Of a stretch of DNA of 64,000 nt, positions 1 to 64,000 are shown one piece after another; position 1 is the first letter of the stretch, and every line of letters begins with the position of its first letter. The position numbers and the translations under genes are program-made. The notes below the pieces were generated by a model. The model searched no databases, had not been told where the DNA came from, and saw only the letters and a list, made by a program, of their open reading frames with translations. Source of the DNA: Polaribacter sp. NJDZ03 (GTDB taxonomy: Bacteria > Bacteroidota > Bacteroidia > Flavobacteriales > Flavobacteriaceae); the NCBI RefSeq assembly GCF_019263805.1, contig NZ_CP079195.1:1181501-1245500 (forward strand), in the 5' to 3' direction.

Positions 1-717
1 TCTAAAAACCTTTTCACTTCTTAACGTTTCTGGATTCTTTTTGGTATAAAAAATAGTTTTATTATCATTTGCCCAAACAGAGCCACCTGTTGTATTTTCT
101 ATAATATCTTTATAAATTTCGCCAGTTTCTAAGTTTTTGATTCTTAAAAAATATTGTCTTCTACTTACTGTATCTGTAGCAAAAACCATCAATTTATTAT
201 TAGAAGAAATATTTAAACCTCCTAATTGATAATAATCGAAATCTTTAGCCATTTCGTTTACATTAAAAAGCACTTCTTCTGCTGCTTCTAAATTTTCTTT
301 TTTACGGCTGTAAATTGGGTATTGATTGCCAATCTCATATCTAGTAATATAAAAATAACCGTTGTCTTTATAAGGTACAGAAGAATCATCTTCTTTTATT
401 CTACCTTTCATTTCTTCGAATAATTCTTCTTGAAAGGGTTTTGTATATGCCGTTACCTCATTATAATAGGTGTTTTCCTCTTCTAAATAGTTGACTACTT
501 TTTCTGTTTGAGCATCTTTGTCTACGGCATTTTTTTGCTCATCAGACAAACGCATCCAAAAATAATTATCTATTCTAACATCTCCGTGTTTCTCTAACTT
601 TGTAGGCTGTTTTTCCGCTACTGGAGTTTTTGCATCTGTACTTTTCATGGTCTTATTTTTACAAGCGGTTGCAAATGTAAGGCTTAATACAACGAAAGGA
701 ATAACTATTTTTCTCAT
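1..717 (-). CDS. S9 family peptidase (oligopeptidase B-like), N-terminal part, cut by window edge
   Basis: The reading frame starts with ATG at 717 and stays open to the window edge, giving the first 239 residues. The N-terminus is a lipoprotein signal (hydrophobic stretch, then T-A-C with Cys19), so the enzyme is probably tethered in the envelope. The segment GDVRIDNYFWMR around residues 47-58 and the following beta-propeller-like sequence match the N-terminal propeller of prolyl oligopeptidase/oligopeptidase B enzymes, which cleave short peptides after basic or proline residues. The catalytic Ser-Asp-His domain would lie outside the window, so activity cannot be judged. It is divergent from the YbaB gene. 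Confidence 0.85.
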   Translation of the reverse strand, partial: MRKIVIPFVVLSLTFATACKNKTMKSTDAKTPVAEKQPTKLEKHGDVRIDNYFWMRLSDEQKNAVDKDAQTEKVVNYLEEENTYYNEVTAYTKPFQEELFEEMKGRIKEDDSSVPYKDNGYFYITRYEIGNQYPIYSRKKENLEAAEEVLFNVNEMAKDFDYYQLGGLNISSNNKLMVFATDTVSRRQYFLRIKNLETGEIYKDIIENTTGGSVWANDNKTIFYTKKNPETLRSEKVFR

Positions 718-723
718 TTTTGG

Positions 724-756
724 TTGATTTAAATTCTTATAAAAATACTAAATTTG
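724..756 (+). promoter_or_regulatory. Bacteroidota-type promoter of the YbaB gene
   Basis: TAAATTTG at 749-756 matches the -7 consensus TAnnTTTG, with a TTG at 724-726 as a possible -33 element 22 nt upstream. It lies 28 nt before the ATG at 785. Pattern match only; no transcript data. Confidence 0.55.
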
Positions 757-784
757 TAGCAAACTTAAATTTTAATAAAAAAAT

Positions 785-1108
785 ATGTTAGGAGACTTAT
801 CAGGAATGATGAATAAGCTTAAAGAGGCTCAGCAAAAAGTAGAAGAAACAAAAACAAGATTAAATTCTGTTTTAGTAGATGAAGTAGCCGCAGATGGTAA
901 ACTAAAAATAACTTTAACAGCAAACAGAGAAATTAAATCTATTTCTATAGATAATTCTTTGCTAGAAGATGCCGAAGAATTAGAAGATTATTTAATTCTA
1001 GCTTTAAATAAAGCCATCGAAAAAGCAACCAAAATTAATGATGCAGAAATGGCTGTTGCCGCTAAAAGCGGAATGCCAAACATACCAGGAATGGACATGT
1101 TTAAATAA
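785..1108 (+). CDS. YbaB/EbfC family nucleoid-associated protein
   Basis: The 107-residue product has the family's usual length and layout: an N-terminal amphipathic helix ([19 protein letters not shown]), a central beta-sheet carrying [16 protein letters not shown], a helical segment, and a C-terminal tail rich in Met, Gly and Pro. Members form dimers that bind DNA without strong sequence specificity and are often encoded next to recR or dnaX; here recR lies about 18 kb away. The gene heads a short plus-strand run with the DUF2752 and CCC-motif genes, spaced by 6 and 9 nt, so these are probably co-transcribed. Start ATG 785 follows a good promoter. Confidence 0.93.
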
Positions 1109-1114
1109 TTACAG

Positions 1115-1414
1115 ATGTTTTTAAGTACAAATGACTATTTACTGCCTTGTTTAAATAAATCTCTTTTTGGAATAGATTGTCCAGGTTGCGGAATTCAAAG
1201 AGCATTTATGCTGCTTATAAAAGGAGACTTTGTAGCTGCTTTTAAAATGTACCCTGCAATTTACACGTTACTATTATTTGGTCTATTTGTATTGATAACC
1301 TTTAAATTTAGATTTAAGAACAAACAGAAAATAATTATATCATTTACAACCATAAACGTGCTTGTTATTGTAATTAGTTACTGCATTAAAATGAAACCTT
1401 TATTTACACTTTAA
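1115..1414 (+). CDS. DUF2752 domain membrane protein
   Basis: The 99-residue protein carries the DUF2752 signature CPGCGIQRA near residues 22-30, followed by two hydrophobic helices (about 45-63 and 74-91). The conserved cysteines suggest metal or redox chemistry at the membrane face, but no biochemical role is established for the family. It begins 6 nt after the YbaB stop and is followed within 10 nt by another small membrane protein gene, an arrangement that suggests one operon. Confidence 0.85.
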   Translation: MFLSTNDYLLPCLNKSLFGIDCPGCGIQRAFMLLIKGDFVAAFKMYPAIYTLLLFGLFVLITFKFRFKNKQKIIISFTTINVLVIVISYCIKMKPLFTL

Positions 1415-1423
1415 AAATTGAAC

Positions 1424-1756
1424 ATGGAAAAACAAAATTTACCCAATGCAACCACTTCTTTAGTACTTGGTATTTTATCTTTAGTAACTTGTATTTGCTA
1501 TGGAGTTTTAGGATTGCCTTTAGGTATTATTGCTTTTGTTTTAGGTAACAAAGCTATAAAAGAATACAACCTTAACCCAGAGAACTATAATAGTGTTGGT
1601 AACGCCACTGCAGGTAAAATAACAGGACTTATTGGTATTATATTAAACACAATTTTTATATTGTTAATTGTATGGTTCTTTTACCAAATAGGTTTAGAAA
1701 CTTTACAAGACCCAGCGTTGTTAGAACAAAGAATAAATGAAATATTTGGGCAATAA
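1424..1756 (+). CDS. CCC-motif/DUF4190-like small membrane protein (motif degenerate)
   Basis: The 110-residue product starts NATTSLVLGILSLVTCIC and has two transmembrane segments (about 11-40 and 66-90) and the C-terminal DPALLEQRINEIFGQ tail typical of the flavobacterial CCC motif membrane proteins. Relatives carry three consecutive Cys after the first helix; here the motif reads T-C-I-C, so two Cys remain. Function is unknown. I chose ATG 1424 rather than the in-frame TTG at 1418, which lies only 3 nt after the upstream stop. Confidence 0.75.
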   Translation: MEKQNLPNATTSLVLGILSLVTCICYGVLGLPLGIIAFVLGNKAIKEYNLNPENYNSVGNATAGKITGLIGIILNTIFILLIVWFFYQIGLETLQDPALLEQRINEIFGQ

Positions 1757-1778
1757 ACACAACAAATATTAAATTACC

Positions 1779-1816
1779 AATACTGTAATTCTTTCTAAGA
1801 GTTGCAGTATTTTTTT
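1779..1816 (+). terminator. Rho-independent terminator after the YbaB operon
   Basis: A 15-bp stem with two G-U-type pairs (1779-1793 with 1797-1811, loop TCT) is followed by a run of T to about 1818. Confidence 0.8.
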
Positions 1817-1870
1817 TTCAATTCATTTATATTTAACGTTATATAAACACAATAAAGCGTGTCTAAGTTG

Positions 1871-1878
1871 TATTTTTG
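1871..1878 (+). promoter_or_regulatory. -7 promoter box of the AsmA-like gene
   Basis: TATTTTTG matches TAnnTTTG and is followed by C, as in strong Bacteroidota promoters. It overlaps the possible TTG start at 1876, which argues that translation begins downstream at ATG 1906. Confidence 0.5.
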
Positions 1879-1905
1879 CAGTTGATATTTAATCAAGTAA
1901 AAAAA

Positions 1906-4524
1906 ATGACAAATACCGAAAAAAAGAAGAAATCTTTAGTTTCAAAAATCCTTAAATGGGGTTCTATAACTGCTCTTGTATTGATAATAGCAGTAATTTC
2001 AATTCCCTTTTTGTTTAAAGATAAAATTGTAGTTATGGTAACAAATACCATTAATAACAATATAAATGCTACGGTAACTTTTAAAGAAGCAGACCTTAGT
2101 TTACTTAAAAACTTTCCATTAATAAGTTTAACGGTAAACGATGTGGTTGTAGCTAATAAAGCACCATTTGTTGGTGATACTTTATTTAATACAAAAGAAT
2201 TAAGTTTATCTTTAAAAATAACAGAACTTTTTAAAAACGCTAAAGAAACACTTTCTATAAAAAGTATTGCAACAAAAGAAGGAGATATCAATATTATATT
2301 TGATAAAGAAGGAAATGGAAATTTTGATATTGCAAAAGCATCAGAAGAAACTGCTACAGCAAGTACCGATAGTTCTTTTTCTTTAAATATAGAAGATTAT
2401 GAATTAGAAGACATCAATTTTAATTACATAGACAGAAGTAGCAACACAAAAATGAGTTTAGATAGTATTTACCATTCTGGTGAAGGAAATTTTGCTGAAG
2501 ATATTTTTAATTTAAATACCCAAACAACCGGTTATTTATCTTTAGATCTAGACCAAACAAATTATTTAAGCAACGTCAAAATTACTTTAGACGCAATTCT
2601 TGGTATCGATTTAAAAAACAGTAAATACACCTTTAAAGAAAATACAGGTTATATAAATCAATTGCCTTTAGAATTTGATGGTTTTGTACAATTGGTTGAT
2701 AAAAACCAAGTATATGATCTTAAATTTAAAACTCCAACTTCATCATTTAAAAATGCATTGGCTTTATTACCAAAACAATATGCTGGTAATTTAGAATCTA
2801 TTAAAACAGAAGGTAATTTTGAAGTAAATGGTGTGGTAAAAGGAACTTTATCTGAAACTACAATACCTACTTTTAATATAGAAATTATCTCTAAAAATGC
2901 GTTGTTTAAGTATGCCGATTTACCAAAATCTGTAACCAGCATAAACATAGATACTAAGATTGTAAATAATACAGGTTTTGTTAAGGACACGTATGTAAAC
3001 ATTGATCAATTTAACTTTAAAATTGATGAAGATATTTTTTCTGCCAATGGAAATTTAAAAAACCTTACTACCAATCCACTAATTAAATTAGCTGCTAAAG
3101 GAACTATTAATTTAGCCAATATAGGCAAAGTGTATCCTGCTCCTTTAGAAAAGCCATTAGCAGGTATTTTAAAGGCAGATATTACTACTAACTTCGATAT
3201 GAATTCGGTTGAAAAAGCCAATTATCAGAATATTAAAAACGCGGGAGAAATGACTATTTCTGGTTTTAAATATGAAGGAACTGATGTTGCAAATCCTTTT
3301 TTTATCAACAAAACCAAAGTTACTTTTAACACCAATACAATTACACTAAATGAGTTTGAAGCAAAAACAGGAACTTCAGATTTATCTATAAAAGGAAACC
3401 TAGACAATTTTTATGGTTTTATATTTAAAAACGATGTACTAAAAGGAAACTTTACTTTAAATTCTAACAACCTTAAAGTAGCAGATTTTATTGCTGATGA
3501 TGCTACTCCACAAAACAATACACAAACCAAAGAAGCAAGTACTTCTCCTTTAAAAATTCCTGCTTTTTTAGATGTTAGGTTTACGGCAAATGCTAAAAAA
3601 GTAGCGTATGATAATATAAACCTAGCCAATGTTTCTGGAGATCTTTATATACATGATGAAACCATTGATTTAAAAAACCTAAAAACAGATGTATTTGGCG
3701 GTAATATTGCATTTGAAGGAAATGTTTCTACTAAAGGAACAACACCTAAATTTAAGATGGATTTAAATCTTTCTAAATTAAATATTGGCGAATCTTTTGG
3801 TAGCTTAGATATGTTAAAATCTATTGCTCCAATTGCAAAAGCTATAGAAGGTAAAATGAACTCTACCATTACCGTTTCGGGTGATTTAAATGAAGACATG
3901 ACGCCGAATTTAAAAACAATTACTGGAGATTTATTAGGTCAGTTATTAAACACAAAACTAAATACAAGTAACTCTAAAGTACTGTCTGCATTAAGTAGTA
4001 ATGTTAGTTTTTTAGATGCTAATAAACTAAATTTAGATAAAATAACAGGTAATTTTTCTTTTAAAGATGGTAGAGTTACTGTAAAACCAATTCCTTTAAA
4101 ATACAACGATATTAATATAGAAGTTGGTGGAACACATGGTTTTGATCAGTCTATGAACTACAATCTGGTATTTGATGTTCCTGTAAAATATTTGGGTTCT
4201 GATGTAACCAATATTATTGCAAAACTAACTCCTAAAGACGCAGCTAGTATTAAAAGTATTCCTGTAAACGGAACATTAACAGGTAGCTTTAATAGTCCTA
4301 AATTTACTTCTAATATTAAAGATGCTACTGCTAACTTGGTAAAAGATTTAGTTGAAAAACAAAAGAATCAATTAATAGATCAAGGAAAAGATAAATTGAA
4401 GGATTTAATTGGTGTTAATACTAAAAAAGATTCTACCAATACTGAAACAGCAAAAGATAAGGTAACCGATAAAGTGAAAGATGTATTAGGAGGTCTTTTT
4501 GGAAATAAAAAGAAACAGGAATAG
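1906..4524 (+). CDS. AsmA family protein (AsmA-like C-terminal region)
   Basis: This 872-residue protein has a lysine-rich cytoplasmic start, one transmembrane helix (about residues 17-38), and then a long repetitive beta-rich periplasmic region, ending in a lysine-rich tail. The pattern of short repeats of the type SIKGNLDNF, FGGNIAFEGNVST and VNGTLTGSF is that of AsmA/TamB-like proteins, thought to bridge inner and outer membranes and carry phospholipid. I chose ATG 1906 because the upstream in-frame TTG (1876) lies inside a promoter box. The gene stands alone and is followed by a terminator at 4560. Confidence 0.85.
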   Translation: MTNTEKKKKSLVSKILKWGSITALVLIIAVISIPFLFKDKIVVMVTNTINNNINATVTFKEADLSLLKNFPLISLTVNDVVVANKAPFVGDTLFNTKELSLSLKITELFKNAKETLSIKSIATKEGDINIIFDKEGNGNFDIAKASEETATASTDSSFSLNIEDYELEDINFNYIDRSSNTKMSLDSIYHSGEGNFAEDIFNLNTQTTGYLSLDLDQTNYLSNVKITLDAILGIDLKNSKYTFKENTGYINQLPLEFDGFVQLVDKNQVYDLKFKTPTSSFKNALALLPKQYAGNLESIKTEGNFEVNGVVKGTLSETTIPTFNIEIISKNALFKYADLPKSVTSINIDTKIVNNTGFVKDTYVNIDQFNFKIDEDIFSANGNLKNLTTNPLIKLAAKGTINLANIGKVYPAPLEKPLAGILKADITTNFDMNSVEKANYQNIKNAGEMTISGFKYEGTDVANPFFINKTKVTFNTNTITLNEFEAKTGTSDLSIKGNLDNFYGFIFKNDVLKGNFTLNSNNLKVADFIADDATPQNNTQTKEASTSPLKIPAFLDVRFTANAKKVAYDNINLANVSGDLYIHDETIDLKNLKTDVFGGNIAFEGNVSTKGTTPKFKMDLNLSKLNIGESFGSLDMLKSIAPIAKAIEGKMNSTITVSGDLNEDMTPNLKTITGDLLGQLLNTKLNTSNSKVLSALSSNVSFLDANKLNLDKITGNFSFKDGRVTVKPIPLKYNDINIEVGGTHGFDQSMNYNLVFDVPVKYLGSDVTNIIAKLTPKDAASIKSIPVNGTLTGSFNSPKFTSNIKDATANLVKDLVEKQKNQLIDQGKDKLKDLIGVNTKKDSTNTETAKDKVTDKVKDVLGGLFGNKKKQE

Positions 4525-4559
4525 CTAAAACTCACACACTTTATGAGACAGTGCCTAAA

Positions 4560-4592
4560 AATATCAGCTTTTAATAAAGCTGGTATTTTTTA
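4560..4592 (+). terminator. Terminator between the convergent AsmA-like and RAYT-hemF genes
   Basis: A 12-bp stem with one wobble pair (4560-4571 with 4576-4587, loop TAAT) is flanked by A-rich and T-rich runs, so it could stop transcription from both sides. Confidence 0.7.
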
Positions 4593-4615
4593 TACTATGC
4601 TAATAAAAATAAAAA

Positions 4616-6139
4616 CTAAACCCAGTCTTTCGGGGTTTCTAATACTTTAATCAACCTTTCTTCTTCCGTGTTTTCTTCTGGTAGATGATTGTATTTCCAT
4701 TGTACAATTGGAGGCAAACTCATTAAAATGCTTTCTATTCTTCCGTTGGTTTTTAAGCCGAACAAAGTACCTCTATCGTGCACTAAATTAAACTCTACAT
4801 AACGTCCTCTTCTAATTTCTTGCCAATCTTTTTGTGCTCTGGTAAAAGTTAACTCTTTTCTTTTTTCTACAATAGGCACATAGCTTTCTAAAAAACTATT
4901 ACCAACTTCGGTAACAAAATTAAACCTGTCTTCTATAGAAAATTCTTCTGTTTCTTTTTGATAATCGAAAAACAAACCTCCAATTCCGCGTGCTTCATTT
5001 CTGTGAGCATTCCAAAAATATTCATCACACACTTTTTTAAACTTAGGATAAAAATCAGCATTATGTTTGTCGCAAGCAGTTTTACACGTTTGGTGAAAGT
5101 GTGTTGCATCTTCATCAAATAAATAATACGGTGTTAAATCTTGTCCGCCTCCAAACCATTGCGTAACAATATTCCCTTCTTCGTCATACATTTCAAAGTA
5201 GCGCCAATTCGCATGCACCGTTGGTATAAATGGATTTATAGGATGCAAAACCAAACTTAAACCACAAGCAAAGAAATTCCCTTCTTTTACCTTAAACTGC
5301 TTTCTTAAGGCTTGTGGCAATTCTCCAAAAACTTTAGAAATATTTACACCACCTTTTTCAAAAACCTTTCCGTTTTCAATCACACGAGTTCTTCCTCCTC
5401 CACCTTCTTCCCGCTTCCAAAGATCTTCTTGAAAGGTAGCAACACCGTCTACCTCTTCTAATTTAGAGGTAATAGTATCTTGTAATTTTTCTATATAACT
5501 GTAGAATTTATCTTTAAAACTGACTTTCACTTCCTGCAAGGTTTCTAAAACCTTGTAGGTGTTATTACTTTCCAAACTTTCTTCTTCTAGACTTACAAGG
5601 TTTTCAAAACCTTGTAAGTCTATATTCTTGTGCACAAAAACAAAATTCTCTAAATCATCAAAGATTGTAACAACCTTTTCAATATTAATAATATCCGAAT
5701 TTTCAGCAATTATATCTTTATAAGATGAAAAATTATATTTAGAAAAATCATTTACCAACTTGTGATTTTCTGGATTTTTATGAATATAAACAATCGTATT
5801 TTTTAAATATTCTTCTGAAGAAATCTGTTTCCTTTTAAAGTGTTTTTCGAATAAACTACCTGTTCTATATTGCTGATTATTAAATGCTTTAGCATACGCA
5901 TTTAATAAGTTTGAAAAAGATTGAGTTGCCTTTTCTCCATCAACATCAATTCTAACTAAAAAATGATAATGATTATTAAGCAAACAGTAGGATAGTATAG
6001 TAACTTGTTTAGAAAGGTGTTTTTTTACTAATGTAAGAAAATAACGCATGTTTTCATCATTCTCAAAAATAATTGCACCGTTAATTCCTCTATTATATAT
6101 ATGATAAAATTTATCTTTTTCTAAAACTTCTAACTTCAT
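4616..6139 (-). CDS. hemF: REP-associated tyrosine transposase fused to coproporphyrinogen III oxidase HemF
   Basis: One uninterrupted 507-codon frame encodes two unrelated proteins. Residues 1 to about 170 are a Y1/RAYT transposase: the HUH motif is His57-Tyr58-His59 (NNHYHFLVR) and the likely catalytic Tyr is Tyr118 in YIHKNPE. Residues 171-207 are a linker partly encoded by two REP palindromes. Residues 208-507 are a complete 300-residue oxygen-dependent HemF, with EEGGGGRTRV, HANWRYFEM, GGGQDLTPYYLF and RRGRYVEFNLVHDRGT all present. HemF oxidatively decarboxylates coproporphyrinogen III to protoporphyrinogen IX. The HemF part begins FKDKFYSY where relatives have MKDKF: the start codon is now TTT (5516-5518). 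HemF may be made as the chimera, or from an internal start such as GTG 5530. It is the only coproporphyrinogen oxidase gene in the window. Confidence 0.92.
   Translation of the reverse strand: MKLEVLEKDKFYHIYNRGINGAIIFENDENMRYFLTLVKKHLSKQVTILSYCLLNNHYHFLVRIDVDGEKATQSFSNLLNAYAKAFNNQQYRTGSLFEKHFKRKQISSEEYLKNTIVYIHKNPENHKLVNDFSKYNFSSYKDIIAENSDIINIEKVVTIFDDLENFVFVHKNIDLQGFENLVSLEEESLESNNTYKVLETLQEVKVSFKDKFYSYIEKLQDTITSKLEEVDGVATFQEDLWKREEGGGGRTRVIENGKVFEKGGVNISKVFGELPQALRKQFKVKEGNFFACGLSLVLHPINPFIPTVHANWRYFEMYDEEGNIVTQWFGGGQDLTPYYLFDEDATHFHQTCKTACDKHNADFYPKFKKVCDEYFWNAHRNEARGIGGLFFDYQKETEEFSIEDRFNFVTEVGNSFLESYVPIVEKRKELTFTRAQKDWQEIRRGRYVEFNLVHDRGTLFGLKTNGRIESILMSLPPIVQWKYNHLPEENTEEERLIKVLETPKDWV
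5533..5559. repeat. REP palindrome inside the RAYT-HemF linker
   Basis: A 27-nt imperfect palindrome with 12-nt arms (CCTGCAAGGTTT and AAACCTTGTAGG, one mismatch) and a 3-nt loop. On the minus strand it is translated as part of [10 protein letters not shown]. It carries the GTAG tetranucleotide often found beside REP stems. Its 5' edge is 15 nt from the lost hemF start codon. Confidence 0.85.
5588..5622. repeat. Perfect 35-bp REP-like palindrome inside the RAYT coding region
   Basis: The sequence is a perfect inverted repeat centred on C5605 with 17-nt arms, sharing the core ACAAGGTTTT/AAAACCTTGT with the other REP copies. It is translated in frame (about LQGFENLVSL), so it has been maintained without introducing a stop. 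Confidence 0.85.
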
Positions 6140-6154
6140 AATTATTTTATTTCT

Positions 6155-6273
6155 CCTGCAAGGTTAAAAAAAACTTATAGGTCTGATTTGCTATTTTACA
6201 CCAACAAGGTTTTAAACTGTTATTGGTGGTTGGTTGAATATATATACCTACAAGGTTCTGAAAACCTTGCAAG
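6155..6273. repeat. Cluster of REP-like palindromes upstream of the RAYT-hemF gene
   Basis: Three copies related to the linker REPs lie in the leader: a decayed one at 6155-6181, a partial one at 6199-6228, and a well-preserved one at 6247-6273 (CCTACAAGGTT...AAAACCTTGCAAG). A further half-copy (GGAAACCTTTTAAGGTG) follows to 6297. With the copies at 5533-5622 they bracket the transposase domain, as expected for a RAYT mobilising its own REPs. Confidence 0.75.
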
Positions 6274-6298
6274 ATGTTCTGGAAACCTTTTAAGGTGT

Positions 6299-7042
6299 TT
6301 AATTACTTTCTTTATTTAATAAAGCTACTGTTTTTACAGATGCAGCAGTTACAGAAAGTGGTAAAACAATAATTATTCCTAAAACGGGTATTAATAAACA
6401 AAGCATAAAAACAATTCCGTTTCCAATAGCATATCCTTTATTTTTGCCAACAAAGTTAATGCTGTTTTTATAGTTTAAATGTCTTTCTAACGTATAATCC
6501 ATATTACCAAAACCTGCGTAATATGCTTGCAATAAAAATAATAGTACTGTAAAAATTAAACCTATTATTGGTATAAAACTTAGTAGTAATAATGGAATTG
6601 TAAATAATATTTCTTTGGATAAGTTTCTTAAACTTATTCTAACTCCTCTAATTAATTGTTCTTGAAAGCTCGTTTTTCTGTGATTGTGCGTTAAATCTCT
6701 GTTGATATAAGTTTCTATTTTTTCTGATACCGGACTCATAAATGGTGCTGATAAAGCCATTACTATATGCTTATATAATAAAAAGCCAATAACTAAAACA
6801 AAAACAGCTCCAATAAAAGAAGCAATAGTAGTAACGGTTTCTTTTCCCCAATCCCAAATCCATAATTTAGCGATAAATACACCTATATTATCAGATAAGC
6901 CATACGATGTAAACCCAATAATTGTTGCTGTTATTAGACTAATTACAACCGGAACAATAAAGTATTTCCAAAGTTTTAATTTTGATATTAAACCAAAAGA
7001 ACCAGCGTAAGCTTTAATTGCTGAAAGTATATTTTTAATCAT
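6299..7042 (-). CDS. EI24/CysZ-like membrane protein
   Basis: The 247-residue product has four to five hydrophobic segments (about 29-51, 80-101, 145-175 and 210-235) and the sequence APFMSPVSEKIETY near 109-122, the signature of the EI24 domain shared with the sulfate transporter CysZ. Transport substrate is not predictable here. It lies in the heme locus between the CHMI-like gene and hemF. The gap to hemF carries REP copies, so the two may not be co-transcribed. Confidence 0.8.
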   Translation of the reverse strand: MIKNILSAIKAYAGSFGLISKLKLWKYFIVPVVISLITATIIGFTSYGLSDNIGVFIAKLWIWDWGKETVTTIASFIGAVFVLVIGFLLYKHIVMALSAPFMSPVSEKIETYINRDLTHNHRKTSFQEQLIRGVRISLRNLSKEILFTIPLLLLSFIPIIGLIFTVLLFLLQAYYAGFGNMDYTLERHLNYKNSINFVGKNKGYAIGNGIVFMLCLLIPVLGIIIVLPLSVTAASVKTVALLNKESN

Positions 7043-7067
7043 TAGCGTTGGTTTGCGTTAGCGATTG

Positions 7068-7152
7068 TAGTGGCATCCTTTTTGCTTTTTTGCAAAAAGA
7101 TATAACGAAAAGCGCGACTTTATCTTGATTTTTTTCAAGATAAAGTAACGCC
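7068..7152. repeat. Structured intergenic element with perfect 12-bp hairpin
   Basis: Between the EI24 and CHMI genes lie a first inverted pair (TTTTTGC/GCAAAAA around 7079-7098) and a perfect hairpin with arms 7117-7128 and 7135-7146 (ACTTTATCTTGA/TCAAGATAAAGT) and a T6 loop. The layout GGCATCC - hairpin - GATATAACG - GCGCGAC - hairpin - ACGCCC resembles dispersed noncoding elements I recall from other Flavobacteriaceae. Only this copy is seen in the window, so its dispersed nature is from memory. Confidence 0.45.
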
Positions 7153-7164
7153 CAAATGATGTAC

Positions 7165-7509
7165 TTAAATCATAGATTTATTACAGTAGGTACTCTCTTC
7201 AAAACCTCTAATATTCATAGAAATAATTGGTGCTTTTGGGAACAAGGTTGTTAACGTTGTTACTATTGCGTAAGAAAGTTCTGCTTTTTCTTGCTCAACT
7301 CTACCTTCCATAATATTACCAAAAACATGAATAAAATCTGATTCTGCTCCTTCAACTAAAGAATATTTAAAAGGGTTTAATCGGACTTTAATATCATTTC
7401 TGTCAAATAACCCAGTAGAAAAAGCTGTTTCAAAAACAGCTTCTAATACCTTTTTAGGATTTTGAATTTTTAATATATTTTCTGAACAATCTAAAATAAA
7501 ATGTGGCAT
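7165..7509 (-). CDS. 5-carboxymethyl-2-hydroxymuconate isomerase (CHMI)/tautomerase family protein
   Basis: The 114-residue product starts MPHF; removal of Met would expose the catalytic N-terminal proline used by the CHMI branch of the tautomerase superfamily. Length and the ILDCSENI segment after it match the family. The substrate is uncertain: no other homoprotocatechuate pathway gene is present, so a housekeeping tautomerase role is possible. It starts 1 nt after the hemE stop, so the two are translated from one transcript. Confidence 0.75.
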   Translation of the reverse strand: MPHFILDCSENILKIQNPKKVLEAVFETAFSTGLFDRNDIKVRLNPFKYSLVEGAESDFIHVFGNIMEGRVEQEKAELSYAIVTTLTTLFPKAPIISMNIRGFEESTYCNKSMI

Positions 7510-7510
7510 T

Positions 7511-8539
7511 TTAATTTGCTTTGTATTCTTTTACAGCATCTATAAATGCTTTGGCATTTTCTAACGGAATGTTAGGTAAAATACCATGACCAAGATTTAC
7601 AACTAATCTGTCTTTACCAAATTCATTAATCATTTGGTGAACCATTTTTTTGATGACTGCCGGTGGAGAAAATAATCTTGTAGGATCGAAATTACCTTGT
7701 AAAGTAATTTTGCCTCCAGATAAATAACGTGCATTTCTTGGAGAACACGTCCAATCTACACCTAAAGCAGAAGCTCCCGATTTAGACATCTCGTTTAAGG
7801 CAAACCAACAACCTTTACCAAAAGCAATTACCGGAGTAATCTCTTTTAAAGCATCGATAATTTGTTGCATATATTGCCAAGAAAATTCTTGATAATCTAC
7901 TGGAGATAACATGCCTCCCCAAGAATCAAAAACTTGTACAGCATCTACTCCTGCCTCAACTTTTGCTTTTAAATACGCAATTGTTGTGTCTGTTATTTTT
8001 TGTAATAAAGAATGTGCTACCACAGGGTTTGTGAAACATAATTCTTTTGCTTTATCAAAGTTTTTAGAACCTTGTCCTTGTACACAATAGCAAAGAATTG
8101 TCCATGGTGAACCTGCAAAACCAATTAACGGAACTTCGTCATTTAATTTTTCTTTAGTAGCCTTAATAGCTTCCATTACATACCCTAAAGTATCTTGAAT
8201 ATCTGGAACAATTACTGAATCTAAGTCTTTTTGAGTACGAATTGGATTCGGTAAATAAGGTCCGAAATCTGGTTTCATTTCCACATGAATGTTCATTGCT
8301 TGTGGAATGACCAAAATATCTGAAAACAGAATTGCAGCGTCCATTCCGTATCTACGAATTGGTTGTACCGTAATTTCTGATGCTAACTCTGGTGTTTGGC
8401 AACGTGTAAAGAAATCGTACTTTTTCTTGATTTCTTGAAACTCTGGTAAATATCTTCCTGCCTGACGCATCATCCAAACTGGCGGTCTGTCTACCGTTTC
8501 TCCTTTTAATGCTCTTAAAAATAAATCGTTTTTTATCAT
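7511..8539 (-). CDS. hemE: Uroporphyrinogen decarboxylase HemE
   Basis: HemE removes four carboxyl groups from uroporphyrinogen III to give coproporphyrinogen III in the cytosol. The 342-residue protein has family length; [16 protein letters not shown] near residue 20 contains the substrate-binding Arg residues, [10 protein letters not shown] holds the essential Asp, and [11 protein letters not shown] lies near the C-terminus. It is in the minus-strand heme run, between the four-helix-bundle gene and the CHMI-like gene. Start ATG 8539 is the first Met and fits relatives. Confidence 0.97.
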
Positions 8540-8542
8540 CTT

Positions 8543-8589
8543 ATAGCTTTTTGCTATTCGCTTTTAGCTTTTGGCTTTGGCTTTTAGCT
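8543..8589. repeat. 7-nt-period repeat array (TAGCTTT-type), left of four-helix gene
   Basis: The sequence reads as degenerate heptamers: TAGCTTT, TTGCTAT, TCGCTTT, TAGCTTT, TGGCTTT, GGCTTTT. It lies between hemE and the four-helix-bundle gene and is inverted relative to the array at 8951-8985. Confidence 0.7.
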
Positions 8590-8940
8590 GTTTTTTATCG
8601 TATTTATTAATCCATTAATCATTTTACCTTCTTTTTCTATCAGCTCGAAAACGTATTTCAATTCTTCAGAATTTATTAAATTTAACTCTTGAATAATAAT
8701 TAATTGAGTTTCAACCTCGAAAAGAGAACCAATTGCAATTTCCAAAAACCTTTTAAATTCTACTTCACTATTTCTACTTGAGCCTTCAGCAATATTTGAA
8801 GGAATAGACACTGCTGCTCTTGTTATTTGACTTTTCAAACCAAATTTTTCATCAGAAGGTAATTTTTGAGCTATCTTATAAATTTCTTTGACAAGAACTA
8901 TACCTTGTTCCCAAATCTTTAATTTTCTAAAATTTCTCAT
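8584..8940 (-). CDS. Four-helix-bundle protein (23S rRNA intervening-sequence/Avd-like family)
   Basis: The 118-residue protein begins MRNFRKLKIWEQGIVLVKEI and contains SQITRAAVSIPSNIAEGSSR, the signature of the family named after proteins encoded in 23S rRNA intervening sequences; relatives form helical-bundle pentamers and include the Avd accessory protein of diversity-generating retroelements. Here there is no rRNA and no reverse transcriptase nearby. The gene is an unrelated insert between hemL and hemE and is bounded by inverted 7-nt repeat arrays, suggesting it arrived with them. Its function is unknown. Confidence 0.85.
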   Translation of the reverse strand: MRNFRKLKIWEQGIVLVKEIYKIAQKLPSDEKFGLKSQITRAAVSIPSNIAEGSSRNSEVEFKRFLEIAIGSLFEVETQLIIIQELNLINSEELKYVFELIEKEGKMINGLINTIKNS

Positions 8941-8950
8941 AGTTGTTTTT

Positions 8951-8985
8951 CTAAAAGCAAAAGGCTAAAAGCTATTTGCTACTTT
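8951..8985. repeat. 7-nt-period repeat array overlapping the hemL 3' end
   Basis: Heptamers CTAAAAG, CAAAAGG, CTAAAAG, CTATTTG, CTACTTT run to the end of hemL. The hemL stop codon (complement of CTA at 8965-8967) and its last residues lie inside the array. It is the inverse of the array at 8543-8589. Confidence 0.7.
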
Positions 8986-10257
8986 CTCCATCGCTTTATC
9001 AACTGCATTGGCAATAGTCTTAATATCCTTGTCTGACAAAGCAGATGATAAAAACCATGCTTCAAACTGACTTGGCGGTAAGAAAACTCCGTTTTTGATC
9101 ATTTCCCAGAAAAATACTGCAAACTTTTTAGTGTCTGATAATTGTGCTTCTACAAAGTTAGTAACCTCACTGTTTACAAAGAAAGGATTTAACATAGAAC
9201 CAAATCTATTTACAGTTAAAGCAACATTATATTTCTTAGCCGTTTCTAATAAAATTACTTCTATAATACTACCCGTTTCTTCAAATTGTTTATACGGATT
9301 TTGCTTTTTAAGTTCTGTTAAAGTTGCAATTCCGCCTGCCATAGCAATTGGATTTCCACTTAATGTGCCTGCTTGATACATTCCGCCTAAAGGTGCAACT
9401 TCTTGCATAATTTCTTCTCTTGCTCCGTAAGCTCCCACAGGGAAACCTCCACCGATTACTTTACCTAAACACGTAATATCTGCTTCTACACCTAATAATT
9501 CTTGCGCTCCACCAAATTTAGAACGAAAACCTGTCATTACTTCATCTGCAATTAACAAGGCTCCTTTTGTTTCTAAATAGGCTTTTAATTCTACCAAAAA
9601 ATTATTTTCTGGAACTACAACTCCCATATTACCCGCAATTGGTTCAATAATTACACCAGCAATATTATCGTCGTTTTCAAAGTGTTTTTTTACACTATCT
9701 AAATCATTAAAGTTAGAAATTAAGGTGTTCTTTACAGCTCCTTCTGGTACTCCTTTAGAACCTGGCAAACTTAATGTTATTAAACCAGAACCAGCAGCAA
9801 CCAATAAAGCATCTTGATGCCCATGGTAACACCCTGCAAATTTTATAATTTTATCTTTTCCGGTAAATGCTCTTGCTAAACGGATTCCGCTTAAAACAGC
9901 TTCTGTTCCCGAATTCACAAAACGGACTTTATCCATTCCAGGAAAAGCATCACAAACTATTTTTGCTAATTTTATTTCATTTTCTGTTGATGCTCCAAAA
10001 GAATATCCCTTTTTTAATGCTTTTTCAACAGCTTTTTGTACTTTTTTATGTCTGTGACCTAAAATCATTGGTCCGTAAGAAAGTACTAAATCTACATATT
10101 TATTACCATCAACATCGGTAATTTTAGTTCCTTTTGCTTTTTTAATAAACAAAGGATTTCCTCCAACTGATGAAAAGGCTCTAACAGGAGAATTTACTGC
10201 TCCTACTAGATGTTTTAATCCTTTTTTATATAATTTTTCTGATTTCTTAAATTCCAT
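8965..10257 (-). CDS. hemL: Glutamate-1-semialdehyde 2,1-aminomutase HemL
   Basis: HemL is the PLP enzyme that converts glutamate-1-semialdehyde to 5-aminolevulinate, the second step of the C5 route. The 430-residue protein has the PLP-binding Lys266 (CLGKVIGGGFPVGAYG), VNSGTEAVLSGIRLAR near 114-129, YHGHQDA near 144-150 and the IADEVMTGFR segment with the PLP-contacting Asp. Its last codons and stop are supplied by a heptamer repeat array, so its C-terminus (VANSF) may have been altered by the repeat. It follows hemB, from which it is separated by a GC-richer palindrome. Confidence 0.97.
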   Translation of the reverse strand: MEFKKSEKLYKKGLKHLVGAVNSPVRAFSSVGGNPLFIKKAKGTKITDVDGNKYVDLVLSYGPMILGHRHKKVQKAVEKALKKGYSFGASTENEIKLAKIVCDAFPGMDKVRFVNSGTEAVLSGIRLARAFTGKDKIIKFAGCYHGHQDALLVAAGSGLITLSLPGSKGVPEGAVKNTLISNFNDLDSVKKHFENDDNIAGVIIEPIAGNMGVVVPENNFLVELKAYLETKGALLIADEVMTGFRSKFGGAQELLGVEADITCLGKVIGGGFPVGAYGAREEIMQEVAPLGGMYQAGTLSGNPIAMAGGIATLTELKKQNPYKQFEETGSIIEVILLETAKKYNVALTVNRFGSMLNPFFVNSEVTNFVEAQLSDTKKFAVFFWEMIKNGVFLPPSQFEAWFLSSALSDKDIKTIANAVDKAMEKVANSF

Positions 10258-10277
10258 GTTTATAGATTTTTGTCTGG

Positions 10278-10322
10278 TCGAGCGCAGTCGAGACCTTTAT
10301 AAAACCTCTCGACTGCGCTCGA
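10278..10322. repeat. Long GC-richer inverted repeat between hemB and hemL
   Basis: Arms 10278-10293 (TCGAGCGCAGTCGAGA) and 10307-10322 are perfect 16-bp complements with a 13-nt loop. Its GC content stands out in AT-rich surroundings. It lies in the hemB-hemL gap and could act as an RNA processing or attenuation stem, or be a dispersed palindrome of the type common in Flavobacteriaceae. Confidence 0.8.
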
Positions 10323-10337
10323 GGTGACATTGTAACT

Positions 10338-11303
10338 TTATTTTCTCAACAGAACTCTCGCTGCTTCTTTTGCAAAATACGTAATAATAATATCTGCTCC
10401 TGCTCTTTTCATAGACAATAAGCTTTCCATCATTACTTTTTCACCATCAATCCAACCTTTTTCTGCAGCAGCTTTTACCATTGCATATTCTCCACTTACA
10501 TTATAACATGCAATCGGGCGGTCGAAATTGTTTTTTAAATCTCTAATAATATCTAAATAAGACAATGCTGGTTTTACCATTAAAATATCAGCTCCCTCTT
10601 GATCGTCAAAAGTTGCTTCTCGCATTCCTTCGTCTCTGTTTGCGGGATCCATTTGATAGGTTCTTCTGTCTCCAAAGGTTGGTGCAGAATCTGCAGCATC
10701 TCTAAAAGGACCGTAAAAAGCCGATGAATATTTTACAGCATACGCCATAATTGGTAAGTTTACAAAACCGGTATTGTCTAAAGACTGACGAATCATATCA
10801 ATCGTTCCGTCCATCATTCCCGATGGTGCAACCATATCTACACCTGCTTTTGCATGCGAAATAACTTGTTTTGCTATATTGATTAACGTAGCATCATTGT
10901 CTACATCATTGTCATGAATAATTCCACAATGCCCATGAGAAGTATATTCACAAAAACAAACGTCTGTAATTACATATAAACTTGGGTAGTTTTTCTTGAT
11001 AAAACGAATTGCTTTTTGCATAATTCCGTTATCGTTCCAAGTTTCTGTTCCCTCATCATCTTTTGTTGATGGAATTCCGAATAACAAAACAGCTGGGATA
11101 TCTAATTCCATAACCTCATCTAATTCTTTAGAAATTCTGTCTAAAGAAAAACGTTTTATTCCTGGCATAGAAACAATTTCTGTTTCTATATTTTCTCCTT
11201 CTTCTATAAAAAGTGGATAAATAAAATCGTCTACAGACACTTTAGTTTCTCTAACTAATCTTCTAATTCCTTCTGTTTTTCTAAGTCTTCTTGTACGAAA
11301 CAT
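10338..11303 (-). CDS. hemB: Porphobilinogen synthase (delta-aminolevulinate dehydratase) HemB
   Basis: HemB condenses two 5-aminolevulinate molecules into porphobilinogen. The 321-residue product has both active-site Lys regions ([15 protein letters not shown] and [10 protein letters not shown]), and the metal site [14 protein letters not shown] with three Cys, indicating a zinc-dependent enzyme. I start it at ATG 11303 ([12 protein letters not shown]), which matches relatives. An in-frame ATG at 11333 would add ten basic residues encoded partly by a REP palindrome, so it is rejected. The leader holds three REPs. Confidence 0.96.
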
Positions 11304-11617
11304 TTCTCTATTTTTTCTCCTACAAAGCTTCAAAAAACCTTGTAGGTGTTTTTCTTTTCCTGCAAGGTTTCCAAAACCTTGTAGGTGATTAACTTTTGTA
11401 ATTTATACCTACAAGGTTCTAAAAACCTTGCAGGATCGTTGCAGAATGTTTGTGAACTTGCAATATGCGTTAAGAACTTCTTCCGTTCTAACATCTGCTG
11501 ATATTCTTAACTTTTTTTCTTTTCTAGAAAAAGATATCGTGGAAAGCCCTTTAAAACGCTTAAATAATTATCTTTTTTAGTATCTAAAAAGGTATATTCC
11601 TTATAGGAAAGATCTCT
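11304..11617. other. Intergenic region between hemCD and hemB with REPs and a possible 54-codon frame
   Basis: The 314-nt gap contains three REP palindromes (listed separately) next to hemB. On the minus strand a 54-codon ATG frame (11494-11330) runs through two of the REPs; it has no recognisable domain and ends with REP-encoded [10 protein letters not shown] and TYKVF. Directly after the hemCD stop, the same frame stays open for 38 codons (to about 11504), including a stretch reading EYTFLDTKKDNYLSVLK. This may be a decayed gene or chance in AT-rich DNA. Confidence 0.4.
11319..11434. repeat. Three REP palindromes in the hemB leader
   Basis: Copies at 11319-11346, 11359-11385 and 11408-11434 share the CCTACAAGGTT...AACCTTGCAGG/GTAGG core with those around the RAYT-hemF gene 5 kb away. 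Each is a 27-28-nt imperfect palindrome. In the hemB transcript they would form consecutive hairpins just before the start codon. Confidence 0.85.
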
Positions 11618-13207
11618 TTATCTTGAATAATATAAGTTTACTAATTCTAACAAACTATCTACACTTGGCATGTTTGCTACTTCTACTTTTTCAAAATATT
11701 TTCTAGCTTCTACCGCTGTTGTTTCTCCAATACAAAAAGCAACTCTATCTGGGTTATTTTCTTCTAAATAGCTTTCAATTCCTGATGGGCTATAAAATAA
11801 AACTCCAGAAACTTCATCTTCAATTTTTTCTGAACTTAGCATTGTTTTGTATGCTTCTACTTCTGTTACAGAAATATCGTTCGCTTTTAAAGAAGCTGGT
11901 AAAACATCTAATCTTAAGTTACTACAAAAATAAGTTACTTTTTTAGTATCTAATTCTTCTGCTAAATACGCTGCTAATTTCTTAGCATTTTTTGCAGCGT
12001 GCGCAACTTTACCAATTCTGTTTTCAATTAGTTTTTTAGTTCTTCTACCTACACAGTAAATGTTTTTAAAATTCATTTCATCTCTTGTGAAAGAATTTAA
12101 AAGTGCTTCTACTCCATTCTGACTAGTGATAATAACGTTTTCTATTTCGTTTTTAATCACTTTAGCCGGAATTCTATTAAAACGGATTTTAATAAAATCG
12201 CTATCTTTTACTCCAATAGTTTCTGATATTGTTTCCTTTTGAAGTTCTGAAAGCTTTTTAGTAGAAAAGATATTTTGCAAAGGAGCAACCGTTTCTTCAT
12301 CTTCTGCCATTAACTCTTTTCCTCCTCTATTAATTACATAGTCTGCACAATCTTTAGCCAAAAATTTATGGCTACCAACTTTTGCAGTTTTAGCAACAGA
12401 AATCTTTTTAGAACCATCTTTTTTTAATAAAACACCTCTAAAATTTATCTCTTCTGTTTTTCCATCTATGTAAGCAACAGCTCCTATAGGTGCCGTACAA
12501 CCACCTTCTAAAAGATGTAAGAACTCACGTTCTATTGTGGTACAAATTTCTGTTTCTTTATGGTTTAATTGTTCACAAGCATCTAAAGAATACTCATCTT
12601 TTTGTAAACAAGTAACCATCATTGCACCTTGTCCTGGTGCAGGAGTCATCCAAGAAAGACTAATTGCGTCTTCTGGTTTTTTTCCAATACGATATAAACC
12701 TGCAGCTGCAAAAATAGCTCCATCCCAAGTTTCACTTTCTTCTAACTTCTGTAAACGAGTATTTACATTTCCTCTTAAACCTTCTACTTTATGTGTTGGA
12801 TATCTATCTAACCACATTGCTTTTCTACGCAAACTTCCGGTTGCAATAATCCCTTCTGGTTGTCCAAAAAATTCTTCTGTTCCTTTAAGTAATAAAACAT
12901 CAGAATAATCATCACGTCTTAAAACTGCAGCTTGTATAATTCCTTCTGGTAAAACGGTAGGTACATCTTTAAGAGAATGTACTGCAATATCAATATCACC
13001 ATTTAACATAGCAACATCTAAATTTTTAGTAAAGACACCTGTAACCCCTAATTCATATAAGGGTTTGTCTAAAACAATATCTCCCAAAGATTTTATAGGA
13101 ACAATTACAGACTCATAGCCTAATTCCTTTAATTCTTTGCGCACTTTATTAGCTTGCCAAAGCGCTAATTCGCTATCACGAGTTCCTATTTTTATTATTT
13201 TCTGCAT
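11618..13207 (-). CDS. hemC: Fused hydroxymethylbilane synthase-uroporphyrinogen III synthase HemCD
   Basis: Residues 1 to about 305 are porphobilinogen deaminase: KIGTRDSELALWQA at the N-terminus, VHSLKDVPT near 77-84, TGSLRRKAMW near 123-132, GLRGNVNTRL near 143-152 and the dipyrromethane-cofactor Cys237 in LEGGCTAPIG. Residues about 310-529 match the weakly conserved HemD fold: an SQNGVEALLN helix, the CVGRRTKKLIE segment and the FYSPSGIESYLEE segment. A single polypeptide would thus turn porphobilinogen into uroporphyrinogen III, passing on the unstable hydroxymethylbilane. No separate hemD is seen. It begins 11 nt after the hemA stop, so both are surely co-transcribed. Confidence 0.93.
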   Translation of the reverse strand: MQKIIKIGTRDSELALWQANKVRKELKELGYESVIVPIKSLGDIVLDKPLYELGVTGVFTKNLDVAMLNGDIDIAVHSLKDVPTVLPEGIIQAAVLRRDDYSDVLLLKGTEEFFGQPEGIIATGSLRRKAMWLDRYPTHKVEGLRGNVNTRLQKLEESETWDGAIFAAAGLYRIGKKPEDAISLSWMTPAPGQGAMMVTCLQKDEYSLDACEQLNHKETEICTTIEREFLHLLEGGCTAPIGAVAYIDGKTEEINFRGVLLKKDGSKKISVAKTAKVGSHKFLAKDCADYVINRGGKELMAEDEETVAPLQNIFSTKKLSELQKETISETIGVKDSDFIKIRFNRIPAKVIKNEIENVIITSQNGVEALLNSFTRDEMNFKNIYCVGRRTKKLIENRIGKVAHAAKNAKKLAAYLAEELDTKKVTYFCSNLRLDVLPASLKANDISVTEVEAYKTMLSSEKIEDEVSGVLFYSPSGIESYLEENNPDRVAFCIGETTAVEARKYFEKVEVANMPSVDSLLELVNLYYSR

Positions 13208-13218
13208 GGAGTTTTTGA

Positions 13219-14454
13219 TTAAGATTTAAAAACCTTATTAATTACTTGTAGGCTTTGTGTAACAGATGTTTCTTCATCTTTTAAATGTTTCACAAATTGG
13301 GTGGTTATTTTCTGTATAAAACGTGAAGTTAAGATTTCTGCCTGAATTTCATCAAAACCTGCAATTTTTTTCTTCTGAAAATTAATTTCGTCGTTTGTAA
13401 TATTTTCTAATGATTTCTTTAATGCAGCAATTGCTGGTGTAAACCTTCTATGATTTAACCATTCATTAAACTCTGCTTTGTGGGTCTCTATAATTGCCTC
13501 TGCAAATGGTACTTCTTGTTGACGAACTGCTAAAGTTTCGTCTGTAATCTTAGAAAGTTCATCTATATTTACAATAGAAACTCCATTAAAATCAGTAACA
13601 TCTTTTGCCACATTTTCTGGCATCGATAAATCTAAAATTAATAAATCTCTATTTTTAGAAATATGTTCTTTTGTAATGGTAGGTTTATCTGCGCCTGTAG
13701 AAACAATTAAAACATCTGCTTTTTCTATTTCATCAGACAAGTTTTCTATAACTGCTTTTCTAATAGTAGCATGTTCTTTAACAAATTCTGTTGTTTTTTC
13801 TTCAGTTCTATTAATTAAACAAACAGATTTATTTTGCGTGTATTCGGCTAAGTTTTTACAAGTATGTTTTCCCATTTTACCTAAACCAAAAACTAAAATA
13901 TTTTTAGAATTGTAATTTGGTAAATTTTTAATAAGATATTGAATAGCAGCATAAGAAACCGAAGTAGTACCAGAGCTTAATCTGGTCTCATTCTTAACGC
14001 GTTTACTTGCTTGTAAAACAGAATTTATCAGCCTTTCTGAATACGCATTGGTAGTCTTTAAAGATTTCGCCAATTTAAACGACTGTCTTAACTGACCTAC
14101 AATTTCGTAATCTCCTAAAATCTGACTTTCTAAACCGGTACCAATTCTAAATAACTGATGTATTGCTTCTTGGTTTTTATAAACGTTAGAAACTTTAGAG
14201 AATTCTTGAATGGTTCCTTCAGAAAATTCACATAACAATTCTATTAATTGACATGGTCTTTCTGCAAAACCGCTTATTTCTGTTCTGTTGCAGGTAGAGA
14301 TTATAAAGACCCCTTTATACCCTCTCTCTTTTGAAAGTTTTAACAACGAGATTTGATTTTCTTTTGATAAAGAAAATTTTCCACGCGTGTTAGCATCCGC
14401 TTTTTTGTAACTAACGCCAATATTATAAAAGTGCTCTTGCCTGTGCTCTTGCAT
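13219..14454 (-). CDS. hemA: Glutamyl-tRNA reductase HemA
   Basis: HemA reduces glutamyl-tRNA to glutamate-1-semialdehyde with NADPH, the committed step of the C5 pathway. The 411-residue protein contains the catalytic Cys55 in STCNRTEISGF, the GLESQILGDYEIVGQL segment and an NADPH-binding motif VFGLGKMGKHTCKNL, and ends with the helical dimerisation domain. It is first in the minus-strand heme run, has its own -7 box 19 nt upstream, and is divergent from the AraC-type regulator gene, an arrangement that suggests local control. Confidence 0.97.
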   Translation of the reverse strand: MQEHRQEHFYNIGVSYKKADANTRGKFSLSKENQISLLKLSKERGYKGVFIISTCNRTEISGFAERPCQLIELLCEFSEGTIQEFSKVSNVYKNQEAIHQLFRIGTGLESQILGDYEIVGQLRQSFKLAKSLKTTNAYSERLINSVLQASKRVKNETRLSSGTTSVSYAAIQYLIKNLPNYNSKNILVFGLGKMGKHTCKNLAEYTQNKSVCLINRTEEKTTEFVKEHATIRKAVIENLSDEIEKADVLIVSTGADKPTITKEHISKNRDLLILDLSMPENVAKDVTDFNGVSIVNIDELSKITDETLAVRQQEVPFAEAIIETHKAEFNEWLNHRRFTPAIAALKKSLENITNDEINFQKKKIAGFDEIQAEILTSRFIQKITTQFVKHLKDEETSVTQSLQVINKVFKS

Positions 14455-14472
14455 ATTATTCTAAAAGTTGGA

Positions 14473-14480
14473 CAAAAGTA
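14473..14480 (-). promoter_or_regulatory. -7 promoter box of hemA
   Basis: On the minus strand the sequence reads TACTTTTG, matching TAnnTTTG, 18 nt upstream of the hemA ATG. No clear -33 TTTG is seen. The implied untranslated leader is very short. Confidence 0.5.
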
Positions 14481-14575
14481 TAAACTTCAATTAGAAAAAA
14501 ATGTCGCTTAAAGGACTATTTGTATCGTTATATGTTTTTTAATTATTTTTTTTCCATAAAACATCCGAAAAGCAT

Positions 14576-14583
14576 TACTTTTG
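14576..14583 (+). promoter_or_regulatory. -7 promoter box of the AraC-type gene
   Basis: TACTTTTG followed by C matches TAnnTTTG. It is the mirror of the hemA box: both carry the same TACTTTTG octamer, pointing outward from a 92-nt space between them. Confidence 0.5.
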
Positions 14584-14658
14584 CTATGTAATTGAGTTTT
14601 TACTTCTTTTTATATAGAATGATTCTAAATAAAAACCTTGAAACCAAAAAGAATAATT

Positions 14659-15543
14659 ATGTTCAAAAATGTCGGAGAAAGTACTTTTGAAGAAATTACT
14701 TTAGAAAAAGGTTTTTATGTGCTTCATTTTCAGAACGAAAGTAAAGAAATAGAAAACTTTGAAAGAAACATAAATAACGCATTTATACAAATTCACTTTT
14801 GTTTAAGAGGTAAATCTAAATTTTTATTTAATAATGGCACCTACTCTTTTGATGTACTAGACAATAGAGCCATTTTATTGTACAATCCTCAAGGAGTTTT
14901 ACCTATCAATTTAGAAATTCAACCAAAAACAACATTGGTTTCATTATTAATTTCTATCGAAAAATTTCACTCATTGTTCTCTAAAGAATCTGGTTACATT
15001 CCTTTTTTAAGTAATGAAAACAGTAACAAGAAATATTATGATGACACAGAAATAAAACCTACTGTTTCTATTATTTTACAACAAATTATAAATTCTAAAA
15101 CAAATAGCTCTATTAGAGATTTATATGTTAGAGGTAAAATTTACGAATTATTAAGCATTCATTTTCAGAAAGAAGAAAACCTAGAGGGTGAATTTTGTCC
15201 GTTTTTAATAGATGAACAAAATGTTTTAAAAATTAGAAAAGCCAAAGAAATTATTATTGCAAGAATGGCAGAGCCACCAAGTTTGCAAGAACTAGCTAAT
15301 GAAATTGGTTTAAATATTAAAAAATTAAAAGAAGGTTTTAAACAAATTTACGGAGATACCGTGTATAGTTTTCTATTTGATTATAAAATGGAATACGCAA
15401 GAAAATTACTAGAAAGCAATCAATTTAATGTAAATGAAGTTGGTATAAAAGTAGGTTATAGTACCTCTAGCCATTTTATTGCAGCCTTTAAAAAGAAATT
15501 TGGCACGACGCCTAAGAAATATGTAATGAGCTTAAAAGAGTAA
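14659..15543 (+). CDS. AraC family transcriptional regulator
   Basis: The roughly 294-residue protein has a cupin-like N-terminal half and a C-terminal AraC-type double helix-turn-helix: MAEPPSLQELANEIGLNIKKLKEGF, then VNEVGIKVGYSTSSHFIAAF and the closing FGTTPKKY. Divergent from hemA and upstream of trmH-hemH, it is a good candidate regulator of heme synthesis, though no ligand is predictable. I start at ATG 14659; a TTG at 14638 would add seven residues (MKPKRII). The stop codon falls in a short AGTAATC heptamer repeat. Confidence 0.88.
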   Translation: MFKNVGESTFEEITLEKGFYVLHFQNESKEIENFERNINNAFIQIHFCLRGKSKFLFNNGTYSFDVLDNRAILLYNPQGVLPINLEIQPKTTLVSLLISIEKFHSLFSKESGYIPFLSNENSNKKYYDDTEIKPTVSIILQQIINSKTNSSIRDLYVRGKIYELLSIHFQKEENLEGEFCPFLIDEQNVLKIRKAKEIIIARMAEPPSLQELANEIGLNIKKLKEGFKQIYGDTVYSFLFDYKMEYARKLLESNQFNVNEVGIKVGYSTSSHFIAAFKKKFGTTPKKYVMSLKE

Positions 15544-15559
15544 TCAGTAATCAGTAATC
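15539..15559. repeat. Three heptamers AGTAATC at the end of the AraC-type gene
   Basis: Three exact tandem copies; the TAA of the first is the stop codon of the regulator gene (15541-15543). Confidence 0.8.
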
Positions 15560-15571
15560 AAAATTAAAAAA

Positions 15572-16087
15572 TTGGAACAACTTACACATTACGACATAGA
15601 AAATAATCAAAAGCAATTTCCTATAACAATTGTTTGTGATGCTATTAGAACACCAGAAAACATAGGAATGTGTTTTAGAATTTCTGAAAGTTTTGGAGTG
15701 CAAAAAATTTATTTTCATGAGAATTCACCTTCCACAGAAAATAGAATTGTAAAAAAGACGGCAAGAAATACGGTAAATCAAATTCAGCATGATGTTTATA
15801 CAAATTTTGATACCTTAATACAGCAATTAAAGCTAGAAGGAAACACAATTATTGGTATAGAAATTACTGATAAAAGCATCGATATTCAAGATTTTAATTT
15901 TAAAAATCATGAAAAAATCGTATTACTTTTGGGCAGCGAAAGAAACGGAATTGAAAACATAAATTTACTAGACGAAACAATTGCAATACCAATGTATGGT
16001 AGAAATTCTAGCATGAATGTAATACATAGTTTGGCTATTACGTTGTATGAAGTAACCAACCAGTTGGCAGTAAGCAGTAAGCAGTAA
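15572..16087 (+). CDS. TrmH/SpoU family RNA methyltransferase
   Basis: The 171-residue protein has the SPOUT motifs: [21 protein letters not shown] near 31-51, [14 protein letters not shown] near 123-136 and the SAM-knot helix [16 protein letters not shown] near 145-160. Such enzymes 2'-O-methylate tRNA or rRNA; the target cannot be told. There is no in-frame ATG near the start, so TTG 15572 is used. The C-terminus (AVSSKQ) and stop codon are encoded by a GCAGTAA repeat array that has run into the gene. Confidence 0.9.
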
Positions 16088-16139
16088 GCAGTAAGCAGTA
16101 AGCAGTAAGCAGTAAGCAGTAAGCAGTAAGCAGTAAGCA
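16067..16139. repeat. Heptamer array (GCAGTAA)x10
   Basis: Ten exact tandem copies span 16067-16136, followed by GCAAAAATAAAA. The array begins inside trmH and its TAA is that gene's stop. The reverse strand stays open, giving an artificial frame reading AYCLLLT repeats. Confidence 0.97.
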
Positions 16140-16235
16140 AAAATAAAATTCTGGAACAAGTTCAGAACAAAAAAAAATAAAATAACACAATCTATTTTTT
16201 CAACCTAAAAACTTGAAACTTTGAAACTTTTTTAA

Positions 16236-17252
16236 ATGAAAGGAATATTACTTAACAATTTAGGATCACCAGACTCTACAGAAACACAAGACGTTAAAAA
16301 TTATTTAGGAGAATTTTTAATGGATGAACGCGTAATTGACATTCCGTATTGGAAACGTTGGTTGCTAATTAACGGAATTATACTACAAACTAGACCCAAA
16401 AAAGCAGGTGCTGCTTATAAGAAAATCTGGTGGAAAGAAGGTTCTCCGTTAGTTGTAATTTCTCAAAGATTTACAGATAAAGTAATTAAAAAAGTAGACC
16501 TACCAGTTGCTTTGGCAATGCGTTATGGTTCTATGACCATGGAAAAAGGAATTAAAGAACTGGTAGATAAAGGGGTTACAGAAATCTTTTTAGCTCCCTT
16601 ATACCCTCATTACGCCATGTCTTCTTATGAAACTGTTGTTGTAAAGGCAGAAGAAATTTTGGCAGAAAAATATCCAAATGTAAAACTAGACCTTTTACCT
16701 GCTTTTTATAACGAACCAGATTATATAAAAGCAATGAGTAACAACATTGCTAATCATTTAGAAGGTTTTGATTACGATCATATTTTGTTTTCGTATCACG
16801 GTATTCCAGAGCGTCATATCATGAAATCTGATGTTACCAAAAACCACTGTAAAATAGACGGTTCTTGTTGCGAGCGTAATTCGGTTGCACACCACACATG
16901 TTACAGACATCAGTGTTTTGAAACGACCAAAGAAATTGCGAAAACATTAAATTTAAAAGAAGGTACGTACAGCAATTCTTTTCAATCTCGTTTATTAAAA
17001 GATCCTTGGTTAAAGCCATATACAGATTTCGAAATTGAGAAATTTCCTGCAGAAGGTAAAAAGAAACTAGCCGTAATTACACCTGCTTTTGTTGCAGATT
17101 GTTTAGAAACTTTAGAAGAAATTGCCATGGAAGGAAAAGACGAATTCATGAAATTTGGTGGTACAGATTATAAACACATCCCTTGTATGAACGACAATGA
17201 CGATTGGGTAGATGTGATGGTAAAATGGATTAACGACTGGAGAAAGAAGTAG
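16236..17252 (+). CDS. hemH: Ferrochelatase HemH
   Basis: HemH inserts ferrous iron into protoporphyrin IX, the last step of heme synthesis. The 338-residue product starts MKGILLNNLGSPDST, has the catalytic His in LFSYHGIPERH near residue 184, and ends with the conserved PAFVADCLETLEEIAMEG block. A Cys-rich segment (DGSCCERNSVAHHTCYRHQC) matches the region where many bacterial ferrochelatases have conserved Cys and some bind a 2Fe-2S cluster; a cluster here is only a possibility. It is in the plus-strand arm of the heme locus, followed by another GCAGTAA array. Confidence 0.96.
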   Translation: MKGILLNNLGSPDSTETQDVKNYLGEFLMDERVIDIPYWKRWLLINGIILQTRPKKAGAAYKKIWWKEGSPLVVISQRFTDKVIKKVDLPVALAMRYGSMTMEKGIKELVDKGVTEIFLAPLYPHYAMSSYETVVVKAEEILAEKYPNVKLDLLPAFYNEPDYIKAMSNNIANHLEGFDYDHILFSYHGIPERHIMKSDVTKNHCKIDGSCCERNSVAHHTCYRHQCFETTKEIAKTLNLKEGTYSNSFQSRLLKDPWLKPYTDFEIEKFPAEGKKKLAVITPAFVADCLETLEEIAMEGKDEFMKFGGTDYKHIPCMNDNDDWVDVMVKWINDWRKK

Positions 17253-17265
17253 GCAGTATTCAGTC

Positions 17266-17300
17266 GCAGTAAGCAGTAAGCAGTAAGCAGTAAGCAGTAA
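17266..17300. repeat. Heptamer array (GCAGTAA)x5 after hemH
   Basis: Five exact copies followed by GCAAAAATAAA, the same tail as the array at 16067, so the two share an origin. It begins 14 nt after the hemH stop. Confidence 0.95.
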
Positions 17301-17367
17301 GCAAAAATAAAAACTTTGCGCCTTGGCGACTTTGCGAGAAGTTTTTTTGAAACTAAATTTATAAAAA

Positions 17368-17961
17368 ATGGATTTCCTTTACGTAAAAGCATTACATATT
17401 ATCTTCGTAGTAACTTGGTTTGCTGGTTTATTCTATATAATTCGTTTATTTATTTACCACGTAGAAGCAGAAAAAAAACCAGAACCCGCTAAAGAAATTT
17501 TACAAACGCAATATAAATTAATGAGTAAAAGGCTATGGTATATGATTACTTGGCCTTCTGCTATTTTGGCAAGTTTTTTTGCTTTTTGGATGTTGTATAA
17601 AAATCCTATTTATTTAGAAATGCCTTGGATGCATGTAAAATTAACTTTTGTTTTAGCCTTATATTTCTATCATTATTCCTGTCAGAAAATATACAAACAA
17701 CTACAAAACGATATCATAAAATATTCTGCTTTAAAATTAAGAATATGGAATGAGGTGGCAACACTTATCCTTTTTGCAGTCGTGTTTTTAGTTACGCTAC
17801 AATCTGCCATTAATTGGATTTGGGGTGTTGCAGGAATTATTCTATTTGGAGTTTTATTAATGTTAGGTATTAGACTCTACAAAAAAATTAGAGAAAAGAA
17901 ATCTTGGGAAAAAGCCGAGAGAGAGGTTTTGGAAGACATCAAAGAAAATGAGCACAAGTAA
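17368..17961 (+). CDS. hemJ: HemJ-like protoporphyrinogen IX oxidase (CopD/UPF0093 family)
   Basis: The 197-residue membrane protein begins MDFLYVKALHIIFVVTWFAGLFYI, with the conserved His10 of HemJ, and has four to five transmembrane helices plus the WMHVKLTFVLALYFYHY segment. HemJ oxidises protoporphyrinogen IX to protoporphyrin IX by an unclear, respiratory-chain-linked mechanism. The locus encodes no HemG or HemY, and this gene directly follows hemH, so it most likely fills that step. The general CopD family name would be the conservative alternative. A lysine-rich tail lies in the cytoplasm. Confidence 0.82.
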   Translation: MDFLYVKALHIIFVVTWFAGLFYIIRLFIYHVEAEKKPEPAKEILQTQYKLMSKRLWYMITWPSAILASFFAFWMLYKNPIYLEMPWMHVKLTFVLALYFYHYSCQKIYKQLQNDIIKYSALKLRIWNEVATLILFAVVFLVTLQSAINWIWGVAGIILFGVLLMLGIRLYKKIREKKSWEKAEREVLEDIKENEHK

Positions 17962-18007
17962 AAACACTCTTACAAAGAATATAAAATGAAATTTGTAACT
18001 TTACAAT

Positions 18008-18241
18008 ATGGATATAAATCTTCAAAATAAAAAAATTGAATTGATACAATGGTTATCAACTCTAAACGATGTTTCTTTAATTGACAAACTAATAAAAATT
18101 AGAGAAAAAGAGAAAACAGACTGGTGGAATGAAATTTCAGTAGCAGAAAGAGAATCTATTAAAAAAGGTTTACTTGATGCGGAAAATGGAAAACTAACTT
18201 CTCATTCTAATGCAAAAAAGATTTATGAAAAGTGGCTTTAA
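18008..18241 (+). CDS. Antitoxin-like protein of a ParE/RelE module
   Basis: This 77-residue product resembles small addiction-module antitoxins: an N-terminal helical part and ERESIKKGLLDAENGKLTSH, a segment common in the partners of ParE/RelE toxins. It overlaps the toxin frame by 17 nt (or 32 nt if the toxin starts at 18210), typical of translational coupling. The expected role is to bind and neutralise the toxin and repress the pair. Confidence 0.75.
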   Translation: MDINLQNKKIELIQWLSTLNDVSLIDKLIKIREKEKTDWWNEISVAERESIKKGLLDAENGKLTSHSNAKKIYEKWL

Positions 18242-18527
18242 AATCTTTTGGACTGACCACGCACTTTCTGAATTAGAACAAACTATAGAATATTTAGAAA
18301 ACAAATGGACAGAAAAAGAATTGAGAATATTTTCAGCCAAACTAGATCATACAATAGAATTAATTTCAAAATCACCTAAAATATTCCCTACTTCGTTAGG
18401 TAAAAAAGGAATTCGAAGAGCAGTTGTGGAAAAACATAACACTTTGTACTACCTAATAAATAATGAAAATATTGAGATTATATCATTATTTTCAAATCAT
18501 AAAAATCCGAATAAAATAAAATTATAA
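18225..18527 (+). CDS. ParE/RelE family toxin
   Basis: The product of about 100 residues has the RelE/ParE fold signature: FWTDHALSELEQTIEYLENKW at the N-terminus and a C-terminal KHNTLYYLINNENIEIISLF strand pair. RelE members cut mRNA on the ribosome and ParE members poison gyrase; the sequence does not tell which, but the TDHALSEL helix resembles the ParE side. ATG 18225 (MKSGFKIFW) is preferred over ATG 18210, which would add five residues. It lies between hemJ and recR. Confidence 0.8.
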   Translation: MKSGFKIFWTDHALSELEQTIEYLENKWTEKELRIFSAKLDHTIELISKSPKIFPTSLGKKGIRRAVVEKHNTLYYLINNENIEIISLFSNHKNPNKIKL

Positions 18528-18687
18528 TACCATTATTAAAAATTGCTGCTTGTAGTTTACTTATAAAGATAAACACCTTTTTTACTTATGTTTTATGTAG
18601 TAAATTATTATTTAAAACAACGTAACTTTCAGAATACAAACATGATCTTTTTCGGTAAACAATCTCAGTTATACACTGTAAACTAAA

Positions 18688-19305
18688 TTACCCTCTTATA
18701 CTCTGTTCAAACGGAATTCTATTTACTATAGATCTTCCTAAAGTAACTTCATCTGCATATTCTAATTCATCACCAACAGAAATTCCACGTGCAATTGTAC
18801 TCGTAGTAATTTCAAATTTTTCTATTTGTTTAAAAATATAGAAATTGGTTGTGTCACCTTCCATAGTAGAACTTAAAGCAAAAATCAATTCTTTTACTTC
18901 TCCACTTTCTACTTTTTTTACTAAGCTTTCAATTTTTAAATTTTGAGGACCAATTCCTTCAATAGGAGAAATTTTACCACCCAAAACATGGTACAATCCA
19001 TTAAATTGTGAGGTACTTTCTATCGCCATCACATCTCTAATATCTTCCACCACACAGACTATCTCTGGATTTCTTTTTACATTATTACAGATATCACACA
19101 AAGCTGTATCAGAAATATTGTGACACTTTTCACAATTCTTTACATCATTTCTTAAATGCAATAAAGCCTCCGATAAAAACTTGGTATTATCCGAAGGTTG
19201 TTTTAATAAATGTAATACCAAACGCAATGCAGTTCTTTTACCAATTCCTGGTAAACGAGAAACTTCATTTACGGCATTTTCTAAAAGTTTTGATGAAAAA
19301 TCCAT
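18688..19305 (-). CDS. recR: Recombination protein RecR
   Basis: RecR works with RecF/RecO to load RecA at gaps. The 205-residue protein has the helix-hairpin-helix [12 protein letters not shown], the zinc finger [16 protein letters not shown], the Toprim motif [13 protein letters not shown] and the C-terminal Walker B-like [12 protein letters not shown] region. ATG 19305 is chosen over an in-frame TTG at 19314, which lies inside a TAnnTTTG box. It is divergent from the symporter gene across a region of TCGTAAT/ATTACGA heptamers. Confidence 0.96.
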
Positions 19306-19311
19306 AGCCGT

Positions 19312-19319
19312 CAAAATTA
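19312..19319 (-). promoter_or_regulatory. -7 promoter box of recR, possibly leaderless
   Basis: Minus-strand TAATTTTG matches TAnnTTTG and ends 7 nt before the ATG at 19305. If used, transcription would start at or within a few nt of the start codon. Confidence 0.4.
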
Positions 19320-19410
19320 CGAATTATCAATTATCATTTACGAATTAATCCTTTAAAATTTTTAAAAAGTATATCTTCGTAATTGTTAAATCGTAATTCG
19401 TAATTTATCT
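19316..19410. repeat. Inverted heptamer-like arrays between recR and the symporter gene
   Basis: Left part (19314-19347) reads ATTACGA, ATTATCA, ATTATCA, TTTACGA; right part (about 19377-19408) reads TCGTAAT, TGTTAAA, TCGTAAT, TCGTAAT. The two halves are inverse complements and share the 7-nt period seen elsewhere in the window. Confidence 0.6.
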
Positions 19411-19411
19411 A

Positions 19412-20842
19412 ATGCAACCACTTTACATACTCCTTTTAATAGTCGCTTATTTTACGGTATTAATCGGTATTTCTTACCTCACCGGAAAATCTGCAGACAA
19501 TAAAACATTTTTTAAAGCAGACAACTCCTCTCCTTGGTATTTAGTTGCCTTTGGAATGATTGGCGCTTCACTTTCTGGTGTTACCTTTATCTCGGTTCCT
19601 GGTTGGGTAGAAACAGATTCTATGAGCTATTTTCAAATGGTTTTAGGCTATGTTGTTGGATATGCAATTATTGGTTTGGTTTTACTTCCGTTGTATTACA
19701 AACTAAATTTAACCTCAATTTACACCTATTTGCAAGATCGTTTTGGTAATTATTCTTACAAAACTGGGGCTAGTTTCTTTTTACTCTCTAGAATCGTTGG
19801 TGCCGCATTCAGACTTTTTTTAGTCGCAAATGTGTTGCAAGCAATTTTATTTGATGCTTACGGCGTTCCGTTTTGGGTTACTGTTTCCATCACTATTTTA
19901 TTAATTTGGTTATATACTTTTAAAGGAGGAATAAAAACCATTGTTTGGACAGATACTTTACAAACCTTATTTATGCTAGTTGCAGTTGGTGTTTGTATTT
20001 ACACCATTTCTAGCGAAATGAAAATTGACAATCTCTTTACGTATGTTGCCGATAGCGAAATGTCTAAAACCTTCTTTTTTGATGACATAAAAGCTGGAAA
20101 TTATTTCTGGAAACAGTTTTTATCAGGAGCATTTATTGCTGTTGTAATGACTGGTTTAGACCAAGATATGATGCAAAAAAACTTAACCTGTAGAAATTTA
20201 AAAGATGCGCAGAAAAACATGTTTTGGTTTACGATTGTATTGGTAATTGTCAACTTTTTCTTTTTAACTTTAGGTGTTTTATTAACAGATTATGCCCAAC
20301 AATCAGGAATTGAAGCACATAAAGACGAGCTTTTTCCAATCATAGCAACACAAGGAAACTTAGGTTTGGCTACTGCCCTATTCTTTTTACTGGGTTTAAT
20401 TGCTGCAGCTTATTCTAGTGCAGATTCGGCCTTAACTTCTTTAACCACTTCTTTTAGTATTGATATTTTAGAAATTGATAAAAAGAAAGATAAAAACGAG
20501 CAAGAAAAAATTAGAAAGAAGATTCATATTATATTCTCTTTTGTGTTGATTGCAACCATTCTAATCTTTAAATATTTTATTGCTGACGCGAGTGTTATTG
20601 CTAAAATATTTACGTTTGCAGGCTATACGTACGGACCTTTATTAGGTTTATATGCATTTGGAATGTTTACTAAAATAAAGGTAAAAGACAAATTGATACC
20701 TGCCATTTGTATCATTGCTCCGATTCTTACGTATATAATTAGTTATTATTCTAAAGAAAAACTTGGTTTCGACTTTGGCTTTTTTGTATTGGTTTTAAAC
20801 GGCTTTTTAACCTTTATTGGATTGTATTTAGCGAAGAAGTAA
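19412..20842 (+). CDS. Sodium:solute symporter (SSS family)
   Basis: The 476-residue protein has about 13 hydrophobic helices, the SSS-family order YFTVLIGISYLTGKSADNKTFF, WYLVAFGMIGASLSGVTFI (a sodium-site region) and AAYSSADSALTSLTTSFSIDI, which carries the second sodium-site Ser/Asp residues. It would couple sodium influx to uptake of an organic solute; the substrate cannot be inferred, since no catabolic genes adjoin. The gene stands alone, divergent from recR. Confidence 0.9.
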   Translation: MQPLYILLLIVAYFTVLIGISYLTGKSADNKTFFKADNSSPWYLVAFGMIGASLSGVTFISVPGWVETDSMSYFQMVLGYVVGYAIIGLVLLPLYYKLNLTSIYTYLQDRFGNYSYKTGASFFLLSRIVGAAFRLFLVANVLQAILFDAYGVPFWVTVSITILLIWLYTFKGGIKTIVWTDTLQTLFMLVAVGVCIYTISSEMKIDNLFTYVADSEMSKTFFFDDIKAGNYFWKQFLSGAFIAVVMTGLDQDMMQKNLTCRNLKDAQKNMFWFTIVLVIVNFFFLTLGVLLTDYAQQSGIEAHKDELFPIIATQGNLGLATALFFLLGLIAAAYSSADSALTSLTTSFSIDILEIDKKKDKNEQEKIRKKIHIIFSFVLIATILIFKYFIADASVIAKIFTFAGYTYGPLLGLYAFGMFTKIKVKDKLIPAICIIAPILTYIISYYSKEKLGFDFGFFVLVLNGFLTFIGLYLAKK

Positions 20843-20966
20843 TTTGGGTTGTTTCTAAGCTTATTTTTAGATAAATTCGTTAACTTGTGATGTTAAAGAT
20901 TAAAATATTTGATATCAATAGAGTTAGCGTGCATTACGAAGAAAATAGTGAAAAATTGTAAAGAAC

Positions 20967-22949
20967 TTGAATAAACCGAATAGGCATAATAATCATATTT
21001 TAGAAACTGAATCAAACAAGTTTTTTAATTTTAAAGTTCCAAACGAATGGTACGTTGATAAACCTGAACATGACTATGGTGTTGACTATGTCGTTAATAT
21101 AGTTACTAATAATCACGTGACTGGACTTAGCTTTTCTGTTCAAATGAAAAGTAAAATAAAAGAAAAAAATAGCAACTTTGCCGTGATTTCATTAAAACGT
21201 TCAACATTAGGACTGTTTAATACAAAATTAGAGCCTGTATTTCTTGTCGCATACGTACAAGAGGAAAAAGAAGCATATTGGTCTTGGTATAATGAATTAG
21301 AATTTGACTTAACATCTTCTCAAAAAACATATACAGTAAATATTCCGAAAACAAATAAACTTAGTCAAATTGATTGGAATCCAATTTCAAAATATGTCCA
21401 GGAGATTTTCGGTGTCAAAATGCTTGTAGAGGGTATAAAAAATCTTGAATATGATGAAATTTCTAATTCACAGATTCTTGCTTGGAAATATTATTTTTCA
21501 CAGGATTATGAAAAATCTATTTTCTATTTCAAAAACTTATTGAAAGAAAAACCAAACGACATTGCAGTTTTGGAAGGCTTGGCACAAAGTCAGTACAAAA
21601 CTTTTCATTACAAAGAAGCTATTAATAATATTAATAAGACTATCAATCTATCAGGTACACCTAACCAACATTTGACAAAAGCTTGTATTCTGGCAGAGGA
21701 TGGTATGCAAAATGGAATAAAGGGAAAAATTATTGAAGCAAAAAACTTATTTAAAGAGTTTTTAAATAAAGATAATACACAGTTTATTTTTCATTATAAT
21801 TATGCCAATACTTTAAGTCGATTAAGATATACTAAAGAAGCAATTTACCATTTTGAATTATGTTTAAAACTAAATCCAAACTTTGAGCAAGCATGGAAAA
21901 ACCTTGGACAAGTTTACTTTGACACTAAAGAACATGAAAAAGAGTTAAGTTGTTATAACAAGGCTTTAATAATAAATCCTCTATTACCTCAAGCTCTTTT
22001 TAGTAAAGGAGTTACACTTTCAAGAATTTATAATAAAGATGAAGAAGGTTTATCTCTTATGCTTAAAGCTGTAGGGAATGACGAAAATATGCTTCTTGAA
22101 TATCAATATACTTACTTTGGGATTGCATATGCTTATCAAAAGCTTGAAAATATAAAAGAAGCTTTAAACTGGGTTAATAAAGGATTAGACCACTATTCAG
22201 AAGATAAGGTTTATTTAGATTTCAAATCAAATTTATTAATTAATAATTGGAAAGAAAATGAATGGTTAATAGATGAAGCGTTACGTTTTTTTGAATTTCG
22301 TCTTGAATTAGAAAATGATTATAAAAGTTTATATTCAATACTTTTAATTAAGCAATTGAAAGATAAAGAGCCAATTTTCAATTTAATAAAAAAACATACA
22401 TCAATTTTTAGAGAAACTAGCTTTGAATCAATAAAAGCGTGTGATTTAGATATTAGTGACGGTATTATTTTTTTACTGCATTACGATAAATATCTTGATT
22501 TTAGAAATAGCCATTCAATTTATAGATATTCAATGCATTTGATTTCTGAATTATATCTTGTTTCAACTGAGTTCTGGGAAATTCTTGATTTTATTTTCGC
22601 AAAAAGCTTTAGTAATGCAATTACTCAATACTTTAAAGATACAGATTTTAACGTCATTACAGAGACTATATTAGAAGACTTAATAATATCTACAAGATCG
22701 ATTAAAGTAATGTTTCCTAATACCGATTTTCTACAGGAGGATGCTATAAAAATCATGGCTCAGATTTACTCAGAATTTCCGACAATTATAATCCGTGAAT
22801 TTGGAGCTCAGACTGGAACGATAAACAGTGTATTAGGAATAGATAAAACAGTTACAAAACCAGAATTTTCAGAAGAATGGTTTGAAAAACTCAATGAAGA
22901 TAGTTTTATTGAAATGAACAAAAAACTAAAGCTATTAAAAGATAATTGA
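20967..22949 (+). CDS. DUF4365 and TPR-repeat protein
   Basis: The 660-residue product opens with a DUF4365-like domain (residues about 10-145): EHDYGVDYVVNIV followed by LSFSVQMKS. The spacing of Asp40 and Gln59-x-Lys61 fits a PD-(D/E)xK-type nuclease core with Gln in place of Glu, as in several restriction-type families. Residues about 160-430 form TPR repeats (for example FEQAWKNLGQVYFDTKEHEK). The last 230 residues are helical and unrecognised. Start is TTG 20967; no ATG is close. The architecture, nuclease-like head plus TPR sensor, and the isolated accessory position suggest a possible defence role, but this is inference. Confidence 0.75.
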   Translation: MNKPNRHNNHILETESNKFFNFKVPNEWYVDKPEHDYGVDYVVNIVTNNHVTGLSFSVQMKSKIKEKNSNFAVISLKRSTLGLFNTKLEPVFLVAYVQEEKEAYWSWYNELEFDLTSSQKTYTVNIPKTNKLSQIDWNPISKYVQEIFGVKMLVEGIKNLEYDEISNSQILAWKYYFSQDYEKSIFYFKNLLKEKPNDIAVLEGLAQSQYKTFHYKEAINNINKTINLSGTPNQHLTKACILAEDGMQNGIKGKIIEAKNLFKEFLNKDNTQFIFHYNYANTLSRLRYTKEAIYHFELCLKLNPNFEQAWKNLGQVYFDTKEHEKELSCYNKALIINPLLPQALFSKGVTLSRIYNKDEEGLSLMLKAVGNDENMLLEYQYTYFGIAYAYQKLENIKEALNWVNKGLDHYSEDKVYLDFKSNLLINNWKENEWLIDEALRFFEFRLELENDYKSLYSILLIKQLKDKEPIFNLIKKHTSIFRETSFESIKACDLDISDGIIFLLHYDKYLDFRNSHSIYRYSMHLISELYLVSTEFWEILDFIFAKSFSNAITQYFKDTDFNVITETILEDLIISTRSIKVMFPNTDFLQEDAIKIMAQIYSEFPTIIIREFGAQTGTINSVLGIDKTVTKPEFSEEWFEKLNEDSFIEMNKKLKLLKDN

Positions 22950-23239
22950 TAAAAAAACTACAAAACACTAACAATGCATATAAAACATAGGCCATTTTTG
23001 TTAGCCCCAAAGTTCTGCGTCTATTTACAAAGTTCGCTAAATTTAAAATTTTACATTTAAACAAAAAATAAAAGCAAAATTTTTATATTTAGCTATGTAA
23101 TAAAACCGAAACATATAGCTTATTTATTGCTCTATATCTCACATCCTTACAGTTAGCGAATTCATTCTAAAAAGATTCCTGTAGTCATCAAAAATAAACA
23201 ACTTTTACTTGTATAAACAACACTAAAACAACAAACCCT
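22950..23239. other. Intergenic region without recognisable features
   Basis: About 290 nt of AT-rich sequence between the DUF4365-TPR gene and the aspartic protease gene. I see no hairpin terminator, no repeat in common with the rest of the window and no convincing frame. Confidence 0.5.
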
Positions 23240-24433
23240 ATGAACAACAAAATAATAACCTTTTTTTTAGTTCTCTTATTAAGTAGTTGCGTAACATACA
23301 AGTATAAAAAACAAGGGTTTGTAACAAAGAAAGAATACTTAAAAGAAATTCCTTTTACCTACCAAAACGGTTTTATATTTATACCAGTAACAATTCAAGA
23401 AAAAGAGTATAATTTCCTTCTTGATACAGGAGCTGAATTAAACCTAATTGATCCAACAATATCAAGTGAATTAAATGTAAAACAGCTAAAAAAAGGAACT
23501 GTTTCAAATGGTAGTGATTCAGTAAAAAAAGTAGAGCGAGTTCAAATAAATTCTATACAAATAGCAGGTATTGAATTCCAGGAGACTGTTAGTTTAATTT
23601 GGGACGTTTCTAAATTTGGAAAATATATTAGATGTAAAAAAATAGATGGTATCATTGGAAATAATTTGATGAGAAAAGCCAATTGGCAAATAGATTATCA
23701 AAAACAACTTATTAGAATTACAGATAACAATGAAAGATTTGATATATCTAGTAATTCTAAAAAAATAAAAATGAATGCTGAAGATGTTGGTAATGTATAT
23801 TTACACCTAAAAATAGGTCAAAAATCAAATTATTTCACTTTTGACACTGGGTATAATGGTTTTATTCAAACAGGAGACACAACTTTATTGAAAGACAGTC
23901 CATCGATTACAAAAGTTGGATTAAAAGGTGTAAATTTTACAGGAGCAAAGCAAGGAGAGACACACATAAAAAAAATAGATAGTTTTCATATAAATGAACT
24001 TCCATTTAAAAAACCTTCTTACCTTTTAATTAAACCAGGAAACTCTTCCCTTTTAGGTAATGATTTTTATGAAAACTACATAATTACAATAGACTGGAAA
24101 AATGATTATTTAGTTTTAGATAAGACAGAAAAAACAGATACTATTTTGCCAAATATTTATGAAGTTGGTTTTTTTACAGATTATGAAAATAGTAGAGTTA
24201 CAGTAGCTAACATATATGATAAAAGCAAACTAGTTGGAAAAATAAAACCGAATTCAAAAGTATTAAAAATCAACAATATAGATTTAATTGAATTAAAAAA
24301 AACAGGTGAATTCTGTGACTTTTGGAAAAAAGAATGGAAAAGCCTTATTACCAACGACATTTTAAAAATTGTTGTAGAATCTGATGGGATAAAACAAACA
24401 GTAGAGATAAACAAAATTAAAACACCTTGGTAA
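23240..24433 (+). CDS. Bilobed retropepsin-like aspartic protease lipoprotein with PDZ-like domain
   Basis: The 397-residue protein has a lipoprotein signal (VLLLSSC, Cys17). Two aspartic protease lobes follow: FLLDTGAELNLID with Asp62-Thr-Gly, then FTFDTGYNGFIQ with Asp202-Thr-Gly. Each lobe closes with a GNxxxxxxxWxIDxxxxxL-type strand (GNNLMRKANWQIDY; GNDFYENYIITIDW). Residues about 300-397 resemble a PDZ domain (GKIKPNSKVLKINNIDL). It probably acts outside the inner membrane on peptides or proteins. Two DTG lobes in one chain recall pepsin, while most bacterial retropepsin-like proteins carry one. Start ATG 23240 is clear. Confidence 0.85.
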   Translation: MNNKIITFFLVLLLSSCVTYKYKKQGFVTKKEYLKEIPFTYQNGFIFIPVTIQEKEYNFLLDTGAELNLIDPTISSELNVKQLKKGTVSNGSDSVKKVERVQINSIQIAGIEFQETVSLIWDVSKFGKYIRCKKIDGIIGNNLMRKANWQIDYQKQLIRITDNNERFDISSNSKKIKMNAEDVGNVYLHLKIGQKSNYFTFDTGYNGFIQTGDTTLLKDSPSITKVGLKGVNFTGAKQGETHIKKIDSFHINELPFKKPSYLLIKPGNSSLLGNDFYENYIITIDWKNDYLVLDKTEKTDTILPNIYEVGFFTDYENSRVTVANIYDKSKLVGKIKPNSKVLKINNIDLIELKKTGEFCDFWKKEWKSLITNDILKIVVESDGIKQTVEINKIKTPW

Positions 24434-24560
24434 TATCCTGTAAATTAACTGCAGATTTTAGTTTATTTTAGAAAGTAACAGGCAACTGATTTACTTTTGC
24501 CTTTTCGTACTTAAAGCACGTAAAAAAAACCTCAAAAAACAATAATTCCTGTTTGTGTAA

Positions 24561-25757
24561 ATGAATAACATGAAAAAATCAATTTCCATTATTGGCTCCG
24601 GACCTTCAGCACTACTTTTAGCGGCATTTTTAGATACTGAAAAGTTTGAGGTTACTATTTATGAAAAAAATAAAACAGCAGGTAGAAAACTTTTGGTTGC
24701 CGGAAAAGGTGGTTTTAATTTGACACATTCAGAACCTATTCTAGATTTTATTGAACGTTATACTCCTAATGATATTTTAAAAAATGCTTTATTAAATTTC
24801 ACCAATGATGATTTTAGAAATTGGCTACAATCCATTGGAATTCCTACCTATATCGGCAGTAGCAAGAGAATTTATCCAGAAGAAGGAATAAAACCAATAA
24901 CCGTTTTAAATACTATTTTAAATCATTTAAAAGAAAAAGAAATCGTTTTTAAATACGAACACACTTTTTCTGGTTGGGATGTAGAAAGTAATTTAATAAT
25001 CAATGACAAGATTATTCATTCTAATTACACGATTTTCTCTTTAGGTGGCGCTAGTTGGAAAATTACAGGTTCTGATGGAAGTTGGTTAGAAACATTTCAA
25101 GAAAAAGGTGTAAAAACACTACCATTTGAAGCTTCTAACTGTGCTTTTAAAATTGATTGGAATCTAGATTTCATCAAACAAAACGAAGGAAATCCTTTAA
25201 AAAATATTACTCTTTCTTGTGCTGATAAAATACAAAAAGGAGAAGCTGTAATTACCAAATTCGGAATCGAAGGAAATGCTATTTACGCCTTGAGTCCGCA
25301 GATTAGAGCACAACTAAAATCCGAAGAAAAGGCAATAGTTTACATCGATTTTAAACCTACTTTTTCACAAGAAGAAGTGAGCCATAAAATGGTAAATTCA
25401 AACTTTAAAAACACCACACAAATTTTAAAGAAAGGATTGAAATTAAGTCCTTCTCAAATAGATTTACTTAAAATTCATCTTTCTAAAGAAGCATATTTAG
25501 ATGCAGCAATTTTATCAAAAAACATTAAAAAATTCCCTTTAGATATTACAGGTTTAGGAAAATTAAACGCTGCAATTTCTACCGTTGGCGGAATAGCATT
25601 AAACGCTGTAGACACTCATTTTCAGTTACATAAAATTCCGAATCAATTTTGTATTGGAGAAATGCTAAATTGGGATGCTCCAACTGGAGGATATTTAATT
25701 CAGGGTTGTGCAAGTTCTGGTGTTTACTTAGCAAAGTATATCAACAAAAATCTTTAA
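24561..25757 (+). CDS. NAD(P)/FAD-dependent flavoprotein (TIGR03862/HI0933-like)
   Basis: The 398-residue protein begins with a Rossmann dinucleotide motif (SIIGSGPSALLLAAFLD) and then KTAGRKLLVAGKGGFNLTHSE, the HI0933-family signature, and ends with the FAD-contact segment NWDAPTGGYLIQGCASSG. These proteins are soluble flavoenzymes of largely unknown substrate. An internal ATG at 24570 is an equally good start. It precedes pdxH by about 70 nt; as pdxH makes PLP using FMN, a functional tie is not implied. Confidence 0.87.
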   Translation: MNNMKKSISIIGSGPSALLLAAFLDTEKFEVTIYEKNKTAGRKLLVAGKGGFNLTHSEPILDFIERYTPNDILKNALLNFTNDDFRNWLQSIGIPTYIGSSKRIYPEEGIKPITVLNTILNHLKEKEIVFKYEHTFSGWDVESNLIINDKIIHSNYTIFSLGGASWKITGSDGSWLETFQEKGVKTLPFEASNCAFKIDWNLDFIKQNEGNPLKNITLSCADKIQKGEAVITKFGIEGNAIYALSPQIRAQLKSEEKAIVYIDFKPTFSQEEVSHKMVNSNFKNTTQILKKGLKLSPSQIDLLKIHLSKEAYLDAAILSKNIKKFPLDITGLGKLNAAISTVGGIALNAVDTHFQLHKIPNQFCIGEMLNWDAPTGGYLIQGCASSGVYLAKYINKNL

Positions 25758-25825
25758 AAAGGCTGTTTTAGAGTGTTAATACTCTTAAAATATTCTGTAT
25801 TTTTACTGTATAGAATTTATATATA

Positions 25826-26473
25826 ATGTCTAAAGATTTAAGTAATTACAGAAAATCCTACGAAAAACAAGAACTTTTAGAAAGTACTTGTCCAGAAAAT
25901 CCCATGGAATTTTTTCAAACTTGGTTTCTAAAAGCCGATACATCAAACATGGTAGATGAAAGTAACGCCATGACTGTATCTTCCATTGGTTTAGATGGTT
26001 TTCCTAAAAGTAGAGTTGTTTTATTAAAAAAATTCACTTGGGAAGGTTTTATATTTTATACCAATTACAATTCGGAAAAAGGAAAAGCAATTGCAGCAAA
26101 TAATAATATTTGCTTGTCTTTCTTCTGGCCTGCCTTAGAACAACAAATTATTATAAAAGGGAATGCAGAAATATTAGCAGAGAATTTATCTGATGGTTAT
26201 TTTGAATCTAGACCAGACGGAAGTAAATTAGGTGCTTGGGCATCTAACCAAAGTGCTGTTGTTGCTTCTAGAGAAGAATTAGATGGCAATTTAAAACGAT
26301 TAGAAGATAAATTTGAAGGAAAAGAAATAGTTAGACCCAAGCATTGGGGAGGTTATTTGGTAAAACCAATTTCTATAGAATTTTGGCAAGGGAGACCAAA
26401 TAGAATGCACGATAGAATAAGATATACCTTAGAAGAAGATTTTTCTTGGAAAAAAGAAAGATTAGCACCATAA
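25826..26473 (+). CDS. pdxH: Pyridoxamine 5'-phosphate oxidase PdxH
   Basis: PdxH oxidises pyridoxine/pyridoxamine 5'-phosphate to PLP with FMN. The 215-residue protein shows SRVVLLKKF and FYTNYNSEKGKAIAANN (FMN phosphate binding), FFWPALEQQIIIKG, SRPDGSKLGAWASNQS and the C-terminal FWQGRPNRMHDRIRY, all standard. It supplies the PLP used by HemL and many others. The gene follows the flavoprotein gene and precedes the SixA-like gene by 34 nt. Confidence 0.97.
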   Translation: MSKDLSNYRKSYEKQELLESTCPENPMEFFQTWFLKADTSNMVDESNAMTVSSIGLDGFPKSRVVLLKKFTWEGFIFYTNYNSEKGKAIAANNNICLSFFWPALEQQIIIKGNAEILAENLSDGYFESRPDGSKLGAWASNQSAVVASREELDGNLKRLEDKFEGKEIVRPKHWGGYLVKPISIEFWQGRPNRMHDRIRYTLEEDFSWKKERLAP

Positions 26474-26507
26474 ATTTTTATATTTACAACTCAACAATTA
26501 GAATTGA

Positions 26508-26996
26508 ATGAAAACTTTATACATTGTTAGACATGCAAAATCTTCTTGGGAATACTCAGGAATAGAAGATATTGACAGGCCTTTAAAAAAACGCGGAATA
26601 AAAGACGCACATTTAATGTCTAAATTCTTAGCAAAAGAAATAGGCAGACCAGATGTTTTTGTATCAAGTAGTGCCAATAGAGCACTACATACATCTGTAA
26701 TTTTTTGTGAAAACTTCGAATTTCCTTTATCTAACCTTCAAGTAAAAAGACAGTTATATAGCTTTAGTGATGGTTATTTGGTAAAAACAGTAAATGCTTT
26801 AGACGATGGTTTTAATTCTGCCATCATTTTTAGTCATGATCACGGTATCAATAGCTTTGTAAATAAGTTTGGTAACAAGCCTATTTCCCATGTATCAACT
26901 TGTGGTGTTGTAGGTATTCAGTTCGAAGATAAACATTGGAAAAATATTAAAAAAGGGAAAACGTTTATGATAGAATTCCCTAAAAACCATAAATAA
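26508..26996 (+). CDS. SixA-like histidine phosphatase
   Basis: The 162-residue product starts MKTLYIVRHAKSSWE with the catalytic His9 of the RHG (histidine phosphatase) superfamily and has the second His in IIFSHDHGINSF. Its size and the DRPLKKRGIKDAHLM segment place it near SixA, which dephosphorylates phosphohistidine in phosphorelay proteins. The partner here is unknown. It is 6 nt ahead of the Ppx/GppA gene, so the two form an operon of phosphatases. Confidence 0.88.
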   Translation: MKTLYIVRHAKSSWEYSGIEDIDRPLKKRGIKDAHLMSKFLAKEIGRPDVFVSSSANRALHTSVIFCENFEFPLSNLQVKRQLYSFSDGYLVKTVNALDDGFNSAIIFSHDHGINSFVNKFGNKPISHVSTCGVVGIQFEDKHWKNIKKGKTFMIEFPKNHK

Positions 26997-27002
26997 AATA
27001 AT

Positions 27003-27899
27003 TTGTTAGAAATTAAAAAATATGGTGCTATAGATATTGGATCAAATGCTATTAGATTACTTATATCCAACGTTATAGTATCTGAAGACAAAGAGCCTCA
27101 GTTTAAAAAATCTTCTCTAGTACGTGTGCCCATACGTTTAGGAGCAGATGCTTTTGTTGGCGGAATTATTAGCGAAAAAAACACTACCAGAATGATTAAT
27201 GCTATGGAAGCATTTAAATTATTAATGGATGTAAATGGTGTAGAAAGATATAAAGCTTGTGCAACTTCTGCAATGAGAGAAGCTGAAAATGGAAAAGAAA
27301 TTGCCGAAAAAATTTTTAATCAAACTGGAGTAAAAATTGATATTATAGGTGGTAAAGAAGAAGCAGCCATAATATCATCTACAGATCTAAATCAATTAAT
27401 ACAAGGAGATAGCTCTTATCTTTATGTAGATGTTGGTGGTGGTAGCACAGAATTCACCATATTTTCTGAAGGTAAAATTCTTACTTCTAAATCTTTTAAA
27501 ATGGGTACGGTACGTTTGTTAAGCAACAAAAAATCTGTAAACAAAGAAATTTTTACAAACGTAGAGAAATGGATAAAGAAAAATACGAAAGATTTAAAGA
27601 AAGTCTCTTTAATTGGCTCTGGCGGTAACATTAATAAGTTATTTAAAATGTCTGGACGCGCAGAAGGAAAACCTATTTCTTATATTTATCTAAATGCTCA
27701 ATATCAATTCTTAAAACAAATGACTTATGACGAACGTATCTCTGAGTTAAGTTTAAACCCAGATAGAGCAGATGTTATTATACCAGCAACCAAAATTTAC
27801 TTGTCTGCAATGAAATGGAGTGGTGCTCGAAAAATTTATGTTCCTAAAATTGGACTTTCTGATGGAATAATTAAAAGCCTATTTTACAATAAGTTGTGA
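27003..27899 (+). CDS. Ppx/GppA family exopolyphosphatase
   Basis: The 298-residue protein has the ASKHA ATPase-like motifs AIDIGSNAIRLL at the N-terminus and VDVGGGSTEFTIF near 141-153, and the GSGGNINKLFKM segment. Members hydrolyse polyphosphate or pppGpp; being short and lacking the C-terminal HD region, it fits the short bacterial Ppx type. Start is TTG 27003, since no ATG occurs near the conserved N-terminus. It sits 6 nt downstream of the SixA-like gene. Confidence 0.9.
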   Translation: MLEIKKYGAIDIGSNAIRLLISNVIVSEDKEPQFKKSSLVRVPIRLGADAFVGGIISEKNTTRMINAMEAFKLLMDVNGVERYKACATSAMREAENGKEIAEKIFNQTGVKIDIIGGKEEAAIISSTDLNQLIQGDSSYLYVDVGGGSTEFTIFSEGKILTSKSFKMGTVRLLSNKKSVNKEIFTNVEKWIKKNTKDLKKVSLIGSGGNINKLFKMSGRAEGKPISYIYLNAQYQFLKQMTYDERISELSLNPDRADVIIPATKIYLSAMKWSGARKIYVPKIGLSDGIIKSLFYNKL

Positions 27900-27928
27900 T
27901 TTTTTTATGATTTCTTTAACATAATTTG

Positions 27929-27936
27929 TATTTTTG
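27929..27936 (+). promoter_or_regulatory. -7 promoter box of the OmpA-family gene
   Basis: TATTTTTG matches TAnnTTTG 74 nt before the ATG at 28010, leaving a leader of about 65 nt. Confidence 0.45.
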
Positions 27937-28009
27937 TTAGGCAAAATTGTGACTTGCTAAAAAATTGTGTGTCATATACATGAATTCAAAAATCAAAAAT
28001 AAGTATATT

Positions 28010-29110
28010 ATGAAAAAAATTTTACTAAGTGCTACACTATTAATGTTTGGAGCAGCAGCATTTGCTCAAGACTTACCAACAAATCCAGAACCAGGAAAAT
28101 GTTACGTACGTTGTAAAACTCCAGAAGTTTGGAAAAACGAAGATGTAACTATTGAAGTGGCTCCAGCTTATAAGAAAATTGTTACACATCCTGCAGAATA
28201 CAATACTGTTACAGAAAGAGTTTTAATTAAAGAAGCTGGACAACGTTTAGTTGTTGTTCCTGCAGTTTGGGAAGACAAAACAGTAAACTATACTGCTAAA
28301 GTAGACGCAAACAAATTAAGTGTAATTAATGCTACTTTTAACCCAGATTCTCAAACGATAGAAACAAAAGCGGCTTCTGCAAATTGGGAAATGAGTGAAA
28401 AAGCACCTGATTGTGAGTCTAGCGATCCTAACGATTGTAGATACTGGTGTTTTGTGCCGGTTCCTGCTCAATTTGTAACTGTACCTTTAACTAAATTAGA
28501 TAAAGACGCAAGTACTGTATCTAACAAAGTTCCTGGATATGATAAAACATATACTACTAAAGTAATGGTAACGCCACCTACTACTAAATCTATTGAAATT
28601 CCTGCAGAATATGGAAGCATCAACAAAACAGTTTTAGTTAAAGATGCATGGCAAGAAGAAGTTACTGTTGCTGCGAAGTACCAAACTGTAACTAAAGAAA
28701 TCTTAGTTAATAAAGGTGGATTAACAACTTGGAAAGAAGTTGAATGTGCATTAGTTAACAACACTATTTTACCAATTAATTGGAATTTAGGAAGCGCTAC
28801 TTTAACTTCTGCTGCTAAAGGAATTATCGATACAAGATTATTACCTGTATTAAAAACAGGTGTATCTGTAGCTTTAGAATCTCATACAGACTCAAGAGGA
28901 ACCAAAGCATCTAACCAAGACTTATCTGAAAGAAGAGCACAAGCAGTAACTAACTATTTAATTTCTAAAGGTGTAAACCCAAGTAAATTAACTGGTAATG
29001 GTTACGGTGAAGCTAAATTAACAAACAGATGTGCAGATGGTGTTTCTTGTACAGAAGCACAACACAGAGCAAATAGAAGAACTACGTTTAGAGTAGTGAA
29101 TGAAAAATAA
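28010..29110 (+). CDS. OmpA family outer membrane protein with PAEY-type repeats
   Basis: ATG 28010 gives a clean signal peptide (MKKILLSATLLMFGAAAFAQ, cleavage after Gln20); the longer frame from 27965 would bury it. The mature protein has an N-terminal region of beta repeats (HPAEYNTVTERVLIKEAG, IPAEYGSINKTVLVKDAW, VAAKYQTVTKEILVNKGG), then a C-terminal OmpA peptidoglycan-binding domain with ESHTDSRGTKASNQDLSERR and the closing HRANRRTTFRV. It probably links the outer membrane to peptidoglycan and is likely abundant. A strong bidirectional terminator follows. Confidence 0.9.
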   Translation: MKKILLSATLLMFGAAAFAQDLPTNPEPGKCYVRCKTPEVWKNEDVTIEVAPAYKKIVTHPAEYNTVTERVLIKEAGQRLVVVPAVWEDKTVNYTAKVDANKLSVINATFNPDSQTIETKAASANWEMSEKAPDCESSDPNDCRYWCFVPVPAQFVTVPLTKLDKDASTVSNKVPGYDKTYTTKVMVTPPTTKSIEIPAEYGSINKTVLVKDAWQEEVTVAAKYQTVTKEILVNKGGLTTWKEVECALVNNTILPINWNLGSATLTSAAKGIIDTRLLPVLKTGVSVALESHTDSRGTKASNQDLSERRAQAVTNYLISKGVNPSKLTGNGYGEAKLTNRCADGVSCTEAQHRANRRTTFRVVNEK

Positions 29111-29135
29111 TTATCTTCTTTAAAAAAGATATAAA

Positions 29136-29168
29136 AAAAACCGAAGCAAATTGCTTCGGTTTTTTTTT
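29136..29168. terminator. Bidirectional terminator between OmpA-family and thioredoxin genes
   Basis: Stem CCGAAGC/GCTTCGG (29141-29147 with 29153-29159, loop AAATT) is flanked by an A run on one side and a T run on the other, serving both convergent genes. Confidence 0.9.
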
Positions 29169-29171
29169 GCT

Positions 29172-29660
29172 TTAATAATTCTCTATAACAGACTGAATAA
29201 AAGGATAATAATAATCTGTAAGAATTAAACCTTTTTTATAACCAATCATTTTTCCTTTATGATTTACAAATACTAACGTAGGAAATGATCTTATTTTAAA
29301 TTTTCTTTTTAAATCATTATTTACCTCTAACATCTCCGCAGAAATTAAATCTATATTTCTAGGACTATCTGCTTCATATAAAACTAAATCTTTATCTGCT
29401 ATAGCCTTAAATTTTTCTGAATGAAAAAGATTCTTATCTAAAACCTTACAGGGGCCACACCAATCTGATCCTGTAAAATAAATAAGTACTGGCTTATTTT
29501 CTTTTTTAGACTTCTTTAAAGCCTCATTAAAAGAAGGCTCCCACTTTATAGAAGATGATTCTTGTATCTTAACTTCTTGCTTTTCTACTGGCTTTTCTTG
29601 TGCTATAATATATGTAGCTGATAAAAAACAAATAGAAAAACTTAAAATGACTTTTTTCAT
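29172..29660 (-). CDS. Thioredoxin-family protein, secreted
   Basis: Using ATG 29660, the 162-residue product has a signal peptide (MKKVILSFSICFLSATYIIAQ) and a thioredoxin domain with the CGPC active site in YFTGSDWCGPCKVL and the cis-Pro in IRSFPTLVFVNHKGKMIGY. It would reduce or oxidise disulfides, or handle cytochrome c maturation thiols, in the periplasm. Longer starts upstream add a hydrophobic stretch without benefit. It is convergent with the OmpA-family gene. Confidence 0.88.
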   Translation of the reverse strand: MKKVILSFSICFLSATYIIAQEKPVEKQEVKIQESSSIKWEPSFNEALKKSKKENKPVLIYFTGSDWCGPCKVLDKNLFHSEKFKAIADKDLVLYEADSPRNIDLISAEMLEVNNDLKRKFKIRSFPTLVFVNHKGKMIGYKKGLILTDYYYPFIQSVIENY

Positions 29661-30090
29661 GAATATTAATTTCATCAAAAATATCAAAAATAATACCATA
29701 AAAAAAACTCCAAAGAAATTTTACCTTAAATAGGCCTTAAAAAAAGGTTCATCTTTCAATTTGAAAAAGAAATCTGGTGAAGAAAATGATTTGTAAAAAA
29801 CAAAAAGCCGTAATTAAAAAATTACGACCTTAGGTTATTCTTCGAATATAATAAATTCAATCCCCCAATTTAATTATTACATCTTATCTTCAGAATAAGA
29901 ACAAATATATAAAAATTTTAACAATATTTTAAGAAAACAAGCACATTTAGTTATTAATTACATTAAATTTAAAAATATGATTAGAATAATATAAAATTAT
30001 TAAATAGTTAAGAAACTTCTAGCATTAATATATGAATCTTAATTGTATAAAAATTAGCTTTCAGATACAATGGTATAAAATTATTAAATA
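29661..30090. other. AT-rich intergenic region
   Basis: About 430 nt with no recognisable gene. It contains one small inverted repeat (29809-29815 with 29820-29826, CGTAATT/AATTACG) without a good T run, and otherwise poly-A/T tracts. It may hold the thioredoxin promoter and the menE transcript end. Confidence 0.5.
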
Positions 30091-31209
30091 TTAAAAACGA
30101 ACTACTGAACCTGGGTTCATTTTTAGCAAGTCTAAGGTTTTATTACGTCTAATTTTATTAGTTTCTGTTTCTATAAATTTAGCTACAAAATAAATTTCTT
30201 TTGGAGATTCAAATTTAGTAAGTGATTCTAATTGCTGTATTTTCAATTTTAATTCACCTTTTATTTTATTTGTAATAAAAGGATGTTCTATAATTAATAC
30301 AAGTTTTTGTCCTAGTTGTTCGTCTGAAACCCCTGCAACAAAAAAACGTTTACTGATGATTTCTGATAATTTTTCTTCAATTTTTTCGGGATGTAATTTT
30401 ATACCTCCAGAGTTTATTACATTGTCAAAACGCCCCAACCATTCAAATTGATTCTCTGAAACTAATTGAATAATATCATTTGTAAAAATTACTTCATTAG
30501 AAACCTTTGGTGCTTTAATTACCAGACAGTTTCTAACATCTTTATAAATTTCTACATTTGGTAGTGTTTGATAAAAGTCCTTATGTGAAGATTTTTTATG
30601 ACCATTGTTTTGTAATGAAGAAAAGTTATTCAACCTTTTAACGGCAATATGAGTAATGGTTTCCGTCATCCCGTAAGTCGCAAAAACACTACAACTAGAG
30701 CTCTGAATTTTATCTTGTAATTGATTAGAAACTACGCCTCCACCAACAATTAATTTCTTAATTTGATGTAATGAATTGATAGAATTCTCTAACTGTAACG
30801 GAACCATTGCAGAGAAATCATACAGTTTTTTCATCCCACGTAGTGGAAAAGATGTTGGAGATATAATATCTAATTGCCAGCCTAAAGTTAAAGCACGTAT
30901 CAACATCATCTTACCGGCAATATACTCTGTAGGTAAGCATAATAATGCTGTTGTATTTTCTTTTAACTCAAAAAAAGCACCAGTTGCTAAAGCAGAATTC
31001 ATCATCTTACTTTTTTCCAATTTTATATCTTTTGGAATACCTGTAGAGCCAGAAGTTTTAACCGTAATATATGCTTCTTCAGAAAACCAAGTTTTTAAAA
31101 AATGGTGAATTTCAACTGAAAAACGAGATGCATACGAAAGAATTTCGTTTACAGAAGCAAATGAAACCTCATTTAATTGAAAGCTGGTATGAAACTTATC
31201 TATTTTCAA
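30091..31209 (-). CDS. menE: O-succinylbenzoate-CoA ligase MenE (AMP-binding)
   Basis: MenE activates o-succinylbenzoate with ATP and CoA in menaquinone synthesis. The 372-residue protein is short for the superfamily but typical of Bacteroidota MenE. It has the P-loop TVKTSGSTGIPKDIKL, FATYGMTETITHIA, the hinge WLGRFDNVINSGGIKLHPEK and the C-terminal Lys segment ETNKIRRNKTLD. It overlaps the CPBP protease gene by 4 nt, and lies with menC and menA in one minus-strand group. Confidence 0.88.
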   Translation of the reverse strand: MKIDKFHTSFQLNEVSFASVNEILSYASRFSVEIHHFLKTWFSEEAYITVKTSGSTGIPKDIKLEKSKMMNSALATGAFFELKENTTALLCLPTEYIAGKMMLIRALTLGWQLDIISPTSFPLRGMKKLYDFSAMVPLQLENSINSLHQIKKLIVGGGVVSNQLQDKIQSSSCSVFATYGMTETITHIAVKRLNNFSSLQNNGHKKSSHKDFYQTLPNVEIYKDVRNCLVIKAPKVSNEVIFTNDIIQLVSENQFEWLGRFDNVINSGGIKLHPEKIEEKLSEIISKRFFVAGVSDEQLGQKLVLIIEHPFITNKIKGELKLKIQQLESLTKFESPKEIYFVAKFIETETNKIRRNKTLDLLKMNPGSVVRF

Positions 31210-32171
31210 TCTTCTAAAATTCTATAATTTTCTTTTAAATTAACCGGTTTAGTAATCTTACCCGTTAATTTTTCTTTCCAATTTTTCCATCCATATTTTT
31301 TTGAAAAAATAAATAACAGAATTGGATATAAAACCAAGACAGGAAAAAACATTTCCCATCCAACAGAAGGTTCTGAAGTATCTACGTACAAAGCATCTGT
31401 TTGAAAAACCGTCCAATCGGTCGTTACAAAAAATGCCGCTACAATATTATTAATAGCATGTAAACCTAGCGACAACTCGGTACCTTCATCCATTAAAGTA
31501 GTTATTCCGTAAAAGAAACCCGTACCAATGTAAAAAACCATAGAAATGTACCCTAGTTTTTGAACCTCAGGATTTGCTCCATGCAACAAGCCAAAACAAA
31601 CCGAAGTAAAAATTAATGGGAACCATCTATTTTTAGTTAAAATACCCAAACCTTGCATAAAATACCCTCTAAAAAGTAATTCTTCAAACGAAGTTTGAAA
31701 AGGTAAAAACAAAAAAGAAACAGCTAATAAGGTAAAGAAAGGAATCGCTTTAAAATTCCACACATAATTATCCGGAGATAAATAAATACCCAACATAATT
31801 ACTACAGAAGAGATAATTCCCCAAAGAATAAAACCAAACCAAAAACGTTTCCAATCTATTCTCTTCCTACTCGTTACTAGAGATGTAACCGTTCTTTTAT
31901 GTATATATTTGACTCCAATAATAAGGCTAATAAGACCAAATATGAACATCAAAATCATAAAAAAAAGGAAGAGATTTTTATCGATATCTAATGTCATAAA
32001 ATTATTTTCTCCAGCGGCAATAAATTCAGAAAAATTTGCAGAATGCATAATAGCTATGGCTGTTAAAGGCAATACACCAATAATTTGCCAGCCAACAAAA
32101 ACAACTATAATGGTTAACACCCAATGAAACCATTCACTTTTTCCTTTATATGCTTGTTGTATGTAATTCAT
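31206..32171 (-). CDS. CPBP family intramembrane metalloprotease-like protein
   Basis: The 321-residue protein has about eight transmembrane helices and the three CPBP/Abi motifs: FEELLFRGYF (EExxxR), FGLLHGAN (FxxxH) and LHAINN (HxxxN). Family members are glutamic intramembrane proteases, like eukaryotic Rce1, and some serve in bacteriocin immunity. Here it is wedged between menC (3 nt away) and menE (4-nt overlap), so it is co-translated with menaquinone genes; whether it acts in that pathway is unknown. Confidence 0.88.
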   Translation of the reverse strand: MNYIQQAYKGKSEWFHWVLTIIVVFVGWQIIGVLPLTAIAIMHSANFSEFIAAGENNFMTLDIDKNLFLFFMILMFIFGLISLIIGVKYIHKRTVTSLVTSRKRIDWKRFWFGFILWGIISSVVIMLGIYLSPDNYVWNFKAIPFFTLLAVSFLFLPFQTSFEELLFRGYFMQGLGILTKNRWFPLIFTSVCFGLLHGANPEVQKLGYISMVFYIGTGFFYGITTLMDEGTELSLGLHAINNIVAAFFVTTDWTVFQTDALYVDTSEPSVGWEMFFPVLVLYPILLFIFSKKYGWKNWKEKLTGKITKPVNLKENYRILED

Positions 32172-32173
32172 GT

Positions 32174-33211
32174 TTATAAATTAAAATTCCACTTTTGTGC
32201 TGGATTATACTGTAACGTTCCGTTTTTAACAACTAACGGACTTGTAAAATTATTTGTAAATAAACCGCCAGTACCTAAGCCTTGTGGTAAATTACTTTTT
32301 AATGTATGTGTAAACTGCGCAATAGCATTCAATCCAATATTACTTTCTAACGCAGAGGTAATCCACCAATCAGCATTTATTGCTTCTGCACATTTAATCC
32401 ATTCTAAACTCCCCGCAAAACCACCAATCAAACTCGGTTTTAAAATGATAAATTGAGGTTGAATTGTTTGTAATAACTGCTTTTTTTCTTCGGATGAAAA
32501 TATACCAATCAACTCTTCATCCAATGCAATTGGCAAAGGTGTTTTAGCACACAATGCAGCCATTTCTTGCACTTGCCCTTGTTTAATGGGTTGTTCTATA
32601 GAATGAATTTCTAATTCGGATAACCGTTTTAATTTTTCTAATGCATTTTTAGGATTAAAAGCACCATTTACATCTACTCTTAATTCTATTTCTTTGGAAG
32701 AAAATTCTTTTCTAATTGATTTTAATAACGCAATTTCAGCTTCAAAATCAATAGCACCAATTTTCATTTTGATGCAAGAAAAACCAGTTTCTAATTTTTC
32801 TTTGATTTGCTTTTTCATAAATGCTTTTTCTCCCATCCAGATAAGGCCGTTTATAGCAATAGATTCATTTCCTTTTATAAATTCTGATGGAAATAAATTA
32901 AATTGATCGTCACTTTTAAGTGATAAAAAAGCCTGTTCTAATCCAAATTGTATAGACGGAAACTCACGTAGCTCATTAAGTAAACAAGACAAACCTTTGT
33001 TAATGTTCCTACAAGCCCAAATTAGTTTTTCTTCATAATTAACTACATCATCTATACTTAAACCTCTAAACAAACCAGTTTCTCCAATACCTGTTTTACC
33101 ATTTTGTTCTAAAATAATAAACCACGTTTCTTTGGTTCTTAAAATTCCTCGAGAAGTACCACTTGGATTTTTAAAATTGAGCGTATATTTTTTGTGAGTA
33201 GCGTGTATCAA
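32174..33211 (-). CDS. menC: o-Succinylbenzoate synthase MenC
   Basis: MenC dehydrates SHCHC to o-succinylbenzoate. The 345-residue enolase-superfamily protein has the catalytic Lys pair in FSCIKMKIGAIDFE, metal ligands in LRVDVNGAF, SIEQP and ALDEEL, and the second Lys in FIILKPSLIGG. The N-terminal capping domain starts MIHATHKKYTLNFKNPSGTS. It is 3 nt upstream of the CPBP protease gene and heads that sub-operon. Confidence 0.9.
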   Translation of the reverse strand: MIHATHKKYTLNFKNPSGTSRGILRTKETWFIILEQNGKTGIGETGLFRGLSIDDVVNYEEKLIWACRNINKGLSCLLNELREFPSIQFGLEQAFLSLKSDDQFNLFPSEFIKGNESIAINGLIWMGEKAFMKKQIKEKLETGFSCIKMKIGAIDFEAEIALLKSIRKEFSSKEIELRVDVNGAFNPKNALEKLKRLSELEIHSIEQPIKQGQVQEMAALCAKTPLPIALDEELIGIFSSEEKKQLLQTIQPQFIILKPSLIGGFAGSLEWIKCAEAINADWWITSALESNIGLNAIAQFTHTLKSNLPQGLGTGGLFTNNFTSPLVVKNGTLQYNPAQKWNFNL

Positions 33212-33316
33212 AAGAATTTATTTTTTATAAAAATATTTATATGAATACCGACTTTTTTGTGCCTTACAACAGCCAATAAAATACTATTAATGGTCTTTTC
33301 AACGAAAGAAGAAGAA

Positions 33317-33841
33317 TTAATCTTCTTTTTTATCTTCTACAAAAGCTTTAAAATTATCTAAATAAGATTGATCTTGCTCCATGAATGTTCCTTTAAAATA
33401 TGGAAAAATACAAGCCATTAAAAAAGTATCACTTTGGCAACTTGCATTTAAAGTAACGGTTGTAACTCCGTCTTTTTCTGTAAAAATATAATCGTCTTTT
33501 TTAAGCATACCCTGTGCATTAAAAAACAAGGTTACTTTTTCATTGGGTACATACGCCAATACTTTTTCAGTCATTGTTATTTCTTGACCTTGATTTAGAA
33601 CTACTAGCTTATAGATACTTCCTATTTTTCCAGGATTTTCATTAACAACCTCAAAAGACTGTACTTCTGGAATCCAGTTATTTACATCCTCAGAATTATT
33701 AAAAGCTGTAAAAACCTCGTCTACAGACTTATCTATAGACACTTCTGCGGTATACGTTGTTTCTTTTACAATTAAACCTGTTAGTAAAAAAATCACTATA
33801 AAGGTAGAGATGATTATTAATATTACTTTTATTGTTTTCAT
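33317..33841 (-). CDS. SRPBCC family protein, membrane-anchored
   Basis: The 174-residue product has an N-terminal hydrophobic anchor (about 5-24) and then a START/SRPBCC-like domain beginning YTAEVSIDKSVDEVFTAFNN, which forms a deep pocket for hydrophobic ligands. The ligand is unknown; location among menaquinone genes hints at isoprenoid or quinone handling, which is only inference. It starts 1 nt after the UPF0173 gene, thus co-transcribed. Confidence 0.78.
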   Translation of the reverse strand: MKTIKVILIIISTFIVIFLLTGLIVKETTYTAEVSIDKSVDEVFTAFNNSEDVNNWIPEVQSFEVVNENPGKIGSIYKLVVLNQGQEITMTEKVLAYVPNEKVTLFFNAQGMLKKDDYIFTEKDGVTTVTLNASCQSDTFLMACIFPYFKGTFMEQDQSYLDNFKAFVEDKKED

Positions 33842-33842
33842 T

Positions 33843-34520
33843 TTATAAATTTATATTTCCTCCTATTTCTAATATAACCAACTCTTTATTTTTTGCTGTA
33901 AATTTAGATTTTGCTTCATTAACATCTATTTCTATTGGTGGAAAAGTATTAAAATGACAGCCTATTACTTTGGTACACTCCACTAAATCACTTGCAATAA
34001 TTGCATCTTCAACTCCCATTGTAAACGTATCTCCAATAGGAAAAATAGCCGCATCAAGTTTTGTTGTTAAAGGGATTAATTTCATATCCATGGTAACAGC
34101 AGTATCTCCTGCAACATATACGTTTTTATCTTTAGATGAAATAACAAAACCACCTGGCTCACCGCCATACGTGCCGTCTACAAAAGAAGAAGTATGAATT
34201 GCATTTACGTATTTGGCAGAAAATTGCTCCGTTTTAAAAGTTCCACCATGATTTAATGGATGTATCTTTAAATCTTTTGCGCCATAATACATGGCTATTT
34301 CATAGTTAGAAACGATCACCGCCTTTGTTCTTTCTGCGATTACTTCTACATCTAAAACATGGTCTTGATGCGCATGGGTTAATAAGATAAAATCTGCTTT
34401 CAAATTAGAAATATCTATATGAGAAGCCAATGCATTACCCGAAATAAACGGATCTATTAAAATAGTTACTTTATTAATTTCTATAGAAAAACAAGAATGC
34501 CCTAAATATTTAATCTTCAT
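33843..34520 (-). CDS. UPF0173 metal-dependent hydrolase (MBL fold)
   Basis: The 225-residue protein has the UPF0173 start MKIKYLGHSCFSIEI and the metal motif LTHAHQDHVLD, later KNVYVAGDTAV and the His in IGCHFNTFPPIE. It is a metallo-beta-lactamase-fold hydrolase of unknown substrate. Between menA and an SRPBCC gene, with which it is tightly spaced, it likely belongs to the same transcript. Confidence 0.88.
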   Translation of the reverse strand: MKIKYLGHSCFSIEINKVTILIDPFISGNALASHIDISNLKADFILLTHAHQDHVLDVEVIAERTKAVIVSNYEIAMYYGAKDLKIHPLNHGGTFKTEQFSAKYVNAIHTSSFVDGTYGGEPGGFVISSKDKNVYVAGDTAVTMDMKLIPLTTKLDAAIFPIGDTFTMGVEDAIIASDLVECTKVIGCHFNTFPPIEIDVNEAKSKFTAKNKELVILEIGGNINL

Positions 34521-34547
34521 ATCTTACAATTATAATTGAATTCTAAT

Positions 34548-35459
34548 TTACAATATTTGTCCAATTCCAAAAAGAATTGCAAACAAAAAAGTACTCAATG
34601 CTACTTTCTTTAATTCACTATCTAATTCCGAAGGTACCGTGTTGTTTGCAACAGTTTTTACGTTTTTAAGTAACGGCACAAAAGCCATTAAGAAAATAAG
34701 TTGATAAACAGTTTTAAAATCTAAAAAAGTATACACACAAGCAGTAATTAAAGCACCAAAAATCAATCCATAATGGTATTTTTTTGCTTTTAATATTCCT
34801 AATTTTACCACTAGCGTATTTTTATTATTTTTTTGATCCTCTTCCCTATCTCGTAAATTATTTAGATTTAGAACCGCCGTACTTAGCAACCCAACAGATA
34901 TTGCGGGTAGAAAAACAGTAAAATCTATCTGTTTTGTAAATAAGAAATAACTACCTACAACACTTAGTAATCCAAAGAATAGAAAAACAAAAATATCTCC
35001 AAAACCACTATATCCATAGGCTGAATTACCAACTGTATATTTTATAGCTGCTGCTATTGAGGCAATTCCTAAACCTAAAAACAGTATTGAATACCCGAAA
35101 TTTTCTTTTCCGAAAGAAACATAAATTAGCAATAATGCAATTATCAACGTAATAATTGTTGTAATTATCATGGCAGATTTCATTTGTTTCGGAGTAATTG
35201 CTCCGGATGAAACCATACGTGCTTCTCCTGTTCTATTTTTATCGGATCCTTTAATTCCGTCTCCATAATCGTTCGCAAAATTAGACAATACTTGAAAACC
35301 AATAGTGGTTAAAATTGCTAACCAAAAAATAGGAGATTCTAAAATTGAAACTTGATTATTTAATTGATCACTCCCTAAAAAACATCCAACAATAATTCCT
35401 GAAACCGATAAAGGTAAGGTTCTTAATCGTGCTGCTTTTACGTAACTTTTTACATCCAT
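34548..35459 (-). CDS. menA: 1,4-dihydroxy-2-naphthoate polyprenyltransferase MenA
   Basis: MenA prenylates 1,4-dihydroxy-2-naphthoate on the way to menaquinone, the respiratory quinone of this group. The 303-residue membrane protein has about nine helices, the Asp-rich NFANDYGDGIKGSDKNRTGE motif near 61-80 and a second NLNNLRDREEDQKNN motif near 196-210. Its start overlaps the upstream PH-domain gene by 10 nt. Confidence 0.93.
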   Translation of the reverse strand: MDVKSYVKAARLRTLPLSVSGIIVGCFLGSDQLNNQVSILESPIFWLAILTTIGFQVLSNFANDYGDGIKGSDKNRTGEARMVSSGAITPKQMKSAMIITTIITLIIALLLIYVSFGKENFGYSILFLGLGIASIAAAIKYTVGNSAYGYSGFGDIFVFLFFGLLSVVGSYFLFTKQIDFTVFLPAISVGLLSTAVLNLNNLRDREEDQKNNKNTLVVKLGILKAKKYHYGLIFGALITACVYTFLDFKTVYQLIFLMAFVPLLKNVKTVANNTVPSELDSELKKVALSTFLFAILFGIGQIL

Positions 35460-36949
35460 AAATTTGTACTACTTTCCACTTTAAATAAAGTATAATTGTA
35501 AATTTTTATCGCCTCGCTTTTTTCTATACAAGGAAGTTTAATTTCTCCAGAAGCGGTTTGAAAGACCAAATCTACAACCTTATTTCTTTCTTGAAAAAAA
35601 GTTTGCATCATTTTAATATTTTGAACCTTAAAAAACGGTAAATATGTTAAATGAGTGTCAAAACTGCCAGAACCGACTAACAAAACATCATCGCTTATTT
35701 TATAGAATCTTTTATTGAAAATTAAATTGACAAAAAAGATAAACAAAGGAACCAATAAAACATTCCCTAAGAAAACCAATTTGTCTAAAAAAGTAAGATA
35801 AAGAGCTCCGTTTAATATCAACAAAAGTATAAAAGACAAAAAATACATTCTCTTTTTTAAATAAACATGCACCTGCTTTTTTTCTAAATGATCTACTTCA
35901 GAAAAATTGAAAAGCAGTTCTTTAATCTTATTAACTTGAGTTCTCTTACAACCAACAATTCGTATTAATTTATCTTTGTTTTTTTTACCAATTTCACCAC
36001 TAACAGCTTGTTTAAATGTGATAAAGGAAATGCCTAGAATCTTTTTTATTGGATTTGTAGAAACAGTAATACTTTGAATTTTATCCTTTTTTAAAATAAT
36101 AGATTTCTTGGTAAGCAATCCTTGATAGATTTCAAAATTCTGGTCTTTTATAAAAACAGTTAAATTAAAATGAAATAAAAACACTCTTACAAAAGAACTT
36201 AAAATGGCTATAAAAACGAGTAAAATAAAGAGCACAATAAATACAAATACGCTTTTATGAAACGAACTACCACTCTTCTCTATATATTCATTTAGCAAAT
36301 AATCTTTTCCAATACCGCTAAATAATTGCTCTAACTGCTGATAAAGACCTAATAATAATGCTAGAAAAATAAGTAAACTTTGTAGGTGATTTTCTGTTAA
36401 ACTAACTTTTAACAATTCTAATAAACTTATTTTTAAAAAAGGTTTCTCTTTAACCTCTTCCTCATTTATTACTGTAGAATTGTAACTTGAAAGTTCACTT
36501 TTAAGTGCTTTTGCTTTTTGAAAAGACAATGCTTTTATAGAAATTTCTGTTTTATTAGACCCAGCAGTTTCTATATTAACTTCATGAACATTAATAATTT
36601 GCTGAATAATATTTTGCTTAAAATTAATATTCTGAATTCGATCAAAAGAAATGGAAGTATTTGTCTTGTTTAAAATGCCTTGTTTTAAGATAAAGTGATT
36701 ATCTTGAACCTTAAACTGAAAGTTTTCATAAATTAAAAAAGCTCTAATCAGAAAAAATAATAATAAAAACCCAAGCGCCAAGTATATATAAAAAAATGTA
36801 CTTTCGTTAAGCTTAGAAAATTTTTGAATAAATAGAAACAGTAAAATCCAAAAAGTTTTTAATACTTTATACAGTAACTTAAGATAAATTATAAGTATTC
36901 CTTTTTTAGATTGCTTAGAAAATTGGCTAAAATCAAACGTGTTATTCAT
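35450..36949 (-). CDS. Bacterial PH (bPH2) domain membrane protein, YdbT-like
   Basis: The 499-residue protein has three bPH2 domains separated by pairs of transmembrane helices. Typical domain motifs are ISFDRIQNINFKQNIIQQIINV (about 100-121), ILKKDKIQSITVSTNPIKKI and LTYLPFFKVQNIKMMQTFFQ. This is the YdbT layout; the role is thought to be in envelope homeostasis but is unproven. It overlaps the smaller PH-domain gene by 8 nt and menA by 10 nt, so all three are translationally coupled. Confidence 0.85.
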   Translation of the reverse strand: MNNTFDFSQFSKQSKKGILIIYLKLLYKVLKTFWILLFLFIQKFSKLNESTFFYIYLALGFLLLFFLIRAFLIYENFQFKVQDNHFILKQGILNKTNTSISFDRIQNINFKQNIIQQIINVHEVNIETAGSNKTEISIKALSFQKAKALKSELSSYNSTVINEEEVKEKPFLKISLLELLKVSLTENHLQSLLIFLALLLGLYQQLEQLFSGIGKDYLLNEYIEKSGSSFHKSVFVFIVLFILLVFIAILSSFVRVFLFHFNLTVFIKDQNFEIYQGLLTKKSIILKKDKIQSITVSTNPIKKILGISFITFKQAVSGEIGKKNKDKLIRIVGCKRTQVNKIKELLFNFSEVDHLEKKQVHVYLKKRMYFLSFILLLILNGALYLTFLDKLVFLGNVLLVPLFIFFVNLIFNKRFYKISDDVLLVGSGSFDTHLTYLPFFKVQNIKMMQTFFQERNKVVDLVFQTASGEIKLPCIEKSEAIKIYNYTLFKVESSTNLWM

Positions 36950-37445
36950 TGATTTTTTGGCTGATAAATTCTTTTATTTCTATAGCTTCTTTTTTGGTAA
37001 TTCCTTTTATTTCTAAATCATCACTACTATCTCCTGCCGTAAAAACACTTAAGGAAGCCAATTTAAAAAACCTAGAAAAAGGACTTTCATCTACTTCTAT
37101 ATGCTGAATTCTAGAAAACGGTACTGTTGTTATTTTTTTGTAGAACAGACCACTTTTATAAGAAATATCTTTTTGTCTAACCGCGTATTTTCTTTTTTTA
37201 AATCCGTAGTAAAGTAAAAGTACTGTGAAAATAAAAACAATTATAAAGGCGATATAGATAAGGTAAACATAAGGACTAATTCCTTCAAGAAAATTATAAT
37301 AACTTGCTAAGTAAATCCCTAATAAGGCAGCAGTAAAAATTAATAATACATTAAATAAAATAACTTTTAAATAATTCTTATGAATCTGTTTAAAGGCTAT
37401 CTCGGTAATATTTGGTAAATTAGAAACCAATTCGTTTTTAAACAT
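36942..37445 (-). CDS. Bacterial PH (bPH2) domain protein, YdbS-like
   Basis: The 167-residue product has two transmembrane helices (about 28-45 and 57-80) and one bPH2 domain with ITTVPFSRIQHIEVDESPFSR. It is the smaller partner of the YdbS/YdbT pair, with the genes overlapping by 8 nt, and heads the operon that ends in menA. Confidence 0.85.
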   Translation of the reverse strand: MFKNELVSNLPNITEIAFKQIHKNYLKVILFNVLLIFTAALLGIYLASYYNFLEGISPYVYLIYIAFIIVFIFTVLLLYYGFKKRKYAVRQKDISYKSGLFYKKITTVPFSRIQHIEVDESPFSRFFKLASLSVFTAGDSSDDLEIKGITKKEAIEIKEFISQKINE

Positions 37446-37468
37446 TTAAAATAATTTAATGTTTTTAT

Positions 37469-38248
37469 CTACAAATGGTTAGCTTCTGCAATTAATTCTG
37501 CAATATCTTTAACAACAACTTCGGCTTCTTTTTCTTTAAACTTAATTCCGTCTGTCATCATGGTATTACAATAAGGGCAACCTGTGGCAATAATATTTGG
37601 TTTGGTTTCTAAAGCATCTTCTGTTCTTAAAACATTAATTTCCTTATCCCCTTTTTCTGCATCTTTAAACATTTGCGCTCCTCCTGCTCCACAACACAAT
37701 GCTGTAGATTTATTGCGTTTCATTTCTGTTAAATTAACGCCTAATCTTTTTATTAATTCTCTAGGAGACTCATACACTTCATTAGCTCTACCTAAATAAC
37801 AAGGATCGTGAAACGTTACTCTTTTCCCTTTTAAAGTAGTATCATCAATTTTTAAACGCCCTTCTGCAATTAAATTTTGTATGAATTGTGTGTGATGGAA
37901 AACTTCATATTTTCCTCCTAAAGAAGGATATTCATTTTTTAAAGTATTAAATGAATGCGGATCGCAAGTAACTATTTTTTTTACTTCGTAACCATTTAGC
38001 ACTTCAATATTCATCATTGCCTGCATCTGAAACAAAAATTCATTTCCTGCTCTTTTTGCGGCATCTCCAGTAGAAGATTCTTCCGTTCCTAAGACAGCAA
38101 AATCTACTTTAGCTTGATGTAATATTTTTACAAATGCTCTCGATATTTTTTTTGCTCTATCATCATAACTTCCTGCTGCGCCAACCCAAAACAACACTTC
38201 TGGTTGCTTACCTTGAGCCATCATATCTGCCATTGTTGGTACGTTCAT
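37469..38248 (-). CDS. Fe-S oxidoreductase subunit with two CCG domains (HdrB/LutA-like)
   Basis: The 259-residue protein has a C-terminal CCG domain (FHDPCYLGRANEVYESPREL...ALCCGAGGAQ...ATGCPYCNTM), the module that binds a non-cubane 4Fe-4S cluster in heterodisulfide reductase subunit B, and a weaker N-terminal half (VTCDPHSFNTLKNEYPSLG). It is downstream of the membrane-bound Fe-S protein gene, and together they resemble an electron-transfer pair of HdrB and HdrE/C type. The substrate is not known; glycolate/lactate-type oxidoreductases are alternatives. Confidence 0.85.
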   Translation of the reverse strand: MNVPTMADMMAQGKQPEVLFWVGAAGSYDDRAKKISRAFVKILHQAKVDFAVLGTEESSTGDAAKRAGNEFLFQMQAMMNIEVLNGYEVKKIVTCDPHSFNTLKNEYPSLGGKYEVFHHTQFIQNLIAEGRLKIDDTTLKGKRVTFHDPCYLGRANEVYESPRELIKRLGVNLTEMKRNKSTALCCGAGGAQMFKDAEKGDKEINVLRTEDALETKPNIIATGCPYCNTMMTDGIKFKEKEAEVVVKDIAELIAEANHL

Positions 38249-38284
38249 AACTTTGATGTTTATTCGTTTAAATGATTAATCGTA

Positions 38285-38423
38285 TGTTCTCGATACAAAT
38301 TTATTCGTTCCTCTTAAATTCACTCGAACTGACAGGAACTGAAAACTGAGACTGTTTACTGAATACTAATTTTGAAAACCACAGCTTTTCGCTGAAAACT
38401 ACAACTGTAAATTGCCAACTATT
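38285..38423. repeat. Intergenic dispersed-type repeats between the two Fe-S protein genes
   Basis: A stretch TTCTCGATACAAATTTATTC...CACTCGAACTGACA (38287-38333) resembles a dispersed sequence I recall from other Flavobacteriaceae. It is followed by degenerate heptamers around ACTG: GAACTGA, AAACTGA, GACTGTT, TACTGAA, TACTAAT. The 7-nt period matches the other arrays. Confidence 0.5.
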
Positions 38424-38426
38424 TTT

Positions 38427-39743
38427 TTACTCTTCGTTAGCCCAGTTTAATCTGTCTTGCTGATTGTATTGCCAAGGCGCTCCATTATTTTCGATGTTTG
38501 TCATCATCATATTTAACTCTTGTGGCGCTGCACTTTCTTCCATTACCAAATATCTTCTCATATCCATAATAATAGAAAGAGGATCTATATTTACCGGACA
38601 TTCTTCTACACAAGCATTACAACTTGTACATGCCCAAAGTTCTTCTGGAGAAATATAATCGTTTAATAATTGCTTACCATCATCAACAAAAACGCCTTTA
38701 TTAGCATCAATATTTCTACCAACCTCTTCTAAACGATCACGAGTATCCATCATGATTTTTCTTGGAGATAATTCTTTTCCGGTAAGGTTTGCAGGACAAG
38801 ATGATGTACATCTACCACACTCTGTACAGGTGTATGCGTTTAATAATTGTACCCAGTTTAAATCTGCAACGTCAGATGCTCCAAATTTTTCCGGAATTGC
38901 TTCTTCCTCTCCTTCAGCTGGAGCTGCATAAGGATCTGCATCTGGATCCATCATTAACTTTACTTCTGTAGTAACAGATTCTAAATTTGTAAACTGACCT
39001 TTAGGATTTAAGTTTGCAAAATAGGTGTTTGGAAACGCTAATAAGATGTGTAAATGTTTTGAGTAATATAAATAGTTTAAGAAAACTAAGATTCCTAAAA
39101 TATGAATCCACCAACAAGTTCTTTCTATAGTGTGCAACCCTTCTGGAGAAAACCCATCAAATAAAGGCGCTATAAACTGACTGATTGTATTTCCAATTCC
39201 AGCTTGCTGAAAACTAGCGTCTGTAGCATTCATCACTAAAAACAAGGTCATTAACACCATTTCGAAATAAAGAATATAATTTCCATCGTTTTTAGGCCAA
39301 CCTTTCATTTCCTTACTTAAGAAACGTTTAATGTTAGATATATTTCTACGTAGCCAAAAAACGATAACAGCTACAAAAACTAAGACTGCTAATACCTCGA
39401 AAACACCAATTAAAAATCCATATAAACCATCACCTATAAGTCCTTTAAAAACTCTGTGAGTTCCAAATAACCCATCAATAATAATTTCTAAAACTTCTAT
39501 ATTTATAATAATAAAACCAACGTACACAACAATATGAAGAAATCCTGAAAAAGGTCTTTTTACCATTTTAGATTGCCCAAGAGCAATCATCAACATATTT
39601 TTTAAACGTTCAGGCTTTTTATCTGTACGATTAACCTCTTTACCTAATTTAATATTTCTTAATAGTTTACGAATGTTCATCGCAAAAAAACTAAGTCCTA
39701 AAGCTAAGGCTAAAGCAAAAATTATGTTGGGTAGGTATTGCAT
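38427..39743 (-). CDS. Membrane 4Fe-4S protein (HdrC/HdrE-like electron-transfer protein)
   Basis: The 438-residue protein has five to six transmembrane helices in residues 1-240, of the NarI/HdrE kind, with His residues that could ligate heme. The C-terminal domain holds two 4Fe-4S motifs, CTECGRCTSSCP and CTSCNACVEECP, as in HdrC. It likely passes electrons between the quinone pool and a soluble partner, probably the CCG-domain protein encoded next. The gene lies 178 nt upstream of that partner, separated by repeats. Confidence 0.85.
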   Translation of the reverse strand: MQYLPNIIFALALALGLSFFAMNIRKLLRNIKLGKEVNRTDKKPERLKNMLMIALGQSKMVKRPFSGFLHIVVYVGFIIINIEVLEIIIDGLFGTHRVFKGLIGDGLYGFLIGVFEVLAVLVFVAVIVFWLRRNISNIKRFLSKEMKGWPKNDGNYILYFEMVLMTLFLVMNATDASFQQAGIGNTISQFIAPLFDGFSPEGLHTIERTCWWIHILGILVFLNYLYYSKHLHILLAFPNTYFANLNPKGQFTNLESVTTEVKLMMDPDADPYAAPAEGEEEAIPEKFGASDVADLNWVQLLNAYTCTECGRCTSSCPANLTGKELSPRKIMMDTRDRLEEVGRNIDANKGVFVDDGKQLLNDYISPEELWACTSCNACVEECPVNIDPLSIIMDMRRYLVMEESAAPQELNMMMTNIENNGAPWQYNQQDRLNWANEE

Positions 39744-39766
39744 ATTAGTTAGTAGTTTATATAAAA

Positions 39767-40735
39767 TTAGTTATTTTCTTCTTGTAATTCGGTCTCTTTC
39801 TTAGGCGTATAAGGTTTTGCTTTTTTTCCGAATAAAGAAAAATGTACAAACCTCTTAGGATTCATTTTCATTTCTCTTAATAAGTTTTCTAACTCTTTAG
39901 ACATAGAAGTTAAGTTATTATACATCGCATCATCAGTAATTAATTTACCAACGGTACCTTTACCAGCGTGAATACCAGCTAACATTAAATTAACAGAATT
40001 TAATGTTATTTCTGCTTTATTAATAACAGCTCCAATATTTGCATTTGCTAAAGTATCAGACACTTTTGCGAAATTTTCTGTAATTTTCTTGGTGTTTTGT
40101 ACACTTTCTTTTAGGTCTGAAGAAGTAGCATCTATCATTCCATTTACAGATAACATCATTTTTTGAACTTCACCTAAAGTCGTTTCTAAACTTGTAACAG
40201 AGTTTTTTAAACTCTTTTGTGTGTTTGTATCTAACACATTATTTACATTTTTAAATAATGAATCTGCGCTTACCATTACCATTTCTAACTTAGCTTGTAT
40301 AGGATCTAAACGCTCTCCAATAGAAGTAAATAAACTAGATTCTATTTGACCTTTAAGATAGTCTCCCGAAATAGCCATTTCACCATCATAATTTGGTATT
40401 ATAGCTAAATTAGAGCCACCTAAAGGACTAGGAGAATATATTTTTACAACACTAGTTTTAGAGAATTCAAAATCTTTTTCAATAGCAAAATTAACGACTA
40501 ATTGCCCTTTTTTATCATCTGATTGATTAAAAGCAATATCTATAACTTTACCTACTTTTAACCCATTAATAGTTACTGAGCTAGACTTCGTTAAACCACC
40601 AATATTGGTGTATTCTACTTTAAAATAACGGGTATTTCCATCAAACAAGTTTTGACCTTTTAAAAAGTTATATCCCCATATAAATATGAATATAATAACA
40701 ATAGCAACAATTCCTGTTTTTAATTCTTTAGACAT
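39767..40735 (-). CDS. MCE/MlaD family protein
   Basis: The 322-residue protein has one N-terminal transmembrane helix (about 7-23) and an MCE domain (VEYTNIGGLTKSSSVTINGLKVGKV), followed by a long helical region. MCE proteins bind lipid and form hexameric rings in lipid transport between membranes. In flavobacteria the genes are commonly found beside amidase and Fe-S genes, as here (downstream of the amidase gene by 54 nt). No MlaE/F partner is in the window. Confidence 0.9.
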   Translation of the reverse strand: MSKELKTGIVAIVIIFIFIWGYNFLKGQNLFDGNTRYFKVEYTNIGGLTKSSSVTINGLKVGKVIDIAFNQSDDKKGQLVVNFAIEKDFEFSKTSVVKIYSPSPLGGSNLAIIPNYDGEMAISGDYLKGQIESSLFTSIGERLDPIQAKLEMVMVSADSLFKNVNNVLDTNTQKSLKNSVTSLETTLGEVQKMMLSVNGMIDATSSDLKESVQNTKKITENFAKVSDTLANANIGAVINKAEITLNSVNLMLAGIHAGKGTVGKLITDDAMYNNLTSMSKELENLLREMKMNPKRFVHFSLFGKKAKPYTPKKETELQEENN

Positions 40736-40789
40736 CCATAAAAGTTTAATAACAAAACTACTAATAATTTTTGGTTGAGACCATCAAAT

Positions 40790-41884
40790 CTATTGTATTT
40801 TAAGCGCTTCTTGTACAGAAATTTTTTCACCATTCTTAAAAGCAACAATAAAAGCAGAAGTATACCCTTTACCTTTTGCAACCTTTAAAGATTGTTTTAC
40901 ATTAGAATAGTTAGAAGTGTTTCCAAAATAATATTTATAATAACTACCTACAGCAACTCGCTCTACTTCTCTTAAACCTTTAAAATTGTATGCTTTTGTT
41001 TCTATTTTATTTCTTCCAGAGGCAACTTGCACTTTGTATTCTACATTACCTACTACTTTGCTTTCTGACACATTATTGTTTACTGTATTTAGTTTTAAAT
41101 TACCTAAATATTTTAAAACAGCTGCTGTAATGGCAGTTCCCATTTGTTCTTGACCTTTTTTAGAATTTAGATATCTACCTTCTGTTTTATTGGTTAAAAA
41201 ACCTAATTCTACCAAAACACTTGGCATAATAGTTTCTCTTAAAACCTGAAAGTTATCTTGCTTTACCTTTCTATCATGTCTTTTTAATTTAGAGGTAAAA
41301 CTATGTTGAATTAAACTGGCAATAGTTAAACTTCTATCTAAGTTTTCTTCTTGTAATAGAGATAAGCCAATTACAGATTCTGCAGAATTAGAATCGAATC
41401 CTTTATACTTCTCTTCATAATTATCTTCATAAAAAATGGAAGCATTTTCTCTTTTAGCAATTTCTAAGTTCTTTTTATTACCTCTTAAACCTAAAACAAA
41501 AGTACCCGCACCATATGCATTAGACGTATGAGAGTCGCAATGAATGGATAGAAACAAGTCTGCCTTTGCATGATTTGCAATTTCTCCTCTTTTCCATAAA
41601 TCGATAAAAACATCGTCACTTCTAGTGTAAACAACTTTTATATCTTTAGTCTTAGATAATTTTCCTCCTACAAGTAGCGCAACTTTTAACGCTATATTCT
41701 TCTCTTTGTAACCGTTACCTAGGTTTCCAGGATCTTTACCACCATGACCAGCATCAATAACAACTACGTATTCTTTTTGCCCAAATAGTAATGATGGATT
41801 CATTAAAAATGAGAACGCAAAGAGAAAAAATAAAAGATTTCTTACTTTGATATTAATTTTGTGATTTTCTTTAATTTGCATCAA
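40790..41884 (-). CDS. N-acetylmuramoyl-L-alanine amidase with SPOR-like tail
   Basis: The 364-residue protein has a signal sequence (hydrophobic to LLFGQ, about residue 36) and an amidase-3 domain with zinc ligands in VVIDAGHGGKDPG and SIHCDSH and the catalytic Glu in VLVELGFLTNKTEGRYL. Residues about 280-360 form a SPOR-like domain (YKVQVASGRNK), which targets septal peptidoglycan. It probably splits daughter-cell peptidoglycan. It is divergent from lptD. Confidence 0.9.
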   Translation of the reverse strand: MMQIKENHKINIKVRNLLFFLFAFSFLMNPSLLFGQKEYVVVIDAGHGGKDPGNLGNGYKEKNIALKVALLVGGKLSKTKDIKVVYTRSDDVFIDLWKRGEIANHAKADLFLSIHCDSHTSNAYGAGTFVLGLRGNKKNLEIAKRENASIFYEDNYEEKYKGFDSNSAESVIGLSLLQEENLDRSLTIASLIQHSFTSKLKRHDRKVKQDNFQVLRETIMPSVLVELGFLTNKTEGRYLNSKKGQEQMGTAITAAVLKYLGNLKLNTVNNNVSESKVVGNVEYKVQVASGRNKIETKAYNFKGLREVERVAVGSYYKYYFGNTSNYSNVKQSLKVAKGKGYTSAFIVAFKNGEKISVQEALKIQ

Positions 41885-41895
41885 TAAAATTTAAC

Positions 41896-41903
41896 TAATT
41901 TTG
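41896..41903 (+). promoter_or_regulatory. -7 promoter box of lptD
   Basis: TAATTTTG matches TAnnTTTG. Transcription would start near 41908-41911, leaving almost no leader for a TTG start at 41915; hence the start near 41975 is favoured. Confidence 0.45.
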
Positions 41904-41974
41904 GCATCGTAAATTTGGTGTTTCAAATATTGAGCCATACTTTTAACCTTTATACAAAAATAGCATTTAAAGCA

Positions 41975-44635
41975 TTGCAAACAAACCTATCATACATTCT
42001 TTTATTTTGCGGTATCTTTTTTATAGAAATAGGCTTTTCACAAGCACTAGAATCTGAAGATAAAACAGCAATTACTAATGTTCAGAAAGATTCTCTTTTT
42101 AAAAATAAGAGAGATTCTTTAGCATTAAAAAAAACAGATTCAATTTCTTTAGACTCTATAAAACTTAAGGAAACTATAGAAGACATTATTGTGCATGTTG
42201 CTACAGACTACACCATACAAAATGCAAAAGACCAAACGGTTACACTTTATAACGAAGCAAATATCACCTATACAGATATCGATTTAAAAGCAGGTATAAT
42301 TGTTGTTGATTATAAGAAAAACACTCTTTTTGCAAAAGGAATCATAGATAGTACTGGTTACGTTCAACGTCCTATTTTTAAACAAGGCAGTCAAGAATCT
42401 GAACAAGATTCTATTATCTATAATTTTAAGAGTAAAAGAGCTTTAATTTATGGATTAAAAACAAAACAAGGAGAAATGTTTACGTATGGAGAAAAAACCA
42501 AGCGTGTAAATGATTCTACTATATATGTAAGAAATATACGTTTTACTACTTCAGAAAAGAAAAATCCGGATTATTACATTGCAACTGACAAAGCTAAATT
42601 AGTACCTGGAAAAAAGATAATTGTGGGTACTAGTAATTTAGTTTTAGCAGACATACCTACCCCAATCTATTTACCCTTTGCTTATTTTCCTATAACAGAA
42701 ACAAGTGTTTCTGGATTTTTAATTCCGTCTTTTGATACTGGAAGTAGTAATAGAGGTATTGGTTTTCAGAATGGTGGTTATTATTTTGCGATTAGTGATT
42801 ATATGGATTTAACAGTTTTGTCTGATGTCTATTCAAACGGAAGTTGGGGTTCTAGAATATCTTCTAACTACAGGCAGCGGTATCGCTTTAACGGTTCTTT
42901 TAGTTTAAACTTCGAAAATAATATCAGCGGAATTAGAGGCTTCGATACTTATAGTAAATCTAACAACTTTAATATTAGATGGTCTCACAGTCAAGATGCT
43001 AAGGCGAGTCCTAACTCTAGATTCTCTGCTTCTGTAAACTTAGGTAGTAGTAAGTTTTTTAGAGAATCTCAAAACCAGTATAACATAGCACAGACGTTAA
43101 CAAACACATTTAACTCTTCAATAAATTATAGCAAAACTTTTGTTGGTACGCCATTTAACATGAACCTTACTGCTAGTCATCAACAAAATACAAATACAGA
43201 AGCGATTACAATGACATTGCCATCCTTAACTGTAAATATGAGTAGAATATATCCGTTTGCGGGAAAAAATGGCATTCAGAAAACACCCATTCAAAAAATG
43301 GGTTTTAACTACACAATGCAAGGCCAGTATTTAATTAACACTACAGATGATGAGTTTTTTACACCAAAAATGTTTGAAACAGCAAGATCTGGAATGCAGC
43401 ATAAAACAGGAACTAGTACAAATATAAAAGCATTTAAATACTTTACATTATCACCAAGTGCTAATTATGAAGAAACTTGGCAGTTTGATTATATTCAGAA
43501 AGATTATGATGTAACAGAAAATGTTGTTGTTACAGACACTCTTAGGGGCTTTAAAAGCTATAGAGAATACAATGCTGGTGTTAGTTTATCTACAAACATC
43601 TATGGTACTTTTAATTTTAAGAAAGGAAGATTAAAAACTATTAGACATACCTTTAGACCATCTATTTCTTATTCTTACAGACCCGATTTTAAGGATAAAT
43701 ACATAAAACAAGTACAGCAAAGTGCAGATGCCACCGATTTATTAGATTACACTGCTTATGACCAAGGTATTTATGGTGCTCCGTCTTCTGGCTTAAGTAA
43801 TTCTATAGGTATTACTTTAAACAACGTTTTAGAAGCAAAGGTTGCTCCCAAAGACCCAGATAGTGACGAGGAAGATGAAAAAATAACTCTTTTAAATAAT
43901 TTAAACTTTAGCAGTTCTTATAATATTGCTGCCGATAGTTTACGATGGTCTCCTGTTAGTTTTTCTGCAGGAACACGTTTATTTAAAGATAAGTTATCTA
44001 TTAATTTAAGTGGTTCTATGGATCCTTATAAAGTAAATAGCGATGGTGTAAGAATTAATGAGTATAATGCAAATATTTTAAGATTAACAAATGCTAATTT
44101 AACTGCAAATTATTCTATATCTAGTACCGATTTTGACAAGGATAAAAAAGACAAATCTAAAGAAAGCGGTAACGGAGGTGACAATAATGTAGATATTATT
44201 GGAGCAGATATTAATCCTACTGGTAGAGATAATAGAAATAACGCTAATAATACAGAAGAAAAAAACACAAAGAAAGAGACAAAGTTATATAGAGCAGATA
44301 TCCCTTGGTCTATAAATTTAGCCTACTCTACTAATTATACGAATAATGGTATAGACGGTGGTAATATTGGTGTGCATAGTATTATGTTTAGTGGTAACTT
44401 AGAACTCTCTCCAAAATGGAAAATGGGCTATTCTTCTGGTTACGATGTTAAAGGAGGTGCTTTTACATTTTCTAGATTTAATTTCACTAGAGATTTAGAT
44501 AGCTGGCAATTTAATTTTAACTGGGTTCCTTTTGGTACAAATTCTTCTTACACGTTTTTTATTGGTGTAAAATCTTCTGTATTATCAGATCTTAAATGGG
44601 ATAAAAGCAAACCTGCAGATAGAAGATTGTTTTAA
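41975..44635 (+). CDS. lptD: LPS-assembly protein LptD-like outer membrane protein
   Basis: From TTG 41975 the product (886 residues) has a signal peptide LQTNLSYILLFCGIFFIEIG ending FSQ. The periplasmic OstA-like part has EANITYTDIDLKAGIIVVDY and PTPIYLPFAYFPITE; the rest is a beta-barrel that inserts LPS into the outer membrane. An earlier TTG at 41915 (906 residues) is possible but lies about 5 nt after the predicted transcript start. A Gly/Asn/Lys-rich insert near residues 735-785 is a likely exposed loop. It is divergent from the amidase gene. Confidence 0.85.
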   Translation: MQTNLSYILLFCGIFFIEIGFSQALESEDKTAITNVQKDSLFKNKRDSLALKKTDSISLDSIKLKETIEDIIVHVATDYTIQNAKDQTVTLYNEANITYTDIDLKAGIIVVDYKKNTLFAKGIIDSTGYVQRPIFKQGSQESEQDSIIYNFKSKRALIYGLKTKQGEMFTYGEKTKRVNDSTIYVRNIRFTTSEKKNPDYYIATDKAKLVPGKKIIVGTSNLVLADIPTPIYLPFAYFPITETSVSGFLIPSFDTGSSNRGIGFQNGGYYFAISDYMDLTVLSDVYSNGSWGSRISSNYRQRYRFNGSFSLNFENNISGIRGFDTYSKSNNFNIRWSHSQDAKASPNSRFSASVNLGSSKFFRESQNQYNIAQTLTNTFNSSINYSKTFVGTPFNMNLTASHQQNTNTEAITMTLPSLTVNMSRIYPFAGKNGIQKTPIQKMGFNYTMQGQYLINTTDDEFFTPKMFETARSGMQHKTGTSTNIKAFKYFTLSPSANYEETWQFDYIQKDYDVTENVVVTDTLRGFKSYREYNAGVSLSTNIYGTFNFKKGRLKTIRHTFRPSISYSYRPDFKDKYIKQVQQSADATDLLDYTAYDQGIYGAPSSGLSNSIGITLNNVLEAKVAPKDPDSDEEDEKITLLNNLNFSSSYNIAADSLRWSPVSFSAGTRLFKDKLSINLSGSMDPYKVNSDGVRINEYNANILRLTNANLTANYSISSTDFDKDKKDKSKESGNGGDNNVDIIGADINPTGRDNRNNANNTEEKNTKKETKLYRADIPWSINLAYSTNYTNNGIDGGNIGVHSIMFSGNLELSPKWKMGYSSGYDVKGGAFTFSRFNFTRDLDSWQFNFNWVPFGTNSSYTFFIGVKSSVLSDLKWDKSKPADRRLF

Positions 44636-44643
44636 TACTACTT

Positions 44644-44657
44644 AGTGTTCAGTGTTC
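44644..44657. repeat. Two heptamers AGTGTTC after lptD
   Basis: Two exact tandem copies lie 9 nt after the lptD stop, another minimal example of the 7-nt class. Confidence 0.5.
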
Positions 44658-44707
44658 TAATCTAAAAAACTTAGACTACCTTATAAGTAACAATCGTTAA
44701 AACGTAT

Positions 44708-44715
44708 TAACTTTG
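44708..44715 (+). promoter_or_regulatory. -7 promoter box of ridA
   Basis: TAACTTTG matches TAnnTTTG, 38 nt before the ATG at 44754. Confidence 0.5.
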
Positions 44716-44753
44716 TAGCTTTAGAATGCAATAATTTAGAAACATACAACCCA

Positions 44754-45134
44754 ATGAAAAAAATAATAACAACAAGTAAAGCACCAGCTCCAATAGGACC
44801 ATATAATCAGGCAGTATTAAGTGGAAATACGTTGTACACTTCTGGTCAAATTGCAATTAATCCAGAAACAGGAGAATTGGTTTTATCTTCCATAAAAGAA
44901 GAAACAACTCAAGTTATGGAAAACCTAAAAGAAGTTTTAGCTGCTGCTGATATGACTTTCGAAAACGTCATTAAAACGTCTATTTTTATTTCTGACATGA
45001 ATAATTTTGGAGAAATAAATGCTATTTACGGAAACTATTTTAATGAAGAGACAGCTCCTGCAAGAGAAACTGTAGAAGTAGCAAACTTACCAAAGTTTGT
45101 AAATGTAGAAATTAGTGCAATTGCTATTAAATAG
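44754..45134 (+). CDS. ridA: RidA family reactive intermediate deaminase
   Basis: RidA hydrolyses reactive enamine/imine intermediates made by PLP-dependent dehydratases. The 126-residue protein has the whole family consensus: SKAPAPIGPYNQAVLSGNTLYTSGQI, the catalytic-site Arg in APARETVEVANLPK, and VEISAIAI at the end. Its 3' end overlaps that of mgsA by 8 nt in convergent orientation. Confidence 0.95.
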   Translation: MKKIITTSKAPAPIGPYNQAVLSGNTLYTSGQIAINPETGELVLSSIKEETTQVMENLKEVLAAADMTFENVIKTSIFISDMNNFGEINAIYGNYFNEETAPARETVEVANLPKFVNVEISAIAIK

Positions 45135-45495
45135 CAATTGCCTTCATTAATAAATCTGCAGATGCAGGGTTTGTTGCTAACGGAACATTGTGTACATCAC
45201 AAATTCTTAACAACATTATAATATCTGGCTCATGAGGGTGTTTTGCATGAGGATCTCTAAAAAACAAGACCATATTACATTTTCCTTCTGCAACTCTTGC
45301 TGCAATTTGTGCATCTCCTCCAATAGGACCTGATAAGAATTTTGTAACTACAAAACCCGCTTTTTCTGCTTTGGAACCTGTAGTTCCTGTAGAAACTAAT
45401 TTTATATTTTTTTTAAGCAAAACTTCTTTATGTTCGTTTAAAAACTGAACCATTTCTGCTTTTTTACCATCATGTGCTATAATTGCTATTTCCAT
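45127..45495 (-). CDS. mgsA: Methylglyoxal synthase MgsA
   Basis: MgsA turns dihydroxyacetone phosphate into methylglyoxal and phosphate. The 122-residue protein has AHDGKKAEM with His8-Asp9, LVSTGTTGSK, the phosphate-binding SGPIGGDAQIA, and FFRDPHAKHPHEPD containing the catalytic Asp and His. It lies downstream of the pfkA-gapA group on the same strand, from which it is separated by a terminator, so glycolysis and its methylglyoxal branch are physically linked. Confidence 0.95.
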   Translation of the reverse strand: MEIAIIAHDGKKAEMVQFLNEHKEVLLKKNIKLVSTGTTGSKAEKAGFVVTKFLSGPIGGDAQIAARVAEGKCNMVLFFRDPHAKHPHEPDIIMLLRICDVHNVPLATNPASADLLMKAIAI

Positions 45496-45530
45496 AAAAT
45501 AGTATTAAATTTATTTACTATAAAGATAAA

Positions 45531-45568
45531 AAAAAGCCTGATAGAAAATTAATTCTATCAGGCTTTTT
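45531..45568 (-). terminator. Terminator after gapA
   Basis: A perfect 16-bp stem (45531-45546 with 45553-45568, loop AATTAA) begins with AAAAA and ends with TTTTT, so on the minus strand it ends in a T tract. It separates gapA from mgsA. Confidence 0.9.
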
Positions 45569-45591
45569 ATTTATGTATAAACTACTTTATC

Positions 45592-46608
<1,017 letters not shown>

Positions 46609-46619
46609 TTAATTATTTT

Positions 46620-47603
46620 TTATGTTGTTATAATATCAGAAATTCTAAGCAACTCGTGGTTTATAGAATGCCCACCAGCAATTGCTATTTTTATATCTGT
46701 ACAAATTACTTTATTATCTTGTAAACCTACCATTAAATTGGTTTTGCCATCTAATAATAACTCTACTGATTTTACGCCTAATCTACTTGCTAAAACTCTA
46801 TCGAAACAAGAAGGTGAACCACCTCTTTGCATATGCCCAAGAACACTAACTCTAACGTCATATTCTGGTAAGTTTTCTTCTACATATTTTGCAAGATCAT
46901 ATACGTTTCTACCAGATTTATCTCCCTCTGCAACGACTACAATACTAGATGATTTACCTGCTCTTCTACTTCTTTCTAAAGATTCTAATAATCTATCTAA
47001 TCCTAAATCTTCTTCAGGAATTAAGATTTCTTCTGCTCCTGCTCCAACACCTGCGTTTAAAGCGATAAAACCGGCATCACGTCCCATAACCTCAACAAAG
47101 AAAAGTCTATTATGTGAAGATGCTGTATCTCTAATTTTATCAATTGCTTCTACTGCCGTATTTAAAGCGGTATCATATCCTAAAGTATGGGATGTTCCAA
47201 AGATATCATTATCGATAGTACCTGGAATACCTATTACAGGGAAATCAAACTCTTCGTTAAACAACACTGCTCCTGTAAAAGAACCGTCTCCACCAATAAC
47301 AACCAATGCATCTACCTCACGCTCTATTAAGTTATCGTAAGCTTTCTGTCTACCTTCTTTGGTTCTAAATCCTTTAGATCTAGCAGATTTTAAGATTGTT
47401 CCACCTTTGTTAATAATATTATGAACACTTCTTGCATTTAAATCTACAAGATCATTTTCAATTAAGCCTTCATATCCTCTATATATACCTACACAACCTA
47501 AACTATAATAGGCACAAGACCTTACTACTGCTCTAATTGCGGCGTTCATTCCTGGAGCATCTCCTCCAGAAGTCATAACTGCTATTTTTTTAATTTTCTT
47601 CAT
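46620..47603 (-). CDS. pfkA: 6-phosphofructokinase PfkA
   Basis: PfkA phosphorylates fructose-6-phosphate with ATP. The 327-residue protein has family length and motifs: MTSGGDAPGMNAAIRAVVR (ATP site), VIGGDGSFTGA, the catalytic Asp in GIPGTIDNDIFGT, VEVMGRDAGFIAL and LGHMQRGGSPSCFDR. The GGDGS ATP motif indicates an ATP rather than pyrophosphate enzyme. It is first in the pfkA-gapA operon; the 225 nt upstream to the tamB-like gene hold no other gene. Confidence 0.97.
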   Translation of the reverse strand: MKKIKKIAVMTSGGDAPGMNAAIRAVVRSCAYYSLGCVGIYRGYEGLIENDLVDLNARSVHNIINKGGTILKSARSKGFRTKEGRQKAYDNLIEREVDALVVIGGDGSFTGAVLFNEEFDFPVIGIPGTIDNDIFGTSHTLGYDTALNTAVEAIDKIRDTASSHNRLFFVEVMGRDAGFIALNAGVGAGAEEILIPEEDLGLDRLLESLERSRRAGKSSSIVVVAEGDKSGRNVYDLAKYVEENLPEYDVRVSVLGHMQRGGSPSCFDRVLASRLGVKSVELLLDGKTNLMVGLQDNKVICTDIKIAIAGGHSINHELLRISDIITT

Positions 47604-47828
47604 ATCCTGATGTAAATTTACTGCTTTATAACCATTTAAAATAATAAAATTACGAAATCGTTTTAGGCTAATTTTCGTTATTATAAGTGAAAAGTAGCTA
47701 ATTTTTTCTAAATATTTTAATGGTTTACATTATTGTTTTGTTATTATTTTTTAAGACGCAAAAATAACCATGAACTCGAAAAAATTAAATGATAAAAATC
47801 ACTTTTGTTTTAATAAATTGTAAGTTTA

Positions 47829-50800
47829 TTAGTTTCCTTCGAAATTTATTAATTTATCCTTTAATCTTAAGGTAGAATCTCTTTTTATGAAAGTTTCGTT
47901 TTCTCTAACAACTCTTTTCTTTCCTTTAATTTTTCTTAACAAGCCAGAAAGTGTATTAAAATTAACCTGATAAGAAAGTCCTACACCTTGCGTATAGCCT
48001 TCTTCTTCTGTAGAATATTGTATTTCGTTTTGTCTATTAAAAATAACACCTCTAAAATTACCTTCTTTATTTAATAGAATTTCAACTTTTACCTCACCAA
48101 CAACACTAGATTGCGTTTGTGTACCAACAGGCACTCCCACTTTTCCGTTAATAACCACTTTATCTCCTAACTGTGTGCTTACAGAAACATCAACCTGATT
48201 ATCGGTATATAAACTACCTATATCTGTACCACTATTTCCTTGTTGATAATCTACTCCTAATTGAAATTTACCATCAGGATTATTTAATAAGCTAGAAAAA
48301 GCTGCAGATACTGCACTAGAAGCTGTATTAGAAAAAGTTTCTCCTGCATTAAAATCTGCTCTATCTGGGTTTGCAAAACTACCAAAAGCTAGTAATGATA
48401 TAAATTGGGTTGTTTTCTCGTTTACATTATTATCATTTAAAATAAACTCTAACTCACTCGCAATCGATGGATCTACATTTGTTAATTGAATGTCTAAATC
48501 TTGTTTAGAACTAAATAAACCTCCTGTAATTTTTGTTACTAAATCTACTTCAATTTTTCTATTAGAATTAAAATTTTGCAATAAAACCCCAGGATTCGCT
48601 TTTGCTTTATAAATTGCGGTGACATCTAAATTGGCTTCATACGGGTTTCCATTCCAAGAAACCGTACCTCCTTTTTGTATTAAGAATGGTTTGCTTACAA
48701 TACCTCCATATTTAAAATCGTAAACACCAGTATCTATCATATAATCGCCAAACATGTTAAATTTACCGCGTGTATTTATCTCTATTCTTAAATTTCCTTT
48801 ACCACTACCGGTTAACTGACTTCCATTTACCTCATCTATAACTACTTGTGCGGTTGCATCACTTGTTACGTCTAAATCTATATTTAAAGACAGTCCTTTT
48901 ATTGCTTCTAAGGCAACCTCTTTTTGTTTTTCCTGAATTCCGGTTTCCTTCGTTTTAAAATGGATTAAATTATAACTATCTACGGTTTCTATATCTTTTA
49001 AAGGAACAACAAATGCGGTTCCAGGCATTGTTTTGGCATTAATATCTATGGTTAATTGATCTGTTAAACCAGTAATACTAGCAGATCCATCAATAAAAGC
49101 AGAACCATAATAGAGTGATTCATCTGTGTTTTTGGTGTCTAAAACTAATAAATTATTACTCTCTATTTCGATATTTAAAAACCACTTTTTAAAATTTAAA
49201 TGGGTAATATCTCCAATAAGTCTTCCACGACTTTTATGCTTGGTGTCTACCAGTCTTACTTCTTCAAAAATAAACGACTGTTCTTGTAAACTAATTATAG
49301 ACTCTCCTTCAAAATCATAATCTACATTAAGATACGGAAACTTTAAACCTGCATTTTTAAGCGTTAGAGTTCCTTCCATTTCGGGATTACCTAAGAAACC
49401 TCTTAAAGAAAAATCTCCATTGGCAGTACCTCTTATAGAGGATAAAACGTCTTGACCTAGCGGACTAAAAGCATCTAATCCAAATTCTTCTAAATAAACA
49501 TCTAAATCTATTAAGGGCCTTTTTTCTGAAAAATCTAAAGAACCAGTAGCTGCAATACTTTTTACTTTTTCATTATTTATAGCTAAATCTACTTGATATT
49601 TTTCGTAAGAATTATCTCCTTTTACATTTAAAGATAAATCTCCTTGCTTAAAATTATTAACTTGAAAATTAGCTATAGAAAGTAATGCTTCCGGGTTGTA
49701 AACTCCTTTACTTTGTACAAAATCTACATGACCAGATAAAACTCCTTTTAATGCAAGGCTATCTATTTTAGGTAAAAAACTCTCTAATTCTACCTTTGTA
49801 AAATCTGCTACAAGCACTTTCTCTGAATCTCCTTTTAAACTACCTGAAAACGCTATTTTTTGCTCGCCAGAGGTAAATTTAAACTGACTAAAATCAAAGT
49901 CATTTTCTTTGATATTGAAAGTAACTTTATTTTTATTTAATGAGTCTGGATTAATCTCCCATGTATTTTCTTTAAATATAAAAGATGATTTTTCGAAACC
50001 AACTACAGATTTCCCTTCCGGATTATAAGTGTAGAAAAAATCGAGGTTAAAATCTTCGTTCTTTTTAATACCTCCTTTAAATTCTGATTTAAAATATAAC
50101 GTATCATTCTGGTTTAAACTTAATAAGTTTAGTTTAGAAATATTATAATATTTTGTATTTACTTCAGATGCCGTTAAATGAGAGTTATAAAGTGGGTTTT
50201 GATTGTCTGTTCTTAACAAAATATCTTTTACCTCATTGCCATAAGCTTCTATTTTTGGAGAAGAAAACGTTAACCTTAATTGGTTCTTATCTGCCTTTAT
50301 TTTACCTTTTATCTTTGTATTATTATCAATAGAAATCTCAGGAAAAAACACCGTAACAATTTGATTATAGATTGTAAAATTAAAATCTAAAAACTGATTT
50401 GGTGCTACTGTAAAAGGTTTATAGTTTGTATAAACACTACCTAAAGCATTTTGCGCAACGGGTAACAATTCTGAAAATGAAAATTTACCAGACAAATACC
50501 CTTCTGCAATATCTTTAGACACTACCTCTATTGTTTTAATACTATCTTTTAAAGAAGATATAACATTAAATTCTTTAAAATTAAATTCTTCTTTTTGGTT
50601 TGTGTATAAAATGTTTGTAAAAGTGGCTTTACCGGTAATATCATCAAACGTGTTTCCTTCTACATCTAATTCAATATTACCTTTTAAAACAGCTATACTA
50701 TCTCTTGTAAAAAGTTTTGTTTCTTTTAAGTTTAGGTATTCTATATTAGATTTAAAATCGAACTTATTTATATCTGTAGACAAATCTGCCAACCCATTAA

Positions 50801-52241
50801 ACTTCATTTTAAAGTTAACGTCATCTATCTTTAAATCTCCATCAAATTTATTATTTTGATATTGACCATTTGCTTCAATATTTTTATACGTATAATTTTT
50901 AAAATTGAGCTCTGCAACTGTACCTATAAAAGAAGTATTAATATTTTCTAGCTTAAAACCGCTCCCTTTTACATCTCCTTTTAGAGAAACTTTACCAAAT
51001 AAAGGATCATTGAATAACGCACCAATATCAAACTTATTTAAGGCTATTTTTCCGCTGTAGGCGGCATAATCAATATCGTCTATATTAGAAATTTGTAAAT
51101 CTGATATAACATTACCTATTTCAGATTTTAAATCTAAATTGGCTTTAATTTCTTTTGATGTAACATGTACTTTTCCTTTTAAAGTAAATTGTCCAAATTT
51201 TACAAATTCCGATGGTAGTGTTTTACCCAAAACATTAGGTAAAATACTTTTTAAGTCATTATAAGTAGCTGTTACATCTCTTAAATTACCTTTAAAAATA
51301 AAACCTTTTTTAAAATCTACCGCATTTACAAAATCTAAATCACCAACTACCTTAATTCCTTTATTAGAGGTTAACCAAAGATTATTTAAGGAAAAGTTAT
51401 TTAACTTTCCTTTAAAATCTCCAGTAAAAGTAATAATGTCGTTTCCATATAACTCCGTATAATATTTCTTTAAATCTGGAATAGAAATAGTACTTTTAGT
51501 AAAAGCCGCAGTAATATCTACCTTATTATTAAAGTCAATTAAATCTTTTCTTTTATACTTAAAAGCTATTGTAGCCTTAATTTTAGATTTTCTAGTTTGT
51601 AATGTTGTTTTTACAAAATGCATTTCCGTTTTAGAATACGAAAAATCGGTGGTTAAGTTGGTAACTTCTAAACCTCTATTATCTACAAAAAAAAGTCCTC
51701 TTATATTCGATGAAAAATCGGGTCCATACACTAATAAATCCTGTAAATTTCCGCCTCCATTACTTGCAGAAAATAAAACAGGACTGTTACTATTTTCGTT
51801 AATCAATTTATAATTTAAATCACTTACATAAACATTATCAGATTTTAATATAAAAGGTTTGGAGAGAGAATCTTTTGGAGAACCATCATTAAAATTATCT
51901 ATAAAAATAGACATAGAATCGTCTTTTTCTCCTTTATAGGTTTTCATATAAACGTAAGCTCCATCTAGAGAAATACTACCAAGATTTACTTTATTATCTA
52001 AAAAATTTTTGGCATTTAAAAGGGAGCTCGATATTTTTTTTACATATATTAAAGTATCTTGATGATGGTCTTTAATATCCACTCCTTTTAATTGAATATT
52101 ACCTAAAAATGATAAATCTATTTTTTCTATAGAGATATGTGTATTAAAATCTTTATTAAGTCTTTGGGTAGCATAACTACCTAACTTTGTTTGTACCGCA
52201 GGTATAGAAATAAAAATAAAAATGAACAGCAAGAAGAGCAC
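47829..52241 (-). CDS. Translocation and assembly module TamB-like protein
   Basis: The 1470-residue protein has an N-terminal membrane anchor and a very long beta-helical region of repeats, ending in the DUF490/TamB domain (GGIVSKPFLIQKGGTVSWNG...TSTQ-like QLGDKVVINGKVGVPVG...QVNFNTLSGLLRKIKG). TamB spans the periplasm and supports outer-membrane protein or lipid transport. The GTG at 52241 starts inside the hydrophobic anchor. The frame stays open to 52298 without ATG (IEKIIKKVGKIILKCLGYF), giving a more natural basic N-terminus, so a non-standard ATA or ATT start is likely. It is divergent from tsaD, a pairing common in Bacteroidota. Confidence 0.9.
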   Translation of the reverse strand: MLFLLFIFIFISIPAVQTKLGSYATQRLNKDFNTHISIEKIDLSFLGNIQLKGVDIKDHHQDTLIYVKKISSSLLNAKNFLDNKVNLGSISLDGAYVYMKTYKGEKDDSMSIFIDNFNDGSPKDSLSKPFILKSDNVYVSDLNYKLINENSNSPVLFSASNGGGNLQDLLVYGPDFSSNIRGLFFVDNRGLEVTNLTTDFSYSKTEMHFVKTTLQTRKSKIKATIAFKYKRKDLIDFNNKVDITAAFTKSTISIPDLKKYYTELYGNDIITFTGDFKGKLNNFSLNNLWLTSNKGIKVVGDLDFVNAVDFKKGFIFKGNLRDVTATYNDLKSILPNVLGKTLPSEFVKFGQFTLKGKVHVTSKEIKANLDLKSEIGNVISDLQISNIDDIDYAAYSGKIALNKFDIGALFNDPLFGKVSLKGDVKGSGFKLENINTSFIGTVAELNFKNYTYKNIEANGQYQNNKFDGDLKIDDVNFKMKFNGLADLSTDINKFDFKSNIEYLNLKETKLFTRDSIAVLKGNIELDVEGNTFDDITGKATFTNILYTNQKEEFNFKEFNVISSLKDSIKTIEVVSKDIAEGYLSGKFSFSELLPVAQNALGSVYTNYKPFTVAPNQFLDFNFTIYNQIVTVFFPEISIDNNTKIKGKIKADKNQLRLTFSSPKIEAYGNEVKDILLRTDNQNPLYNSHLTASEVNTKYYNISKLNLLSLNQNDTLYFKSEFKGGIKKNEDFNLDFFYTYNPEGKSVVGFEKSSFIFKENTWEINPDSLNKNKVTFNIKENDFDFSQFKFTSGEQKIAFSGSLKGDSEKVLVADFTKVELESFLPKIDSLALKGVLSGHVDFVQSKGVYNPEALLSIANFQVNNFKQGDLSLNVKGDNSYEKYQVDLAINNEKVKSIAATGSLDFSEKRPLIDLDVYLEEFGLDAFSPLGQDVLSSIRGTANGDFSLRGFLGNPEMEGTLTLKNAGLKFPYLNVDYDFEGESIISLQEQSFIFEEVRLVDTKHKSRGRLIGDITHLNFKKWFLNIEIESNNLLVLDTKNTDESLYYGSAFIDGSASITGLTDQLTIDINAKTMPGTAFVVPLKDIETVDSYNLIHFKTKETGIQEKQKEVALEAIKGLSLNIDLDVTSDATAQVVIDEVNGSQLTGSGKGNLRIEINTRGKFNMFGDYMIDTGVYDFKYGGIVSKPFLIQKGGTVSWNGNPYEANLDVTAIYKAKANPGVLLQNFNSNRKIEVDLVTKITGGLFSSKQDLDIQLTNVDPSIASELEFILNDNNVNEKTTQFISLLAFGSFANPDRADFNAGETFSNTASSAVSAAFSSLLNNPDGKFQLGVDYQQGNSGTDIGSLYTDNQVDVSVSTQLGDKVVINGKVGVPVGTQTQSSVVGEVKVEILLNKEGNFRGVIFNRQNEIQYSTEEEGYTQGVGLSYQVNFNTLSGLLRKIKGKKRVVRENETFIKRDSTLRLKDKLINFEGN

Positions 52242-52426
52242 AAAGTACCCAAGGCATTTCAGTATTATTTTTCCTACTTTTTTGATAATCTTTTCTATTT
52301 AAAATGATTGTAACAAAGATGATAAATACGAATCAAAAACGTTGCCAATTACTACAAAGAACGTGCAAATTTAACAAAGAATTAAATTTCTATTCTTAAA
52401 AAAGGAAGACAAGATAAAATAATCCT

Positions 52427-52434
52427 TAATTTTG
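52427..52434 (+). promoter_or_regulatory. -7 promoter box of tsaD
   Basis: TAATTTTG followed by C matches TAnnTTTG, 19 nt before the ATG at 52454. Confidence 0.5.
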
Positions 52435-52453
52435 CTTTAAATTATCATTTTTA

Positions 52454-53485
52454 ATGAAAAAACAGGTTTATATATTAGGGATAGAATCTTCTTGTGATGA
52501 CACAAGTGCCTCCGTAATTTGCAATGCAAAAGTGCTGAGTAATGTTGTTGCCAATCAAGAAATACATTCTAAATATGGTGGTGTTGTTCCAGAATTAGCA
52601 TCTAGGGCGCATCAACAAAACATTGTTCCAGTAGTACAACAAGCTATAGAACAAGCAAATATAACTAAAGAAGACGTATCTGCAATTGCATTTACAAGAG
52701 GCCCTGGTTTAATGGGTTCTTTACTAGTAGGTACTTCTTTTGCCAAATCTTTGGCCTTAGGGTTACAAGTACCTTTAATAGATGTAAACCATATGCAGGC
52801 TCATATTCTATCTCATTTCATTGAAGAAGAAAATAGTAAAATGCCTCCTTTTCCTTTTATTTGCCTAACTATTAGTGGCGGACATACACAAATTGTAAAG
52901 GTTACCAATTATTTTGAAATGGAAGTTTTAGGCGAAACTATTGATGATGCTGTTGGTGAAGCTTTTGATAAATCTGCAAAAATTTTAGGTCTTCCTTATC
53001 CTGGAGGCCCTTTAATAGACAAGCATGCAAAACTAGGAAATCCAAAAGCTTATCAATTTACAAAACCTAAAGTAGGCGATTTAGATTTTAGTTTTAGCGG
53101 TTTAAAAACGGGTATTTTATATTTTATTCAGAAACAAGTAAGAATAAATCCTAATTTTATTGAAGAAAATTTAGATGACATTTGTGCTTCCATACAATAT
53201 ACAATTGTAGAAATTTTAATGGATAAATTAAAAAATGCAGTAAAACAAACAGGCATTAAACATATTGCTATTGCTGGTGGAGTTTCTGCTAATTCAGAAA
53301 TTAGACACCGTTTACAATTAGCCGAAAAACATTTTGGGTGGACTACCTACGTGCCTAAATTTGAATACACAACCGATAATGCTGCAATGATTGCTATTAC
53401 TGGTTATTTAAAATACTTAAACAACGATTATTCTGATGTTTCTGTAACTGCAAAAGCACGTTTAAAAGTTACAGAGAATTCTTAA
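52454..53485 (+). CDS. tsaD: tRNA threonylcarbamoyladenosine synthase subunit TsaD
   Basis: TsaD transfers threonylcarbamoyl to A37 of ANN-decoding tRNAs. The 343-residue ASKHA-fold protein has ILGIESSCDDTSASV, the metal-binding HMQAHILSH, the SGGHTQIVKV nucleotide motif, GEAFDKSAKILGLPYPGGP and IAGGVSANSEIR. It precedes the sulfatase-fold gene by about 50 nt. Confidence 0.97.
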   Translation: MKKQVYILGIESSCDDTSASVICNAKVLSNVVANQEIHSKYGGVVPELASRAHQQNIVPVVQQAIEQANITKEDVSAIAFTRGPGLMGSLLVGTSFAKSLALGLQVPLIDVNHMQAHILSHFIEEENSKMPPFPFICLTISGGHTQIVKVTNYFEMEVLGETIDDAVGEAFDKSAKILGLPYPGGPLIDKHAKLGNPKAYQFTKPKVGDLDFSFSGLKTGILYFIQKQVRINPNFIEENLDDICASIQYTIVEILMDKLKNAVKQTGIKHIAIAGGVSANSEIRHRLQLAEKHFGWTTYVPKFEYTTDNAAMIAITGYLKYLNNDYSDVSVTAKARLKVTENS

Positions 53486-53534
53486 AAAATTTTCAGAAAA
53501 AACAAATATAATTAACAAACTGAATTCCTACTCC

Positions 53535-55391
53535 TTGAAAACATTAAAAAACAGATTATTATTCAATATTTACTATTTTCTATTATGGATAGGATATTTT
53601 GCATTTGCACGATTATTTTTCCTTCTTTTTTATGTTGATAAAACAAAAGAGTTAGACTTTTTAACGACACTAAAAACATTTCTTTATGGTGTGCGATTAG
53701 ACAGTTCTTTTGCCGCATATTTATGTTTTATTCCGTTTTTAATTATCATTTTTTCTGTTTTTATCAATTCTAAAATAATTGGAACAATTATAAAATGGTA
53801 TTCGGGTATTATGATTGTTATTTTAAGTTTATTACTAATTATTGACGCAAGCTTATACCAATCTTGGGGAACGCGTTTAGATACCGCTTTGTTAAAGTAT
53901 TTAAATACTCCAGAAATTATGATTGCTTCTGTTTCTACTTTTCAAAAGATAACCGGAACTCTATTTTGGATTGCAACTTCTTTCGTCTTTATAAAATGGT
54001 TCAACAACATTATTTCAAAGAAAATAGCAAAGGTAGAAGAAGGTTTTTGGCTACAAGCAGTACTATTTTTCTTAATAACAGCGGCATTAATTATACCAGT
54101 AAGAGGTGGTATACAAACCATACCTGTTAACCAAAGTAATGTCTATTTTTCTAATAATATGTTTGCAAACCATGCATCTATAAATTATGCTTGGAACTTT
54201 TTTAACGCACTTACTCATAAACCAGATGGTAAAAATCCTTATAAATTTTTTGATAGTGAAATAGCAAAAAACACTATTAACAAAAGAAGATCTCTACTTT
54301 TAAAAGCAGACACAGATAGTATTTTAAATACAACAAAACCCAACGTAATATTTATTATATGGGAAAGTTTAACCGCAAAAGTTGTGGGCTCTTTAGGTGG
54401 AGAACCTAATGTAACAGAAAATCTAAACAAACTGTCTAAAGAAGGTATTTTATTTACTAACTACTATGCAAACGGAGATAGAACAGATAAAGGGATTCCT
54501 GCTATTTTAAGTGGTTATTACCCACAACCAACACAAAGCATTATGAAAATGCCCAACAAAGCTAGAAGACTACCAATGTTACCTAAAAAAATGATGGATT
54601 TAGGGTACCATACTTCTTTTTATTATGGTGGTGATTTAAACTTTGGAAACATGAATACTTATTTACGAAATTCTGGAATTACCGATTTTGTAGACGGAAA
54701 TGATTTTGATGTAAAAGATTGGAATTCTAAGTGGGGAGCGCACGACCATGTATTTATGAAACGTTTGGCAGATGACTTGTCTAAAAAACAAGACGAACCA
54801 TTTTTTAAAATAGCGTTAACACTTACAAGCCACGAGCCATACGAGTTCCCAGATACCTATAAATTTGGAAAAGATACTGAAGAAAATAAATTTAGAAGTG
54901 CACATGCCTACACAGATAAAACTATTGGTACATTTATTCAATTTGCAAAACAGCAACCTTGGTACAAAAACACCTTAATAGTTATTATTGCAGATCATGG
55001 ACATCGTTCTCCTGAGCACAAAGGAGCTTTTAACTCACCATTAAAGTTTCACATCCCAATGTTATGGTTAGGTGGTGCTTTAAACAAAAAGGGAATTGAA
55101 ATAGACAATATTGCTAGTCAAGTAGATTTACCTTACACACTTCTAGACTTACTAAAAGGAGATAATTCTGATTTTAAATTCAGTAAAAATATCTTTAATA
55201 CTTCCGAGAAACAATATGCACATTATATCTTTAACAAAGGTTTTGGTACACTCTCTAAAAACGGACTTTATTTATTTGATCATGTAAGTAAAAAAGCAAT
55301 TTTAGAAGAAGGTACAGAAGCTGCAAAATTAGACTCATTAGGTAAATCTATTTCTCAAGAAGCTTTTCAAGATTTTCTAGATCGTGATTAA
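53535..55391 (+). CDS. LTA synthase family sulfatase-fold phosphotransferase
   Basis: The 618-residue protein has five N-terminal transmembrane helices (residues about 10-205) and an extracellular alkaline phosphatase/sulfatase-fold domain: NVIFIIWESLTAKVVGSLGG, the nucleophile Thr in NGDRTDKGIPAILSGYYPQ, and IIADHGHRSPEHKGAFNSP with metal ligands. Family members transfer phosphoglycerol or phosphoethanolamine to envelope polymers or lipid A; the acceptor here is unknown. Start is TTG 53535; the basic start KTLKNR before the first helix fits. Confidence 0.88.
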   Translation: MKTLKNRLLFNIYYFLLWIGYFAFARLFFLLFYVDKTKELDFLTTLKTFLYGVRLDSSFAAYLCFIPFLIIIFSVFINSKIIGTIIKWYSGIMIVILSLLLIIDASLYQSWGTRLDTALLKYLNTPEIMIASVSTFQKITGTLFWIATSFVFIKWFNNIISKKIAKVEEGFWLQAVLFFLITAALIIPVRGGIQTIPVNQSNVYFSNNMFANHASINYAWNFFNALTHKPDGKNPYKFFDSEIAKNTINKRRSLLLKADTDSILNTTKPNVIFIIWESLTAKVVGSLGGEPNVTENLNKLSKEGILFTNYYANGDRTDKGIPAILSGYYPQPTQSIMKMPNKARRLPMLPKKMMDLGYHTSFYYGGDLNFGNMNTYLRNSGITDFVDGNDFDVKDWNSKWGAHDHVFMKRLADDLSKKQDEPFFKIALTLTSHEPYEFPDTYKFGKDTEENKFRSAHAYTDKTIGTFIQFAKQQPWYKNTLIVIIADHGHRSPEHKGAFNSPLKFHIPMLWLGGALNKKGIEIDNIASQVDLPYTLLDLLKGDNSDFKFSKNIFNTSEKQYAHYIFNKGFGTLSKNGLYLFDHVSKKAILEEGTEAAKLDSLGKSISQEAFQDFLDRD

Positions 55392-55434
55392 GTTTAATAA
55401 ATTTTAGTGAAAAATCTTTTTGTTTGATCAATTA

Positions 55435-56967
55435 TTAATTTATCAAAGCATTTTTAATTTTATCAACAAAATTAGCAATCGTAAAAGGTTTAGATATAAA
55501 ACCAGAAAAACCTAGTGTTAAATACCGCTCAATATCTTGGGTAGAAGTATTCCCTGTTAATGCCAAGAAAGGCGTTTTAGAATTTACGTTTGTAATAGTA
55601 GCTCTCTTTTTCATCAATTCTTCACCAGTCATATTTGGCATATTGATATCTAATAAAACAACATCAAAAACTTCTTCTTTAATCTTAGAAAGTGCTTCTA
55701 AACCATCTTTTACAATGGTTAAATTCACTTTTTCTTTTTTTAAAATATACGCCACTATTCTTTGATTCATTAGATCATCATCTGCCACTAAAATATTTTT
55801 TCCTTTTAAATCAATCTTTTTAGTCTTAACCTCTTTAGGTATTATTCTCTGCTTCTTTAATTTTGAGTTTTTTTCAAAAGGAATTTCAACAAAAAAGGAA
55901 GTTCCTTTATTCAATTTACTTTTCACAGAAATACTACCATTCATGGCTCCTAACAAACGTTTTACAATAGCCAAACCTAAACCTGCACCTCCATAAACAC
56001 GATGGTCATTCAATTCGTTTTGTTGGTATTCTTCAAATATTTTTAAACATTGAAACGCACTCATTCCTCTACCAGAATCTGTAATTTCAAAGATTACGGT
56101 AACCTTATTTTCTACCTCAAAAGTTACTTTTGCACTTATAACAACTTCTCCTTTACTGGTAAATTTAATAGCGTTACTAATTAAATTTGATAGTATTTGT
56201 TGAATTCTTACAGCATCTCCTAAAACAATTTTTGGTAGTTTTTCTGAAGTTAAAAAAACGAGATCTACATTTTTATTGGTATGAATATGCTGAAAATCAT
56301 TTTTACAATTCTTAATAGTTTCTAGAATAGAAATCTCTTCATTAACTAAAACTAATTTACCAGCTTCAATACGCGATAAATCTAAAATATCATCTACTAT
56401 AACCTTTAAATTATTCCCTGCTGATGATAAGTTTTTAATGTATTCCGTAGCTTTGTTATTCAATTTTTCTGATGAAATCATTTCAGAATAGCCAAGAATA
56501 GAATTCAATGGATTTCTAATTTCATGACTCATCATTGCTAAAAAACGGGATTTTTCTTCGTTTGCTTTGTCAGCAATTTTACGTAGTTTATCTAATTCTA
56601 TATTTTTCTCTGCAAGTTCTCTTTTTATAAAAAAGATATCATTTCTATTTTGATTTAGTTGACTTACATACTTGTAAACATTACTTCTATTATGTATTAA
56701 AATAACAACAGAAGCTTCTTTTTTAAAAAGTTCTAAATCTATATTGTATTCTATACCTTCAGAAACAATAACCATACCTTCTAACAGAAATGGGTCATTT
56801 AAAGGCAACGCTTCTAAAGTTCCTTCTAAAAAAGGACAAGCATCATAGATAGATTCTTGAAGTGTAAAGGTAGTTTTGATAAATTTACCAGCAATAACAC
56901 TTGTAATAACCCCCGAATAATCAGTAGTTAATTGTATAAAAACATCCTCTATTTTTGCAGGTATCAA
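55435..56967 (-). CDS. Hybrid histidine kinase with PAS-like input and receiver domain
   Basis: The 510-residue soluble protein has an N-terminal PAS-like domain (about 1-100), a coiled coil (100-140), a HisKA domain with His148 (FLAMMSHEIRNPLNSILGY), a HATPase domain (about 245-365, ISDAIKF-like LISNAIKFTSKG and DSGRGMS) and a receiver domain (about 382-510) with Asp440 (VVLLDINMPNMTGE). It lacks transmembrane segments and an output domain, so it may be a sensor relaying phosphate. It is the last gene of the GTPase operon, 5 nt after the GTPase gene. Confidence 0.9.
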   Translation of the reverse strand: MIPAKIEDVFIQLTTDYSGVITSVIAGKFIKTTFTLQESIYDACPFLEGTLEALPLNDPFLLEGMVIVSEGIEYNIDLELFKKEASVVILIHNRSNVYKYVSQLNQNRNDIFFIKRELAEKNIELDKLRKIADKANEEKSRFLAMMSHEIRNPLNSILGYSEMISSEKLNNKATEYIKNLSSAGNNLKVIVDDILDLSRIEAGKLVLVNEEISILETIKNCKNDFQHIHTNKNVDLVFLTSEKLPKIVLGDAVRIQQILSNLISNAIKFTSKGEVVISAKVTFEVENKVTVIFEITDSGRGMSAFQCLKIFEEYQQNELNDHRVYGGAGLGLAIVKRLLGAMNGSISVKSKLNKGTSFFVEIPFEKNSKLKKQRIIPKEVKTKKIDLKGKNILVADDDLMNQRIVAYILKKEKVNLTIVKDGLEALSKIKEEVFDVVLLDINMPNMTGEELMKKRATITNVNSKTPFLALTGNTSTQDIERYLTLGFSGFISKPFTIANFVDKIKNALIN

Positions 56968-56972
56968 TACTT

Positions 56973-57458
56973 TTATTTTAAAGCTAGTGAGGTTAATTTC
57001 ATAAAGGCATCTTCAACATTTTCATCTTCTTTAGCACTGGTAATTAAATCTATATTTACAGAAATTTTCTGTATTACACTTTCTAATTCTTCTGCAGTAA
57101 GCAAATCTTTTTTATTACCAATAACTGTTATGTTTTGTAAACCAGATAGTTCTTTAACCATATTTAGATTTTCATCTATAGTTAAATACGTTTCTTCTCT
57201 ACTTACATCAAAAACAAACATTGCCGCATTAGAACCTAGAAAATAAGCTTTGGGTATTTTTTCATTGCCGTTTGTACCAGCAACATCCCAGATCATTAAT
57301 TTAATAGTTTCATTTTTGTATTCCACTATTTTTTTACTTACTCGAACACCAATAGTACTAATGTAATCTTCAGAAAATTCATTTAAAACAAATCGTCTAA
57401 TTAAGGATGTTTTACCAACACCAAAATTACCAACAAGCAGTACCTTTTTTGCAATCAT
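56973..57458 (-). CDS. Ras-like small GTPase
   Basis: The 161-residue protein is a bare G domain: P-loop GNFGVGKTS (10-18), switch I with Thr35, G3 WDVAGT (Asp58-Gly61), G4 GNKKD (114-118) and G5 SAK (141-143). The residue after the G3 glycine is Thr62 instead of the usual Gln, predicting slow intrinsic hydrolysis. It lies in an operon with a longin/roadblock-like gene and a histidine kinase gene. There is no lipidation motif at the C-terminus. Confidence 0.9.
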   Translation of the reverse strand: MIAKKVLLVGNFGVGKTSLIRRFVLNEFSEDYISTIGVRVSKKIVEYKNETIKLMIWDVAGTNGNEKIPKAYFLGSNAAMFVFDVSREETYLTIDENLNMVKELSGLQNITVIGNKKDLLTAEELESVIQKISVNIDLITSAKEDENVEDAFMKLTSLALK

Positions 57459-57475
57459 AAATTATAAATAATTGT

Positions 57476-58285
57476 TTACTCTTTAATCAATTCGTTTAAA
57501 ATTAAATCATTTAAACGTTCTTCATCTGATAAGTAAGAACGATCTCTTAAAATAATTTCTGATAAATTATTTATGTTGTCAGACAATTCTTCTGCATGCT
57601 CTTCTGTGATAACCCCAGAAGTTGCAATGGCAATATAAATAGTTTTAAAGTTTTTTATAGAAAGCTGAAAAGTTTCGAACTTTATATTTTCTAAATCCTG
57701 TCCTTCCTTAGAAAAGGCGTCTTCAGCAAAAGATTTAATAGCCGTTAACATGCCAGAAATCATATCTTTATCGGCTATACTTCCTCTAGAATAGTTTCCA
57801 GAAAGCAAACCAGATTCTTTTTCTATGATAAAAACTTCTTCAATTACAAACTCAAAAACTCCTTCTAAAACAATACCGGAATCATTTCTTTTTCCTTTAA
57901 AAAATCTTTTAAGTATTTGTTGAATAGAAAATTTTTCTTTTATAGTTTTATTAATACTATCGGATAATTTAGTAATTTCTGCAACAATAAATTTCTTAAC
58001 CATTTTACCCATAATTGGGTACAAGGCTTCTACAACTTCATCTTGAGAGTCTCTAATTTGAACTTTTATAGTTTCTGTAATGGTGTCTCCAAAATCTCTT
58101 GAAAAATTATTACGTAAGTCCGCAATTTTTTCATCTACTAGAGGCGCAACTCTTTTAGACAGTTTTTCTCTAAGAATAATTTCTTCACTAAGAGAATCAA
58201 ACTTTTCTCTATCATCAGCTAATAAAAGGTCTCTGAGCAACTCAAAACGATTGTCTTTATTGTTATCTGCAGGCTTTTTTTTCAT
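57476..58285 (-). CDS. Longin/roadblock-like domain protein with helical N-terminal region
   Basis: The 269-residue cytoplasmic protein has a helical N-terminal region (1-135: LRDLLLADDREKFDSLSEEI, then ALYPIMGKMVKKFI) and a domain at about 140-245 (VFEFVIEEVFIIEKESGLLS...KDMISGMLTAIKSFAEDAF...TSGVI) whose strand-helix pattern fits the roadblock/longin fold, which in other systems partners Ras-like GTPases. From memory, this region resembles the N-terminal part of large OmpA-like proteins of other phyla, which explains OmpA-type names given to homologues; no OmpA domain is present here. It starts right at the stop of the coiled-coil gene. Confidence 0.7.
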   Translation of the reverse strand: MKKKPADNNKDNRFELLRDLLLADDREKFDSLSEEIILREKLSKRVAPLVDEKIADLRNNFSRDFGDTITETIKVQIRDSQDEVVEALYPIMGKMVKKFIVAEITKLSDSINKTIKEKFSIQQILKRFFKGKRNDSGIVLEGVFEFVIEEVFIIEKESGLLSGNYSRGSIADKDMISGMLTAIKSFAEDAFSKEGQDLENIKFETFQLSIKNFKTIYIAIATSGVITEEHAEELSDNINNLSEIILRDRSYLSDEERLNDLILNELIKE

Positions 58286-58639
58286 CTATTCTTGCAACAT
58301 CAATGCAATTTTCTCTAAAGCTTTACCTAGTTTTTTTCTATCTGCTTTTTCATCATCTAAATCGGCCAATCTTTTATCTAAATCGTCATTTAAGTCTTGA
58401 AACTTGTGCTCCATTAAACTTTCTAGATCTGCTAATTTATTTTCAAGGTTAGTAACAGACTCAGATAGATTTTTGTTTGTTTGGTCTTTAAGTGTTTTAA
58501 TCTGGTCGTAAACATCAGCAAATTCTGTGCTGTATTGCTGCATGTTTTCACCAAAGATTAAATCTCTAACCGCTGCAATTCTATCATCTATTTTATGATT
58601 TTCAACAACAGGTTGTTTATTTTCTGAATTTTTTTCCAT
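58286..58639 (-). CDS. Coiled-coil protein, first gene of the GTPase operon
   Basis: The 117-residue product has a disordered start, the segment IAAVRDLIFGENMQQYSTEF, and a long amphipathic coiled coil (residues about 45-110) with Leu/Asp/Lys heptads (TKNLSESVTNLENKLADLE-like). It has no catalytic motif. Its stop is directly followed by the ATG of the longin-like gene, so the two are likely made in equal amounts. An adaptor or scaffold role is inferred. Confidence 0.75.
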   Translation of the reverse strand: MEKNSENKQPVVENHKIDDRIAAVRDLIFGENMQQYSTEFADVYDQIKTLKDQTNKNLSESVTNLENKLADLESLMEHKFQDLNDDLDKRLADLDDEKADRKKLGKALEKIALMLQE

Positions 58640-58741
58640 TTATACTAAAAGTTGGTTACAATAAGTAATTATTATATTCTTAATAAGTGTTAAAAAAAGG
58701 CACTTCTAACAAATATACATCAAAAAAGAGTTTATATAATC

Positions 58742-59524
58742 TTAAACTGTTATTTTTAAACCATCATAGGCCAAAAACACGTTTTTGGGTAATATTTTAG
58801 AAACTTCATCATGAAAACCTAGTTTATGGCTAATATGAGTTAAGTACGCTTTTTTAGGTTTCATTTCTGCAATAAAATCGAGGGCTTCTTTTAAATTAAA
58901 ATGAGTTGGATGTTCTTCTATTCTTAAAGCGTTAACAACTAAGACATCTAAGTCCTTCAATTTTAATTTTTCTTCATCAGAAATAGATTTTACGTCTGTT
59001 AAATAACCAAAATCTCCAAATCGATATGCAGTTATTGGTAAACTTCCGTGTAAAACTTTTATGGGAGTTACTTTTAATTCATCTATAAGTAAGCTCGTGC
59101 CCTCTACAATTATTGGCAACACACTTGGCGCACCCGGATACCTGTTTTTTGTACTAAAAATATACTCAAACCTTTTCTCTAAACTCCTTAAAGTTCTCTC
59201 GTTTAAATAAATAGGCATTTCTCCTATTTGGTAACAAAAAGCTCTTAAGTCATCTAAACCTCCTATATGATCTGCGTGTTCATGTGTAAAAAAAACACCA
59301 TTTAAAGATTGTACATGCTCTCTTAGCATTTGCTGCCTAAAATCTAAACCGCAATCTATGGTATAAGAAACATTGTCCCAAGACACCAAAACGGAAGACC
59401 TTAAACGCTTATCTTTTAAGTTTTTAGACAAACAAACAGGGTCGTTACTTGCAATCATCGGAATTCCTTGTGAAGTACCTGTTCCTAAAAAAGTAATATT
59501 CAGTTGTTTCTTAGTTAAGTTCAT
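58742..59524 (-). CDS. MBL-fold metallo-hydrolase (PhnP-like)
   Basis: The 260-residue protein has the metallo-beta-lactamase fold: FLGTGTSQGIPMI near the N-terminus as in PhnP, the metal motif FFTHEHADHIGGLDDLR, and the late metal-ligand His in YLTHISHKLGFHDE. PhnP-like enzymes are cyclic phosphodiesterases. No phosphonate genes are near. It sits upstream of, and on the same strand as, the GTPase operon with a gap of about 100 nt. Confidence 0.87.
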   Translation of the reverse strand: MNLTKKQLNITFLGTGTSQGIPMIASNDPVCLSKNLKDKRLRSSVLVSWDNVSYTIDCGLDFRQQMLREHVQSLNGVFFTHEHADHIGGLDDLRAFCYQIGEMPIYLNERTLRSLEKRFEYIFSTKNRYPGAPSVLPIIVEGTSLLIDELKVTPIKVLHGSLPITAYRFGDFGYLTDVKSISDEEKLKLKDLDVLVVNALRIEEHPTHFNLKEALDFIAEMKPKKAYLTHISHKLGFHDEVSKILPKNVFLAYDGLKITV

Positions 59525-59546
59525 TCCAACAAAAATAACATAAAAA

Positions 59547-59578
59547 TTGACTGATAGCCGTCTATTTTAGTACATTTG
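59547..59578 (+). promoter_or_regulatory. -33/-7 promoter of the 482-residue conserved protein gene
   Basis: TTG at 59547-59549 and TACATTTG at 59571-59578, 21 nt apart, fit the Bacteroidota consensus and lie 28 nt before ATG 59606. Confidence 0.55.
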
Positions 59579-59605
59579 TTTCAACCTTAATAAATAGCAT
59601 TATAT

Positions 59606-61054
59606 ATGGCAATATCTTTAAAAGGAGATCAAGAGATTAGTAGTGTTCCTACAATTAAAAGCAAAGCGCTAAGAATTAATTTAAATAGAGATATTTACGG
59701 AACTTTTGCTGAGATTGGTGCAGGACAAGAAACTGCTCGTAACTTTTTTAGATCTGGAGCTGCTTCAGGAACAATAGCAAAAGCGATGAGTGCTTATGAT
59801 AAAGATTTCTCTGATGCTATTTATGGCATGGAACAAGACAATCGTTATGTAACACAGCCTCGTTTAAAAAAGATGCTAGGTCACGAAATCGATTTAATGG
59901 AAGATCGATTAAGCAGACAAAAACATCCAGATAAATTATTTTTTAGTTACGCCAACACTGTAACTACCATAGATTTTGCAAAACAGTTTAAAGGACATGG
60001 TTGGGTAGGTATTCGTTTTCAACTAGATCCTTTAGAAGGATATAATGAAATTGTTTTACACTTGCGTTTTAAAGAAACGGATGCTCGTTTACAACAAGAA
60101 ACCTTAGGTATTTTAGGTGTAAATCTAATTTATGGCGCTTTTTATTTAAATGATAATCCTAAAGATTTAGTAAAATCTTTTTATGATAACTTAAGCAATG
60201 ACCAGTTAGAAATTGATATGATTAATTTTGCGGGACCTCGTTTTATGTATGTAGACAACCGTTTAATGAGTTTACAATTACTAAAAAATGGTATGACAAA
60301 TGCCGTTATGTTTGGCCCAGACGGAAACAATTTATTACCAGCACAAGTTTTATATAAGAAAAACATTTTAGCTTTACGTGGAAGTTTTAGACCTGTTACT
60401 AAGGTAAATATGGACATGTATGAAAAATCTAAAAAAATATTTTTAGCAGAAAATAAAGTAGAAGAAAGTAAAACGCAAGTAATTTTCGAGATTACCCTAA
60501 GTAACCTAACATCAGAAGGTAAAATTAATGAAAGAGATTTCTTAGACAGAGCAGAATTACTTTGTTCTCTAGGACAAAATGTAATGATTACAAGCTTTCA
60601 ACAATACTTTAAATTGGTAGAATATTTTAGTGAATTTACCAAAGAAAGAATGGGCTTAACCATGGGAGGGCAAAATCTTATAGAGCTTTTTGAAGAAAAA
60701 TATTACCGTAATTTAAGTGGAGGAATCTTAGAGGCTTTTGGTAAGTTATTTTATAGAGATTTAAAGGTATACACCTACCCTTATCATGACACGAAATCTG
60801 ATGAGTATATTACCATAGAAAACTTAAAAGTTCATCCAAGAATGAAAGAACTGTATAAGTTCTTTAAAAACAACGGAAAACTGGTTAACATAGATGATTT
60901 TGACAAAGACATCTTAGATATTTTTTCTCGTACTATCTTAAAAATGATTTTAAACGGAGAAAAAGGATGGGAAGAAATGTTGCCTGAAGGAATTTCTGAC
61001 ACTATAAAGCAAAAAAGACTTTTTGGTTACTCTAGAACAAGAGTAAGAAAATAA
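59606..61054 (+). CDS. Conserved protein of unknown function (482 residues, cytoplasmic)
   Basis: The product has no signal peptide or transmembrane helix and no motif I can assign. It begins MAISLKGDQEISSVPTIKSK and has highly ordered sequence such as FAEIGAGQETARNFFRSGAA (residues about 35-54) and LLPAQVLYKKNILALRGSFR (about 246-265). I recall close relatives across Bacteroidota carrying names such as TonB-dependent receptor or nicotinate-nucleotide adenylyltransferase; neither fits the sequence. It has a good promoter and is an isolated unit. Confidence 0.7.
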   Translation: MAISLKGDQEISSVPTIKSKALRINLNRDIYGTFAEIGAGQETARNFFRSGAASGTIAKAMSAYDKDFSDAIYGMEQDNRYVTQPRLKKMLGHEIDLMEDRLSRQKHPDKLFFSYANTVTTIDFAKQFKGHGWVGIRFQLDPLEGYNEIVLHLRFKETDARLQQETLGILGVNLIYGAFYLNDNPKDLVKSFYDNLSNDQLEIDMINFAGPRFMYVDNRLMSLQLLKNGMTNAVMFGPDGNNLLPAQVLYKKNILALRGSFRPVTKVNMDMYEKSKKIFLAENKVEESKTQVIFEITLSNLTSEGKINERDFLDRAELLCSLGQNVMITSFQQYFKLVEYFSEFTKERMGLTMGGQNLIELFEEKYYRNLSGGILEAFGKLFYRDLKVYTYPYHDTKSDEYITIENLKVHPRMKELYKFFKNNGKLVNIDDFDKDILDIFSRTILKMILNGEKGWEEMLPEGISDTIKQKRLFGYSRTRVRK

Positions 61055-61105
61055 GCATTAAACCTTTTATTACTTTTTGAGTCTAAACTTTACAAACTAT
61101 TATAG

Positions 61106-61654
61106 TTGACTGATGAAACTATTTTAATAGAACAACTAAAAAATGTTCAGACTAAAGACAAAGCGTTTAGAGAACTTATAACTCTCTATAAACAACGCTT
61201 GTATTGGCATATCCGTAAAATTGTGATTTCTCATGATGATGCAGATGATGTTTTACAAAACACCTTTATTAAAGTTTTTAAAAATATAGATAAGTTTAAC
61301 CAAGGGAGTAAGCTATTTTCTTGGATGTACAGAATTGCTACCAATGAAGCTATTACTTTTATAAACAAAAGGGCAAAAAAACGAAGTTTAGATATTGCTG
61401 ATTATCAACAAGAATTAGCTTCTACTCTAGCGAGTGATGATTTTTTTACAGGTGATGAAATTCAACTCATTTTACAAAAAGCAATTGCAACATTACCGCA
61501 AAAACAACAACTTGTCTTTAATATGAAATATTTTGATGAACTAAAGTATGATGAAATGTCTGAAGTTTTAGAAACATCTGTAGGAGCTTTAAAAGCCTCT
61601 TATTATCATGCTGTTAAAAAAATTGAACTTTATATAAAAAAAGAAACAAATTAA
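61106..61654 (+). CDS. ECF-type RNA polymerase sigma factor
   Basis: The 182-residue protein has sigma region 2 (DADDVLQNTFIKVFKNIDKF and LFSWMYRIATNEAITF) and region 4 (LPQKQQLVFNMKYFDELKYD followed by ASYYHAVKKIE, the DNA-binding helices). It lacks regions 1 and 3, as ECF sigmas do. Start is TTG 61106, since no ATG lies upstream of the conserved part. It heads a three-gene unit with a membrane protein and a Spy-like protein, which probably regulate it. Confidence 0.93.
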   Translation: MTDETILIEQLKNVQTKDKAFRELITLYKQRLYWHIRKIVISHDDADDVLQNTFIKVFKNIDKFNQGSKLFSWMYRIATNEAITFINKRAKKRSLDIADYQQELASTLASDDFFTGDEIQLILQKAIATLPQKQQLVFNMKYFDELKYDEMSEVLETSVGALKASYYHAVKKIELYIKKETN

Positions 61655-61687
61655 ACCTTTTTATAAATAAGAGGTCTAAAGAATATC

Positions 61688-62227
61688 ATGGAAAACAATA
61701 TTAAAAATAGCGAAGAGTATTTAAACTCAATATTAGGAAAGAAAACTAGTTTTTCTCTTCCTAAAAACTATTTTGATACCATTGAAAATGCTATTGAAAC
61801 AAAATTAGCAGAAGAAAATCTAAAAAAAGAAAATGGTTTTACAACACCAGATAACTACTTTAAAGATTTAGAAAATGAAATTTTAGCTCAAGTTTCAGCA
61901 CCTAAAAAAGAAACAAAAGTTATTTCTTTAAAAGAAAAGATTTTAAAAACAATTCCTTTTGCAGCAGCAGCATCAATCATTTTATTTATCGGGTTTAATT
62001 CTTATGTATTTAACAAAACAGAAGAACTTACCATAGACTCTCTTTCTGATGATGATATTGAATTTTGGATAAACTCTAACACGCTACACACTAATGACAT
62101 TGCTATTGTATTAGAAAATGACATATTAGAAGAAAGTGATTTTTATTTTTCATCTTTAGAAGACGAAAACATTGAAGATTATATAAATTCTATAGATAAC
62201 ACTTCATTTTTAAATGAAATAAAATAA
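61688..62227 (+). CDS. Membrane protein with NYF repeats, probable anti-sigma-like partner
   Basis: The 179-residue protein has a cytoplasmic N-terminal half with two similar motifs (LPKNYFDTIENAIE at about 24-37 and TPDNYFKDLENEIL at about 51-64), one transmembrane helix (about 89-107) and an acidic external C-terminal half. The layout (cytosolic part, single helix, sensor part) and the place 33 nt after the ECF sigma gene suggest an anti-sigma factor. It lacks a recognisable zinc-binding anti-sigma motif, so this is inference. Confidence 0.65.
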   Translation: MENNIKNSEEYLNSILGKKTSFSLPKNYFDTIENAIETKLAEENLKKENGFTTPDNYFKDLENEILAQVSAPKKETKVISLKEKILKTIPFAAAASIILFIGFNSYVFNKTEELTIDSLSDDDIEFWINSNTLHTNDIAIVLENDILEESDFYFSSLEDENIEDYINSIDNTSFLNEIK

Positions 62228-62238
62228 AAATTAAGAAT

Positions 62239-62703
62239 ATGAAAAAAATTATAACCCTTATTTGCATTACCCTTTTTTGTACTCTTACCCTGTCTGCTCA
62301 AGACAGTAAAGGAAGTAAAGAGAAAATTAAGGCACTTAAAGTTTCTTATTTAACAGAAAAACTAAACTTAACACCAAGTGAAGCTGAAAAATTTTGGCCT
62401 ATTTACAACGCATACTCTAAAGAACAATATTCTTTAAGATATACACTTAGGCACGAAATTAAAACGGCAATGAAAGATAAGGAAGGTGAAACAAACTGTT
62501 TAACCGAAAATGATGCAGAAAAATTAGTCCTGTTAAAATTAACAACAGATCAGAAAACGTACGAATCTCAGAAAATCTTTATAAATAACATTAAAAAAGT
62601 AATTTCTTATAAAAAGATTGTTCAACTACAAGTAGCAGAAATGGAGTTTGGCAGAAAATTAATGAGTAAATACAAACATAGGAAATCAGAATCTAAAAAT
62701 TAA
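62239..62703 (+). CDS. Spy/CpxP-like periplasmic protein, sensor of the ECF system
   Basis: The 154-residue protein has a signal peptide (MKKIITLICITLFCTLTLSAQ) and then a helical domain with the LTPSEAEKFWPIYNAYSKEQ motif, similar to flavobacterial proteins described as sensors of ECF-type sigma factors and to the Spy/CpxP helical chaperone fold. It is the third gene of the unit, 11 nt after the membrane protein gene. Detection of envelope stress or misfolded protein is plausible. A terminator follows. Confidence 0.75.
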   Translation: MKKIITLICITLFCTLTLSAQDSKGSKEKIKALKVSYLTEKLNLTPSEAEKFWPIYNAYSKEQYSLRYTLRHEIKTAMKDKEGETNCLTENDAEKLVLLKLTTDQKTYESQKIFINNIKKVISYKKIVQLQVAEMEFGRKLMSKYKHRKSESKN

Positions 62704-62705
62704 AC

Positions 62706-62738
62706 AAAAAAAAGGAAGCTAAATGCTTCCTTTTTTTT
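62706..62738. terminator. Bidirectional terminator after the ECF unit
   Basis: Stem GGAAGC/GCTTCC (62714-62719 with 62725-62730, loop TAAAT) is flanked by A and T runs and lies between convergent genes. Confidence 0.85.
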
Positions 62739-62934
62739 ATTCTTTAATTAATGCCATGCAAGAATATAATTCTGGTTTATTAGAAGTAAACTGCTTTAAC
62801 CAAATTGTTAGCTCATCTATTTCATAAGGTAACAATCGACTTAAGGCCTTTTCGACTTCTTTACAAAACAAATCTGAATTAAAACTCACCTTCTTTAGTA
62901 CCGTTTTAGTGTACTCAAACATTGCTCTAGCCAT
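62737..62934 (-). CDS. Small conserved flavobacterial protein
   Basis: A 65-residue cytoplasmic protein (MARAMFEYTKTVLKKVSFNS...) of helical character, with a central SRLLPYEIDELTIWLKQF segment. I do not recognise a domain, but the composition and clean ATG start suggest a real gene; the ordered look recalls small conserved proteins of this family. It is convergent with the Spy-like gene. Confidence 0.65.
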   Translation of the reverse strand: MARAMFEYTKTVLKKVSFNSDLFCKEVEKALSRLLPYEIDELTIWLKQFTSNKPELYSCMALIKE

Positions 62935-63009
62935 TTTTATTAATTAAATTAGACAATATAAAACACCTACTAAATCGTTATAGTAGCGTTACCAAATTTA
63001 ACAAAAAAA

Positions 63010-63032
63010 ACCATCATTATTGAAATGATGGT
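63010..63032 (-). terminator. Terminator after the 86-residue gene
   Basis: Stem ACCATCATT/AATGATGGT (63010-63018 with 63024-63032, loop ATTGA); on the minus strand it is followed by eight T. Confidence 0.85.
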
Positions 63033-63061
63033 CTTAAATTTTGCTTAAAAATTTGTTAAGA

Positions 63062-63322
63062 TTATAAAGTGTTAATCTTTTCTACTAAACCTTTTGCTTT
63101 TTCTTCTAATTCTAGGTTGATTGCTTTAAAGTGAGCTTTTTTGTTTTCTACCTTACTGTTGTTTACTTTAGATACTAAAGTGTCAAAAGTTTCGATAGCT
63201 TCATCAATAATTGCTTCTCCTTTTTCAGTTGCATTTTTTAAGATTGAAACATCTAATGCATATTCGATAACATCACCTAAAACGTAATTGATATCTTTTT
63301 TTAAGTTTTTTATACTTGCCAT
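63062..63322 (-). CDS. Small conserved helical protein
   Basis: The 86-residue product (MASIKNLKKDINYVLGDVIEYALDV...) is entirely helical with charged heptads and has no known domain. The ordered N-terminus and the terminator right behind it support a real gene. It lies 28 nt downstream of the CatA-like gene and may share its transcript. Function unknown. Confidence 0.7.
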   Translation of the reverse strand: MASIKNLKKDINYVLGDVIEYALDVSILKNATEKGEAIIDEAIETFDTLVSKVNNSKVENKKAHFKAINLELEEKAKGLVEKINTL

Positions 63323-63350
63323 AACTTATTTAAAATTTAATTTTGCAAAG

Positions 63351-63977
63351 TTAGGTGTTTTTATCTAATTGTTTCTTATATTCTTCAAAAAATAAACCAA
63401 TATGATATCCGTCTACTAATGCGTGGTTTGCAGCAATAGCTACAGGCATCATTATTTTATCGTTTTCTTCAAAAATTTTACCAAAAGATAACTTTGGTAT
63501 ACTTTCATTTTTAAGTCCAGAAATGGGTTCTTTTTGGCTTGTAAAAGTAAACCATGGTAAAGCAGAGCAATAAATACAACTATCCGATTCTGTTGGTGGA
63601 AATAAATCTGTAGAATTCGAAATTCGTTCTTTCTCGTCTAAAAAATTCTTATTGAATATTTTAAAATCTTCAGAAAAACGAATAAAAGAAAATCCAAAAG
63701 TATGGTCTTTTCTTGCAATGGTTGCTGAAGCATGAATAGTATCACAGATAAAAATTTTATCTCCTTGTATTCTATATTTAAAATTTTCTATTTTATTTAA
63801 TGCCACTAAACAAGCATGTAAATACATAACAAAGAAAGATTCTTTTGCTGTTTTAGATTTTTTATAAATCTTACTAACATCAACATTAACCGTCACTCCA
63901 AAAAAAGGATCTTCTAAATTTTTAAAATGTTCGTAATGTTGTTTCCTATTCCAGATATCAATATCTAAATATTTCAT
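63351..63977 (-). CDS. CatA-like O-acetyltransferase
   Basis: The 208-residue protein has the chloramphenicol acetyltransferase fold: DIDIWNRKQHYEHFKNLEDPFFGVTV at the N-terminus (kept short here: WNRKQHYEHF), SFFVMYLHACLVALNKIENF, and the catalytic motif AIAANHALVDGYHIGLFFEE, in which the first His of the usual HHxxxDG is Asn and the second is the catalytic His. Chromosomal members in flavobacteria may acetylate other substrates, so antibiotic resistance cannot be claimed. Start ATG 63977. Confidence 0.85.
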   Translation of the reverse strand: MKYLDIDIWNRKQHYEHFKNLEDPFFGVTVNVDVSKIYKKSKTAKESFFVMYLHACLVALNKIENFKYRIQGDKIFICDTIHASATIARKDHTFGFSFIRFSEDFKIFNKNFLDEKERISNSTDLFPPTESDSCIYCSALPWFTFTSQKEPISGLKNESIPKLSFGKIFEENDKIMMPVAIAANHALVDGYHIGLFFEEYKKQLDKNT

Positions 63978-64000
63978 AAAAAAGGAAGGATGTCTTTAAT

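Follow-up and report, generated by a model that had tools for sequence, protein, structure and literature searches.

The window, a stretch of 64,000 nucleotides of DNA from Polaribacter sp. NJDZ03, carries a gene in which a REP-associated tyrosine transposase (RAYT) and HemF, the oxygen-dependent coproporphyrinogen oxidase, are read as one protein. The gene is best explained as part of a hemF-anchored REP-RAYT system, in which a working HemF carries a REP-processing domain that would be hard to delete; we give this reading a probability of roughly 0.6. At the level of sequence comparison, the chimera, its spread, the linkage of its RAYT to hemF, the relaxed HemF starts, and the palindromic linkers that match the REPs of the genome are established. 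The parts of the gene are the following.

4616-6139, minus strand: RAYT-HemF fusion gene, 507 codons plus stop, with ATG at 6139, the stop at 4616-4618, and no internal stop.
5624-6139, minus strand: RAYT (TnpA-REP, HUH/Y1) domain, residues 1-172, placed by the NF047646 match and by conservation over 151 fused rows.
5963-5971, minus strand: HUH motif His57-Tyr58-His59, placed by the alignment of 151 fused rows.
5786-5788, minus strand: catalytic tyrosine Tyr118, placed by the same alignment of 151 fused rows.
5519-5623, minus strand: inter-domain linker, residues 173-207, mostly coded by two REP palindromes.
4619-5518, minus strand: HemF (oxygen-dependent coproporphyrinogen oxidase) domain, residues 208-507.
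5516-5518, minus strand: TTT (Phe208), at the position that is ATG in nearly all unfused hemF genes examined.
5528-5530, minus strand: in-frame GTG, a candidate internal start, 4 codons 5' of the HemF start position.

An earlier note on this DNA had described a 507-codon RAYT-HemF frame, which exists exactly at 4616-6139 on the minus strand. Its claim that a RAYT with His57, His59, and Tyr118 is fused to a complete HemF was borne out by family matches and alignment, and the loss of the RAYT stop and the change of the HemF ATG to TTT at Phe208 were both confirmed. PF01218 (Coprogen_oxidas) covers residues 212-506 of the fusion with 443 bits (E 4e-133; Pfam cut-off 31.8). The HemF model NF003727 scores 421 bits against a cut-off of 297, which marks a full-length HemF, and human CPOX (2aex) matches the HemF part with an E value of 3e-94. 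The NCBIfam model of the REP-associated tyrosine transposase, NF047646, covers residues 20-138 with 50.4 bits (E 2e-13). This score lies below the curated naming cut-off of 80, and the fusion is therefore assigned only to the wider RAYT family and not to the equivalog. All 79 aligned fusion proteins reach NF047646 at E 0.001 or better. His57 is kept in 149 of 151 fused rows, and His59 and Tyr118 in all 151; these rows comprise 31 loci and 120 database proteins, which overlap and are partly near-identical. For 31 pairs of fused loci, drawn from 28 of the 31 and kept where dS was below 1.5 in both domains, dN/dS has a median of 0.19 in RAYT and of 0.08 in HemF. Judged by these ratios, the RAYT and HemF domains are both under purifying selection.

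The fusion occurs in several genera. All of the 120 best protein matches listed, after 8000 candidates had been scored, are RAYT-HemF fusions. A full-length fusion is present in at least 13 of 299 Flavobacteriaceae genomes, an evenly drawn sample in which the search gives the best matches and a strongly diverged fusion could escape. Within the window's genus, 8 of 97 genomes carry it, and the seven others are full-length and 73-79% identical to the fusion of the window. Among the named carriers are Winogradskyella, Flavivirga, Hanstruepera, and Algibacter. An artefact of sequencing or assembly, or a decaying accident that yields no product, would fit the presence of the fusion in a minority of genomes and the RAYT score below the NCBIfam naming cut-off. 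Such an origin is highly improbable, because the same fusion is found across many assemblies and genera, both of its domains are under purifying selection, and the catalytic residues are intact.

Long proteins with a RAYT domain were searched for with the RAYT part of L090, the most divergent fusion, against proteins of fusion length. Counted by eye, 118 of the best 120 of the 171 proteins found carry PF01218. The two without it are P0154, a partial protein with no domain, and P0254. P0254 (371 aa) consists of a RAYT, a REP-like linker peptide (DLQGPLREDLAG), and then a GNAT acetyltransferase, which is a possible second partner of the same fusion route. Among plasmids, 59 records match, none over more than 80% of the query, and the eight listed match in the HemF part alone. 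Other hemF fusions, suggested by long stop-to-stop frames in the 299 genomes, were rejected as candidates after three of the six fetched stretches had been read and proved to be ordinary separate hemF genes. The earlier note had stated that no RAYT-HemF protein was described. For publications, a search of the open-access literature that paired RAYT with hemF or with coproporphyrinogen oxidase, and that also covered fusions of RAYT, found no paper on such a protein; in the passages found by a term search of the RAYT/REP papers PMC2817692, PMC3733652, and PMC3116915, hemF is absent. The statement does not hold for databases, where public pipelines label some proteins with both names, and the same fusion stands behind entries titled 'coproporphyrinogen III oxidase/REP element-mobilizing transposase RayT'.

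REP palindromes lie both inside the coding sequence and upstream of it. Four of them are placed in the window as follows, with no strand assigned.

5588-5622: REP palindrome 1 in the coding sequence, with 17-nt arms and a 1-nt loop, read as DLQGFENLVSL.
5533-5559: REP palindrome 2 in the coding sequence, CCTACAAGGTTTTAGAAACCTTGCAGG on the gene strand, read as TYKVLETLQ.
6246-6274: REP copy upstream of the RAYT start, of the CAAGGTT type found in the linker; repeat family D1.
6154-6182: degenerate REP copy directly upstream of the RAYT start; repeat family D1, inverted pair I4.

The hairpin of the window's linker beats 100 of 100 synonymous recodings, with a folding z of -4.5 for the linker RNA. 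In 28 of 31 linkers, at most 5 of 100 synonymous recodings reached the folding energy of the native 120 nt preceding HemF; with the same recoding test, this was the case for 1 of 31 control stretches inside hemF. A stricter palindrome test (10 of 200 or fewer) was passed by 22 of the 31 linkers. Six of the nine linkers that failed it are of the RPAR type, seen in Winogradskyella, in which the stem is mismatched or shortened. Fused lineages differ in the sequence of the linker palindrome. The residues coded by the arms covary, Q or R going with A, V, E, or L (73 cases) and S with T, K, or I (35 cases) without any cross-combination; the rows of this count are redundant, the residue groups were defined after viewing the data, and 11 cases with other first residues were left uncounted. 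At 15 of 27 loci examined, REP-like palindromes lie before the RAYT as well as within the linker. The upstream and linker types are the same at 12 of these 15 loci, mixed at 2 (L034 and L040), and different at 1 (L077).

Related REPs are dispersed in the genome. The REP core has 46 forward matches with at most two mismatches in the window's own genome, against 0 for the reversed control, and 22 of 24 REP sites looked at lie outside ORFs of at least 100 aa. Among 97 genomes of the genus, the median REP count is 20 in those with the fusion (8 genomes), 2.5 in those with another RAYT only (14), and 0 in those with neither (75). These comparisons gave p values of 0.01 and 2e-6 (Mann-Whitney, kinship ignored), with the larger count of the two strands taken for each genome and incomplete genomes included. 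Four of the 75 genomes with neither kind of RAYT have 7-17 REPs, and the top count of the genus sample, 37, is that of the unfused genome G356. In 16 of the 17 fused genomes that were typed, the linker REP belongs to the type that prevails across the genome (Fisher 0.002, kinship ignored). The typing covered 17 of 20 fused genomes, as three linkers are of neither type, and L039 was used for L086, which lies on the same contig. All 12 genomes with CAAGG linkers hold more CAAGG than TCAGG REPs, and four of the five with TCAGG linkers show the reverse, the exception being G197 (3 vs 5). Genome G019, with a TCAGG linker, holds 6 TCAGG REPs and 0 CAAGG REPs.

The strong folding of the window's linker RNA makes a regulatory role possible. 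Domestication by the host is an explanation of this kind, according to which the RAYT domain no longer spreads REPs and regulates hemF, for example through contact with the hairpins that REPs form in its own gene or transcript, or by bringing HemF to REP sites. It draws on the strong linker hairpins, kept beyond the need of the peptide in 28 of 31 linkers, on the kept catalytic residues of RAYT, and on passages of PMC8049555 that describe RAYTs as domesticated proteins with an exact function unknown. We consider it improbable, because REP numbers track RAYT, which fits continued or recent REP propagation, and because the fusion is sporadic among close relatives, contrary to a general need of the host.

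The RAYT of the fusion belongs to a lineage linked to hemF. The 299 genomes gave 38 RAYT matches (threshold E 1e-38). Of these, hemF is joined to 13 and follows another 7 on the same strand; the remaining 18 lie elsewhere, that is, on another contig or distant on the same contig, with two such genomes giving no HemF. This linkage was found with a hemF-fused query, which a quite different kind of hemF-linked RAYT would escape. In the seven upstream cases, about 20 nt to 2.7 kb separate the matched stretches of RAYT and HemF. A tree of 54 RAYTs separates 42 hemF-linked sequences (31 fused, 10 adjacent, and 1 other in the same hem locus) from 12 elsewhere by one branch with a support of 100/99; the 12 include L096 from outside the family, and 7 of the 18 elsewhere matches, having no locus, are absent. 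About 6 changes of the fused state are required on this tree, and well supported branches force 4 of them. A larger earlier RAYT tree was built with half of the 120 fused database proteins and part of 120 solo ones; one of its groups holds 87 of 88 fused proteins, 29 solo proteins of unknown context, and 1 hemF-adjacent protein, and the fused L090 falls outside the main fused group. The HemF trees require 16 changes of this state, of which no fewer than 4 to 5 are forced; the later tree has 98 rows, with duplicates, the distant L075, and also L047 omitted, and the earlier one is without 10 unfused rows. By the RAYT and HemF trees together, RAYT and hemF are long-time neighbours, and both fusion and separation took place repeatedly.

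The loci of relatives, which the earlier note had proposed to compare, show fused, adjacent, and unlinked states of RAYT and hemF. Its view that the element had landed on hemF in this genome is not supported in that form, as the RAYT lineage is old at hemF, is partly a separate gene, and went through several changes of state. At L065, the RAYT stop TGA overlaps the hemF ATG (ATGA), and its close relative P0024 reads straight through. In G205, the RAYT and hemF genes are 5 bases apart. G356 (L127) is without RAYT but retains a REP and the remains of a linker, and its HemF start position reads ATA. Its hemF is apparently a former fusion from which the transposase was lost.

Transfer of the whole fusion between genera was rejected as the sole explanation, because the fused HemFs of the genus group among unfused congeners with a support of 100. 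G019 also argues against it, since its HemF is that of the window's genus and its RAYT, linker, and REPs belong to the other type; the RAYT of G019 is unplaced in the tree of 54 RAYTs. A mobile unit of RAYT and the hemF 5' end was considered as well. Upstream of the intact fusion of G026 (L091), there is a clear degenerate copy of the RAYT end, the linker, and the hemF 5' end (E 1e-26), and Flavivirga amylovorans (L035) has a weaker upstream relic of the hemF 5' end, whose E value of 9e-5 is near noise (reversed control 0.007). In contrast, the other 27 upstream stretches examined, a set that leaves out the fused loci L042 and L044, hold no RAYT or hemF relic. An upstream match in L045, first taken as a piece of hemF, belongs to another gene.

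The start codon of HemF is relaxed in the fusions. In a set of 101 distinct hemF genes, ATG stands at the start in 10 of the 31 fused ones, in all 10 that have a RAYT as a separate gene upstream, and in 57 of the 60 that have no RAYT. The ATG is lost in 21 of 31 fused against 3 of 70 unfused genes (Fisher p 2e-11, kinship ignored), and the state of the start codon changes 7 times among fused genes on the HemF tree. The three non-ATG starts among the 60 genes without RAYT are those of L067 (GTG), the former fusion of G356, and the distant sequence L075. The unfused hemF of G270, outside the 101-gene set, starts with TTG. As L067 and G270 are unfused, a lost ATG alone does not prove fusion. The frequency of the loss in fusions relative to unfused genes suggests that the fusion itself is probably the HemF product.

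An internal HemF start in part of the family is the main rival of the anchored system, and a host regulatory role is the second. Under this main rival, two products would be made: HemF would come mainly from an internal GTG, TTG, or kept ATG, the fusion would be a by-product, minor or without use, and a shared operon would be all that connects RAYT with HemF. The window offers GTG at -4 and TTG at -7 and -19 codons as possible internal starts. With this GTG and with the ATG kept in 10 of 31 fusions, a separate HemF can arise in some of them, and the ATGA overlap of L065, a close neighbour state, fits coupled translation of two proteins. However, relaxation of the start in fusions, next to an ATG kept in every hemF with a separate upstream RAYT, is unexpected if an internal start were the main route. 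Moreover, the fused locus L039 has no in-frame ATG, GTG, or TTG between Tyr118 and HemF codon 25. We regard two products as an unlikely explanation.

The genome of Polaribacter sp. NJDZ03 consists of one contig of 4.08 Mb and has a single HemF. A second intact hemF, which the earlier note had named as a possible objection, was looked for, and HemF occurs once. The same note took HemF for the only coproporphyrinogen oxidase, which is incorrect, as HemN is found above its curated cut-off (434 bits) at C1:1823308. HemN is above the cut-off in 19 of 20 fused genomes tested. The exception is G019, which is 93% complete and whose fused HemF thus appears to be its sole coproporphyrinogen oxidase. With hemN in the own genome and in 19 of the 20 fused ones, HemF need not be essential. 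The earlier argument that the fusion must be functional, or else an internal start must be used, is weakened by the genome's hemN; it retains support from the loss of the ATG across fusions and from G019.

Family matches identify hemE, hemL (aminotransferase class III), hemB, a hemC-hemD fusion, and hemA as neighbours of the fusion gene. HemC (porphobilinogen deaminase) and HemD (uroporphyrinogen-III synthase) form a single frame of 529 aa at 11618-13207 on the minus strand, a second fusion of the heme locus. A REPIN-like inverted pair of REPs of the same type is located at 11358-11435, between hemB and hemC-hemD. A long inverted repeat of a kind different from the REPs lies at 10271-10329, between hemL and hemB. 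An S23 (23S rRNA-intervening-sequence) protein is encoded at 8584-8940 on the minus strand, between hemE and hemL, and is flanked by imperfect inverted repeats. A Bacteroidetes-type promoter pattern gave 7 matches against about 8 expected, none of them 5' of the fusion gene. The RAYT of the fusion is not an amplified multicopy insertion sequence, as the genome holds 1 full-length copy, 1 RAYT at 48% identity, and 1 short match. The 48% identical RAYT (L002 / L095, C1:2600118-2600666) is far from the fusion. Translation of the stretch 3' of this second RAYT suggests a palindrome of different sequence, so that a second REP-RAYT pair may exist in the genome.

For the preferred reading, a REP-RAYT system anchored by hemF, the following course can be proposed. 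An old RAYT lineage of Flavobacteriaceae is located 5' of hemF, with its own REP palindromes on both sides. The comparison of loci shows that loss of the RAYT stop brings RAYT, a REP-encoded linker, and HemF into one frame, since the REPs downstream are free of stops in frames that fit. Most likely, the product is a single polypeptide of about 58 kDa, in which the C-terminal HemF would work as usual. The N-terminal HUH/Tyr domain, with its conserved catalytic residues and matching REPs, would still nick and rejoin single-stranded REPs. Where the HemF start is lost, deletion of the transposase start would abolish HemF expression, and the RAYT would thereby be shielded from loss. The fusion would also tie the RAYT dose to hemF. 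The loss of RAYT in G356 and the minority of fused genomes indicate that the anchoring is not absolute. It can also be hypothesized, as a doubtful further reading, that RAYT-HemF is a bifunctional protein with feedback. Its RAYT domain would recognise the REP hairpins of its own linker in the single-stranded gene or mRNA and would couple REP propagation with hemF expression, and hence with oxygen-dependent heme synthesis; the REPs would serve as transposase substrate, RNA structure, and protein linker.

The fusion in marine flavobacteria suggests one way in which such transposases stay in genomes for a long time. A RAYT lineage tied to one metabolic gene and repeatedly fused to it leads to a testable proposal, persistence by translational anchoring. 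A palindromic mobile repeat acts here as a reusable, frame-compatible protein linker, and the possible second partner, the acetyltransferase of P0254, indicates that REPs may be a more general route of gene fusion. The RAYT-HemF family can also be viewed as a natural experiment in start-codon relaxation.

The fusion shares features with the RAYT or TnpA-REP systems (REPtrons). RAYTs are characterized in passages of PMC8049555 as single-copy, vertically inherited proteins whose exact function is unknown. According to a part of PMC8266576, the TnpA-REP of E. coli cleaves single-stranded REP in vitro and requires a GTAG motif. The E. coli protein (PDB 4ER8) matches the fusion weakly in sequence (E 0.068), with the HxH and Tyr regions aligned. 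Like these systems, the fusion has the HUH and Tyr residues, REPs on both sides, and related REPs dispersed in the genome, and it is not amplified. Unlike them, it runs on into a metabolic enzyme, its downstream REPs are in-frame coding sequence, and its lineage is bound to a single gene of the host.

Quentin et al. 2018 (PMC6006769) report, in passages on subclass 2.4, that REPs occur in frame within the transposase genes, generally between HUH and Tyr, and they dropped unexpectedly long proteins as fusions or annotation errors. As in this subclass, which these passages place in Bacteroidetes among others, the REPs of the window lie inside the transposase ORF and keep the frame; unlike there, they follow residue 172 as a linker and are not situated between residues 59 and 118. 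Subclass 2.6 of Bacteroidetes is given in the same source with the motifs NH[LIV]H and YIH[QN]NP; the fusions carry NH[YF]H and, for the most part, Y[IV]H[KR]NP. The C-terminal part differs from standard HemF in that it is without an ATG of its own and follows a 207-residue N-terminal transposase domain and linker. It resembles HemF in being a complete 300-residue enzyme that scores far over the cut-off and is encoded in a hem cluster, and its conservation suggests that it would catalyse the oxidative decarboxylation of coproporphyrinogen III.
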